Shown: positions 1 to 64,000 of the stretch, piece by piece
Position numbering within the stretch: position 1 is the first letter of the stretch
Layout of the letters: each line of letters opens with the position of its first letter
Assembly: GCA_900155495.1 (NCBI GenBank)
Contig: FTLJ01000050.1
Span: 62,001-126,000 of the forward strand
DNA: 64,000 nt
Reading direction: 5' to 3'
From: Porogramme epimiltina
Taxonomy: Eukaryota; Basidiomycota; Agaricomycetes; Polyporales; Polyporaceae
Made by a program: the position numbers and the translations under genes
The notes under the pieces: model-generated
The model's database searches: none
Told to the model about the DNA's origin: nothing
Seen by the model: only the letters and a program-made list of their open reading frames with translations

Positions 1-401
1 CAGGTGGAAATGTCGAGATGCTATATTCGGTGAGCCGCCGACCCCGAGCCTTGCAGTTTCATCGGGCTGGCAGTTGATATTTCTGGCTCTAGTCCATGCA
101 GCGTTTGCTGTCTATGCCCGAAGACTACCGCCTCTACGTAGGGCACGACTACCCGCAGGACCGGGACCACACGTGCTTCAGCACCGTCGCGGACCAGCGT
201 GAGAAGAACAAGCACATCAAACTGGGAACGGACGCGGCGACATTCATTCAGTTCCGAAAGGAGCGCGACGCTGTCCTCGGGGCCCCACGGCTTCTGCACC
301 CGTCCCTGCAGGTGAATATCCGGGCGGGGAGATTGCCTCCGCCTGACGCGAATGGAAGGATCTATCTACGCACTCCTGTCTTGTCCGATGTAAAGCTGTA
401 A
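1..401 (+). CDS. Metallo-beta-lactamase-fold hydrolase, C-terminal fragment
   Basis: Only the 3' end is in the window: exon 1-29, a 63-nt intron (GT at 30, AG at 91-92) and terminal exon 93-401. The joined reading frame runs GGNVEMLYSSMQRLLSMP, then a YVGHDYP motif, a conserved basic stretch and a VNIRAGRLPPP motif near the C-terminus. The GHDY motif supplies a late metal ligand in glyoxalase II / persulfide dioxygenase (ETHE1-like) enzymes, and the NIRAGRLP tail is common in that branch. The likely role is hydrolysis or oxidation of glutathione thioesters or persulfides. Active-site residues upstream of the window (HxHxDH) cannot be checked, so the exact activity is inferred. Confidence 0.8.
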
Positions 402-910
402 TAATTCCGTAGTCATCTCCGTATCTCCTGTCTATTCCCAATTACTAATGTTATCTATCCCGTTTGCTCCTCCAAGTCACTGCGGTCTCATGCGTAGATC
501 CCGCTTCAGGTCCGTCATCTGGGCTAATGTATTTCACCTCGGGATGACAACCTCGGGTATATAGCCTTCTGTGCACACCTCCGAGGTGCGGGTAGGTAAT
601 AAATCCGCCGGTTTCATACCCACGGTGTGGCGGTGTGTACACTGGAAGCTTGGCGATTCGGACTCGACGGCCATCCTCCTGCCTCAGTTCATCGAGATTG
701 GATGTCGTGGGTGCTGATCCCAGCTACTCAACCTGATTAATAACTTATTGACCTGCGACGCGGTCGTCTTTACACGTGCCCCTGGGCCCACACTCTGTTC
801 GCCGCCCTCGTATATTATACTACGCTCCTGAACGGCTTGCTCCGTCGACCCCGATGCGCATCCCCCCGTATTATCCTCGCTCCTCACCCCGCGATTCCGC
901 GTCTCTCTCA
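402..910. other. Intergenic, no gene seen
   Basis: About 500 bases between the hydrolase stop and the F-box start. Open frames here are short, of mixed composition and lack a recognisable domain. It must hold the 3' UTR of the first gene and the promoter of the second; no clear TATA box is seen. Confidence 0.5.
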
Positions 911-2266
911 ATGAAGGCCAACGACCTTCCCTTAGAAATCTGGCAGCAAGTTTTCGGACACGCGTGCTGCGACGGAGGACGCACCGGACTCTCACTGGCG
1001 CTTACCTCGCGTTTCTTCCACAATGCCTCCAACCTCGTACGCTTCCGTTCGCTCGCGTTCTCTTCGTTGCGCAACATACAACGATTCCTCGACTTTTTCG
1101 ATGCGCGCGCGATCACAAACCACCCCAAGCCCAAGATCCTCCACCTCCTCCTCTCCTTCTCCGCACCCGACCACATCTCCGAAGGGCCGGCAACTGAACT
1201 CGACACCGGAGCTGGCACTGATGCGTACGTGTGGCTCCGAGTTCGCCATCAGCGCGAGCACGAAAAGGCCGCTTGGGACCGCCAGTTCATGATCCTTGTC
1301 CCGAGCCTGCTCGCGCTGGCCGCCCCGTACCTCGAAACCCTTGCCATGCTCCAGTCCGACGGACATGCGGTGCCGGTCATGGGGAACTTCGCCGCACCGA
1401 TGCCGCGCCTGCGCGAGCTGACGCTCCTTATGGGTATCGCGGTCATGCTCAACGACCGGGATCTGGGCGGACCTGGCGATACAGAACACGCGGCGCACGG
1501 CACGAACGCCCCCGTTGCCCGCACTCCCTCCCCTCCGCCTTCTCCCGCCGCTGCCGCTGCCGGTGGCCGCACGCAAGCCCTCGATGCCCGCCCGCGCGAC
1601 GCCCCCTTACGCCATCCCGCCACCGCCGCACCCGAGGCGCCCCCCGTGCGGCCCGCACCCGAGATCGCATCACCCGCGCCCCCGGAGCGCTGCCGGACCG
1701 CCCTGTGGCCCGCCCTCGAGCGCCTCCACGTCGTCTGCGGACGCCACCGCGACTGGACGCTGCGCGACTCGCTCGCGTGCCTTCCCCGCCTCGCCCCCGC
1801 CCTCACGCACATCCGCATCTCCAACGCGACGTACACACACGGCAAAGACGACTGCGTGCCTGCCTTCCTCCGCCGCGCGCTCGCGCCGCGCGTCCGGGCC
1901 CACACGGCGTGGGGCCGCCACGACGCCGGCGACTCCGCGTGCGGGCGTGGGCATGAGGGTGGCGGCGGCGGCGCAGGGGAGGAGGGGGGCGCGGCCGCGA
2001 TGCCCGCGTTGAAGCGCGTCATCGTCCACTCCGTGGCCCCGCCGCCAGGCGGACGGTGCGACGTCCCGTACGAGAATTACCGCGCGCTGGTGCAATCTGT
2101 TCGCGCGACGGCCGTGGCGTGCGAAGGATCGGACGACATCCGCGTGCGGCTACTGGAAAGCGAGCGGGCTCGCCATCGCGACTGGGAGGAGATGATCGAG
2201 GCGCAGTGGGTAGACCGTGTGGAGGGTGGACTCGGGTGCTGGGATGTCTTCGGTGACGATGGCTAG
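911..2266 (+). CDS. F-box domain protein
   Basis: A single uninterrupted frame of 451 aa. It extends upstream to 776, but the methionine at 911 is chosen because the F-box begins directly after it (NDLPLEIWQQVFGHAC, then a leucine-rich stretch and SRFFHNAS). F-box proteins recruit substrates to SCF ubiquitin ligases through Skp1. The middle (about residues 200-270) is a Pro/Ala-rich low-complexity linker coded by very GC-rich DNA. The C-terminal half has leucine-spaced segments resembling the degenerate leucine-rich repeats of basidiomycete F-box families, but no regular repeat can be set. The substrate is unknown. Such genes are numerous and fast-evolving in Agaricomycetes. Confidence 0.78.
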   Translation: MKANDLPLEIWQQVFGHACCDGGRTGLSLALTSRFFHNASNLVRFRSLAFSSLRNIQRFLDFFDARAITNHPKPKILHLLLSFSAPDHISEGPATELDTGAGTDAYVWLRVRHQREHEKAAWDRQFMILVPSLLALAAPYLETLAMLQSDGHAVPVMGNFAAPMPRLRELTLLMGIAVMLNDRDLGGPGDTEHAAHGTNAPVARTPSPPPSPAAAAAGGRTQALDARPRDAPLRHPATAAPEAPPVRPAPEIASPAPPERCRTALWPALERLHVVCGRHRDWTLRDSLACLPRLAPALTHIRISNATYTHGKDDCVPAFLRRALAPRVRAHTAWGRHDAGDSACGRGHEGGGGGAGEEGGAAAMPALKRVIVHSVAPPPGGRCDVPYENYRALVQSVRATAVACEGSDDIRVRLLESERARHRDWEEMIEAQWVDRVEGGLGCWDVFGDDG

Positions 2267-3183
2267 CTGGTTGTGCTGAGCAGAACTGGTGCCGTAGTAC
2301 GAGCAGTATTCTCTCCCCCGGGCCGCATGACGTCATCTATATGGCGAAAAAAGCACATTCCATCATCGCGACCAGCGTCAGCATTGTCATCCTCCGACGG
2401 GTTGACCACAGTATCAATATGTAATCGCAAAGTTGCGAGGTCCTAGGGGCCGAGGCACATCTGCGGAGTCCTCATGGAGAGTAGGTTGTTTCAGCGTAAC
2501 CTATTATGACTCCGCTTAATCAACGGCTTCGGATCCGAGTACAGTGCCCAAAGTTTAATGATGAATCAAAGCATACCACACCGTGACAAACCTATACCTC
2601 GATGCATACGAACAGTATGATTCGCTATAGCGGAATGGTCACTACCGGCGTATGCCTGGCGCGGTAAGTTTAACAATACCGCTTACAGTTTATAGCGGAC
2701 AGGAGAACGTCCAGAAGTCGTCTGCAATTGAACTGTGTACTAATGACTTCAACTAGGAAGAGCTCCCTTAGTTAATAACGACGAATGTGAGCAGCTCCAT
2801 TGATGTTGTTACACGACTTGAGGTGAAAGTGGACTTTACAAAGATTATTAACTTTTCCCGATCAATTTATGTCAATGTTTTTGCAGCACGCGCGACATTG
2901 CTTGCTTCACCACTTACTTTACATAGGAACGGATATTGATCTCGGGATCGTAGTTAGCAGTAGTTCTCACAATAAACATCCTTCTAAATTCCCTTTTACA
3001 TACAACAGTACTTCGAAGATACAGACCAGGACAGAGCTCCGCAGAGAGGCCGCGGCATACTATCGTAAGACTGCGACCGCTCTTAGAAGCTTGTTGGAAT
3101 ACATAAAGTCGGTGCAGAAACCCGGTTCAACGGAGCAGGAAAGGCAACACTACCCAATAACTGGTCCGGAATGGAAGATCCGT
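2267..3183. other. Intergenic, A+T-richer, possible repeat relic
   Basis: About 900 bases, clearly richer in A+T than the flanking genes. A 123-aa frame (2869-3240) resembles nothing known and its end overlaps the last intron of the peroxidase on the other strand, so it is not called. Short repeated words such as TATAGCGG near 2626 and 2690 suggest old repeat debris, not a defined element. Confidence 0.4.
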
Positions 3184-4589
<1,406 letters not shown>

Positions 4590-7500
4590 TGTTCGAGAGC
4601 TGAGACGAGTCGAACAGAGAAGACTGGATGTCCTGAGGTCTTTCGGCCATCGTCAGACCCTCTTTATACCTCTCGCCCTTGACGCAACACTTCGTGCAAG
4701 CTCTACTGGCCATTACCATATTCGTCTCGACACTGCGGAGGGGCCGCCGAAATAAGCCACGTACCCAATCACAGCCCGTCTATTTTGTCATGAGACGGGC
4801 ATTGAAGCGTTGTGAACTTCAGTACCAGCGGGGCGGACGGGCGACACATCCCAGAAGGTCGGTGTGTCGGCGAAAAGCGCATGAATGGCCAATAGAGTAC
4901 TATCTGGTTGCCCAAATGGGATTGTGAGTGCCCGACGGAACAGGGTGGTGATGATACTCGCACGGAGTCAACGCCCCGGCAAATGTACACTCGTGAGAGA
5001 CAGAAGGCCGGGAGGGAGAGTGGCGGTCTTCGGAAGCGCAGGACAGGAGGTACGAAGGAGAGGAGGCATGGTCACGACCAAGCCCGGTACCTGTACGCAA
5101 TCATTACTGCCACGGTGGAGTGCGCCTGGAGAAAATGTACGCGATAATCCTCAAAACATGATGCAAGTGCTCACCTACTCTCTGGACGTACCGTCGTGTT
5201 GGTGTATCAGTAGACTGCTACGCGAGTGGTCATGAAGATACCGCAATGGTTGGTAAGAGTGGGAAAGGATCATTCCGCGTCAACCAGAAGCAAGGTAGAG
5301 CACGTTGAGCACATGTTGTGCGCTGCCCTCCCGTCATTCGGGGTGACCGAAACCGGAACGTCTCCGCTGATACGAGGCACCTGTCAATTGACAAAGCCAC
5401 AACTGGATGTGATGAGCAACACAGAGCCTATGAAGTATGGTCCTTCAATGCCCAACAACTACTTGCAGAGGCAGAAAGGAAACTGTATTTGGGTCGGAGT
5501 AACCCGGCGGGCCCAAGAGCCTCCGTCGGGACCGCATCGAGCCAAGTGACGCGTCTATTTTGCGCCGTCGACGCCCTTTGCCAAATACTGAGGCAACTCA
5601 CCTCCAGACCAGCATCGCCGGACACTCTATTCTCGGTGTGAGAGCGACCATAACGCCGTATTGATCTAGCGTGCCAGACCACTCCCATGGTTGCCTTACC
5701 GGCAACTGTTCATCCAGCGCCCCGGACGGGGCTCTTTCTCACACATCCTGCCCTGCCCCTCGTTCAAACTCTGTGCTCTAACCTATCTTTTCTGCTGCGA
5801 ACATCATCGGCGCTATGGTCGTGGATTTATTCCTGGCGCAACGCGTGGCATTGAGCTAATTTTAGACATGCTAACCGACTCTGCACGTCTCACCTTGGAC
5901 GGTTCAAAGTTCAGGGACATGTTGTTAAACACCGACACGAAAGTGATTTTGTGGGTCACGAAATAATTGGGCAAGATGGTGGTGGCAGACCAAAAGGAGA
6001 GAGCAGTGTTCCCATCTCCACCAAGACGCGCCTAAGCGTTTGCGATCATCGGCCATCACGTGCGCGTGTTTCTATCTCATCCCGCGACCAGGCCGAAACT
6101 TGCACTGACATCCTCGACTGCGCAGCGACAGGTAGGTGTTAGGATTCCCAAGGTATCAATTTTAAATGTTGCATTCACAGAGCCCATCGATTCCAGAGAT
6201 AACCTCTCGGTATGTTTGAACGATAGAAGAAATTTTCGAGTGACAATCGGACATGTCTTACCAACTTGACCAATTAGTCGCGCAGATTTCCACTGAACCT
6301 AACCCGCAAGTGGAAATTGGTGCAGATAAATAGAGGTCTCTGTATTTCAGGATTTTAGTCAATGGTCAAGGCCAACGGTAAATCATAGCCAACCCAAAGT
6401 CTGCACTCTTCCAACTCATGAGTCATGGATTACCGTTACTAAAATATAGTATGACAGTCCACCTCTGCGCGCCACAAGAGAACCGACTTCGGACGTCTGC
6501 CGCAACAGGACACATGGGCGAATACCTCCCGCGCAAGATGGCATTTTTCCAGTACTAGGCCAATCCATCGAGAGAAATTTTGCCCTCTGGAAGAACGTAC
6601 GTCTCGTTACTCGTAGTTTATGTGGTTCTTGTACGCAACCTGCTCACTCGCGGCTGAACGTGGTGGCGTGAAAAGGCTAGGTATCTCGGGTTCTGAAGTT
6701 CGACCCGTCTAAGTTCATATCCTGGCAATGGGGCATGGGTGTGACGCAGTAAAGCACGTGAACGTTACCTCACGCGTCGTGGCACACACTCGTCCTACCT
6801 TTAGGCGCCTCAACCTCCAGATCCCTCTACGTAACTTTGTTACAAGCAACAGTGGTAGGTTATACGGCATGTCCGATATACCCGATCTTCCCAACTGCTG
6901 CAAAGCAGTGGAACCGAGAAAGCCGTCAGGAACACTCGACGCTGAGTTCAAACCTAGGAATTCAATTTTGCCCAGCGAATACTAGCTGTCACCCCACGGT
7001 GAGTCTTCGCGATACCGTCATGGTTCTTCCTTGGCGTGTTTATCCGTGATCCACACTATCTTACTTTAAGTAATCCCAGCTGTGAAAGGCCCGAAATTTC
7101 GGGTTTAAGGATGGACGTACCGTTGTATATGATGTGAATCGCCGAATTGGCACAACATCAGCTCTAAAAGACTATTTTACTGCCATTGCTGAGTTCCCGA
7201 GATCCAGGTCAGTCATTTTACACGTAGTATTAAATGCAGTAGCACTAATGAGGTTATTTTCAAAGTCATGCATGCGGCACGTAGAGTTGATCCCACATGG
7301 AGGTGCTGCGGCGGACCAGAACCCTCTGTGACCAACCATTTTGTGACTTCTATTTTCGCCCTTGAAGACATACGAAGCTGGTGTCACAGAGGGAGCCATA
7401 GATTCAGCTTATGCATCCGCTGGTACGCAAATACTCTCCCTCGACAGCGTCACATACCCCGTGCTTACTACATCACACGCACCCACGGCTGCCAGAAAAT

Positions 7501-8184
7501 CATCCTCGAGGCATCCACGCTCGAAACTGCCAAATATTATGAGGTCCTCTGATTAAAAGGGCACTTCTCCTTATGAAAATTCCGCTTAATGCCTGTCGAT
7601 CGGGTCTTCGGCATTAGTGACACATTTTACGCATGCCAACGGTCTATAGCGATAGCCCAAGGTGGTGGTTGCACAAACGATCCACACCGCCTCGTACATG
7701 CTCCAGCATATACACAACTCCTTACCCCCCTGGATCTATATTAGGTCGAACGGGGCATTGATGGTCCCAAGCTCTTGCTCATTGTCAGCCAGGTATGAGG
7801 GGACGGGTGCTTGTGTAGCGGCATCCTTTGGGGGAAGGCGTCGGGATTCGCTGGCGCGACGTTTGACTCACGCCCACGCCCAATTCGGCCCAGGCGCTCC
7901 CACCCCAGGTCGCCGCCCAAGACGAGCTCCTCGACACGGATCTCAACCCATACCACTCGCACGCCGAGCCCGACGGCGCAAGACGCGCCTCCGACTCCGA
8001 CCCCCCGCGCAGGGCGGAGTCCCGACGGTTTCTGCTGCGCACTCAGAGGATGCCCGCGAGGCAGGGGCAGGCACGTTTAGTGCCGATGCCGTTTGACATA
8101 ATCGACCAGCTGAATACCCTCTCGTGACTGGATGCCCATACAATACGCGTACAGTACATGTGCCCTTCCCACCTATAGATACGT
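4590..8184. other. 3.6-kb intergenic region between MnP copy 1 and bleomycin hydrolase
   Basis: The first few hundred bases hold the peroxidase promoter (TATA and inverted CCAAT). The rest is A+T-richer than coding DNA, with many short frames on both strands and no family motif, long intron-like structure or clear terminal repeats. It looks like decayed intergenic or transposon-derived DNA. Nothing else can be supported. Confidence 0.5.
4663..4668 (-). promoter_or_regulatory. TATA box of manganese peroxidase copy 1
   Basis: GGTATAAAG on the minus strand, 79 bp before the ATG, at nearly the same spacing as in the other two peroxidase genes of the cluster (76 and 80 bp). An inverted CCAAT box (ATTGG on the gene strand) lies at 4768-4764, about 179 bp upstream of the ATG. 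Confidence 0.7.
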
Positions 8185-10016
8185 TTATGCCAACGAGCCC
8201 TATGACGTCCCGGGGTCAGTACCTAGCGCCCGATAACGCTCATACCGGAGCTAGCGAGAGACTCACCATGGGGTCCCACGGAGGCAATACCGTGCGCTCG
8301 CCGCTCTCGAATACCTTCACGAGGTCCTTGGGTGCCAACGCCTTCGGAATGACGATCTGGTACACGAACTCTTCGAACCACCTGTCGCTCATCACGAACC
8401 AGCCCTTCTCGCCGGCCTCCTCGCCCCACGAGTTCTCCACCTTGTAGCGCACGGGCCGCCCGCGCTCGTCGAGGTGCACGGCCGAGATGACCATCGCGTG
8501 CGTCATGCTCGACTCGGTCGTGCGCAGGCGATCAGCCTTGCTCATCCCGAACGAGATGTCGAACGCGGCCTCGTACGCGAAGAGGCTCTGATCCATGATA
8601 CCTGCGCTGCGGTCGGAGAACTTGCCGACGTCACAGCCGAAGAAGACAGGTTGGCCAGCCTTGAGCTGGCGTATGACGGCCTGCTTGAGGTTTTCGATCT
8701 CCGTGTTTACATCTGTTGACGTATGCATGTAGACGTGAGTCATTCGCGTGTAGGATGGATGTAATAATGAGGGACACGCACAGAGTACGGGGCGCTCCCC
8801 CCATAGATTTCCGAGCTTGTCCACGGTGTAAAGTTTGCCGTAATCATTGCGAGGATCGTTGATAAGTGAGAACGAGTCGGCCGGCTGACCAAGAAGGATT
8901 TGGTCAATATATTGGACAGTGATGGTGAATGAATTCTGGCTTCTCACCGAGTACTTATCGTACGCAAACGATTTGTAGAACTCCAGAGGAGTCCCGGTCC
9001 ACGACGCGTGCTTCCCGTCTTTGTTGTAATAGTCCCATGTGAACGGCTCGTCGGGCTTGGGGGGCACACCGAGCGTTGCCGTCATGATAACGTAGACCTC
9101 CTTCATAAGCTCTTCTTTCTTGGCGCGCAGAGTGGCCAGGATGGCGTCCTCGGAGAGGCTAGAGGTTGCGCGAAGGGACTCCGAGAGCCCACGCAAAACA
9201 AGCCCATGCTCGCGCAGCTTAGTCTTCAGAAGAGAATTGAGAGGGGAACTGAGGGAGGAATGAAGCGACTCGGGGTAGAGCGATTGAGGGATGGCGCCAT
9301 ATGTCTGTCGTGAAGCGAAGGAGGATGTTTAGAAATGGGAACAACCCGCGAAATGAGGTGGAGGCCGTACCTCAAGGAGGTTGACTGCCATATCCCACTG
9401 GCCACCATCGCTGATAAGCTCGTCTGCGAGGTGAAGAACGACACGGTCATCTAGGGGAAGGTGTGCATTCTCAATAGAGAGTTCGAGGTAGTAGTTCGAC
9501 TTGTTGAGCTTGTCCCAGAAGAACAAATAGGACTGTCGTTGAAGAAATTGAAGAAGTCAGAATGGACGAGAAAGGAAAATCTTGGGAGAAAAATCAAAGT
9601 CGTACCTGGGATAGTTGGAACTCAGAGAGGGTTAGCTTCTTCATAACGCTGTACCGGAGAACATTCGTTGTCGCAAACAGCCAGCAGCGACCAGAACTCT
9701 TCTGACTGGTGATCGGACCCGTCTTGAACTCGAGCCCGGTGTTGAAGACATGGGCGTCCGCGATGCGTGCAGAGCGTGAGACGAGCGATTCGCGAATGTT
9801 GCTATGACTGAGGATGGTGCGCGAGAGCTGCAGTTTGGGCGACTGCTCAACGGCATTCTCCCACGCGTCGACGTTGCCGATTGTGAGCGCGCCCTTCGAG
9901 GAGAGAGGTGCGGTGATGCGCAGGTCAGAACACAACTTCGCGATGCCGCCAGCGGTATCGGCCTTCTCAGAGTGGCATGGCTCTGTGTTGGCAGGTTTGG
10001 ATGGTGTAGATCCCAT
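8185..10016 (-). CDS. Bleomycin hydrolase / cysteine aminopeptidase (peptidase C1B)
   Basis: Five exons: 10016-9606, 9532-9371, 9304-8782, 8712-8267, 8199-8185; 518 aa, slightly longer than yeast Lap3/Blh1. The papain-type triad is complete: Cys111 in SSGRCWLFATTN, His437 in SMTHAMV and Asn459 in VENSWGEE. Other family marks are GGQWDMAVNLLE, TYGAIPQSLYPES and FFGCDVGKFSDRSAG. The start MGSTPSKP fits an N-myristoylation context (G2, S6). The last intron (GTGAGT to ATAG) gives the family C-terminus WDPMGSLA; reading through would give a non-family tail, so the spliced form is preferred. Members are cytosolic homo-oligomeric aminopeptidases that trim peptides and inactivate thiolactones and bleomycin. 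It sits inside the peroxidase cluster without an obvious functional link. Confidence 0.9.
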
Positions 10017-11977
10017 AGTTCCGAGTCTGAGGCGTTGCTGTGGTTGTGCGGACAGGCGAGAGCGACGAAAGGGCAGTTGGCTGTCCAGGTAAGAGCCGCG
10101 ATAAGTGAATGTTGAGACAGGGCGTGAGGCATCCTAGCCGCGCAAGACCCGCGGATGACGCCTTGCCATATTGATCTGAAGCAAGTGTGACATGGGTGTG
10201 TCTCGGAGATGGTGGTACGGCGTGATGCATATGGGCTCTGTTCTTCTGAGATAACGGCGGGCTTGTGATTGGTTGGATGCAGTTGTGATACTGTTATTAG
10301 AGACGCGGGCCGCTGGCCGCCTTCAGGATCCGAGACCAGGGGCTACTCTCTGAGGTTGAAGGCGTTAGCATTCGATGGATAAGAGACCTAGTTAGAGAGC
10401 TGAGGCTTCAAGACAGTCGAGGCGGTGAAAACTCTTCCACGGAGGCGGCCAAAATAGCACAAGGCAACGCCAGCACAGACGCCGAGCGGCAGCAACGGAC
10501 CGCGTATCTTGTGACGGAAGGGTCATGTGCCATGTGACGAGACGCGTCGGCATCACAGTCAGCGCCGTCACAGCGCATGTTTTTCGATGTCGATGCGCTA
10601 GCCACCAGAGTGTCTGTAAGCAGTTCACCAAAATCTGACCACACTCCAAACTTCCATGACTAATTTTGTCTACCATCTCAATCGACGCGCTGAAAGACAG
10701 CCTGCGATCCGGGCTTGAAGGGCCGCCTCGCATGTCAGCATTCCCATCGCACTAACACCGTGGAACACCTGTTCTCAAGACCACCAACCCGCGGGCAACC
10801 AACCGCTCCTCCGGTAAGCACCCTGTTTTAGGCCCATGACGTGCTATGTCATGAATATGCTAGAACATAGCGATATGCTCGCAGCGCGTGAGCTCAGAGA
10901 CCCGTTGCTGGCAGAGCAAGGTTGTCTAGGATCATTAAATCCCATCGAAGATATTGTCTTGGATACTGCGCTCAATCGCACCCACCGCTTCGCCAAATAG
11001 GAGCACAGTGGTTCAAATTAGTGATCCTACTATGCCCACAGATCCACTTCTTGTCCAAGGAGAGCCAGTAAGAGTGTCTACATTAACGGGGCGGGACTTT
11101 TTGGGATACTGCACTCCAGCGCGGCTTCTGCGCAGTAGGCCGTTTTTCCTCAGCTTATTAGCGATGCCCCAACATCCAAGCTCCTCTTTTTCAACCTCGC
11201 TTTTGCAAAGGCTGTTGGGCTGACCGCTCTTTCCTCAGTCGCGCTACCTGACGTCTCGATCGTTGGATACATTTTTCTCTGGACCCACTGCGTCGTCCTG
11301 TGATCATATGCCATGCTTCGACCCATTGGCGCCTTCTCCCAGGGAGCTTCCGGTCCTCTGGCATGCGATGCCGAACGTCTGTGCGCCGCCGCCCGCTCTG
11401 TTGTTTCCTCGATCTTTGAGCAGAAGATGAACAACCCATAGTCATGGCCCTCCCCACCGCATGAGTTGTCGCGTCATCGTTTCAGCGTTCCTGGCTCGAT
11501 GAATAGTGACATTCGTGCGGCACCGCTGACATGGTGAGTTCGTCGGTCACTTTGGCAGCGACCGCTGTCTTCTGACTTCGTCCTTGCGGCTGTTTCACAG
11601 AGGGCGCGGGGTTTGCATGTCCGCTGAACACATGGCTGAGAGTTCCGCGGACCAGAATGACGCCAGAGTCGACGATGACAAGCGACCATTGGACGATCAC
11701 CGAGTCGCAAGCAACACGCCGACCCCGCGGACGCGTACTTGCCCGCCCTTCGGGTCCGGCGGCGCGTGCGGCACCGACGACAGCGTTATCCAAGAGTTGC
11801 AATTGGTCATCGTTGGCCTCAGCGCGCTGTCCCCGCCGTCCTGGCACGCGTTCTATGCATAGCGAGTCGCTCTGAGCGGTCCCGGACACAGTGTCGAGAG
11901 GTATAAAAGGCGGGAGAGCGCAGCGTACTCCTTCAGAACAACAGTTCTCTCCTTTGATACCTGCCTCACGGTGCGGA
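10017..11977. other. Intergenic between bleomycin hydrolase and versatile peroxidase
   Basis: Nearly 2 kb holding two divergent promoters. Only the right end has recognisable signals (TATA at 11902, inverted CCAAT at 11802-11806 and another ATTGG near 11690). Frames of 80-180 aa between 11150 and 12024 on the minus strand cross the peroxidase promoter and first exons, have no domain and are rejected as chance. Confidence 0.5.
11902..11907 (+). promoter_or_regulatory. TATA box of versatile peroxidase
   Basis: GTATAAAAGG, 76 bp upstream of the ATG; an inverted CCAAT (ATTGG, 11802-11806) lies 176 bp upstream. Both spacings match the neighbouring peroxidase genes. Confidence 0.72.
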
Positions 11978-13445
<1,468 letters not shown>

Positions 13446-15201
13446 GGAACTCGAAGACGCAGGCAGGCAGTGCTAGCCTCCGGCAAGCCGCACGCTAATC
13501 CCCCACCGGTCCCGGTTATCTGCTCGTTATGCCTGACCTTCCGCCCCGTTTATATCTCGAATATGTATGATGATGGTGACGCCTCTGTGGTTTGCTGAAG
13601 ATTTGTTTGTAGGAAGTACTAGGTGATGTTGAATACAACTGGTGTACATTGTAGAAGTCGCTTGAGCCCAAGATTTCGGAACACGATCGAGAGTCGCAAA
13701 TTTTACGAGACGATGCCCTGGGATGGCGCGTTCACCCTCTCCTCGGTGTGTCACCTCCCTCGAATCTAAGTTTGGGGGCGGGCATGGCAGCCGTGGTGCC
13801 TACCATGGGAGCGATCCCGGGAACCTGAGAATAACCTTTCAGACGCCTCCCAGGAACATGAGAACGCACCGAAGTCGACCCCTCGGTTCCGAGTCACTGT
13901 ATCTCGCCCCCTGAGTGTCTCTCGGCTCGTATTCGCCCAAGACACGGTACCGAATGAACGAAGACCTGGCGGGCGGGAGGCGGGGCCAGCCGCGGGTCCG
14001 GGTGTGCGGCGTTAGAAGACGGCGGGACAGCCTACATCCGCGATGCGCGCGCGCCCTCGAAGCCTCTCACAAAACCTCTCAAAATTTTATGCACGGCGCA
14101 TGGTTCGCCTTCGACCGACGGCAGAAGCGCACCAGCGATCGATGGCGGGCGTCGGCGCGCGGGCGTGGTGGGAGAGGTATGCTTTTGTTTCCAATGCCTG
14201 CCGGCGCGCATGGGAAGATACGTTTGCATCGAGGGTGAGCACGACCCTGTGCCCACACTGATCACAGAATATCTGATCCTTTTCGTTGTTCTGTGAAAGA
14301 TCGTGTAGGCGGCGGCGGATGGGTGTGCGGGGAGCTCGGAAGTGGAACCACGCGAGCCATATTTGGAAGCGCCCACACCACGCCGGGGTCCGCCGAGCAG
14401 CAGGGGCCTGCCAAGGTTCCCTCCGCCCTCCTCCCCGCTCTTAGCCACTGACCACTACTAGATTGCCGATCACACAAACAACACAGCCATGAAGACAGCT
14501 TGGAACGGAGTTTTGCGCATGGAGGTCTTGGGTGGTTGAGGTTTGGTGTACCCCGTCAGCTCTGCCAGGCATGCCTTACTAACTGAATCGCTAGGATGTT
14601 GATTATCGCACGGTATCCCAGGTCCGAAGTCGCTTCTGCACCCCTTCCCGCTCTGTTGGGCATCCCAGTTGACCGGTAAGGACCCTAACCTTGCCCACTG
14701 TCCTGTGCATACACTGAGCACCCGGCTGCAGTTCGCATGGTGATACTCCTGTATGTCGACGTGCTCGCATGCCCCGGGACCTATGGAGCTCCGTGAGGGT
14801 GCGCTTGTCACATACGAGGGACAGGGAACATGCTTCCTATCCCCAGGAATTGTCCGTGTACAACGCGGCCGTCGCGCGGGTCCTGTTCCGCCCCATGCAC
14901 ACCCCTCCGTCTGAGCGGACACACCCCTTCCATTGGCCCAACACGCCACAGACACCGCCCATCCGATGGTATGGGTGGTCCCCAATTCCCCCTCCACGGT
15001 GCCCCGGGCCCACTGTGGCTGAATCAGCCGGACACGATTGGTCGGTGGTCCTCGAGGGGTAGCCTGTACCACTCTGGGGCCGCACCTCTACCGCTCTGAG
15101 CAAAACGCCAAGCACGAACAGTATAAAGAGGCCAAGAGCGAAGGCGAACAAACTTCAGGACACCCAGTCTCCTCTGTTCGACTCGTCTTAGCTCTCGGAC
15201 A
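13446..15201. other. Intergenic between versatile peroxidase and MnP copy 2
   Basis: 1.75 kb holding the VP 3' UTR and the promoter of the next peroxidase. TGCACAC at 14896-14902 matches the metal-response element consensus TGCRCNC, about 306 bp upstream of the ATG. An inverted CCAAT is at 15037-15041 (165 bp upstream) and a TATA box at 15122. No gene is seen; open frames on both strands lack motifs. Confidence 0.5.
15122..15127 (+). promoter_or_regulatory. TATA box of manganese peroxidase copy 2
   Basis: GTATAAAGAG, 80 bp upstream of the start codon, with a conserved inverted CCAAT at 15037-15041. Confidence 0.72.
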
Positions 15202-16611
<1,410 letters not shown>

Positions 16612-17246
16612 ACGTGTCGCGGCAGAGTGATGAAGTGTTAACGGCCCTTGGGTTTCTTATATGCATATCTATTCCGCGTTCTCTTGTAGTCTGGCGGCGA
16701 TGGTGTGGTAACATCTCGTCTCCCGATTGCAGACTCGCGTGGTTCCAGCGTCGGCATTGGAGTAGTCGAATGTAGATCTGTATTGTGAAATAAACCGGGT
16801 GTTCCGCTGTAGCAATCTCTACTTGTGCAATTGAAGGATCGTGTTCAACGAGGTGCACGCGCGCCAAAGCGTTCTAAGATTTGAAGAGAACAGGGAGTTA
16901 TATATGAACGCCAGAGACATCAAGCATCTGGTGTATCGTAATTGCATCCCAAAGTCACGTGGGAGCGGGCACAGGAGTTTACCGTGGTTAGATAGAGCGT
17001 GATACCTAGAAGTACATCCATCTCGTCTATGGGCATAGTAGACTAAAGCAAATGATACTTACGGAGAGGCAATAGTTACAAGAATCGTACATTCGTAGTC
17101 ATGGGCTCTCGGTGGCCTTGTTATGCATACAACTACAACCCTACGTACACAGTCAGGTGACGCGTAGGGTGAGAGCAGGTGTAGTAAATGAGGGGAGGGG
17201 AGTTATCGTAAGGCAAGAACGAATATACGTACACGAAGATCCACAA
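16612..17246. other. Convergent intergenic region
   Basis: About 630 bases between two convergent genes, expected to hold both 3' UTRs. Nothing else recognised. Confidence 0.5.
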
Positions 17247-19536
17247 TTAAGTCCTTCGACCCCGCTTACTCTTCTTCGACGGCACTGGAATCTCCACAGG
17301 CCGCTGGCAGATTGGACACCTTCCCGACACGTCTGTGAGCCAAGGGTCCAAGCACGTTTTCTATGAAGAAAAAGAAAGTATGTCAGCGCGCAGGTCTTTC
17401 CTCACTCCAACGACACTCCCTCTGCCCTCCCCTAGACATGACAGATTACGTGAAACGAAGATACTTACGTGGAAGACGTGGCCGCATGTCAACAGCCGCA
17501 GCGGCTGCGCACCTTCGCCAGCGTCGCTCAGTTGCAAGGCGTTTCGCTCCTCCTCCGTCACCTCCTCAACTTGGATCTCCGCGGCGGCGCCTTGCGCACC
17601 CCCGTCCTTCTCCTGCGCGGTCAGCGACGGGCCGGACGGACCGGCATCCCCTTCACCAGGAGTTCCACTCGCACCCTCCTGCCCTTCCCCTCCACTCTCG
17701 TGGTTGCCCTGACCCTCGCCCCCAGCACCTCCGCCTGAGACCTTGTGCAGTCCGCGGACGCGCTTGGGCTCCTCGAAATCCATGAGGCAGATCGCACATA
17801 CCGCACGGTTCCCCTCGAGGCGCACGAACGGGTACTCGCCCTTCTCCCACATCTCGTCCCACGGCACGTCCTCGTCGTCGTCCCCGCCCGCTCCCGCATC
17901 CGCATCGCCGCCCTTCTCCGCCGCCTTTTCCTTCTGCTTCGTCTTGGAATCCCCCTTCGCGGAAGCCCCATCTCCGCCATTGCTGCCGCCTTTATTCCGT
18001 CGGAAGAAGGCGAAGCGGCGCTTCGGCGGCGCTGTGGAGGGCGCGGGGCTCTTGGGTGGATACTGGTGCGCGGCCGGGGGCACGGTGATCGGTGTCGACG
18101 TGTCTGTCGACTCGCCGGGGGGAGGCGGGATGTAGAGCACGAGCGGGATCTGGTCGACGATAGACTTCGGGAGCTTGTCGATGTCAGGTTTAATGACGTG
18201 AGGGTTCTGCAGCGGGTGCCGCCCGAGGCAGAGGAGCAAGATGTTGTACACGAGCTGTACGTGAGAGGTCATGGTTAGGGTGTGGTGTGCAGGGCGGATG
18301 AGGAGAGCGGCGCATGTACGCACATAAAGGACCGGTCCGAGGATAAAGACGAGGAGACCGAGGAGGAAGATCTCAAGGATCATCAGATAGAGCGTGCATA
18401 GAATGCCGAATGTGAGCCACCAGAGGTGCGGCGCGGCGAATCGGCAGGTGTTTACTGATGTATACTCGAGAACATGCGCGGTGAGGAACCATGTCAACGA
18501 GATTAATGATGTGCAAAGAGATATACTAAATGCAATGAATACGACGGGTATAGAACATTAAGAGAGTAAGCTCACCGTCCGTACAGCCTAGCTTGGGGAG
18601 TATTTTGCTGAGATGCATTCCTATCTCCGGGACGATCATAAGTCGTTCTACGTGGTGGTGGACGCCGTGGTTGACGGGCTGGTCGGTTGTCTAGAGGAGG
18701 ATAATGAGGTGCTCCGTTGAGAACGCGTTGGGTGGCAAGCTCGGGGTCGTCATCCGATGCTCTTTGATTACGTCTGGTTCCTCCCTGTGTTGGACGACTA
18801 TATCATTTCCAACGTGAGATTCGGTCCGCGGGGACGACAACAGAGTGAATCATGCCCACTTTACGTTCGCCACACGGCTTCTCTGCCAGCCCCAGACGGA
18901 CAATAACGCGCTCAATACTACCTTAACCAGCCATATAGCATTCCATGTTCCTAAAGGCCTGTCACAAGCAGCCCATTCAGACAATCCAGGCGTAGTTGGG
19001 CTCTGGCGAGTAGCAGAGATTGCCAGAAGAACAATGACAACCACGAACTACGAAAAGGCCTAAGCTTGGACAAGAGATGCAATAGCAAGAGCACAAGGAA
19101 CGGACCGCACCTGAGCTGACCACCATAACATATTAAAGACGAAGGACACGAACTCTCGTCGCGCTCTTGCATCCGGGCCATTGTATCCCAACCACTCCAT
19201 CACCTTACCTATGAGCCCAGATGGAGGATCCTGACCATCGTTTCCGCCACCACCACCGTCTGGAACAGGTTCAGGTCGGCGTTGATCTTGGAACAGCGGT
19301 ACCTCCCATTCTGGTCGCTGTTGAGGATTACGCACTGGTGCAGGTGGGGTTGCCTGCAGATTGGGGTCGTACCAGGGGGGTAGGATGGGTGTGTAGTAGG
19401 GCACGAAGGTCTCCGAACGACGTTCAAGGGGTGGGACATCATGCGTACCATGCGGGGTTGTTGATGCCCCGGATGCGGAGGGGCCGACATCGGAGCGCGT
19501 CCTCCGGTGGTCTTGCTCATGCTCAGCAGACTCCAT
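17247..19536 (-). CDS. Multi-pass membrane RING-finger protein (putative E3 ubiquitin ligase)
   Basis: Six exons: 19536-19111, 19047-18865, 18784-18576, 18525-18324, 18254-17469, 17360-17247; 639 aa. A disordered Pro/Arg-rich N-terminus is followed by hydrophobic segments: one around FVVIVLLAI, one at IWLVKVVLSALLSVWGW, then several in exon 4 (LISLTWFL; FGILCTLYLMILEIFLLGLLV). The C-terminus carries a RING-H2 finger: CAIC, then CGHVFH, KTCLDPW and RCPIC. Exactly 100 residues, mostly Gly/Glu-rich, lie between the second and third zinc ligands, far more than in normal RING fingers. The last exon restores the final ligands and ends GRRT. The substrate is unknown. A transposon sits immediately upstream, so native promoter sequence has been displaced about 6 kb. 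Confidence 0.87.
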
Positions 19537-19621
19537 GGCGGGACTGTACGTCGACTGAGAGTCCTTCAGGCGTCGGGGGTTACTTGTCCGTGTATGTAGG
19601 GGATCCGGATACAGTCCTGGG

Positions 19622-19627
19622 ACCTGA
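19622..19627. repeat. Target-site duplication, left copy
   Basis: ACCTGA directly before the left inverted repeat; the same six bases follow the right repeat at 25766-25771. Confidence 0.7.
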
Positions 19628-19661
19628 CAGGCCCCATGCAACTCCCGTATATGTTTGTCCG
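19628..19661 (+). repeat. Left terminal inverted repeat
   Basis: Begins CAGGCCCCATGCAACTCCC and ends TTTGTCCG. It differs from the right copy at repeat positions 20 and 26 (G versus C in each). Confidence 0.9.
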
Positions 19662-19977
19662 CGCATTTCATAATCTGATGTCCGCATTAGGAAGGCGACC
19701 TTGTCCGAGTTATCATACTGAACGCCCCCAAAGCGGATAAGCGCTCGTGAACACTGTCCTATTGTTATCATATCCGAGGGGGTAGAGGCATGAGGTGATG
19801 GGCGCTAGATTGATGGCGCTCGCACCGTACGCAATGGTTGTGGTGCCGTGTAATGTATTTACCATCTGAGTTTCGAAATATACGAACATTTATGACATAC
19901 GCGTGCTTGACCACCTGTTCCTCATGCCTGGCTCTGACCACCCCTTCATATGACACCAATCCGCGGCCACCTGCATC

Positions 19978-22900
19978 ATGGACACCATAAGCAACGCAGG
20001 ACAAGTTCGCCGAATACGCAATATAGACTTCTCTGCTCAAGAATTCGAACAGCTCTTACCAGATCAACATAGGAAGATCACTTCGACCACATTGAATGCT
20101 TATGGCGCTTTCATTCAAGAATCTTTCGATAGAAAGATCACGGAAATGGGTGGGATCCGTGACTTTGTCATATTCTCATCCTCCATCGCATCAATGGCAC
20201 TGGGAGAGCTAGTGGACGGAGGAAATGAAGGCTCGATTCAAGAGCATGTTGCTGCTGTGGTATGTCAGACTTAGTTCATTGCTCCGATGCATAGGAAGCT
20301 TACTGGTAGAAATTATAGTGTCCGAATGGCGAAATTGGCGACGTTCTATTGAGGCCTCGTTGGGCTATTCCTCTGTGTGGTGGGAACCCCTCCCATTGGG
20401 TGCTAGGCTGGGTCAATTTCGCTGCAAAGAGCTACGGAATTGTGGATAGTATTCCTGAGCTGAACTCCGCGGCCTGGGCTATTCCTGTAAGCTATACATT
20501 GCACCATATTGATATATACACTCAACGTATTTCTAGACATTGCACTGCGCAGTGAATGGTATTCGACGCTGTGTGGGTGTACAATCCGCTGAGGAGTGGG
20601 AGGATTTCGAACGGGTACTCCAGGCACCTCCGGAAAACGACCTGCAGACAGACAGCTGGTCGTGTGGATTGTTTGTCATGATCGCACTTCGAGTCTTCAC
20701 AAACAATTGGATGGAACCACTTGTAGGGCGTAGTCGTCTTGAGCCTATGCGCCGTGAGGCATTAAAAGCCCTAGCTGATGTTCCGTAAGTTTTGGTATAC
20801 AATTGTTTCAAAAATCGACGAGTGTACTCACTACACATGCAGCTTGCGGGAGACTAGGTCTCGGGCGGCCCACAGAGTTGATGTACCAGACACTTGCGTC
20901 GACTTGCAAGAAGCGGATGGAATACCACAATCCCAAGAAGCCATCTTGGAGCAAGGATCAAGCAGGAAGCGATCACATATGGCCGACTCAAAAGCTATTG
21001 ACGTTGGAGACCGGCCAATGAAGAAGAAACGCGGCCCGCGTCGCACGGAGGCCGACCGACGAGCAGATCTTCAGCGCGACGAATATATTGCTCGTGTGGA
21101 ACCACACTCCGTCGTATGTAAAGCATGCGAAAAAACAATTGGACTCAACAAGAAATCGACGTACGACGGCGCAAACTGGCGCACACATAGATCCAAGTGC
21201 CCCCAGATTACTGGAGTGCTTGTGGTTCGCGGGAAAGCTATTAAAGCACCTCAAGGACCTGTATGTGTCGTCATAGGCATGTTCCAGATTGTAATACTAA
21301 CGGAATATTCATCAGATTCGCCCGGAGGGGGTTAGCGCAATCACACGTTACTTCATCAATACGACAGCAAATCAACAGGCTGAAGATGATGGTTTGGAGC
21401 TAGCTGGATCGTCTAGTGCGCATGTAGATGCTCCATCCACAGGAAGCGCTCGTGATACGATGCATTATGCAACCAGAGTTGAGGTCGCTGTGAGTGTTTC
21501 TCATTGTCAAACGAATATTTCGGTTACTTATCATGTTACAGACACAGCTCATTACCAAGTACACTGTGAAAATCCCTCGAGAGCACCACAACGAGTCATC
21601 CAAATCAAGTGAACATTCAGAAGGTGTCTCTACAGAGGTTCTTGCGATCTGTAAACACCTATGTGGCGACCAGTTCTTAGAGTACATTCTCCGAACCCAG
21701 ACTCGCAGTCTCGGAGGTGTCGCTCCTGCTCTCCGTGCACGCGTCTCGCGCCAACTTTTTCCTTACAAGCCATTCTCGACGATCAAGAGCTTTGCGCCAG
21801 GAAAAGACATTTCCAGTCTACCTGACACGCCTACCAATGGGAACAGAGAGGTAGAGATATCAAAGTGGACCATTTCCGAGCAACGAGAACTCGATTATAA
21901 CCTGAAGGGTTGGGCAAGGTGGCTTGTCAACTTGGAACAGCAATTTGTGAAGTCGACGAGATGCACTGGAACTACAAGCAACACATCGGGTGTCTGTGAG
22001 TTCTGCGCTGCTTTGATGAAGGACGAAGGGTTCATAAAATCATTACGGAGGGTGAGTGTATAATAATTAAACATATTCCGAGTCCTCACGATAGCCATTT
22101 CCTGAGCAGAAGAACAAGGAGGCAGCACTCCCTGAGGCCGAACAACACGAGGTTCACATTAGACGAGAAAAACATGCCCCAAAGACGTTCTTAGGCACGG
22201 AGGCTCGCGACCTCCAGACGAAGATACAAGACCCACTTATCTTCTCCGTCTGGCAGTCCCTCAATCGTAATGACAGCATAGGGACATTCCTCACGCTTTC
22301 TAAACAGGCGCACGATGGGAAGCTTGCCAACCACGATATTTTTGTGCAGCTCTGCTCCGTTCTGTCAGACCAGGTGCGCCGTGCAAGTAGTGAGAACCCT
22401 CGCCTCAAGAATGGCATTCGGTACCCCCGAGACTACCTGAATTTCATGACCGTCATGCGGTCGTATGGAGGTCAATCAGCATCCCAGTACGCAATCCTCA
22501 GTGCCAAGCTTGGAGGGCCTTGTCCCCGCACAATGAGGCAAGTATTCCATCATCTTAGAAAGTACAAAGAGTCTCTAACACTGGAATGATAACAGAAATA
22601 TTGTCCGACGTTCACCAGACTGTCTACATGAACCAAGCCTACACTATGAGAATATGGCTCGCGTAAAGCGTCTTATGGACTCTCTGAAGTACTCTGGTCC
22701 AGTTGCCATAGCTGGGGACTGTACCAAGGTCCGTCAGCGCCTTGCGTACTCCAACGATTTTGGAAGCCACATCTTGGGCTCGGTTCTCCCGCTCTCCGAG
22801 ACCTCTGTGGATGATACGGAGGACATAGATCGCAAGGTTCAAGAGATACTAGACAAAGGGTTATTAGCTAAACAGGTTCGCGCAATTATGGTCAAGGTAT

Positions 22901-25531
22901 GTACTCTAGTTCTTGTGTCGCATTTCACGCTATTTAACACTCAAGATTTATAGATTCCGATCAACGAAATACCTCCACTAGTGATTGGACTTATACCTAA
23001 CAGAGGAGACGAGGATGGGTCTGAAATCCACAAGCTACACCTTGAAATTCTGGATATGGCTGTACAGCTTAAGATTCAAGTTATTTCCATGTCATCGGAT
23101 GGAGCAGCAGCGGAGCGGAGTGCTCAAATGCTCATGGATCACGAACGTCGCGGCAAGCAGGACCCGCTCACGTATTCCTATCTGCGATATGGAGTTTCGC
23201 TTCACGCACCCGTATTCGACACTACTGGCCCTCTAGTATGCGTCCAGGACCCAAACCATGCCATGAAAACGTGCCGCAATCAGATACAACACGGGACTCA
23301 TACTGGGGCCCTAGGACAGGCAGCGCTATTCAACAACCAGCTTGTTCTTTTGCAGGCCTCGGGTGTATCTGGTATGGTTCGCGCAGACGTCGTCAATGTC
23401 GACAAGCAGGACGACGGAGCTGCACGTAGGCTATTCCACGAAGTCGCAATTACTGCAATGACTACTACGGACGAGGGGACAGGGAAAATGTCTATCAAGG
23501 ACGAATTCCTCGGTCTCTTTGTATATACCTGGATATTCAGTGAGCCTATTTACTACTCGTACAGTTTTATTTTGAATGTGTCTCACAATCCTGGTTCTAA
23601 TAGGCCAAGTGTTCGAAGCATGGGGTAACCGGAATATGCACATTAATGACCGTGTCATTGCGGTCATGCGTGCTAGGTTCTTCCTTCATATATGGGCACA
23701 GTATGTCGACAGCATGGCCACCACCTTCCCGGATCTATACAGTCGTTCGCGTTCATTTATTGGTTCTGCGGCCCATCATATACTCAAGAGGCTATGCGAC
23801 TCCTTTGTCCTTCTGGTGCTGGCGTATGCAAGGTACTATCCGGACCAGCCATTCTGTCCATGGACATTTGGCACGGAGTTTGTGGAGCACTTCTTTGGCA
23901 TTGCTCGAATGCTACTCCCAAACTTTACCTATGCCGAGTTCCTCAAGATAATCAAGCACGTCATGCTGAGGCAGCATCTCATTCTCTCTGGAAAGCTTAA
24001 GGAGAAGAAGGAGCGTACATCGCGATCTGGCTACATATTCGACTACGACCCTACACCTCTCACCTCCGACGAAATCAAGAGTGCGCGTGTCGTGATGCCC
24101 AACAAACTATTGGACAAGCTTGTCGAGATCGCGCACACTGAAGCAACTCAGATTTCCCGGCAGCTACTTCGGTTACCTATTCCAGTACTCCCATGGACCC
24201 TCAGCTCTATTGGAGCCAACTCCTCGCGGCGCTCTCGAGCTAAGAAAACTAGCACAGAAGACCCCAGCATTGACGACTCTGATTCTGACTCTGATTCGGA
24301 CGTCGATGAAGCCGAGGAACCCGACGATTTGGACGACCTGGCGATGTCTATAACCCAACTGAACATCTCCGAGCTCGACTCCTCCATTGTGAATGCACGT
24401 GCCGCTGATGCAGCTCAGTATACTGCTCGCTATTCCGCACTCTCTGAGGACTACGAGAACACACTAAATGAGTATCTTGGATCAGATATTCACAGCACCC
24501 CAAACGAATCCATATCTCCTTCCCAGTCTCTCCTCATCCCCCAAGCGTCCACCATGGATCCAGAACGCCTGGTGGTTACTGATGAGCCTCGAAGCAAGAT
24601 TATGCTGTCCGAATCGAAACTTAAGGTCGATATTTCCCTACTCCTCAAGGTACGACATGAGACACAGTCAGGGACATCCACGAGATCGGAAAGACCAATT
24701 TCTGTGAACCCCAAGTTCGCTCTCCATCGCCTCCAGGATCCAGAAGCCAAAATGTCCATCAAGGAGGCCTCTCAGCGTGTACGGGTCGCACAGGCACTGT
24801 CTCCTGATGCATCTGCTGTCAAGGAGAGAAAGACGCGCGAACTCCGTTGGATGGAAACAGCGAAACGAATCAGGGAGATTATTCCCGAGAATGGTGAGCA
24901 GACGAATTTTCTTTTCTTGAGTTATACTTACCTTGTAACCACAGATCTGCCGAATATCGCTACCAAGAATATCAATGACTTGAATCCCCTGCGCATTGGA
25001 TGTGTTCTTATAATAAGAACAAAGGAACGTATATGTCTGGGCATCATTCAAGACTTGTACAGCAAAGGGAGCGGTGGTAGGCACGGCTCAATCGCTCAGT
25101 CATCAACATTCTCTGGAGTATCCAATCTTTCTCTCCGAGTGTATCTCAAACAAGTCGTAGAAGTGCGTGCATCCAAAGCTCTCTACTCATGCTACTAATG
25201 CACAGATATATTTTAGAGCCACAGCAATGGAGATATGGGCGACACATGCAAAGAGCAATACGAGAATGACTCAGACTCCGATAATCCAGACACAGACGGC
25301 GACCAGCCAACTTTTACCTGCAGTCACAAAGGAGGAAAGCTGGTCACTCACTCGTCTTCTAAGCAGATCTTGTACAACTTAGGACCAAATGCTCTCAAGT
25401 TCTCTGACCCGGCGCAAAGGCATGCAATGCTCAAGTCGTATGCACTCGTCCGGTGGCGTGCGCTCACGAAGCCGGCGGTTCGGATACGGATCCCAGGAGG
25501 CCGGCATCCGTCTAGGATTGGGAAGGCATAA
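19978..25531 (+). CDS. Ulp1-type protease / zinc finger / P-like transposase fusion protein
   Basis: Twelve exons give one 1645-aa frame: 19978-20259, 20319-20486, 20537-20784, 20843-21260, 21316-21489, 21542-22051, 22110-22537, 22596-22896, 22954-23539, 23604-24893, 24945-25162, 25217-25531; all phases agree, and the intron at 22538 is GC-AG. Residues about 20-230 form a C48/Ulp1 (SUMO-protease) fold with His120 (NPSHWVLGW), Asp137 (GIVDS), Gln187 and Cys193 (QTDSWSCGLFV). A finger follows: C325-x2-C328-x19-H348-x3-C352. The RNase H-like core has candidate acidic residues Asp784 (AIAGDCTKVR), Asp892 (SSDGAAAERS) and a Glu at 1130 or 1133 (TEFVEHFFGIAR), with DPNHAMKTCRN between, resembling the insertion-domain motif of P-element/THAP9 transposases. 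An acidic Ser/Asp tract lies near 1250. A split into two genes cannot be excluded. Confidence 0.72.
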
Positions 25532-25731
25532 TGTCTTGATGTATTGCTACCCTCGCACACTGCTTGTACACTGTATTATACTGTACTTCGTACGCCATTC
25601 CGACATCTCACATTAACCAAGCTACTTATGTCATGTACATTGGTCATCCGATCACATGACCGACCCTGTCCGAGTTATCATATTTCCGGCCCAAAAGTTA
25701 TCATATTCGAGGCCGATTTCGGGGGTCTTTC

Positions 25732-25765
25732 CGGACAAAGATATAGGGGAGTTGCATGGGGCCTG
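25732..25765 (-). repeat. Right terminal inverted repeat
   Basis: Reverse complement of the left repeat with two mismatches; directly followed by ACCTGA at 25766-25771. Confidence 0.9.
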
Positions 25766-25771
25766 ACCTGA
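25766..25771. repeat. Target-site duplication, right copy
   Basis: ACCTGA, matching 19622-19627. Confidence 0.7.
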
Positions 25772-26599
25772 CCACAAACAGAGTCCGCAGAAGGTGCTAA
25801 TGGTAGCGATCAGATAAGTAAGCTGTCAGCGGGGGCAAAAGGCGGCTGCTCACCTTCCCGCTAGTCAACGTGAGGAGCCCAGGAAGAGCGTCCTAGGCAG
25901 GGGCAGGCGGGGGCGTGGTGAATCATGCGACGTCAGAAGAGCATTCCTGTTGGGGTCAGCGCGTCTTATGCTTGGTCGAAACACCAGACTCGCCCCGCTG
26001 TGGCAGGCCCACTTCTTCGGCGCTTCCGGCCACATCCACCCGGGTCCCGTGCCGCCTCCCCGCATCAAGGCTGTTTTCTGCCTCCAGCCTCTCGACACTG
26101 GTAGGTATCCTAGGACCTGGAGCACCCGCCCACCTATCACATGCGCCAAGATATCTCGATGAGGACAAATGAGAGCTACAGCAGCGCCCCCCGCTGTCAG
26201 ATGTGGCGAGACAAATGCATGTGTGGGTGGGCCCCCGACGCACGCAAATCACACGGAGACTGGCGACCAGTGTCAGTAGTGACGAATGTCTTCGGCATCC
26301 TCGTGTACGACGTCCATGACATCGCTGAGGCGGCAGTGCACGAGGCACGCCAGGGTCGCGTCAGCGTACTGGTTCTAGAGTCTCCTCACAGCCTTCGGAG
26401 AATGGAGCGAGACCCGGAGGTCCGTGCACACAATTGGAATATGTATCCATCCAAATAATCCTTCTCTTTCCTATACTTATGCTACATACAACGCCTGGCA
26501 GAAGCGTTCCGACCCAGCGCAAACAAATACATCGCCGACAGAGGAAGAATAATGACCGAGCGCATTCCACGGCGGTGGCGTGGACGACTCGGTCTTGCC
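25772..26599. other. Intergenic region right of the transposon
   Basis: About 830 bases. Before the insertion this was probably the upstream region of the RING-finger gene; it now also holds the 3' end of the GTPase transcript. No gene seen. Confidence 0.5.
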
Positions 26600-29331
26600 T
26601 TATAATAATCGTGTAATCACTCCCAGTCCCTACGACGCCTTGGTCAACACCAGGCTCGCAATGAGCAGAACAGAAGAAACACACCTTCGTCTTCCCTTCT
26701 CTGAATAATAGCTTCATGCCTTCTTTGATAAACTCCGGTTGTGAAATGAATTCGAACGTGACGGTAGCCCGGTCTCCGGTACGCAGGATTCCTTGAGGGT
26801 GGTCCATTGATAGTATTCGCACAGTTTGTCGGACAGCCTGTAAGATAAAGCCCGTGTCAAACATAAATTGCAACATAGATTGGTGCGAAGACGCCTACAC
26901 CACAGTGTAACATCGCTTGGTAGTTCCGTTGCAAGGTGGTATTGTGGCTAGGGCGCCTATGAGCTCACAATTGACTTCAATCTGACGCCAGAATGACTTA
27001 CTATAGGATAAGCACCTGCCCCTCAAATTGACGAACTGCTTTCGGGGGTGTTTCGGTCTTGTGGACGAGAACCATGCCTTTCCTGACGTCTGTTCGTCTT
27101 ACCCGCTTGAGGGCTAATGATACACACTGCCCTGCTTCGGCACTAGCAACCCTCGCTCTGACGAAACCGAATCAGCCTACGTTGGCAGACGTCGCGACGG
27201 CTGGGTACCACATGGACCCAACGTACCGTTTCCGTTCGATGGACTTAATCACCGTGTTATGGAAATTTCCATTCGAATCCGGCCCAAATAACACGGCGTC
27301 TCCGGCTTTGACAGTCCCAGAGTTCAAGATACCATCGATGACGGTGCCCACATACGGGACAGAATAGACTTCGGTGATGGAGTACTGCGATGGAGTTAGA
27401 GGGGAGCACAGATGGTTAATGGAATGAGTTTACCTCAAGAGGCTGGTCGGTGAGGAACTTCTCGTTGTCGCTCTCACTCGCAGGGAGCAGGTTGAGGAAC
27501 GTCCTCAGCTATCAGGGATAGAGTTAGTAACCTTAGTTGAGCCGCAGCACAGGTATGTGGTCTTACGAAATCTAGCCCCTCTCCTGTGACGTTAGACAGT
27601 TGAAAGACTGGTGCTAATCTAAGAGCGTAATTCCACCGGTCAAAGGCCGGTGATCGGATAATAAACGGTGCGACGTACCGTTCCTTGCCAAACGACTGGG
27701 AGACGGCGACGGCGCATTCCATTGACTTCACGAAAACAGGCGTCTTTCTGAGCACCGTCCAAGCGGGTTAAAGCGTGCTTAAGCGTTGGGGGATAGGAGG
27801 AGAGCTACCTGCACCCGGGGCTGCGTAAAATCTTCGACACTTGTTCGACGGTTTTCGCGAGAATATTCGGTGGGGTCATGTCAATCTATAATGGCGGTCA
27901 ATAGGGAAGCAGATATGAGGCAATGGGACTGACCTTGGTAATACAAACTACCACGGGAACGCTTAATGCTAATGATATCGCAAGATGCTCCTTCGACATT
28001 CCTATCAGGCCTGCGTTGCCTCCTACAATGAGGATGACGCATGAAGGGGACCCTGAAGTCAAGCCATACAATGTCGTCTTCAGATATCGTTCATGGCCCG
28101 CAAGGTCTGCGCGAGAGAATTGCGTCAGATCTCCTCAAAGAGGCTCGCGAAGGGGGTCCTGACCGCTGAATGAGATGATTTTGGATGCTTGTATTGATAT
28201 TTCCTCCCAGCCCATCTTTTCGCGCCGGATGACGTCAGGCTCATTTGAGTGGGCAGTCTGGGGCATTATTGGTTGTCCGGTAGGCCCAAAGCCAAGGATC
28301 TGGAGAACTATGTCAGTATGGTCAGCGGCTGCTTGACACAGTATTACGTACCTCCATGCCTACGCTAGAGGTCCTCCCGCTTTCAATTTCATGTTTATGC
28401 CGGAATAAGCTCACTCGTGCACGCCCCCTTCCGTCGTCTAGTTGACCTACGAGACGGTCTAAACTCAAGAAGACGATTTATTCCTGGTAGAGACGTACCT
28501 CGTGTCAATACGCCTAAGGTGGTGGATTTTCCACTATCCACGTTGCCAACCACGGCACAGCGCACCTCTGGGGTAGTCGCAACGTCCGGAGGAGGTAGTC
28601 GTAGTAATAAGGCTGCTCGCGGGTGGTCTGCTCTGCTGTCGAACAATAATGATGTCTTCCCGCCAAGCTTCGTTCAATGGATGGAGTTGCAATCCGAGAC
28701 CATTGCAACATACCTTTCCGCCTACTTCATCAACCAAGGTGGTTGTCTCCTTCACAATGACGTCGAGCTCATCCACAGTCCGAGGGGTTCCATGCCACGC
28801 ATCCTCGTTCGTGGCGGTTTGACCCGCGTAAACTTTGGCAGCCGGAGGGAATGCGCCTATTCGGAAGACGTACTCTCCAAAGTTACGGGTCAATAAGGAA
28901 GCGATGAGGTTCCGTGCTTTCTCGATGTTGTCGGGTGCGTTGGAGAGCAATAATGACTGCGCGCGGGGCGCGTCGTGTCAGCGCATACACCCACTTGCAC
29001 CCCAAGCATCCGCGAGCGGGAGGTGCGAAACGCGAAGTCGGAGTCTCACCTGCAGCTGCTCGTCGATGTCCGACATCGCAGGCGCATCTCCGCTGGCCGG
29101 CGCGACGGGCGCGACAGCTACCGCCTCCTTCGCCGCAACCTTGGCTGCGTCGCTGGCGTCGGTGCTCTCTCTCCGTGTATGCGCGTGCGAGGGCTTTGTG
29201 CTTGGGCTCTTCTTCGCCGCGGCGTCCTTCTCGAGCTTCGCCCGCTCCGCACTGGCGTGCGCGCGCTGCTTCGCGACCTCACGGTGCGATATCTCGTCTA
29301 TCTCGGTTTGGAATGTCCGTAAGCTGGTCAT
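26600..29331 (-). CDS. GTPBP1/GTPBP2-type translational GTPase
   Basis: Fifteen small exons: 29331-29050, 28956-28714, 28667-28499, 28437-28352, 28299-28164, 28106-27934, 27885-27809, 27747-27679, 27618-27567, 27508-27434, 27384-27227, 27157-27002, 26947-26899, 26837-26685, 26629-26600; 635 aa, every phase fits. G-domain motifs are in order: GNVDSGKST (P-loop, 216-224), [15 protein letters not shown] (switch I region), DLAGHE (G3), TKID (G4) and SNVTGEGLD (G5 region). A domain-II beta-barrel ([18 protein letters not shown]) and domain III ending FREGKTKGLGVIT follow. Animal members bind mRNA-decay and ribosome-rescue factors; fungal ones are poorly studied. The N-terminal 90 residues are lysine/alanine-rich and coiled-coil-like. 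Divergent from the next gene. Confidence 0.92.
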
Positions 29332-29897
29332 GGGAGGATACTGAGGTGGGATGTCTTGTGTGTGTGGGATAGCAGCAGAGGCCAGTTATAAGTCTTTAGG
29401 GCGCGAGTCAAAGCCAGTCATGCTGAGGCGGAATTGGAATGTGGGGATGTCACTAGACTGACAGCTATGACTCGTCACGCCTTCGCCACTGCATCCCAGA
29501 GCTGGTATTTAAGCTGCAGAGTCAAAGCTCAAATGAAGACCCATCGATTCATGAGTGTTGGGTGGCTCGTTTGGGGTGATTGGTGGCGGTTCACCATCCG
29601 CCATCGGAGTAAGAAGGATAGAAAGTCGAACAGGGACGTCACAGCCAGGGCGTTAGTGGTACACGTGATGTCATTTTTCGGAAGGCGCCCGAGCAGCCGG
29701 TGGCGGGCCACGAGGAGGCGAGCTCGTCGTGGTTTGCATACTCTTCGTCGACCACCACACCTAACACACTGTCTCGATCCCTTCATCTTGGTCCTGGTGC
29801 ATTTCCACGCTATCACCACTCAAGAAGGTGTCTCTGTTCCACGAACGTCATCCATCTGTCCCGTTAGACGCGCCCCATCCCAGCTTTCGTCAACGGG
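29332..29897. other. Divergent promoter region
   Basis: 566 bases between the start codons of the GTPase and the HPD-motif protein, probably a shared bidirectional promoter. No clear TATA box. Confidence 0.5.
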
Positions 29898-32011
29898 ATG
29901 TCCTTTGCCCCAGGGCCGTCCCGTAACCCCATACTACGACGTCTTGAAGGAGCAAGACCAGGAATTCTTGATACCACACAACCGCAACGCGTACTATGTA
30001 TCCCTGGATCCACACTCTCCTTCGCCTCCTTTGACCCCTTGACCGCATCCGGCTCTGCCGCGAGTGCGCGGAGGCGCGTCCCCGACCTTGATCCTGCACG
30101 TCCGCGCCGCATCGTCGTTGAAACGCCTCCGCGAGGCCCAAGTCGCTGGAGATTTGTTCCTCGCGCGCGGCGCGCACAGGGAGTAGAGGATGAGGGCATG
30201 TGGCCGAGGAAAGTGAATATATGCGGGTGAGTCAACTGTTGTCAATTGGTGGTCAGACATAATTCTGACTGTGCGCGCGCTCTTCGCATGCATGCGCACT
30301 TCCAGGGAGTTCTTCCTGTGCTCTGAAGACCAATGGGACATATATAAGCTGGATCCTGCCTATGAATGCTTTGTGCCTGCGGCGCCCGACCACCCGACGG
30401 TTATGCGCAAGGAGCCATCCTTTGACCACATGTCGATCAATCAACCCACCCGCGGTAGTACCCTCCATACCAACTCGAAGAAACGACGCGCATTCTCTCC
30501 ATCTGGCGAAGAGGAACCTGCTACCGTTCCCAAGAAGTTCCGTACTGTCCGGGACGAGCGGGGTACTGAGATAGAGGAAGAGATCACGTCGTCTGATGAG
30601 GAAGGCGAGGTCGAGGAAATCGTGGTCGACGAAGACGGCCACGAGAGACCAAAACTTTCCAAGCAATATGTCGACCGTGCCGCCCAACGCCGGAGGGAGC
30701 GTGGGGAGTCCGGAAGGGAGAAGCGTAACAGGCCCCCTGTGTCAAAACCCTCGTCGGAAGCCCCTCCCCGACAGAAGACTCCCGAGATCGTCGACCTCAC
30801 CATGGAAGATAGCTCCTCTTCTCAAGAATCCTCTGTTGATCCTTCCCCCGAACCTACCCCTCTTAACGACATCACAGCTACAGGTACTACCAAACGGAAA
30901 CGTGAGTGAGGCATGTTATTAGATCGATTTCCAATACTGATCAAGAATCATAGTATTCGCCACCGCCGATACTACAGAGGAACGATCGCCCACGCGCGAC
31001 AGAAATAAGCCTTCAAAACGCGCGCGGACTCATTCCCCGAAATCCTCACGGACTGGATACAGCAAGAAGCTTGCCGATCGTCGAACCGCCAGGGAGTTGC
31101 GAGCCCGTGCTCTCAAAGAGGTGCGCGAGGAGGAGCTGTGGCAGGGCATATTCGCCGACACCCCTTTGCCCACGCCTCCACCCTCTCAAAGCAATGGTAC
31201 GTCATGACTTGTCTGGTGCTCTCTCTGTCACCGTATACTCACATTACATGCAGGTGCAGACGGACTACATGAGGAGGATCTCAGACCTGACTCGTCACCC
31301 CCCTCCTCAGCTGATTCCGAGGAGGCGGCGCGCCTAGCTGCCATCGAGGAATCAAGACGGAAACTTGCTGAGCTCGAAAAGGACCGTCCACTCTGGGAGG
31401 AAGAGGCCCGCAAGCGCGCTGCTAAGGAGCGTGCGGAAGAAGAGACCCTCCGCGCACGCAAGGCGGCTGAGCGGCGTCGCGCGGATGAGCTTGTGGCTCG
31501 CGAACAAGCAGAACGTCGCCGCGCAGAAGCAGCCGCAGCCGAGGCGCAGCGCCGCGCAGAAGCCGAGCGGGCGCGCGTCGAACGCGAACGGCAGCAGCGC
31601 CGTCAGCGCGAGCGCGAGCGATGGTCGTACGGGCCGTGGACGGCGACGCGGGCGATCGAGCGATATAGGACGTTAGCGGATGGGTTCGACGCGGCCAAGT
31701 TCACCGCGGAGAACCCGGTCGACTTCGAGGCCGTGCCTTGGCCAGTGCTTCTCTCACCCGCGACGCTGCGCGTGGAGGACATCGAGTGGGCCGCCGTCGA
31801 GGCATTTTTCGAAGCGGCACGGCGGCACATGCGCGCACAGGATTTCAAGGTGTTCGTCGAGAAGAGCCACAAGCGCTTCCACCCGGATCGCTGGCGCGCA
31901 CGGGGCGTGTTGAAGAGCGTCGCGGACGAAGAGGTCCGTGGCAGCCTGGAAGTCGCAGCGACCACGGTCGCGCAAGCGTTGACGCCGATCTGGAGAGAGA
32001 CGAAGGGCTAG
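29898..32011 (+). CDS. Charged coiled-coil protein with HPD motif, function unknown
   Basis: Four exons: 29898-30226, 30306-30901, 30954-31196, 31254-32011; 641 aa. The N-terminus is a globular segment (WRFVPRARRAQG; EDQWDIYKLDPAYECF), followed by an acidic/basic disordered region with likely nuclear-localisation clusters (SKKRRAFSP; TKRKR). A long Arg/Glu/Ala single-helix coiled coil (about 455-530) comes next. The C-terminal domain contains KSHKRFHPDRWRARG and a WAAVEAFF segment. The HPD tripeptide in a basic helix resembles the J-domain loop and the C-terminus of NFKBIL1-like proteins, but a full J domain is not evident. A nuclear or chaperone-linked role is inference. Start chosen at the first Met of the open exon. 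Confidence 0.75.
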
Positions 32012-32746
32012 GAGCAGCTTAAGCAGCTTCCGTAATGGAAGAGGCAAGTGTACTCGGATACCACTAGCTTGTTGTATCGGAAGATTGTAGCATCAACGAC
32101 AGGATTCTATCCCTGGACCTCGTATTGAGGACAACACCCATGATCTGATGATGGCTAGGACGTCCCCCGTGATTCTCGACAGGGTCTCCAGATAAGTTGA
32201 AGTGCGTCCTTATAGAAGAATGGCCCTGCATAACCCGCTTACGCTCCATGGGCAGCTGCTCCCGGAACTAATGATTTGGAGGCTTCCAAATTCCTTTGAA
32301 TAGCGTGACGTTAGGATTTTGTCCGCGATTTACCCTTCGGTAGAGGACTGGACCCACAATTTCCGCTGTAGGTCCCATCCTTTGTTAGATTTCATTTATC
32401 CTTCAATGCCAGTTTGGGCCGCTGATCAAGAGATCCGCTCAATCATCTCATACAGATTTATGAGCTATCTCGCAAACGCCACTCCCAGTGGATCGGCCAC
32501 TGCACTATATACCGCAGCACAACATGGTCGCCGGCATCACGCCCTTTTGGAGTAACGCCGACCAGAACCCCTGACCTCATTGCAAGGTTCGCGGGTTCAT
32601 ATGATGGATCCCCTGCTCGGACGGTCATGAATGGAATAATCTCGCGTGCACGACGCCGTCGGCTCGAGATTCTCCCACTTTTATTCCGAGGTCATATATC
32701 GAGCTGCCATGCGTCGTGATCTACTTCACCCTCGGCATCATCACCC
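32012..32746. other. Intergenic, no gene seen
   Basis: About 730 bases of mixed composition. A TTCGCGGGTTC word near 32590 resembles a tRNA T-arm, but no cloverleaf can be built around it. Confidence 0.5.
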
Positions 32747-33674
32747 ATGTTTTACAGTACCCTTGTCGCTTTGAGCTTGCCACTGCTCGCTGTCCGGGTG
32801 TCGGCCCAGTCCCCTGTCTGGGGGCAGTGCGGCGGTATTGGATGGTGAGCGGATCGAGTCGTTGCTCCGGCATTGCTTGTCTGTTTGCCAAACAAATATT
32901 GACGAGACGCAGGTCAGGAAGCACGGCCTGCGCGTCGGGCTCTGTCTGCACCGTCCTTAATGATTGTATGTCGCCACCTTCCGCGCTCCACATCGCCCAT
33001 TGCCCTTCGCAGTTCCGCTAATGACGGGCCCTTAGATTACTCCCAATGCGTGCCCGGACCGGCGGGTGGGTCGAGCACGACTGCTCCACCCACCACTACC
33101 ACGGCAACGACCCCTACGGTGCCGCAGGGACCTACGACCACATCCAGTGGTGCAACGCCGACTGGGTCCCAGATCCGTGCCGTGGAGAATCCTGTGTATC
33201 ATTTCTACTTGCAGAACCAGGGTACGTCCTCGCGCACCCCGAGTGTTGGTCCCTCTGCTCCTGAAGGGAGGGGGATGGGGCAACTGCTGCGCCGAAGCAA
33301 CAAGGGCTAACCCCTATCTTCTCGCTGTTTCATTACCAGGCGGCACGCCTGTACTTGGCCCTGAGGCGTCATCGGGGTACTTCACGATCGGGACGACGAT
33401 CACTCTGAACAACGCGGACGGGAGCAAGCTCTACCTGAACGTGGCGAATGGGACGGCATCGTACAAGGCACTCACGCTCGGTGCCACGGCGACGACGACA
33501 GACTGGGCCCTCGAGGGAGACACGATCATCACGACTAGCCCGAGGGAGCTGAACTTCCTCGCGTGCTCCACGTCTGACACGACGGTGTACGACGTGTACC
33601 TGCAGACCGGCAACGACGTGCCTTCGGGGTCGTCGTGCTCCATGGCTACTCTCCACTTGCCGTGCTTGTGTTGA
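32747..33674 (+). CDS. Secreted CBM1 (cellulose-binding) protein with uncharacterised C-terminal domain
   Basis: Four exons: 32747-32844, 32913-32965, 33036-33221, 33340-33674; 223 aa. Residues 1-20 are a signal peptide ending VSA. A CBM1 follows directly: VWGQCGGIGW, GSTACASGSVC, YYSQCVPG, with the spaced cysteines and aromatic face that bind crystalline cellulose or chitin. A Ser/Thr/Pro linker (about 60-95) leads to a C-terminal domain of about 120 aa beginning NPVYHFYLQN with beta-rich segments (GYFTIGTTITLNNADGSKLYL). I do not recognise this as a glycoside hydrolase; it may be a lectin-like fold. The CBM targets it to plant cell wall, in keeping with wood decay. The ATG at 32747 is chosen because it directly heads the signal peptide. 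Confidence 0.85.
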
Positions 33675-34046
33675 GCCCGAGGTAGTGGGCTCGGTGGGGC
33701 GGTTCCGCCGCCGGAGGCAGTGTTTGCTGGGGAGACTAGTGTCTGGGTGTTGAGGGTGGTGCAGCTGGCAGTAGAGAACGTGGGTGCGCGGAAAGCCCCC
33801 TTCTGTCCCTGTATCCAGTCGCAAAATTGAGCTTTTTGGCACCCATGCCTGTGTCGCGCGCGTGCAGTGTGTCCGGGATACGAACGCCACCAACTCCTCG
33901 GCCGTGGGGAGACGCCGGCGGCGGGTGACGCGTCGCGTCGCGCGCAGTCACGTGCAGTGCGGAGGCGATGAGGTCAGTCGGGCTGCGCTCGTCCGCATTC
34001 GCCATATCGGTGAGCTGGTCCCGGAGGCCGGCCCTGCGCAGAGACC
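33675..34046. other. Short intergenic region
   Basis: About 370 bases between same-strand genes; no motif recognised beyond expected UTRs and promoter. Confidence 0.5.
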
Positions 34047-35849
34047 ATGAGCCCGTCCGCCGAGTACGAACCGCTGCCTGGCTCGGACCCAGTACAACCA
34101 GACTCACAGCCCGTCCCTGCCCCGCCGCCCCTACAGAAGTCCCGCTCACGCCTCGTCACTGCCCGCAGGCTCTTGCTCTTCTCTCTCACCATCCTTTGCG
34201 TCTCTTTCGCGGCCTTTAAATCCGGACAGTGGTCCGCAGACAAGGCCCTTCTATCCCAGCCGCCCGAAGCATCTCCCACTCCAGCTCCTTCAGAGTACTC
34301 CGGCGAAGACATCGCCATCGAACCCCCCATATCATCACCTTCAAACAACACAGACATGTCAGGAGGCGGAAAGTATAGCGTTGGATAGTGAGTACGCCAT
34401 CTACGATCGTCCAAAGAGCGCCGCGCTGAGTCAGGATCTCCCGTAGCTTTGTGAACTGGTGAGCACTTGTTCCTTTATTCAGTGTCGGTCTACATATGAC
34501 GCTTCTGTCCAGGGGGACTTACGGGAGAAAGTTCCCACCCTCTCTCATTCCGGTAGACAACCTCACGTGCGTCCGAAGATCCTCATCCCTCCCCTGCGCC
34601 GTAGACTTATGAATCAATAGGCACATCCTCTATGCCTTTGCAAATGTCAAAGCCGACTCGGGCGAGGTCATACTCTCAGACGCGTGGGCGGACACAGACA
34701 TCCACTACCCGGGTGATTCATGGAACGACCCTGGCAAGAACCTGTACGGAAATTTCAAGGCCATCTACAACCTCAAGAAGCAGAACCGTCACCTCAAGGT
34801 TCTCCTTTCGATCGGCGGTTGGACCTACTCCCCTCAATTCCACCCCGTCGTCATCAATCCTGCGCTGCGCTCTAAGTTCGTCGCGTCCTCAGTCAGGCTG
34901 CTCGAAGATCTTGGCTTGGATGGGCTCGACGTCGACTACGAGTATCCGCAGAACGACGAACAAGCGCGAGGCTACGTAGCCCTCCTCCGCGAGATGCGCG
35001 CCGCGCTCGACGCTCATGCGAGCCGCAAGGGCGCGAATTATAGGTTCCTGCTCACCGTAAGCGGTGGTCCTCCTACTATGCTCCGCGTATCTCGCGTGCT
35101 CAGGTTGTTTTATGAACTGTTTAGATTGCGGCCCCCTGCGGGCCGGACAATTACAACAAGCTCCATGTACGCGAGATGGACCAGTCCCTTGACTTCTGGA
35201 ACTTGATGGCATATGACTTCGGTGAGCAAGCTTGATGAGAGGCGTTCATGTCGGTTACCTATATGCGCATGCCCCAGCCGGGTCTTGGGACAAGGTGACA
35301 GGTCACCAGGCCAACCTGTTTGGAGGGGCTATCAGCGCTGCGCAGGCCGTCAACTGGTATATCGCGAACGGGGTCCCGCGCGACAAGATCGTCACCGGAA
35401 TTCCCTTGTATGGCCGTAGCTTCATGAATACCGAAGGCCCCGGCAAACCATTCCAAGGGCTCGGGCCCGGCAGTTGGGAGAAGGGCGTATACGACTACAG
35501 GGCCCTACCGCTCCCCGATTCTTATGTGTTCCAAGACGACAAGATGGTCGCGAGCTGGACGTACGACTACCACAAAAAGGAGGTGGTCAGCTTTGACAAC
35601 GAACAGGTCGCCCAGTGGAAGGGGGAGTGGATCCGTCGCGAGGGCCTGCGGGGAAGTATGTTCTGGGAGCTGAGTGGGGACAAGGGATCGCCACGTGATG
35701 GCATGGAGAGTGGGCCCGGCAAGGAGCCACAGCCAGGACAGAGCCTAGTGGCCGTCGTGAAGAACGCAATGGGCGAACTCGATCGGAGTCCTAACTGGCT
35801 TCAGTATGAAGGCAGTCAGTACGATAACATGCGCGCTGGAATGCCGTAA
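34047..35849 (+). CDS. GH18 chitinase, single-pass membrane-anchored
   Basis: Six exons: 34047-34387, 34447-34458, 34513-34566, 34621-35056, 35125-35221, 35278-35849; 503 aa. The second exon is only 12 bases but completes YFVNWGTYGRKF, the first beta strand of the GH18 barrel. The catalytic motif DGLDVDYE is intact (Asp236, Asp239, Asp241, Glu243), preceded by KVLLSIGGW and followed by MAYDF and GIPLYGRSF. The N-terminus is not a cleavable signal: a basic stretch ([12 protein letters not shown]) precedes one hydrophobic helix at about 45-62, then a Pro/Ser linker. That predicts a type II membrane enzyme with the catalytic domain on the cell-wall side, fitting wall remodelling better than nutrition. 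Hydrolyses beta-1,4 N-acetylglucosamine chains. Confidence 0.92.
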
Positions 35850-38800
35850 ATGAACGGGAAGTTGTATAACAGGTACTATCTCCTCCGTATCCCAGCTCGT
35901 GTACGGTTACTGACGTAGCGCCTACAGTAGCCTACATATCACATAATTCATCGGACCTTCGCACTCATTGCATCTGTGATCGGTGTGGCCAGCTGCGATT
36001 CCGTAACTGAATACTTCTAACACGTCAGGATGCTACGGTGTACACCTGTTTTTGACCTCTGACAGTCACGGGCAGGCTACATGAGATTCTTTCAATTCCG
36101 TTCGGAAGCTTTCAATGTGCGCCGGCAGAGAAGCGGGTATACACCGCGCTGCAGGTCGGCCACATTCTTGACAAGCGTCTTAATCAATTTGTTCTTAAAC
36201 AGTTGCCTATCCCGGATATAGCGCCAAACTGTGGCCAACCGCACCTCGCCCTGGCTACGCCTTCCTGGGCCTTCCCCCGGATTCTTGGCGCCCCCTCAAA
36301 TGACGAAATCCCAGCATGCTCCCTACGCGGCTCCTCGAAATGAATCCGGATAAGCGTTTGTCATGGTCATGGGATGAACATCGAGTACTCCGAGACTATC
36401 GGTGGGTCGATCATGACGTACGACGAGGCACACTCAACCGACCGAAGCTTTGAAGCATCGGCATTTGCCCACAGATACGACCCTCGCGCGCGCGCGCTGC
36501 GACCCCCTCGGAGCTCCTCCACACAATGGCGGCATGTGCCCCCCGGACTTGACGCTTGCTTCATATTACCCCAGCGGCAACATTGAAACCCCCGCACTAA
36601 TCCCCAACACGCTCCAATGTGTACCATCTTCCATGCGGCATTTACGCCACGTCGGTGTTCTAGCTGCGTACGCGGTGAAAGTGACAGTCCAAACGGCCAC
36701 TCGCGCCCAGGAACGGGACTTTGCTACTGTTCCGCGCCGAGCTCCAATTAAGCTAGAACCCCGGCGTGCATCCGGATATCCCGCCGCTCGCGCGATCGCG
36801 AGGACCCTTCAACTATCGCACAGACAGGCAGGCCGTCCCGGCCGCGCAGACGATCGCACGGCGGTGTCTATCTCCGTCCGTCCGTTCATCTCGGCGAGAC
36901 AGTTCGCGCACGGCGGCGGCCCGCGTCGGGCGGCCCAGAAGGAGGGGGAGAGGCCCACACTCCCCCGCCGCGTTCTCCCGTCCGCCTTCCCCGCCCGCAT
37001 CTGGCATCTCGTGTGTGGCATCTCGCGTCTCGCGCCTAGCGCCGCCGGGACGCGCGGCGAAGCCAGTGCCTGTGACGCACGCACGCACCCCGCACACTTA
37101 CGCCCTCATGAGGTAAAGGGGACGCAGGAAGGGGGTGCGGCCCGCGGGCGCGTGGGCAGCAGCTCGAGCTAAGGCCGCGCTTCGCGCCTTCCCGATCGTG
37201 CCACCGCGCGCACACACCCCTGCGGCCAGCGGCCTGAAGGCCTGGGGCTCGGGCCTCTCTCTCCTTCCTCTTCCTCCAGCCTTCGCTCGTCTGCCTCGCG
37301 CGCGCGCGCCGTGCAATCGACGCGATGCCCGATCGCTGTGCACGCCCGCTCGCCTGTCCCCGGGGGAGCGGCTCCACTGCACCCGCGCCAGCGCGCCGCT
37401 GGCGCGCGTCGAGGCGAAGCTCCGGGGAGGGCTTCGCGCGATCGAGGGCGCAGCGCATCGCGGCAATTGGTGCTTGCGGCTGGTGCAGTTGCGCTGCATC
37501 GCGAAGGAGCTGCCCGCCGGGGAGCCGCCACGCCCCGAGGGCGTGGTGCGCGGGACGCCTGTCGTTCGCTCGTTGGGTGGCCAGCGGGCGGCGGCGCAGC
37601 GTTCGTAGGCTGTGTTGGAACCGGGTCGCAGCGCTCGCAAAGAGGGAGTTCCCGCAGACCGTCCCCCAATGGCATCTTGGTCGCGAGTGCGCGAGCCCAG
37701 GGGGCTCCGTCAGGCCTGTCTGTCTCGCGGCGGGCTGTGGGATTGTGGTCAGGCCCCGCCGGCGCTCCGCGTCTCCGAGTGGGCGATAGCCTGATGCTCA
37801 CTCGCACTTGGGCGTAGCAGGCGTACCCCCTGGGTGCATGTGTTTCCTTGGGAACCCCGGAGTCCCTCAGGTGCAGGTAGCGAGCACCCGTTGGCAGCCC
37901 TGCTCGTATTAAGCAGCCGATATGAATGCGCGTTTCTATTGGATTTTCGTCGAATACAGTTATGTATGCCCCCCAGTGTATAATCCTGATCGCCTGTATT
38001 AGAGTTAGACTTCCGCGTGCGCCCGAGGGCGGCCGTACGCGAGTCATGGGCCCTCGAATTCCTTCGCAAGATCGCTCGCCGCCGCGTGTTTTCAGTGCCT
38101 CCCGCTGAGCTCTCACAGGCCGTGGCCGTGGCCGACCCCTCTCATCGACGCTGTGCAGCACGCACGCCCCCGCATGTACCGTCGGACTCGGACTCGGAGC
38201 GCTGGCGCAGCGACGCAATACCCCGAGATAATGACTGCTCGGGATCTTGGCGCCGTGGGGGCTGGTAGTCCGTCCGAGAGCGTACTGGCGAGTTCCGTGT
38301 ACGTAGGATACGATGCGATGCGACGGCCGCGCCAGCAGCGGCCACCGCGCCGCGCGCGACACGCTGCTCGCGCGCCCCCCGCAAGCGTGTGCGCCGTCCG
38401 CACACACGCACACGTTCGCGCTCAGAAGCTGGCGTTGGAGCGGCGAGCTCGCGCGCGCGCGCGTCTCGAATCCTAAAAACTGCCTTCGGCGCCCACGGCC
38501 GCCGGGGGTGCGATCCACCGTCCCGAGGGTGGGCTGCGACGCGTGTAGGGGCTTTCGATCGCTGTGCGCTGAGGGCGCGTCAAGTCGAGGCACCCTCCCG
38601 CCCTCCGTGCACCGCGCAATCGCCCCTTGGAGGCTCAAAGCGAATGATCCGTGAGGCAGCCTCGCCCTGGCATCGCGGCCTGTCGGTTCGACGCGACGGT
38701 GTGGCCCTGATTAGATGCTGTCGATGGTGTCAAGTCGTGAGAGCGGGCGGGCGAAGAAAGGGGGTGCGGGCGAGGCTAGAACAACATGAGGGTGTGGATG

Positions 38801-39257
38801 TACGCAAGAGAAGGCGAATACAGCTCGGGACGCGATACAGTTACAGATAGATCGTCAGCGGGGTGCAGCCTACATGCAACACTATTACATACGTGAATGG
38901 CGGGATGGGGCGGGATAGAACGAGGCGGAAGCGGATTGCGGCTGAGGATTCAGGAGCGGCAGCGGTGCGGCGTGGTGTCAAGCAACAGGTGAGGCGCAAC
39001 GTGGATGGGATGGGGAATACGTCGAGAATGCAACATAACAATATTACGGTCGGGAATCTGGATGCTCCGCGGGGACTAGATGAAAAGGGCATCTGGTCAT
39101 CGCGGGGCAGTCCGCGGGGTATCAGCTACAGCATAGCAGCCGCGGCAACTCGTGCAGACGGGGAGTTCTGGATCTGGTATGACGGGGTTCGCGGGGGAGA
39201 GAATGTACAATGGGTGATCGAGATGAAGCCTAGAGGGACCAAGAAGAAATTGAGAAC
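35850..39257. other. 3.4-kb gene-poor region with GC-rich island
   Basis: From about 36700 to 38700 the DNA is very rich in G+C and CpG, with long open frames in several overlapping frames (up to 489 codons on the minus strand, 37169-38638). Their products are Arg/Ala/Pro-rich with no domain, as expected when stop codons are rare by composition. The right end is the 3' side of the kinase gene. No gene can be supported. Confidence 0.5.
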
Positions 39258-43107
<3,850 letters not shown>

Positions 43108-44891
43108 GGTGGTGGGCGAGGTTGTCGCCGGGGTCGTCGCGGACGACGGGAGCGGGGGCGGGGACGGGGACGGGGCGGAGGAGGTCGAATGGGCCGTCCT
43201 CGGTCGTTCCGCCACCGGAGGAAGCACCGGGCCGCGGTCGCCTCGATTGGGGAGGCGGTCGTCCGGGGTGACGGCGTACGTCACAGGGTACGTCACGGAG
43301 CGGGCGCCGTGCGGGCGCCAAGCGGGCGCTGGGTTGGGCGCTGGTCGAGCGCTGGCCAATGGCCGCTGGTTGGGCGCTGGGCTGGGGCGCTGGGCTAGAG
43401 ACTCGGGCTGCGCCGCGACGCGTAGACGGCCGAGTGGGATGATGATCCCTGACCTCCGACTTCCAAACACTGGCGTTCGCCTTGTTCTTCTCGGGCACAA
43501 CGATGCTCAGCGACGTCCCCCGCCTGGGCCCCGCGTGCTCCCCGCCAGCTCCCGAGAACGCCGCGTGCCCCCTCCCGCCCGAAGGCGCGAAGGCGGCATG
43601 CCGCGTGGCCGAACCCGACCACAGTTGCCCGTGCTCGCATGTCCCGTACCAAACTTCGTCCGCATGTTCGCAGCGCCCCGTGTTCTGTGGCCAAAGAGGA
43701 TCCGCCCCCCAATCGTCCAAAGCTTATCTCCTCGTCCGACACCGTGTGTAACCTAACCGCCCTCTCCCGATTGATCGACCCCAGGTAGATCAGCGACAGC
43801 CTACGCCTTCACCGCAATTGTCTTTCTTTTGTCTTTTCCCCGCCCAACCCTATCCACACTAATCGCTCGCTAAGTCCTCCGATTCTGTCCAGTGATCTTC
43901 CATCCTGAGCCAGATATCGGCCAACCTTGGCTCCTGGCACGCGTTTGGTCCCGTGCATCCCCTGGCAGGTCCCGCGTCCCCGGGATTTCCGGCCGAAATG
44001 AACCCTCGCGGAACACTCACCACTGAAACGACGGCCTGCTCCGGCCAACACCCCTACCCCGAACGCTCCTGAGGCTCTTGGGGGACGCAGTCCTGGGAAT
44101 CTGCGGAGGTCCACAGACGTGATGCGCACGCAACCCGGCAGGCCAGCCAAAACACGAGGCGGGTGACCGCACCGTGCCGTCCACGGACATGCACAGGACA
44201 GCGGTCCGCGAACTCTTGGTCCTCTTTTCTCCCAATCCCCGCACCACGCGGACTGCTCTTTGCTCCAGCTAGGCCACAGCCTCACTTTTTTCTGACCTCG
44301 CGTTTTTCTGGCCTCCTTGAGTCAACGCACTGCCTCCCCTCTCCCCTGCTCGCAAACGTGATTTTGCTGATTCCAGCTTATCCTTCCCGTTCCCCCGAAG
44401 CCGTGCCAACGGCTTGCCCATTGCCCTATGCCTCGTGCTCAGCTGTGAACGTCATCCTCTCCCCTCACAGGTGTCCAGGGTTGCGCTGCTACGCTTGCCG
44501 ACGCGTCTGTGCCTCCTTGACTGCCAGTGTGTGTCGTGTACTCACGTCTCCAGCCTGTAGGCAACCTACCATGCGTTCTCCTCCACTCCGAGCTAGTCTA
44601 AGAAGGTACATATTCGGCGCTGAGGCTTCCCGACGATCAAACGACCACACCCGCTTCCTACATAAAGTCCATGTCGAACCACCACCAACACGACGAACAC
44701 TTCCCCCAGGGCTGCTTCCCCCGCACATCCAGAAGAGCGGCGACGCCAACAGGAACTAATAACGCCAACAACACAGGCCGCGGATTCAGTCTGTTCCATC
44801 GCGGGCAGGGTGGGCCGAGACCTTTCCTCCCTTCTTTATTTCGATCCTCACACTCCCCAGGTCTGTTCTCATTCGCAGTGACTAGTAGTGT
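43108..44891. other. Divergent upstream region of kinase and homeodomain genes
   Basis: 1.8 kb between start codons. Its left part is open on the minus strand and may hold the true kinase N-terminus (see findings). From about 44200 the plus strand is C/T-rich, as in fungal 5' leaders. An ATG at 44671 begins a frame (MSNHHQHDEHFPQG) that could be an upstream exon of the homeodomain gene, but no convincing splice joins it. Confidence 0.5.
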
Positions 44892-46128
44892 ATGCACGAG
44901 CTCAATTCACCTTCCTTCAATGCAGCGCCTGACCATTCCTCATCTTCCCAATATCTTCAGCAAGATCCCACGCAGTCCCTCCAGGATCCCAGTCTGGTAC
45001 ACTACAGTCAACAAGGTTGGCCCGCTAATCAAGGTATGGAGGCGCTTCTCCAGACAGGTTCGCACACCCTGACGGCCGTTTCCCTCGAACCGTTCCGCCC
45101 GCGTGCAGTACAAGGACACCAGCAGGCTGTGCCTTATACTTCCGATCCCCGATTCCAGAACCCCCAGCACGCCTACGGTTCATATCCGCCTCGCTCATCG
45201 CCGAGCATGATCGGGACCCCGCACGAATCCCGTATATTACCCTCGCCCATCGGCCTCCAATCGCAGATGCAGACGCACCTCTCCATGTCCTCTACTCAGA
45301 TCCGCTCACCATCTACTGGCTACCCGGCCTATAGTTCCTACCAGCAGCCTAATCCTTACGGCTATCCCGCTGCTCCCGACCCACGTCAGCTACCCCCACC
45401 AGTCCCCATGGGCTACGACACAACGTCGGGCCTGACCCACCGGCGTCCGTCTCTCGTAGACCGGAACAACCCCCTTCGCCCCAACGCCCACGGCGTCGGC
45501 CCCTACCAACGTGTCCCCTCCGCCAACCCCATGCCTGAGCCCGTGGCGGAGCCCACCAAGAAGAAGCGCAAGCGGGCTGACGCAGAGCAGCTCAAGGTCC
45601 TCAACGAGACGTACGCCAGGACCGCGTTCCCTTCAACGGAGGAGAGGATCGAGCTCGCCAAGAAGCTCGGCATGTCTGCGCGCAGCGTGCAAATATGGTA
45701 CGTCCCTCCGCCCCGCCCTCGCTCCCCTTCGGGTGACTGACGGGTTTCTAACGCGTCACCGCCTTGTCATCGCGGCGTGGAAACACAGGTTCCAGAATAA
45801 GCGTCAAGCAATGCGCCAGAGCTCGCGGCAGGCCGCTGGCGGCGTGCCCCCCACCACTAGCGTCCCGTACACCTCCTCCCCACACGCGGCGCCTACACCG
45901 GCTCCCCCTACCCCCTCAACCGGTGCATACAGCTCGTCTACAATGGGACCGTCGAGCATCAGCCAAGCCGGGTATGGCTCGTCGCGCCCTTCAAGCAGCA
46001 TGGGAGGCCTGACCCCCTCCTCCGCCCGCCTAATCCCGTCCCCGACGCCGTCTTCCCATCGGCGAAGCCATGAGGAAGACTATAGACGCGACTACCATAG
46101 GACGGGGTCACCCCGCTCCGGGTTCTGA
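44892..46128 (+). CDS. Homeodomain transcription factor
   Basis: Two exons, 44892-45697 and 45789-46128; 381 aa. A disordered Gln/Ser/Pro/Tyr-rich N-terminal region (1-215) precedes a basic KKKRKRAD and a homeodomain of about 60 residues: LKVLNETYARTAFPS, ELAKKLGMSARSVQIW, then FQNKRQAMR. The intron splits the invariant Trp of helix 3 (WFQNKR), and Asn272 is the DNA-contacting residue. The C-terminal tail is Ser/Thr/Pro-rich and ends with a basic/acidic HEEDYRRDYHRTGSPRSGF. It is of typical length (no TALE insert), unlike mating-type HD1/HD2 factors, and resembles developmental homeobox factors of mushroom-forming fungi. Start: an in-frame TAG lies six bases upstream of this ATG, so it is either the true start or an upstream exon joins between them. 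Confidence 0.86.
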
Positions 46129-49100
46129 TCGCGGCGGGATCGCACTGGTGGCGGGCGCGTGGCCCGCCACGCTCCCGCGCGCCGCACGCGCCGCCCCGCG
46201 TACATCATCCAGACCCCACGTCCCGCCTCGCGCTGGCATCGCCCGATGTCCGCGGCGTCGCGTGTCCCGCCCCGTCCCTGTCTCCGGAGCCAGAGTCCTC
46301 TGCCCCTCGTCTGTGCCGTCTGACTTATTCTCCGTTATTTGCATTGACACTGCGCTCCTGTCCTTATTCACGTAAGTATTCGGCCACAGAGACTCTAGCT
46401 CGGACTGCCTCCCCTCCGTTTTACGTTTCGTCGCCCCTTATCACCCCATCGCCGCCACTTCCCTTGCCCACGACGTCGTCATCGTGTCCACCCAGCATCG
46501 CATCGCATCTCTACTATCTCACCATCGCTCCGACATCTCCCAAGAGCGCACCCCTGCATCTGTTCATTAGTCTTGGTGCAAGCCGGCCTTCTCCGCACTT
46601 TACCCATTCATGTTCATGCCCATGTTCCAGTTAGCCTTTATGCCCCCCTTCCATTCATTTGCATTGCATTACACATACAATCGGCATACCCCACTTACTA
46701 CGCACATATGTTCGGGCATACACTTATGTACACGTACAGCTCCTGACTTATCACCTATATCATTACTACATTAGCCCTTCTAGTACATCCAACCATTCAG
46801 CCGCCCACCATGCCTTTGTATAATTATTATCACATACTCTAATCCGCTATGCTAATCCAACTGCTCCGCATCTCCCGTTGCGCTCCTGCTTTCTTGGTTA
46901 CCGCCGCTGTCCTACGTTTTGTTTTTATTCGAAGCGCTTGCTAGTGCATGGAATCCCGAGCTCCGCCCGCTACCTTCGTCCAACCACCGAGCAGGACGCC
47001 GTCGTGCAGCTGAATGCCCCGCACGGCCGCACGCAGAGCGATCTTCGACCAGATTTCTCTGATCAGATCTGCCGGGGGGGCTGCCGCCGTGCCCGGGGTG
47101 CGGCATTGGTTCCGTGAAGGCCGCACGACGACGAGGAGCGGCCGGTCTCCCTCTCGCCCCTTCCTCGTCCAACGGCGCCGCTCACAAACCGCTCCGCTCC
47201 AGAGGCGCACCCCGAGGACGAAGCCCGTGCCGTAAGCCGCGACGCGCATGCGGCGATTGGCGTGACCATGCCGCACGCGATCGGGCACTCGCGTGCGTGT
47301 CTTTTGACCTCCGCCTCCGCCCTGAGAGCAGTGACTCTCAGGTCGGTGTGTGCGAGCTTCTCCTGGGCCAATAGCGCGAGCACCGAGGGGTTTCGCCACC
47401 CCCGCTACGCGATCCCCGAGCGCAGCGGGGAGCTGGGACGGCCCGCGTTGCGCCCGCCGCGCCGCGCCGCACTGCGCGTATACCGTACGTACGTACGTAC
47501 ATACGCGCGCGCGTGCGCGCTCACCACCTCGACGCCCGCGCCCCCGCAGCCCGAGGACGAGGGGACGGGGGCGGGTTCTCGAACGGCGGCGTTGACGATC
47601 CCTGGAAGCAACCGCCGTTTCTCACATTCATTCGACCCGGCCCCGCCCTCCCACGCGCCTCGCCGCGTCGGGGCTAAAGTAGCGAGCGAGCGCGCGGGCG
47701 CGGCGAGGAGGAAGGGGGAAGGGGAAGGGGGGCGCCACACCCCCGCGGGTGCCCGAACCCCCGAACCCGACTTTCAACCCCCGCCGCCGCGCCGCCGGCC
47801 AATGGGGGCGCGGCGGCGCGCGCGTCGCGCGGAGCCCGGGTGCGACGCCCCGCAGCGGCGGCAGCAACGCAGCAGCACGACACGACACGACACGTACGTC
47901 CGTCCGTCCCGTCCACCCGTCTGTCCGTCCGCCGCGAGAGGGGGGCCCCGGGCTCTCCACCCACCCCCTTCGCGTCTGCGCGTGTGCCGCGGCGAGGGTG
48001 CAGGCCGCCGCCGCGGACGCCGCGCGCGCACGCACGCACACACGCACGCACGCGTCGTGCACGGTGCTACGGCGCGACGGTGCTACGGCGAGCTACCAGC
48101 GGTGTGGGGGGCACGCCTCACCGGTCGCCCGACGCGCCCAAGGGCAGCAGCACCAGCAGCAGCGTCCGCGGCCGCGGCCGCGGCCTCCCCCGCGCGCGCG
48201 TGGGCGAGGCTTCCGCCAACGCTCCGCACGCCACGCCTGGGGGCTACTACAAATTCGCGCTGCGGACTGAATGTACGCGGGCGGCGCGCGGTCCCAGGCT
48301 GCCACGGACGGGTGCGCGCAGGGCGCAAAACGCGTAGGGCGATTGCCTAGTGCGACTCGCCCGCGCTCGCCCGTGCCCGGCGCGGGGCCGCGCCTAGAAC
48401 GCAACGTGAGCCCGGGGCGGCCGCCGCGCGGGCGCGTTTTCGCCGCGTCCGAGTCGTCCGGAACCCCCGTTTGACCCGTTCGTGGCCCGCGTTGCGCACA
48501 CCGTGTGCGCGGAGAGCTTCGTTCCCGGAAGCAGACCCCCTGGGCAGAACACGAACACGCCGTATAGTCCGGGCTCCGAGCCCAGAAGTTTCCGCGGGTG
48601 CAGATCCGCTGAGACCGCTCAAGCTACGTCGACAGTGCCCCGTCGGGCCTTGCGCGACGGTTTCGACTCCCGTGTGCACCTTTCGTGCTCAACTTGTGCG
48701 CCTCCAGATCCCAGCTGCGCCACCCGTCGTCTCAGGGCCCAGACGCCACGCCAAAATTCGCGATCCGCACCCTGGCCACACAAATCAATCAAACGTGTAT
48801 CATTGTATCCCCGTACAATCGTATCGTCGTGCATGCACGCGTGCGTAAAACAGTGTGGAGGGCAGACATCGGTAGCAAGAAGTGAAACGAGCCATAATAA
48901 TAGCCAGCGCACCCTGCTTAGCAGGGCACGTCGTGCGCGGTGCGTGGATGAGAGTCCACCCATCCATCGTCATCGGTTGACAATGAGATCCGTTGTCCAG
49001 TGCTTCTCGAAAGCAAATCGAGATCCCATAAGAGCCAAGAGACTGGAAAATTGAGCACAGTATACGTCAGGACGTTTGCGTGACAGGGTGTGAGAGTGAC

Positions 49101-49129
49101 ATTGAACTTACACTTAAAGAACAAGGAAA
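46129..49129. other. 3-kb gene-poor region with GC-rich island and microsatellites
   Basis: The first part (46130-46900) is a C/T-rich likely 3' UTR of the homeodomain gene. From about 47100 to 48700 the DNA is extremely GC- and CpG-rich with simple repeats: alternating ACGT and CG near 47484-47520, CGTC units at 47895-47930 and CACG units at 48027-48055. A 362-codon frame (47262-48350) has Arg/Ala/Pro composition without a domain and is not called. Confidence 0.5.
47484..47520. repeat. Simple repeat, (ACGT)n then alternating CG
   Basis: GTACGTACGTACGTACATAC followed by a CGCGCG tract, self-complementary and able to form hairpins. Confidence 0.8.
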
Positions 49130-50483
49130 TCAGTGCTGCCTCTTGGCGAGGTGGGAGGCATGGCGCTTGACCATGCGGCGACGGCGCTTCGACGAACACC
49201 TCCCGGTCGACGAGGAAGCCGAGGCGGAAGGCGTCGCGATGGAAGAGGTCGGTTCCTCAGCAGCCGAGGACGTAGAGGTCGCGGAGACGTGCGTCGAGGA
49301 TGCTGAACGTGTAGCCGTCGTGGAGGCGTGGGTAGAGGAGGCGTGAGTAGAGGAAGCCTGGGCGGTTGAGGACGAGGAGCTTTCCGAGCTGCTGCTCTCA
49401 GAGCCACTATCCGAACCGGAGAACGCGGCAGCCGGACCGGGGGCGGAGAACGACTTGAAGTTGTCGTCCCAGATGTCGGGCCACTGGACGTTGTCGTACA
49501 GGCCAGGGATAGAAACGAGGGCCGAACCAGAAGGAACCTGGGTACCGCTGCCGGTCACCTTGATCTGGCTAAGTGAGAGTTTAATAGGTGGGTCAGGCTA
49601 AATTCGACATTAAACTCACGAGCAGCTAGGGTAGTACTGGGGCTGGCCGGCGGAGTGGAGAGCAACACTAGAAAAAGCTAGTAAGTCGTCCGTAATACCT
49701 CTGCTACCATATATTCTCCTCACATTTCATTACGCATCAGCTATAAGAAATTCTTGTCAGCACACGAAGAAAAGGTGCGTTAACTGAGTAACTCACATAT
49801 TCACCGGGCTTGAGCTCGCTGGGGATGGTGCTGGTCCACTTGTTGCCGTTCTCGATGAGCTGAGTGGCGGCCCACTTGCCGTTCGTGAAGCCAGAGGCAT
49901 CGACCTTGAACCACTTGGCGCTCGAGGCGTCGAACTTGGTGCAATCACCATTGCAAGAAGTCATGTAGGTGGAGACTGGACCCATATGATCTGCGGGCCA
50001 CTGAGAATCCGCGAGGTCAAGATCCCTGACGGCGCCCATAAACTAGCAGGTACGTACGTTGGTCCACTGGAAAGTAACCTGGCTCCCCGCGGCGGCGGTA
50101 GCAACCGCACCTGCACCAGACTCGCCACCCTTGTTGCAGGCGATGTCGGCGATGGACGCGTCGAGAACTAGACGCACAAACATGAACTCATGCTCGCGAG
50201 CGGGAAAACGTCGCAAAAACATACCGGGACCGTCATCGGGGATCTTCCTGACGATGCGGCTCGGGACAGGCGACGCATACCTGGACATTTATGAGCGCTT
50301 AGACGATGTTCGGACATGAACGCGCTCGGGGAGAGCGATGACGTACGGGTCCGTGAACGGAAGCCATCCGGTGTAGTTCTTGCCTCCGGCGCCGACGCTG
50401 GAGACGTAGCCGTGCGCAGAGACGGCGGTGGGTGCGAGGAGGGTGGCGGCGAGAGCAGCGAGCGAAACTGAACGGAACATCAT
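49130..50483 (-). CDS. AA9 lytic polysaccharide monooxygenase
   Basis: Copper enzyme that cleaves cellulose oxidatively. Seven exons: 50483-50347, 50280-50225, 50167-50058, 50000-49797, 49740-49724, 49667-49620, 49568-49130; 336 aa. The signal peptide ends SA and the mature N-terminal residue is His24 (HGYVSS), first ligand of the histidine brace; the second is in PADHMGPVSTYM. The axial Tyr and neighbouring His/Gln are in ALHSAGQPQYYPSC. Other family marks are GWLPFTDPY, RIVRKIPDDGP and IPSELKPGEY. A 17-nt exon codes MRNEI. There is no CBM1; a long Ser/Thr/Ala-rich tail (about 245-320) ends in a basic KRRRRMVKRH segment. Two sites matching the CRE1 consensus SYGGRG lie 72 and 143 bp upstream, suggesting carbon catabolite repression. 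Confidence 0.93.
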
Positions 50484-51865
50484 CTTGTCTTGACTTGACG
50501 CGGAAAGCTTGAGTAATGAAAGCGGGTGTCGTAAGGACAGAAGTTGGTGTAGCAGTGGGGGAAAGCCGGCGGGCGTGACGGAAGGGACAGGGAGGAGAAG
50601 GGAGAGGAAGGGGCGGGTCGGAGGGGCGGGGGAAAGGCTGACGAGGGCGTCGTCCTGGGCAGAGAGCGAGCGCAACCAAGGGCATATATGCTTCGGACTT
50701 CCAATTGATCAATCCCATCATCCCCGGAGGTTGTGGCAGGGCTTCCCTTTCCGGCGTCTCCGGCGCCACCGCTGAATTCCCTCCTCGGCTCGCCTTGTCC
50801 GCTCCTCCTGAGCTCCATTGTATCCTTAGCGACGCTAATTGTCCCGCTCTTCGTCGACTCTCAATACAAGATGTCCATGAAATGGATGCCCTTTGAGCGC
50901 ACCATCCAGCTCAACCAAGACGATGACTATCACAATCCATCAACACCAAGTCCATAAGTACAACATTACACACGCGGCATGGAACTCACCGCCTCGAACA
51001 GCGCTGGACGTACCGAGGCGAGTCGTCCCCGCTCCACACCGAAATTTGCCTCCGGCAGAACTCACCCTCCATCATGCTTTTTAGCGAAACCTAACAGGAA
51101 CCACCCCCGAACACTGCGCAAACAGTTCGACCCTCCTTTTCCCGGCAGCGAGCCTTCCCCGGGGAAGAGCGCGACGTCACTGCAGCGCGGATCGGGAAGC
51201 CCGAACGGCAAATCCAGCGCCGGCGGCGCGCGCGGCCATCTTGGTTGGTTTTGTGTTGTGATAGTTGAAACAAACGTCCTGCGCCGCCTCCTCTCGCTCA
51301 AGCCCGGGCCCTCCGAGGCATCCGGATTTCGGGCGTGCTCTCGCTCGGGCTGGCGGTCGCACAGGGGACCCTCGCGTATTATATATCCGGTCTTTTGCAA
51401 CGTAACAGGTGCCTTGCTCGGCCGCGAAGGTTCAGCGAAGTTGCGCTGCCGCATATTGTGGCTTTCTAGACGGCTCCCATGGAAACACGGACCCCTAGTT
51501 CATCTCGCTCGCAGAAGGCTCGTTTTGTCCAATAGGACCCAGTAACACGACAACAGCATAGATAGTGATGGTGGTGGTGACGTAGTATACAGGTACACCA
51601 GCGCCTGACGCTGGGGGGAAGCAAGTAGACGTACAGTAGCTTAAGCAGATCTAAGCGTATGTCAAAGAAGGGCTCGATGGGTGGGTGTCCATGTCATGAG
51701 CGATCGAAAGGAGAGACATGCTCGGAAAGCGAGAGACGTGTGAATACAGCGGAAATACAGGCACAAGATAGACTCGCTCGCATCCGAGATCGGCTACGGA
51801 AAAGAACGTGCATAGGTGTTATAATACAGACGGTCGATCGATCGCAAAACCCCGCGCAAGTACCT
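50484..51865. other. AA9 promoter and intergenic region
   Basis: 1.4 kb upstream of the LPMO and downstream of the next minus-strand gene. GTGGGG (50555-50560) and GCGGGG (50626-50631) match the CreA/CRE1 consensus. A GCATATATGC word near 50684 may act as TATA element. No gene seen. Confidence 0.45.
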
Positions 51866-53147
51866 TCATGCATGCAAGTTCTCGACAGACGCCGCCGGCG
51901 GGGGTCGCATCGGGGACCGTGCGGGTACCGCCGGCTTGGAGAGCGCGCCGGCGGTGAACGCCTGTTGCGATGAGGGGGTTAGGGGGAGCGGCGTCGAGCG
52001 GGTCATGTCCACGGAACCCCACTGCGCGCGGCGTGCGGGGCGCTGGATGTTGAGGGGCTCAATGGTTGCGGGGGCGACGTCCAGGCGCGTGACTTCGCGC
52101 ACAGAGAAGTTCGTGGATAGGGAGGAGACGGAGTTGGGGCGCCTCGAGTGTGCGGAGGAGGGGGGAGATGGCACGGCGACGGGAGTCTTCCAGCGGATGT
52201 TGGAAGGGTTCGATGCGGTGCGCTCGCGGGAGACGGTTGGGACACTGGGGGTCGGAACGGCGATCAGTGAGGTTGCTGATGATGGTGGTGGGGCGCTCAA
52301 GCGCTTCGAGCCTGGTGGTCTGATCGTCGACGCGTCGGATATGATGGACGCGGTGGGGGAGGGATAGGCACTGTCGAAAACGACAGAAGACGTCCTCGAG
52401 ACGACTGCAGGTGTTGGGGGAGTGGGCATCTCGCTGATCCACGCGGGTGCGCTCGCAGGCACCTTGGAATCGAGCGCGAACGGCTGCGTCCGGAAGAGGT
52501 GGTCGTGGTAGTCGATCGGCGCGGATGCCGAAGAATAGACACTCGCCGTCTCCGCGACTGAATTCGAGCGCGTGAGGAGACCGGGCGGGCCTGGAACCTG
52601 CAAAGTTGTGCTCCTCCGCGCCGCATGGAGATGGCCCTTCCTTTTCGGATACCGCGGTACGCCGTCCAGTTCCTTGAGGTCTTGAGGCCGCAGAATGAGC
52701 TTCTTCAGTCCAGAGTGATCCGCTGAAGAATTGGACGACTCGCGCGACAGGCGGCCTTGTGACGCGGCGGGGGGTTTGGGCTGGCCCTGCAGCGCTTGAA
52801 GGAGGGCGTAGTATGACTTCCCCTCTTGGGAACTTGGAGGGGGCGCGGGGATGGCGCCAGTCGTAACAGCAAATGCGACGCTCTTCTCGTACCGTTCACA
52901 GTCGACTGGGCCCGAAATGCGTCGCTTGTGCCCTTTCTTGAGCTTGCGACGGCCGCGGAGAAGACACCAGGAAACGGCGAGGATTAGGTTGAAGACCACG
53001 GCGATCCCGACAATCCCCGCTATAATGCCAGGCTCTAGGGGCAGGCTGCGCTTTGCGTACGTCTGGAATGCCGAAGGGGGTAGTCAAGGTTCTGAACGCA
53101 TGTAAGAAGGACGGCGGACGTACGTGCGTGGTGCCCGAGGCCTGCAT
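51866..53147 (-). CDS. Single-pass membrane protein with Ser/Pro-rich cytoplasmic tail, function unknown
   Basis: Two exons, 53147-53124 and 53062-51866; 406 aa. The tiny first exon (MQASGTTH) is followed by a short extracellular segment, one strong transmembrane helix (GIIAGIVGIAVVFNLILAV, about residues 20-40) and a stop-transfer cluster RGRRKLKKGHKRR. The remaining 350 residues are a disordered Ser/Pro/Thr-rich tail with short conserved-looking islands (SYYALLQALQG; LKKLILRPQDL). No signal peptide precedes the helix, so it is probably a type III membrane protein. The layout recalls fungal wall-sensor-like proteins, but the extracellular part is too short for a sensor. Function not recognised. 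Confidence 0.75.
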
Positions 53148-54054
53148 GCTAACGTACACAAGGGCGGCGGCGCGAGGGTCGCGGCGGCCGACGAGGAGAA
53201 AGGAGTGTGAGGGGGGCTACAAGGGGAAGGACTTTGCCATGGTCGGGCGGCGGGCTTGATATAACCAAGGCCAGTGAGATAGAGTGCGTACCCAAGGGAG
53301 CCACGTCGTCGGGAAGCTATGATCCTCGAGGAAGCGAATGATTCAACATGGTTTGCATATGGTCGGAAGTTGCGTGGCAAAGAGCGGTCCTTGAGAGGAC
53401 CGCCGCGCCGATGCTCCCACCGACGGGGGACGGAGGCGATGTGCGCGGCTACCGACTGTCATCATGCGACGCAGGTACGCCAACGCGCGCAGCCCATGTG
53501 CGCAACACAGATAACAGGGGGTTGCCCCATGTTGGCGGGCGCTTCGCTGCCAAATAGACCCAAGAATAGTGTCGAGATGAGGCCGGAGGACATTCAGAGG
53601 GGTCCTGGTGGAGACGAACGCAGTTGCGGGATTTAAGCAGGCACCGACCAACCCACGCAACAGCGGCAGCGCCTCCCGATGGCGGGAGCGCCTTCGTCCC
53701 GACGGGCGCTGTTCTGAGTGTTCGCCCGGCCCGGCTCACGTGCGTGCCCAATCTGGCTCCATCGGGGTGCCGCCCGGCACCCCCGAGTGTCCGATCTGGC
53801 CTCCGAGATTTTCAGCACCGGCTTGTCCTCACCCTCTACCGCGGCCTCGCGCCTCGAGCACGGCATCCTAGACAGCTTCCTGGCTACCCCTCTTGCCTAT
53901 CTAACCCTCGTCCACCCACATCTCTTGCAGCAGAGAAGACGACCCCGACGACATACCCCACTACCCCAGTCTCTCCAATAATCCGGCAACACACCGCCCC
54001 GCATAGATTTTTTACCCCGCCTCCTCCAGCAACTGTATCGCTTGTAGCCCAGCA
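53148..54054. other. Divergent promoter region upstream of eEF3
   Basis: About 900 bases. The part next to eEF3 (53880-54050) is C/T-rich, as in promoters of strongly expressed fungal genes. Frames on both strands lack motifs. Confidence 0.5.
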
Positions 54055-57000
54055 ATGTCTCCTGTCGCCATGTCTGTAGCCTCGGAATCCCACTTTGCAC
54101 CACTATTAGATGCGCTCCGCACTGCTCCCACCGGCCCCGGTGAGTATGCGAATATGACGTCCCCTCCTGCGCCGTGTACCGAACGCTCGGTTGGACAGAT
54201 GCCAAAGCCGCCGCCGACCGCCTTGCCCGCGAGATCTCCAAGACCGGATTAGAGTCTCTCAGGTGAGTTGCTGTTCCCGTACAGACGCCATGGTGGAGGT
54301 TGGAGGGCGCAGAAGGACCGGCGTTGCGCCGCTCTATAAGGCGGTCTTTGGAAACTCCGGTCGAGGGTCCTTCTGGTGGTAGTTGGATCGTGACCCCTGG
54401 TGGGCTATGCTTGTCCAACTCTGGATGAGGATGGTTGTATGAGGATGGCCAAGCCTCGCGGACGCACAGAAGCATTTTTGGCCTGTTGCGCTTGGACGGC
54501 AGTTCCCCAGATGCGGCCATCATGTTGTCGCCTTTGTAGAAGGCTTTCAATAATTCTGAGACGCATCAACACGAGTCCAGAATAGCTCCACGGTCCATCC
54601 CGATATCCCAAACGGGTCACGGTCCTCAGGAAGGCTGGTGCTCCCCGATGCATTATTTGCTTGTCGCCCCGGGGCTGTCGTTATTTTATCTGCTCTACGC
54701 TGCGGCGAACGTGAGCTGACTAGTGCTTCGACTATAGCGACGCCAATATCATTGCCGCACTCCACGGTTACGCTACCAACAAAAAGTCAGGGTATGAACG
54801 CGAATCTGCCGCCATCGCCTTCCAATCCCTTGCCACCGTCCTCGGTACCCCGGCCGCCCCGCTACTCCTCCCTTCGCTCCCTGTCCTCTATGACTTGTAC
54901 ATGGACAAGGGCGATGTCGTCCGCGCAGCTGCTACGTCAGCTAACAAGGCCATCCTGAAGCTGTTCCCTCCCGAGGCCACCCCTATCGTTTTCAGGACTC
55001 TGGAAGATATTGTCGACAAGGGCAAATGGCGCTCCAAGGTCGGCGCACTGGACGCCATGAAGTCTTTCGTCAACTCTGCCAAGGAGTTCGTAGCGAAGGA
55101 GCTCGGCACTACGATCCCCAAAGTGGAGGCGGCCATGCATGATACGAAGTCCGAAGTGTGTCATTTAAGGACATCCGTATGGATCAGATCTGAGAGCTAA
55201 CTGTTATCCAGGTGTCATCTGCTGCTATCAAATGCGCTACCTCCCTTTGCACGTCTTTGGCGAACCCCGATCTTAGCACTCACATTCCTACTCTCGTGAA
55301 GTGCATGTCCAACCCCGACACCGTCCCGCAATGCATCAAATCGCTTTCCAACACGACCTTCGTCGCCGAAGTGACCGCCCCTGCCCTCGCCGTCCTTGTC
55401 CCGCTCCTTCTCCGCGCCCTCAACGATCGTTCTATGGAAGTTCAACGTCGGAGTGTCGTCGTAATCGATAACTTAGTCAAGCTAGTCCGCGATCCTAATG
55501 TAGCAGCAACTTATCTGAGCCCGCTGGTCGAAGGCGTAGAGAAGATTGCCAAAGGCGCTGCTTTCCCGGAGGTACGTTCGAGGATTTTTAGGGTTCTCAC
55601 AGCTCGTATGGCTGATCACGCCTCATAGGTCCGTGCGTTCGCCGAGACGGCGCTTGCCACTCTCCAGAAATCAGGTGCTTCTAAAGATGGTCCTCCTCCT
55701 GCACGTCGCGACATCCAAGCTGAGACGGCCGAGGTCCTCTCCTCCCTTCTCACGTTACTCCCCGAGGACCTTGCCGTCATTTCCGCGGGGGCTCCCAACG
55801 GCCCCCATACGCCTCGGCACCACTTGCTAAAACAGGTTCTGGAGTTCTCCGCGGGGCTTCTCGCCGACCTCGTCCACGCCCGCAACTTCTCTGACGCCAA
55901 GGCGTGGCAGCGCGCCCTCGGCGCCATCCTCGAGCCCTGGTTCGCGGATGGATCCGCCGACGCGACCAAGTTCACCGAGCGCGTCCGTGCGCACTTCCTC
56001 GCGGCGGACCAGGCGAAGCACGGCGGCGTCACCAGCGGTTCCTCGGAGGAAGGCGAGCTGTTGTGCGACACCTTGTTCTCCCTCGCGTACGGCGCGCTCC
56101 TCCTGCTGTCGCACACGCACCTCCGCCTCTTCCGCGGGCGGCGATACGGTATCCTGGGCACGAACGGTTCGGGCAAGTCCACGCTCATGCGCCAGCTTCG
56201 GGACGGGAAGGTGGAGAACTTCCCACCCCAGGACCAGCTGCGCTGCGTGATGGTGGAGCATTCGCTCCAAGGCGAAGACACGTCGCTGTCCGTCTTGGAC
56301 TTTGTCGCGTCAGGTGAGTGGAGGCTCTTTTAGCCATATTTAGGTATGTGGGCTTCGAAGATAACTGAAGCGCGTTTTGTGCGGAAAACCTTCCACAGAC
56401 AAGGCCCTTGCACATGTCCCTCGTTCGAAGATTCGGGACCAGTTGGTGGAAGTCGGCTTCGACGATACTCGGCAGGAAGAAGTCGTCGGCGGACTTTCGG
56501 GTGGTTGGAAGATGAAGCTCGAGTTGGCAAGGGCCATGCTATATAACGCCGACCTCCTTCTGTTGGACGAGGTGCGTCTTCATTTGCCCTAATACACTCC
56601 TCGCGCTGACCGCAGCACCCGCTTACAGCCGACTAACCACGTATGTAGCATCAGCGTCTTTAATGTGGGTCATGAGTCTTTCTGACATAGCTCCTTGTAG
56701 TTGGACCGCGCTTCCGTGCAATGGCTCGAGAAATACCTGATGGCGCAGAAACACGTCACCTGCCTTATCATTAGTCACGACTCGGGGTATGTTTGGTAGT
56801 TTCTCTTACCATCGCTCCAGCACTTACGTTAAACCGCAGTTTCCTCGACACAGTCACCACAGACATTATCCACTATGAGACCAAGAAGGTAAGAGTCGCA
56901 GTCATGCCGTGCGATTTGTGATCGTCTCAACCTGTGTTTGCAGCTCGTCTATTACCCGGGCAATCTGTCGGCGTTTGTGGAGAAGCACCCCGAGGCCAAG

Positions 57001-58936
57001 TCTTACTACACCCTCGCTGCGACATCTGTCAAGTTCTCGTTCCCCCCTCCGGGCTCCTTGATGGGAGTCCGTAGTAACACGCGCGCCATCCTGAAGATGA
57101 CCAACTGCACGTTCACGTACCCTGGTCGGCCGAAGCCCAGTTTGTACAACGTCAGCTGCGCGCTGTCTCTGTCAAGGTGGGTGGCGGTCCATCCTATGGC
57201 ATCCGTCTGGCGGTGCTCTAATCTGAGAACATCCGATGTAGTCGGGTAGGAATCATAGGTCCTAACGGCGCGGGGAAGTCAACACTTGTCAAGCTTCTCA
57301 CCGTACGTCACTCCAGCGACTTGAGCATCGCCAGCTATTCACACTCCACTTGCATCCCAGGGTGAGACCGTTCCCCAGGAGGGTACAGTATACAAGCATC
57401 CGGCCCTTCGTATTGGATATGTTTCGCAGCACGCGACACATCATATTGGTGCGTGGGATAGGCTTGGTATTACATCCTTGCACATCCTCCTGATATCGTA
57501 CGTCGTCGCCTACAGAGCGTCATCTGGAGAAGACGCCGATCCAATACATCCAGTGGCGTTTCCAGGACGGACATGATCGTAAGCGCTTATATAACCATCT
57601 TGCGTGAACATTTCGCTGACTATTCGCGAGCGTAGGTGAGATCTTGGAAAAGGCCACCCGTGTTCTCACCGACGAGGAGAAGGCGCTGCTCGAGACTGAA
57701 TTCGTGGGGAAGAACGGACAGCGGCGCAAGCTTGAGGTTTGTCACCCCTCCGGTGTTGATCGGTTGTATGGGTTATGCTGACCGCCGCTCTTTGTCCACA
57801 GTTGATCATGGGCCGTCAGAAGCTCAAGAAGTCACTCCAGTACGAGATTAAGTGGCGAGGTGCGCATTTTGAAGATCATGGATCGCAGCCCCATCGTTAA
57901 GCGTGATCTGACACCAAATGTTGATAGGCTTGGATCACAAGTTCAACACCTGGATCCCGCGTGAAGAGCTCTTCCAGAAGGGTTTCTCCAAGCTCGTTCA
58001 ACAGTTCGATGATCTGGAGTCTTCTCGTGAGGGTGCTGGTCAACGCGACACGGCTGCGCACGTTGTCAGGAAGCACCTGGAAGATATCGGACTGGATGGC
58101 GATATCGCTCAATACAACGAAATCTCTGGATTGTCTGGTGGTATGTGACATATCTTCATGTCGTCACTTCATCAACTAAATTCGCACTACACTATCTGTA
58201 GGTCAAAAGATCAAGCTGGTCATTGCTGCGTGTTTGTGGAACAACCCGCAGGTGCGGCAGGCCGATTGATATATACTTATTCCTTCTGGACTTACCATCC
58301 TTTTACGTGTTTCGTCGTCGTCTAGATCTGTGTGCTAGACGAGCCTAGCAACTTCTTGGACCGCGAAGCTCTGGGAGGCTTAGCAGTTGCTATCCGGGAC
58401 TGGGCTGGCGCAGTCGTAAGTGACATTTCGCCTCGGTTGGCCGGTAGCACAGCAACTCACTCTATTCTCGTTTCAGGTCATCATCTCCCACAACGAAGAG
58501 TTCGTGACTGCGCTCTGTAAGTGGTCCCCCGTGATATAGTACGTCGTAGCACAGCCTGACTGACTCTCTTCTTTCTTCTCCCCCTTTTCCCCCGTCCACC
58601 GCAGGCCCGGAGATCTGGAACGTCGACGCGGGCCGCATGACTCACAAGGGCAAGATCGCCGTCGTCGAGGACGCGTTCGCGGTCAAGTCGCCCAAGGGCT
58701 CCGGCGCGAACACGCCCGCGCTCGCCTCGCGCGCACAGACCCCCGCCGCGTCCGCCGCGGCGACGCCCGCAGGGTCCGGCGCAGAGAACGGCGCGGCGAC
58801 GCCGCCCGTCATGAAGAAGAAGAAGAAGATGACCCGCAACCAGATGAAGGCGCAGGAGGAGCGTCGCCGCGTCCGCAAGCTCAACTGGCTCGCGTTCGGC
58901 GGCCCGAAGCCCGAAGACACTGACAGCGACGCTTGA
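54055..58936 (+). CDS. Translation elongation factor 3 (eEF3, ABC-F ATPase)
   Basis: Fungal ribosomal ATPase that helps E-site tRNA release and eEF1A-dependent delivery. Twenty exons: 54055-54139, 54199-54262, 54738-55155, 55212-55571, 55629-56313, 56399-56571, 56629-56640, 56701-56786, 56840-56888, 56944-57176, 57242-57302, 57361-57448, 57516-57578, 57636-57736, 57802-57859, 57928-58140, 58202-58251, 58326-58415, 58477-58516, 58605-58936; 1086 aa (yeast 1044). An N-terminal HEAT-repeat region precedes ABC1 (GTNGSGKST, LSGGW, LLLLDEPTNHLD) and ABC2 (GPNGAGKST, LSGGQ, VLDEPSNFLD) with the chromodomain-like insert QYEIKWRGLDHKFN. The lysine-rich C-terminus (KKKKKMTRNQ) fits ribosome binding. 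A 12-base exon codes PTNH of Walker B/D-loop. The second intron, 475 nt, is four to nine times longer than the others. Confidence 0.95.
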
Positions 58937-60926
58937 GCGGACCCGAACCATGGCTAGGGGGCCTGGATCCGATCCTGGCGATGTATCTCGGACGCCGATT
59001 CTTGTGTGGCTCCATACAGTACGGGTGCGGTCCTGGCGTGGAAATGGACCGTCTTCTGTACAGTTCCCTACTTCATCTTCACTGTCCTCCTAGAGCACAT
59101 TACGTACCGTAGTGATCTACTATTCTTTTGAGACATGCCGTCTGCACGCGCGATAACCACGCAACCTCAGTGTTCCTCTATCTCACCGCTTCTCCCACAA
59201 CGGATCCAGAACGCAGTCGTGCTCTCCCTCCTCTGCACCCAGGCTCTCATTAGACTTCGCGCGCGCGAGCGTAAATTTTGTTTCTCCGTGCTTCGCATCG
59301 GCGCCCACGGAGAGCAGTGTACGGCCCAAGCGCACCTAGATAATTCGCCCACAGGCGGCGCGACCAGAAGGAGGGATGTGGTCAGGGTCCCCCCCCCCCG
59401 CACGAAGTCTGGCCCGTCGGAGACACACGCGCGCAGGCTTGTCGTGGGTGCTGCACCGTAACCGACTGAGGGAGAGCACAGGAAGGGGTGCACACGTGTG
59501 ATCTAAATGGATTTCAGGGCCCACACGTCGACGGCGCAGTCCAGCTGTGCGTCGGTGCCCAGTCCATGGGGTCACAGTGGTGTGTGGTGGGGGCTACCGC
59601 TGCCGTGACAGTAGCGGTAGCGGGGTGCGGACGGGTGTGGCAGGTTTAGTCGGTGGATAGTAGGCGGGGAAGTAGCTAGGTGGTGCGTATGTAGCTAGGT
59701 CGGTGCACGGATGTGGGGGCACCGGTGAGAAGAGGAATAGTACAGAGGGGGTTTCTAGTACAGGTCGATTGTCTACGGCGTAGCGGTACAGAGTGGGTGA
59801 GAAGATAAATAGCTGTTCTAGTCGGTACAACGTGGTCCAGTCGGCAGTCCCGAGAGTAGTCCAGAACGATGATGCGACCCGAGACGATGCGGGATGCGTG
59901 CGGATAAATATGCGAATGAGTGGATGCGGGGGTGCGGGGAGGCAGTGCGATGCGGGGAAGAGGATGCGAGAGAGAACGTGTGCGCAGATGGTGGTGCGTG
60001 CGTGTGTGGAGGGTCCAATGAGCGGATGTGCGGGTCGGCCGGTTAATGAGCGTCGGACGGATCGAGAGCGTCGCGGGTCGTGGGTCGTGGTGGATACGCG
60101 GGAGTGCTGATAAATAGCGGCGGCGCGGGTGGGCGCGCCGTCGATGCAGATGCGAGGAGAGATGGATGCCGGAATGCCTGTGACGTGCAGGGGTGAGAAT
60201 AAATAGAAGGAAAGAGGAATATGAACCGCGGTCTGAAGAACCCGTGGGGGGACGGGCCAAGAAAGAGAAAAAAAGCGAATAAAAAAGGGCACCCTCGTTG
60301 CGAATCAATGCAACGCGCGCGCGTTGGGACGCACCGCGACACAACGCGAGCAGACGAACGAGCAAGCAACGGTGAAGGGTGCGAAACGCGAAGCAAAGTT
60401 CCAACAAGGGAATAATGATACGGACAAAGGTCAAAAGTCAAACAAAGCGAAGTGAAGGTCGAAAAGCAAGAAAAGAAAAGAAAAGGTGGATGGATGGATA
60501 GGGATGGGATGGGATGGGCCGATGGACTGGGATGCGTAGTATACAGTGCGTGCGATAGCGATAGCGAATAAATAGACGACGAAATAGCGTGTGGGGTGTC
60601 GGAATATAGCGGAGGGTAGGATACGAATGCGGCCTGGATCTTCTTGGTAGTATGTGGGGGCCCGAAATAGAGGGTCGGTCGTCGGCGGAAGAGGACTGGC
60701 GAGGTCTAGTGCAGGGAAGAGAGGGTCGAGCGCGTCGGTGGAGGGAGGGGGGGCGCCGCCGGCGTGGGGCAGTGTCGGCGTGAAGAGCGTCAGAACGAAC
60801 AGGGACCAGCATAGGGGGATGGGACTGGAGGAAGCTTGCAGCGGAAAGCGCGGGCGGGCGGCGTCGCGCGCACAACGGAAGGGCGCGCAACGGGCGCAGT
60901 TGGGCGGCGACGATGGGGGTTCATCG
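58937..60926. other. Convergent intergenic region, purine-rich on the plus strand
   Basis: 2 kb between convergent genes. 59590-60900 is strongly A/G-rich on the plus strand and probably includes the 3' UTR of the zinc-finger gene. A tandem GGATG/GGGAT repeat lies near 60486-60520 and a C10 run near 59391. Long minus-strand frames (59676-60434, 60431-61078) are Pro/Ser/Arg-rich by composition; no domain. Confidence 0.5.
60486..60520. repeat. GGAT/GGGAT tandem simple repeat
   Basis: Runs of GGATGGATGGATAGGGATGGGATGGGATGGG in the presumed 3' UTR of the zinc-finger gene; given here only as a position because it is plain microsatellite. Confidence 0.75.
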
Positions 60927-61993
60927 TCACTTGCGCGAGTTGGGCGAGGAGGACTCGGAGGAGGGGTACTCCTCCTCCTCCATCTCCTCCTCGAGTTCGG
61001 CCCCCTGCGCGCTCGCGCCGCGCGTGTGCACGCGTGCGTGCCGGCGCATGTTGCTCTGGACGCTGAAGCTCCTTCCACAGCCTTCGTAGGGACATGTGAA
61101 TGCTGTCAGAGGAAAGGCACAGCGTCAGCGCGCAGATCTTGGGAAAGCATATACGAGAAGAGCGCAGAACTCACGCTTTTCCCCCGTGTGAGTGTTGATG
61201 TGTATCTGTAACCGCGCGCGCGACACAGGACGGCGTAAGCTCCAACTCACCAAACGCGCGCGCCCGGAGTGGCTCCAGAGGCGCGCGCGACACACGGGCA
61301 AATGAAAAAGCGCGCGCACCTTCAGACTGCTCGGCCTAGTGAAGCCCTTGCCGCAGTAGCTGCACTCGTACCGCGAGGACGAGCCGCGGTCGCCCGCGCC
61401 CGCGTCCGGGTGGTACGGCTGGTGCTGGGGGCCCGGGGCGCTCGCCATGCCCGGGTGTGCCATGGCGTGCGCGCCCGCGTACGGGTAGCTCCCCGTCGGG
61501 ATGGGCCCGCGCGGGTGCTGGGCGTACTGGGGCGGGTAGCCCTGGGGGTACGCAGGCATCCCCTGCGGGTGCGGATGCGGGGGCGCGGGTGCGGGCGCGT
61601 ACGCGTATGATGCGGGGTCCGATGCGTTCCGGGGGTGGTGCGAGCCCGAGGGGTGGCGCGTCGCGTCGGGGTACCCGGGGTAGGCTTGTGGAGCGCCGGG
61701 GGTGAAGGGGCGGGGCGCGGGGGACGCGGCGCCGCGCGAGGCGTATCGGGGGTCCTCTTCCGCCAACTGGAGGCGGGTCATGTGGGGAGAGCCTTGCTGG
61801 CGGGCCTGCTGTGGAGGCACGGACCGCGCGAGCTCCTCTGGGCGGGTGCGCGTGGGCGCGCGTGAGAGGTGATCGACATGGGTGCAGGTTGGGGCGTACC
61901 TCTAAAGATTTGCCGAATGGGAGGAAGCGTCGGCCTCTGCTCGCCTCGTCCAGAGGACTCGCTTGAGGAAGAGGATGACTGACGAGGCGGCAT
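60927..61993 (-). CDS. C2H2 zinc-finger transcription factor
   Basis: Four exons: 61993-61900, 61837-61320, 61205-61175, 61102-60927; 272 aa. The N-terminus carries LPPIRQIFR, an LPSIREIF-like motif seen in several fungal zinc-finger regulators. A Pro/Tyr/His/Ala-rich region follows, then two adjacent fingers: YECSYCGKGFTRPSSLK with IHINTH (C-x2-C-x12-H-x3-H), the classical linker TGEKP, and FTCPYEGCGRSF with MRRHARVH (C-x4-C-x12-H-x3-H). Introns cut finger 1 and the linker; correct splicing restores both. The tail is acidic (ELEEEMEEEEYPSSES). Two-finger proteins of this design regulate development or stress genes in fungi; target genes are unknown. Confidence 0.9.
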
Positions 61994-63897
61994 GGCACGA
62001 ACGCTGTAGTTGGAAGTGGGCGGGGGGTGAGAAGATCACAGGGATGGGGAAAACGGGGAGAGAGGGAGAGACAGAGCTATATGTAGGGACCCAACGAACA
62101 GTTGGCCACAGCCGCGCCGTAGAAGTGGTCGTGTCGGGTAGCGGCGGTCGATCTGAAAATTGGATCTCAGGCCCTGCGTGAATGTCACCTTGATCACCGG
62201 CGACACCATTACGACTGTGTCGACACGTCTCCATGTATCTGGAGAGGCTCGACAACGGACTGATGACAGTCGTCACTACGAGCGAAGGCGCCGGGGAGGT
62301 CAAACAACATCGTTGTTCGTATTTGCAGCACGCGCGAGGGCGAGAAGGCGCAGGAAACGGGGACCGCTGCGTGGGCGTCGGAGCGAGGGGATGATGGCGC
62401 GCGGAAGAGATGGGCTGGGGCCGCGACTCGAGCGCGTCGGGGAGAAAGGGCGGCGTGGGCGCCAGAGTGCCAGTGGACGCGGAGCGGGGAAGGGCGTCTA
62501 CGGGGCGCGGCGAGATCGAGAGGCAAGATCGAGGTGAGGGTGGGAGGGGATCAGGATCAGAGCAGGGGGCAACTCCGGTCAGCGTCACTCGATGGCCACA
62601 TGCGGGCATGCTCACTGCTGCCGTCGCGGGCTGAGCTCGCCCTCGCGCGCCCTGCCCCCTGCCGGTCACCGTCGTCGCACCCGCATCGACAGGGCAGGGC
62701 GCACGCTGCAGCGTGCACGCGGGCCCCATGATCGCCCAGCGATGGGTTGCGAAGGTTAACCTTCGCACGTCAATCCCCCTTCGATCCCGAATTCTGTTTC
62801 TGTTCACCAGCCGCGCCGGTGCCAGTGCCAGTGCCAGTGCCCGACCACCAAACACCCAACGCCTCCGAGTCGACCCGCGCCGCCCTGCCTCACCCCGGCA
62901 CCCGCGTCGTTTTCGGACCTGTAGGTAGGGCAACCCCAGCCCTTCCGCGCTCCTCGCCTCACACGCACCCCCCGGCACGGTTTCAAATCCACCACCCCCT
63001 CAGACGTAGACAATGCTGCCCATTCCGGGCATCTGTCCCGACCATGCTTGCACGGACATAGCCAGTGCACCGCGCCCTCTCCCGCGCCCTCGCCCGCCTC
63101 CATTGCACCCGCCGGCACTCCCATCCTGTCCACGACGGAGCGTCGCAGCTGCCGTTCCGGGCACGAGCGAGTGATCAGCACGACATACCGCCACCGCTGC
63201 CCGCCCCGGGCTTAGGATCCGTGCACCGCGATCCAGAGGCTCGCGGTGGGCCCCCGCCGCCGCGCTCCATGCGGTGATCTTCACGGCCCCCCACGACGCC
63301 CGTTTTGTCTGTGTGGCCACATTCGCCATGCACCACCGCTCGCGGGTGCTATGACAATCCGTCAGTGCACTCGTGGCCACGCAGACGCCCCCCGCTGCGT
63401 ACTACGATCACCCACAACTTCGAGCCACGCGAGATCATCATCAATCATCTCTGCCTTTCCCCCCTTCCCTCATCCCCAAACCGGGACCGGAGCCCGCGCG
63501 CTCGCCGAAGGCCCGCGTCGGATTGGCCCGGCGCGCGCGCTCGCGGGGGCTGCTGCCCTCCACGCAATCAGAACATTCAGAACGCGCCCTGGGATCTGCC
63601 CTCCAAAGAACGGCGCATTTCGACTCTCTCGAAGTGATGGATACAGGAGCAAGGTACCGCTATAGAACAAGACACGGACGCGAGCCTGCCTGCCGCGCCC
63701 GTCCAAGGCTCGCCGACGGCTCACTTTGCGCAAGCGCGGCAGCCGCCCCGGAGCGCGATCGCCACATGTTTTGGGCCACCACCAAGCAGCCCTCCGGGAC
63801 CGGGAAAAAAGAAACCACAACGGCCAGTCCTCGAGCGCGGCCGAGCTGGGCAGCGCCATTGCCCAGGCGGGTGGAGGAGGCGGGGTCGCGGCGTAAG
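61994..63897. other. Intergenic, no gene seen
   Basis: 1.9 kb upstream of the zinc-finger gene and downstream of the BolA-like gene. GC-rich with chance open frames on both strands; no domain recognised. Confidence 0.5.
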
Positions 63898-64000
63898 CTA
63901 CGCCGGCGTCGCTGCCGGCTGCGGCTCCTCCGTCGGCGTCTTCGTCTTGAGCGAGAGCGCGTGCAGCCCCGCGGCGAACTCGTCCGAGAGCGCGGCGTAT
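63898..64000 (-). CDS. BolA-like protein, C-terminal fragment
   Basis: Only the last 34 codons (stop included) are present; the gene continues beyond the right edge. Reading the minus strand from 64000 gives YAALSDEFAAGLHALSLKTKTP and then a Pro/Ala/Glu tail and stop. The combination YAAL-DEF-GLHALSLKTKTP is the C-terminal helix and strand of the BolA fold, in which the conserved His takes part in [2Fe-2S] binding with monothiol glutaredoxins. BolA1/BolA3-type proteins act in mitochondrial iron-sulfur cluster delivery, BolA2/Fra2 in cytosolic iron sensing; the fragment cannot tell which. Too short to exclude truncation outside the window. Confidence 0.72.
   Translation of the reverse strand, partial: YAALSDEFAAGLHALSLKTKTPTEEPQPAATPA

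What the first reader, a model, noticed from the sequence alone, without database searches (positions are those of the whole stretch)
19628..25765. DNA transposon encoding a Ulp1 protease fused to a P/THAP9-like transposase
Seen in sequence: 34-bp inverted repeats, 6-bp target duplication and a 12-exon gene with agreeing phases giving 1645 aa. The N-terminal domain has a full SUMO-protease triad (H120, D137, C193 plus Q187); the C-terminal part has D/D/E-like motifs and a DPNHAMKTCRN segment like that of P-element/THAP9 transposases. Ulp1 domains are known in some other transposon groups (for example certain plant MULEs), but I know of no described P-like element with one in the same polypeptide. 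A protease that removes SUMO could let the element escape silencing or mature its own transposase; that role is inference.
Basis: partly seen in the sequence, partly recalled or inferred. Interest (0 to 1): 0.85.

Follow-up and report, generated by a model that had tools for sequence, protein, structure and literature searches.

The report
Fungal P-like transposon with SUMO protease
A fungal jumping gene encodes one long protein that joins a SUMO-protease-like domain to a transposase built like that of the fruit-fly P element; the same joined protein is found in many mushroom-forming fungi, so the protease probably matters to the element's life cycle.

The parts
19621..19628 (.). left copy of the 8-bp target-site duplication (GACCTGAC)
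19629..25764 (+). complete transposon, 6,136 bp, ends AGG...CCT
   Evidence: six of six two-ended copies agree on this kind of border
19629..19661 (+). left terminal inverted repeat (33 bp)
25732..25764 (-). right terminal inverted repeat (33 bp)
19706..19717 (+). subterminal motif CGAGTTATCATA, left end (candidate transposase-binding site)
   Evidence: element position 78; motif recurs at both ends of copies C262 and C855
25671..25682 (+). subterminal motif CGAGTTATCATA, right end, same strand as the left one
   Evidence: element position 6043
19978..20259 (+). exon 1 (aa 1-94), start of the Ulp1-type domain
20319..20486 (+). exon 2 (aa 95-150): H120, W121, D137 of the protease
20537..20784 (+). 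exon 3 (aa 151-232): Q187 and catalytic C193
20843..21260 (+). exon 4 (aa 233-372): linker and C325-C328-H348-C352 finger
21316..21489 (+). exon 5 (aa 373-430): variable linker
21542..22051 (+). exon 6 (aa 431-600): start of the transposase part, C571/C582/C585
22110..22537 (+). exon 7 (aa 601-742); followed by a GC-AG intron
22596..22896 (+). exon 8 (aa 743-843): first catalytic D784 (GDCTK)
22954..23539 (+). exon 9 (aa 844-1038): D892, DPNHAMKTCRN (942-952), VDKQDDGAARRLF
23604..24893 (+). exon 10 (aa 1039-1468): E1133 in VEHFFG, acidic linker
24945..25162 (+). exon 11 (aa 1469-1541)
25217..25531 (+). exon 12 (aa 1542-1645) with stop codon
25765..25772 (.). right copy of the 8-bp target-site duplication (GACCTGAC)

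Best explanation
This is an apparently complete, autonomous cut-and-paste DNA transposon of a fungal branch of the P-element superfamily. Its single spliced gene makes one protein: an N-terminal Ulp1/SENP-type cysteine protease (about aa 10-235), a C-C-H-C finger (325-352), and a P-type RNase H-like transposase with an inserted domain (catalytic D784, D892, E1133). The transposase is taken to bind repeated sites just inside the inverted repeats, excise the element and insert it with an 8-bp duplication. The fused protease is carried to wherever the transposase binds and most likely removes SUMO there, from host silencing or repair proteins or from the transposase itself, which would favour expression or completion of transposition. 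Shown here by computation: the ends, the 8-bp duplication, the gene structure, the two folds (on models of homologs), and conservation of both sets of catalytic residues. Inferred: transposition activity, protease activity, and what the protease acts on (about 50% for local SUMO removal as the main role).
Against: No transcript, activity or mobility data. Profile-profile comparison of the core (5 sequences) with the P sequence aligned only 24 columns around VEHFFG at 7% probability, there was no PDB sequence hit at E<=10, and no transposase hit in Pfam, so P kinship rests on fold and motifs. The window protein alone reaches PF02902 only below Pfam's cut-off (16.2 against 20.7 bits), and the six-frame PF02902 search of the genome did not list this element. 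Of the GTP-contact residues of P, at least two appear different in this family (K400 lies opposite D996 and S409 opposite H1005, hand alignment), so GTP use is unclear. Nine of 39 homologs hold fewer than 160 of 217 protease columns (eight hold 13 or fewer, P0029 holds 133); some are marked partial or look truncated, but the Rhizophagus protein P0037 may truly lack the domain. The model used for the core is of a 51%-identical homolog, not the window protein.
Confidence: 0.85

Rival explanations
1. Protease and transposase are two separate genes lying side by side, joined only by gene prediction.
For: No RNA evidence here; the linker (aa 236-460) is the least conserved part, 28% identical to the C643 copy, intron 5 in C643 was placed by eye, and several homologs are partial or lack one part.
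Against: Introns on both sides of the junction recur in the diverged C643 copy. Separately deposited gene models are fused in at least seven genera. The spliced window frame is open through both parts.
Confidence: 0.05
2. The core belongs to another DDE superfamily (hAT, Transib, KDZ or an unnamed one) and only resembles P.
For: Sequence profiles do not connect it to P beyond VEHFFG; the THAP domain of P was not found; hAT and Zisupton also make 8-bp duplications; P and hAT transposases are themselves related (passages of PMC3985635).
Confidence: 0.07
3. The Ulp1-type domain is a captured passenger without a role in transposition.
For: Nine of 39 homologs lack part or all of it; DNA transposons often capture host gene pieces (general knowledge).
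Against: 26 of 30 homologs with the domain keep all four catalytic residues, at 38% mean identity of the domain over 27 sequences. It diverges in step with the transposase. It is also present with the core in an Exidia protein (P0051; an early-branching agaricomycete, recalled).
Confidence: 0.1
4. The protease acts on something other than host SUMO conjugates: another ubiquitin-like modifier, or self-maturation of the transposase polyprotein.
For: The same fold class includes a NEDD8 protease and bacterial deubiquitinases, which also match. The domain is diverged from SENP2 (about 16% identity).
Against: The first 21 rows of the fold search are SUMO proteases (SENP2, Ulp1, SENP1, SENP5, SENP7). 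No Pfam ubiquitin-like domain was listed in the window protein; a conserved Gly near the junction (G488) is also kept in P0037, which lacks the protease. Cleavage sites were not searched systematically.
Confidence: 0.25

Closest known systems
Drosophila P element and its transposase (6p5a/6pe2)
   Different: No THAP finger found; a C-C-H-C finger and an N-terminal protease instead; terminal sequence AGG...CCT; subterminal motif in the same orientation at both ends; at least two P GTP-contact residues not evidently kept.
THAP9 genes and zebrafish P-like elements
   Same: P-type transposase; zebrafish elements also have 8-bp duplications and deleted copies (PMC7776569 passages).
   Different: Animal hosts, THAP domain, no protease (the last recalled); inverted repeats of 13 bp in zebrafish.
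Ginger1 DNA transposons
   Same: Ulp1 (or OTU) protease domain in the same polypeptide as a transposase (PMC2836005 passages).
   Different: Transposase is Gypsy-integrase-like, protease sits at the C terminus, animal hosts.
Mutator-like elements with Ulp1 domains; Cryptons with C48 peptidase
   Same: Other mobile elements that acquired Ulp1/C48 proteases (PMC2836005 passages; PMC3212892 passages).
   Different: Unrelated transposases (MULE) or tyrosine recombinases (Crypton); some CryptonS elements have the peptidase on an additional protein.
KDZ (Kyakuja-Dileera-Zisupton) fungal transposons with TET/JBP
   Same: Fungal DNA transposons that carry an extra enzyme acting on the host's silencing; Zisupton makes 8-bp duplications (PMC12730594 passages).
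   Different: No KDZ Pfam hit for this core; the extra enzyme is a dioxygenase; 'protease', 'ulp' and 'p element' occur 0 times in the main text of that paper.

Membership tests
P-element superfamily | RNase H-like core with helical insertion domain of P type | tested here: met
P-element superfamily | D, D, E catalytic residues | tested here: met
   D784 37/40, D892 37/40, E1133 36/40 rows; register with D230/D303/E531 of P by motif, not by a printed structural alignment
P-element superfamily | 8-bp target-site duplication | tested here: met
   6 of 6 two-ended copies exact
P-element superfamily | N-terminal THAP C2CH DNA-binding domain (animal P elements) | tested here: not met
   No THAP hit in Pfam for the full protein or six homologs; the finger present is C-x2-C-x19-H-x3-C at 325-352. 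A review states that THAP domains are restricted to animals and not found in fungi (PMC7776569 passage), so this feature defines the animal branch rather than the fold family
P-element superfamily | Detectable sequence-profile homology to P | tested here: inconclusive
   hhalign prob 7%, 24 columns; profile built from only 5 sequences
P-element superfamily | GTP-dependent transposition | not testable with these tools
   Some contact residues differ by hand alignment
Peptidase C48 (Ulp1/SENP) | His-Asp-Cys triad plus Gln, with conserved spacing | tested here: met
   H120, D137, Q187, C193; 27 of 31 rows with the domain, window included
Peptidase C48 (Ulp1/SENP) | Fold and profile match to SUMO proteases | tested here: met
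   SENP1 E 2e-6; SENP2/Ulp1 top matches of a homolog's model; P0001 and P0010 over the Pfam cut-off, P0008 and the window protein below it
Peptidase C48 (Ulp1/SENP) | Cleaves SUMO precursors or conjugates | not testable with these tools
   needs an enzyme assay
KDZ | KDZ transposase domain | tested here: inconclusive
   No KDZ hit among Pfam matches for the core, but absence of a hit does not exclude remote kinship
hAT | hAT transposase fold (Hermes) | tested here: inconclusive

The most novel reading that the evidence does not exclude
A fungal, largely Agaricomycete branch of the P superfamily, in which the place of the THAP finger is taken by a SUMO protease plus a C-C-H-C finger, and local removal of SUMO by the transposase itself is a regular, selected step of its life cycle (escape from SUMO-dependent silencing or control of repair at the excision site).
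Probability: 0.4. Interest if true: 0.8.

Novelty: new variant of a known kind. Interest (0 to 1): 0.65.

Why it matters
The passages of the P-element review seen here speak of P-type transposases in animals and say that THAP domains are absent from fungi. This places P-type transposases with intact-looking ends in mushroom-forming fungi, in proteins deposited mostly as 'hypothetical' or 'ubiquitin-like protease' and unmatched by Pfam over their main part. SUMO-protease domains have been picked up by MULEs, Ginger1 and Cryptons and now by a P-like lineage, which points to SUMO as a recurring obstacle or tool for DNA transposons. Because protease and transposase are in one polypeptide here, a single C193S change can test whether SUMO removal matters for transposition.

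Tried and rejected
Sequence-only tests of P kinship failed: Pfam, PDB profile search (none at E<=10), hhalign. Structure prediction was therefore used; the window protein is spliced and longer than the folding limit, so homologs P0016 (core) and P0065 (protease) stood in for it.

Self-processing by the protease was considered and given low weight: a conserved Gly at 488 persists in P0037, which has no protease. Cleavage sites were not searched systematically.

An empty insertion site elsewhere in the genome was looked for with joined flanks; only the element's own flanks matched.

Search for further ends by pattern: 49 matches with up to one mismatch against 82 for the reversed-pattern control, so one-mismatch matches carry no weight. 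No control was given for exact matches alone (16 rows, making six facing pairs and four single ends). I followed the six pairs, the four exact single ends (C5, C147, C348, C915), one one-mismatch end (C95) and one end (C812). For these six single ends no convincing partner was found within the stretches fetched; C5 had one weak candidate with a mismatch.

Ulp1 genes of the host: a PF02902 search of the own genome gave 9 rows on four contigs from 10 candidates, none of them this element. Not followed up.

GNAT domains in homolog P0019 look like a possible gene-model fusion; not tested.

Literature: 10 searches over open-access papers. In the listings and in the passages that I opened I saw no P-like element with a SUMO protease and no P-like fungal element. 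No paper was read whole; most subscription papers are not held, and two that I wanted were not.

Full report
What is there. The element lies at 19629-25764 (+). Inverted arms of 34 nt at 19628-19661 and 25732-25765 are 94% complementary. Its one gene has 12 exons from 19978 to 25531 and gives 1,645 aa; introns are 50-64 nt, ten GT-AG and one GC-AG.

Correction of the ends. In copies from the same genome (41.9 Mb, 926 contigs) the outermost base of each supposed repeat varies together with the flank. Reading the ends as AGG...CCT gives an exact 8-bp duplication in all six two-ended copies: window GACCTGAC, C643 CCGAAAGT, C262 GGGCTGAA, C855 GGAGCATC, C316 GTCCGAAG, C649 GCCCACGG. Six single ends were also examined and no convincing partner was found within the stretches fetched. 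Two copies are full length (6,136 and 6,119 bp) and four are 937-1,332 bp; the protein search listed no match on the contigs of those four (18 candidates scored).

Second full copy. C643:1532-7650 has 33-bp inverted repeats that match perfectly and an 8-bp duplication. Spliced alignment to the window protein gives 722 identities in 1,606 aligned residues: 46% in the protease, 28% in the linker, 54% in the transposase part, 38% in the tail. Nine introns fall at the same residue and phase, and one (window aa 372) lies two residues away at the same phase. The fifth was first read through as one stop codon; of 11 splices that remove the stop, the one with the best donor, 3361-3414, has the phase of the window intron, so I take all 11 positions as shared, this one by inspection. 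The alignment also proposed one extra intron at aa 292, in a poorly conserved region, which I regard as spurious. All 17 key residues checked are the same in both copies.

Distribution. A protein search gave 39 homologs at E<=0.001, mostly named hypothetical or 'ubiquitin-like protease family' proteins. Sixteen of 39 cover 96% or more of the query, at 31-45% identity: Trametes, Ganoderma, Cerioporus, Mycena, Lyophyllum, Pluteus, Lentinula. Searches with a core profile and a protease profile gave 25 and 26 proteins not seen before, among them an Exidia protein (P0051, 1,015 aa) with both parts. One glomeromycete protein (P0037, Rhizophagus, 1,151 aa) has the core and the finger but no protease. 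I infer from the closest relatives that the host is a polypore-like agaricomycete; this was not tested.

Protease. Of 40 aligned rows (window included) 31 hold at least 160 of 217 protease columns. Of these, 27 have H-D-Q-C, two H-N-Q-C, one lacks the cysteine column and one has a different residue for Q. Three of the 30 homologs (P0036, P0038, P0039) carry a very different version, about 15% identical to the window's. A profile of eight sequences matches SENP1 at E 2e-6 and yeast Ulp1 at 0.0068. The AlphaFold model of P0065 (270 aa, pLDDT 86.6) matches human SENP2 at E 3e-9, then yeast Ulp1 and SENP1; NEDD8 protease and bacterial relatives follow lower down. The window protein alone stays under Pfam's cut-off for PF02902 (16.2 against 20.7 bits), while P0001 (28.7) and P0010 (22.3) exceed it.

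Differences from P. No THAP domain was found; the finger at 325-352 is C-x2-C-x19-H-x3-C, its residues kept in 35-36 of 40 rows. A review states that THAP domains are restricted to animals and not found in fungi (passage), so a fungal member would need another finger. The GTP-contact residues of P listed in the review are only partly matched: F443/D444 and D528 have similar residues opposite, K400 and S409 do not (hand alignment). GTP use is open.

Subterminal sites. Copies C37, C262 and C855 carry CGAGTTATCATA 77-94 bp from both ends, in the same orientation on one strand. The other subfamily (C643, C316, C649) has a different block at the corresponding place after a shared CCTTGTC (the latter read by eye from the printed ends). 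This recalls the 10-bp transposase sites of P, but binding was not tested.

Joint evolution. Pairwise distances of protease and core correlate at r 0.90 over 30 sequences (window and 29 homologs; P0027 dropped for its incomplete core) and 0.83 over 27 after leaving out P0036, P0038 and P0039; 0 of 2,000 permutations reached either. Shared descent alone gives such a correlation, so it shows co-inheritance rather than function.

How it probably works. The transposase part binds the ends, cuts and inserts. Being covalently attached, the protease is carried to the ends. SUMO is known to regulate heterochromatin and repair (general knowledge), and the authors of the Ginger paper suggested that Ulp1 and OTU domains of transposons act on repair factors (passages). 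I favour local SUMO removal at the element, about 50% likely as the main role, with escape from silencing and control of repair as the two variants; other targets or self-processing share the rest. None of this was tested.

Novelty. Ulp1 in transposons is known (MULE, Ginger1, Crypton). In ten open-access searches (named in Tried and rejected) I found no P-like element with a SUMO protease and no description of this fungal family. Repbase and subscription papers were not available, so a Repbase entry may exist. I rate it a new variant of a known kind.

Noticed in passing
G000:C643:1532-7650 (L013): A second complete element of a diverged subfamily, with perfect 33-bp inverted repeats (AGGACCCGGG...) and the same gene structure; its target reads CCGAAAGTAAGT across the border, like a splice donor of a host gene.
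   Followed up: partly
G000:C639 (L032, L034), C723 (L033), C775 (L035): The finger region (about aa 283-369) has several separate matches without the transposase, in C723 three or four in a row, suggesting a wider fungal finger family.
   Followed up: no
homolog P0019 (Mycena galericulata): The protein also carries precomputed GNAT acetyltransferase domains, with GNAT-like sequence at its C terminus; possibly a gene-model fusion with a neighbour.
   Followed up: no
homologs P0036, P0038, P0039: These have a P-like core and an N-terminal Ulp1-type domain that is very different (about 15% identical to the window's); either old divergence or separate acquisition.
   Followed up: partly
window 19739-19807 and the matching end of the other five copies: By eye, AAGCGCYCG followed some 50-70 bp on by GGCGCT is seen inside the left-type end of all six copies, in both subfamilies; it may be a further binding site or regulatory element.
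   Followed up: no
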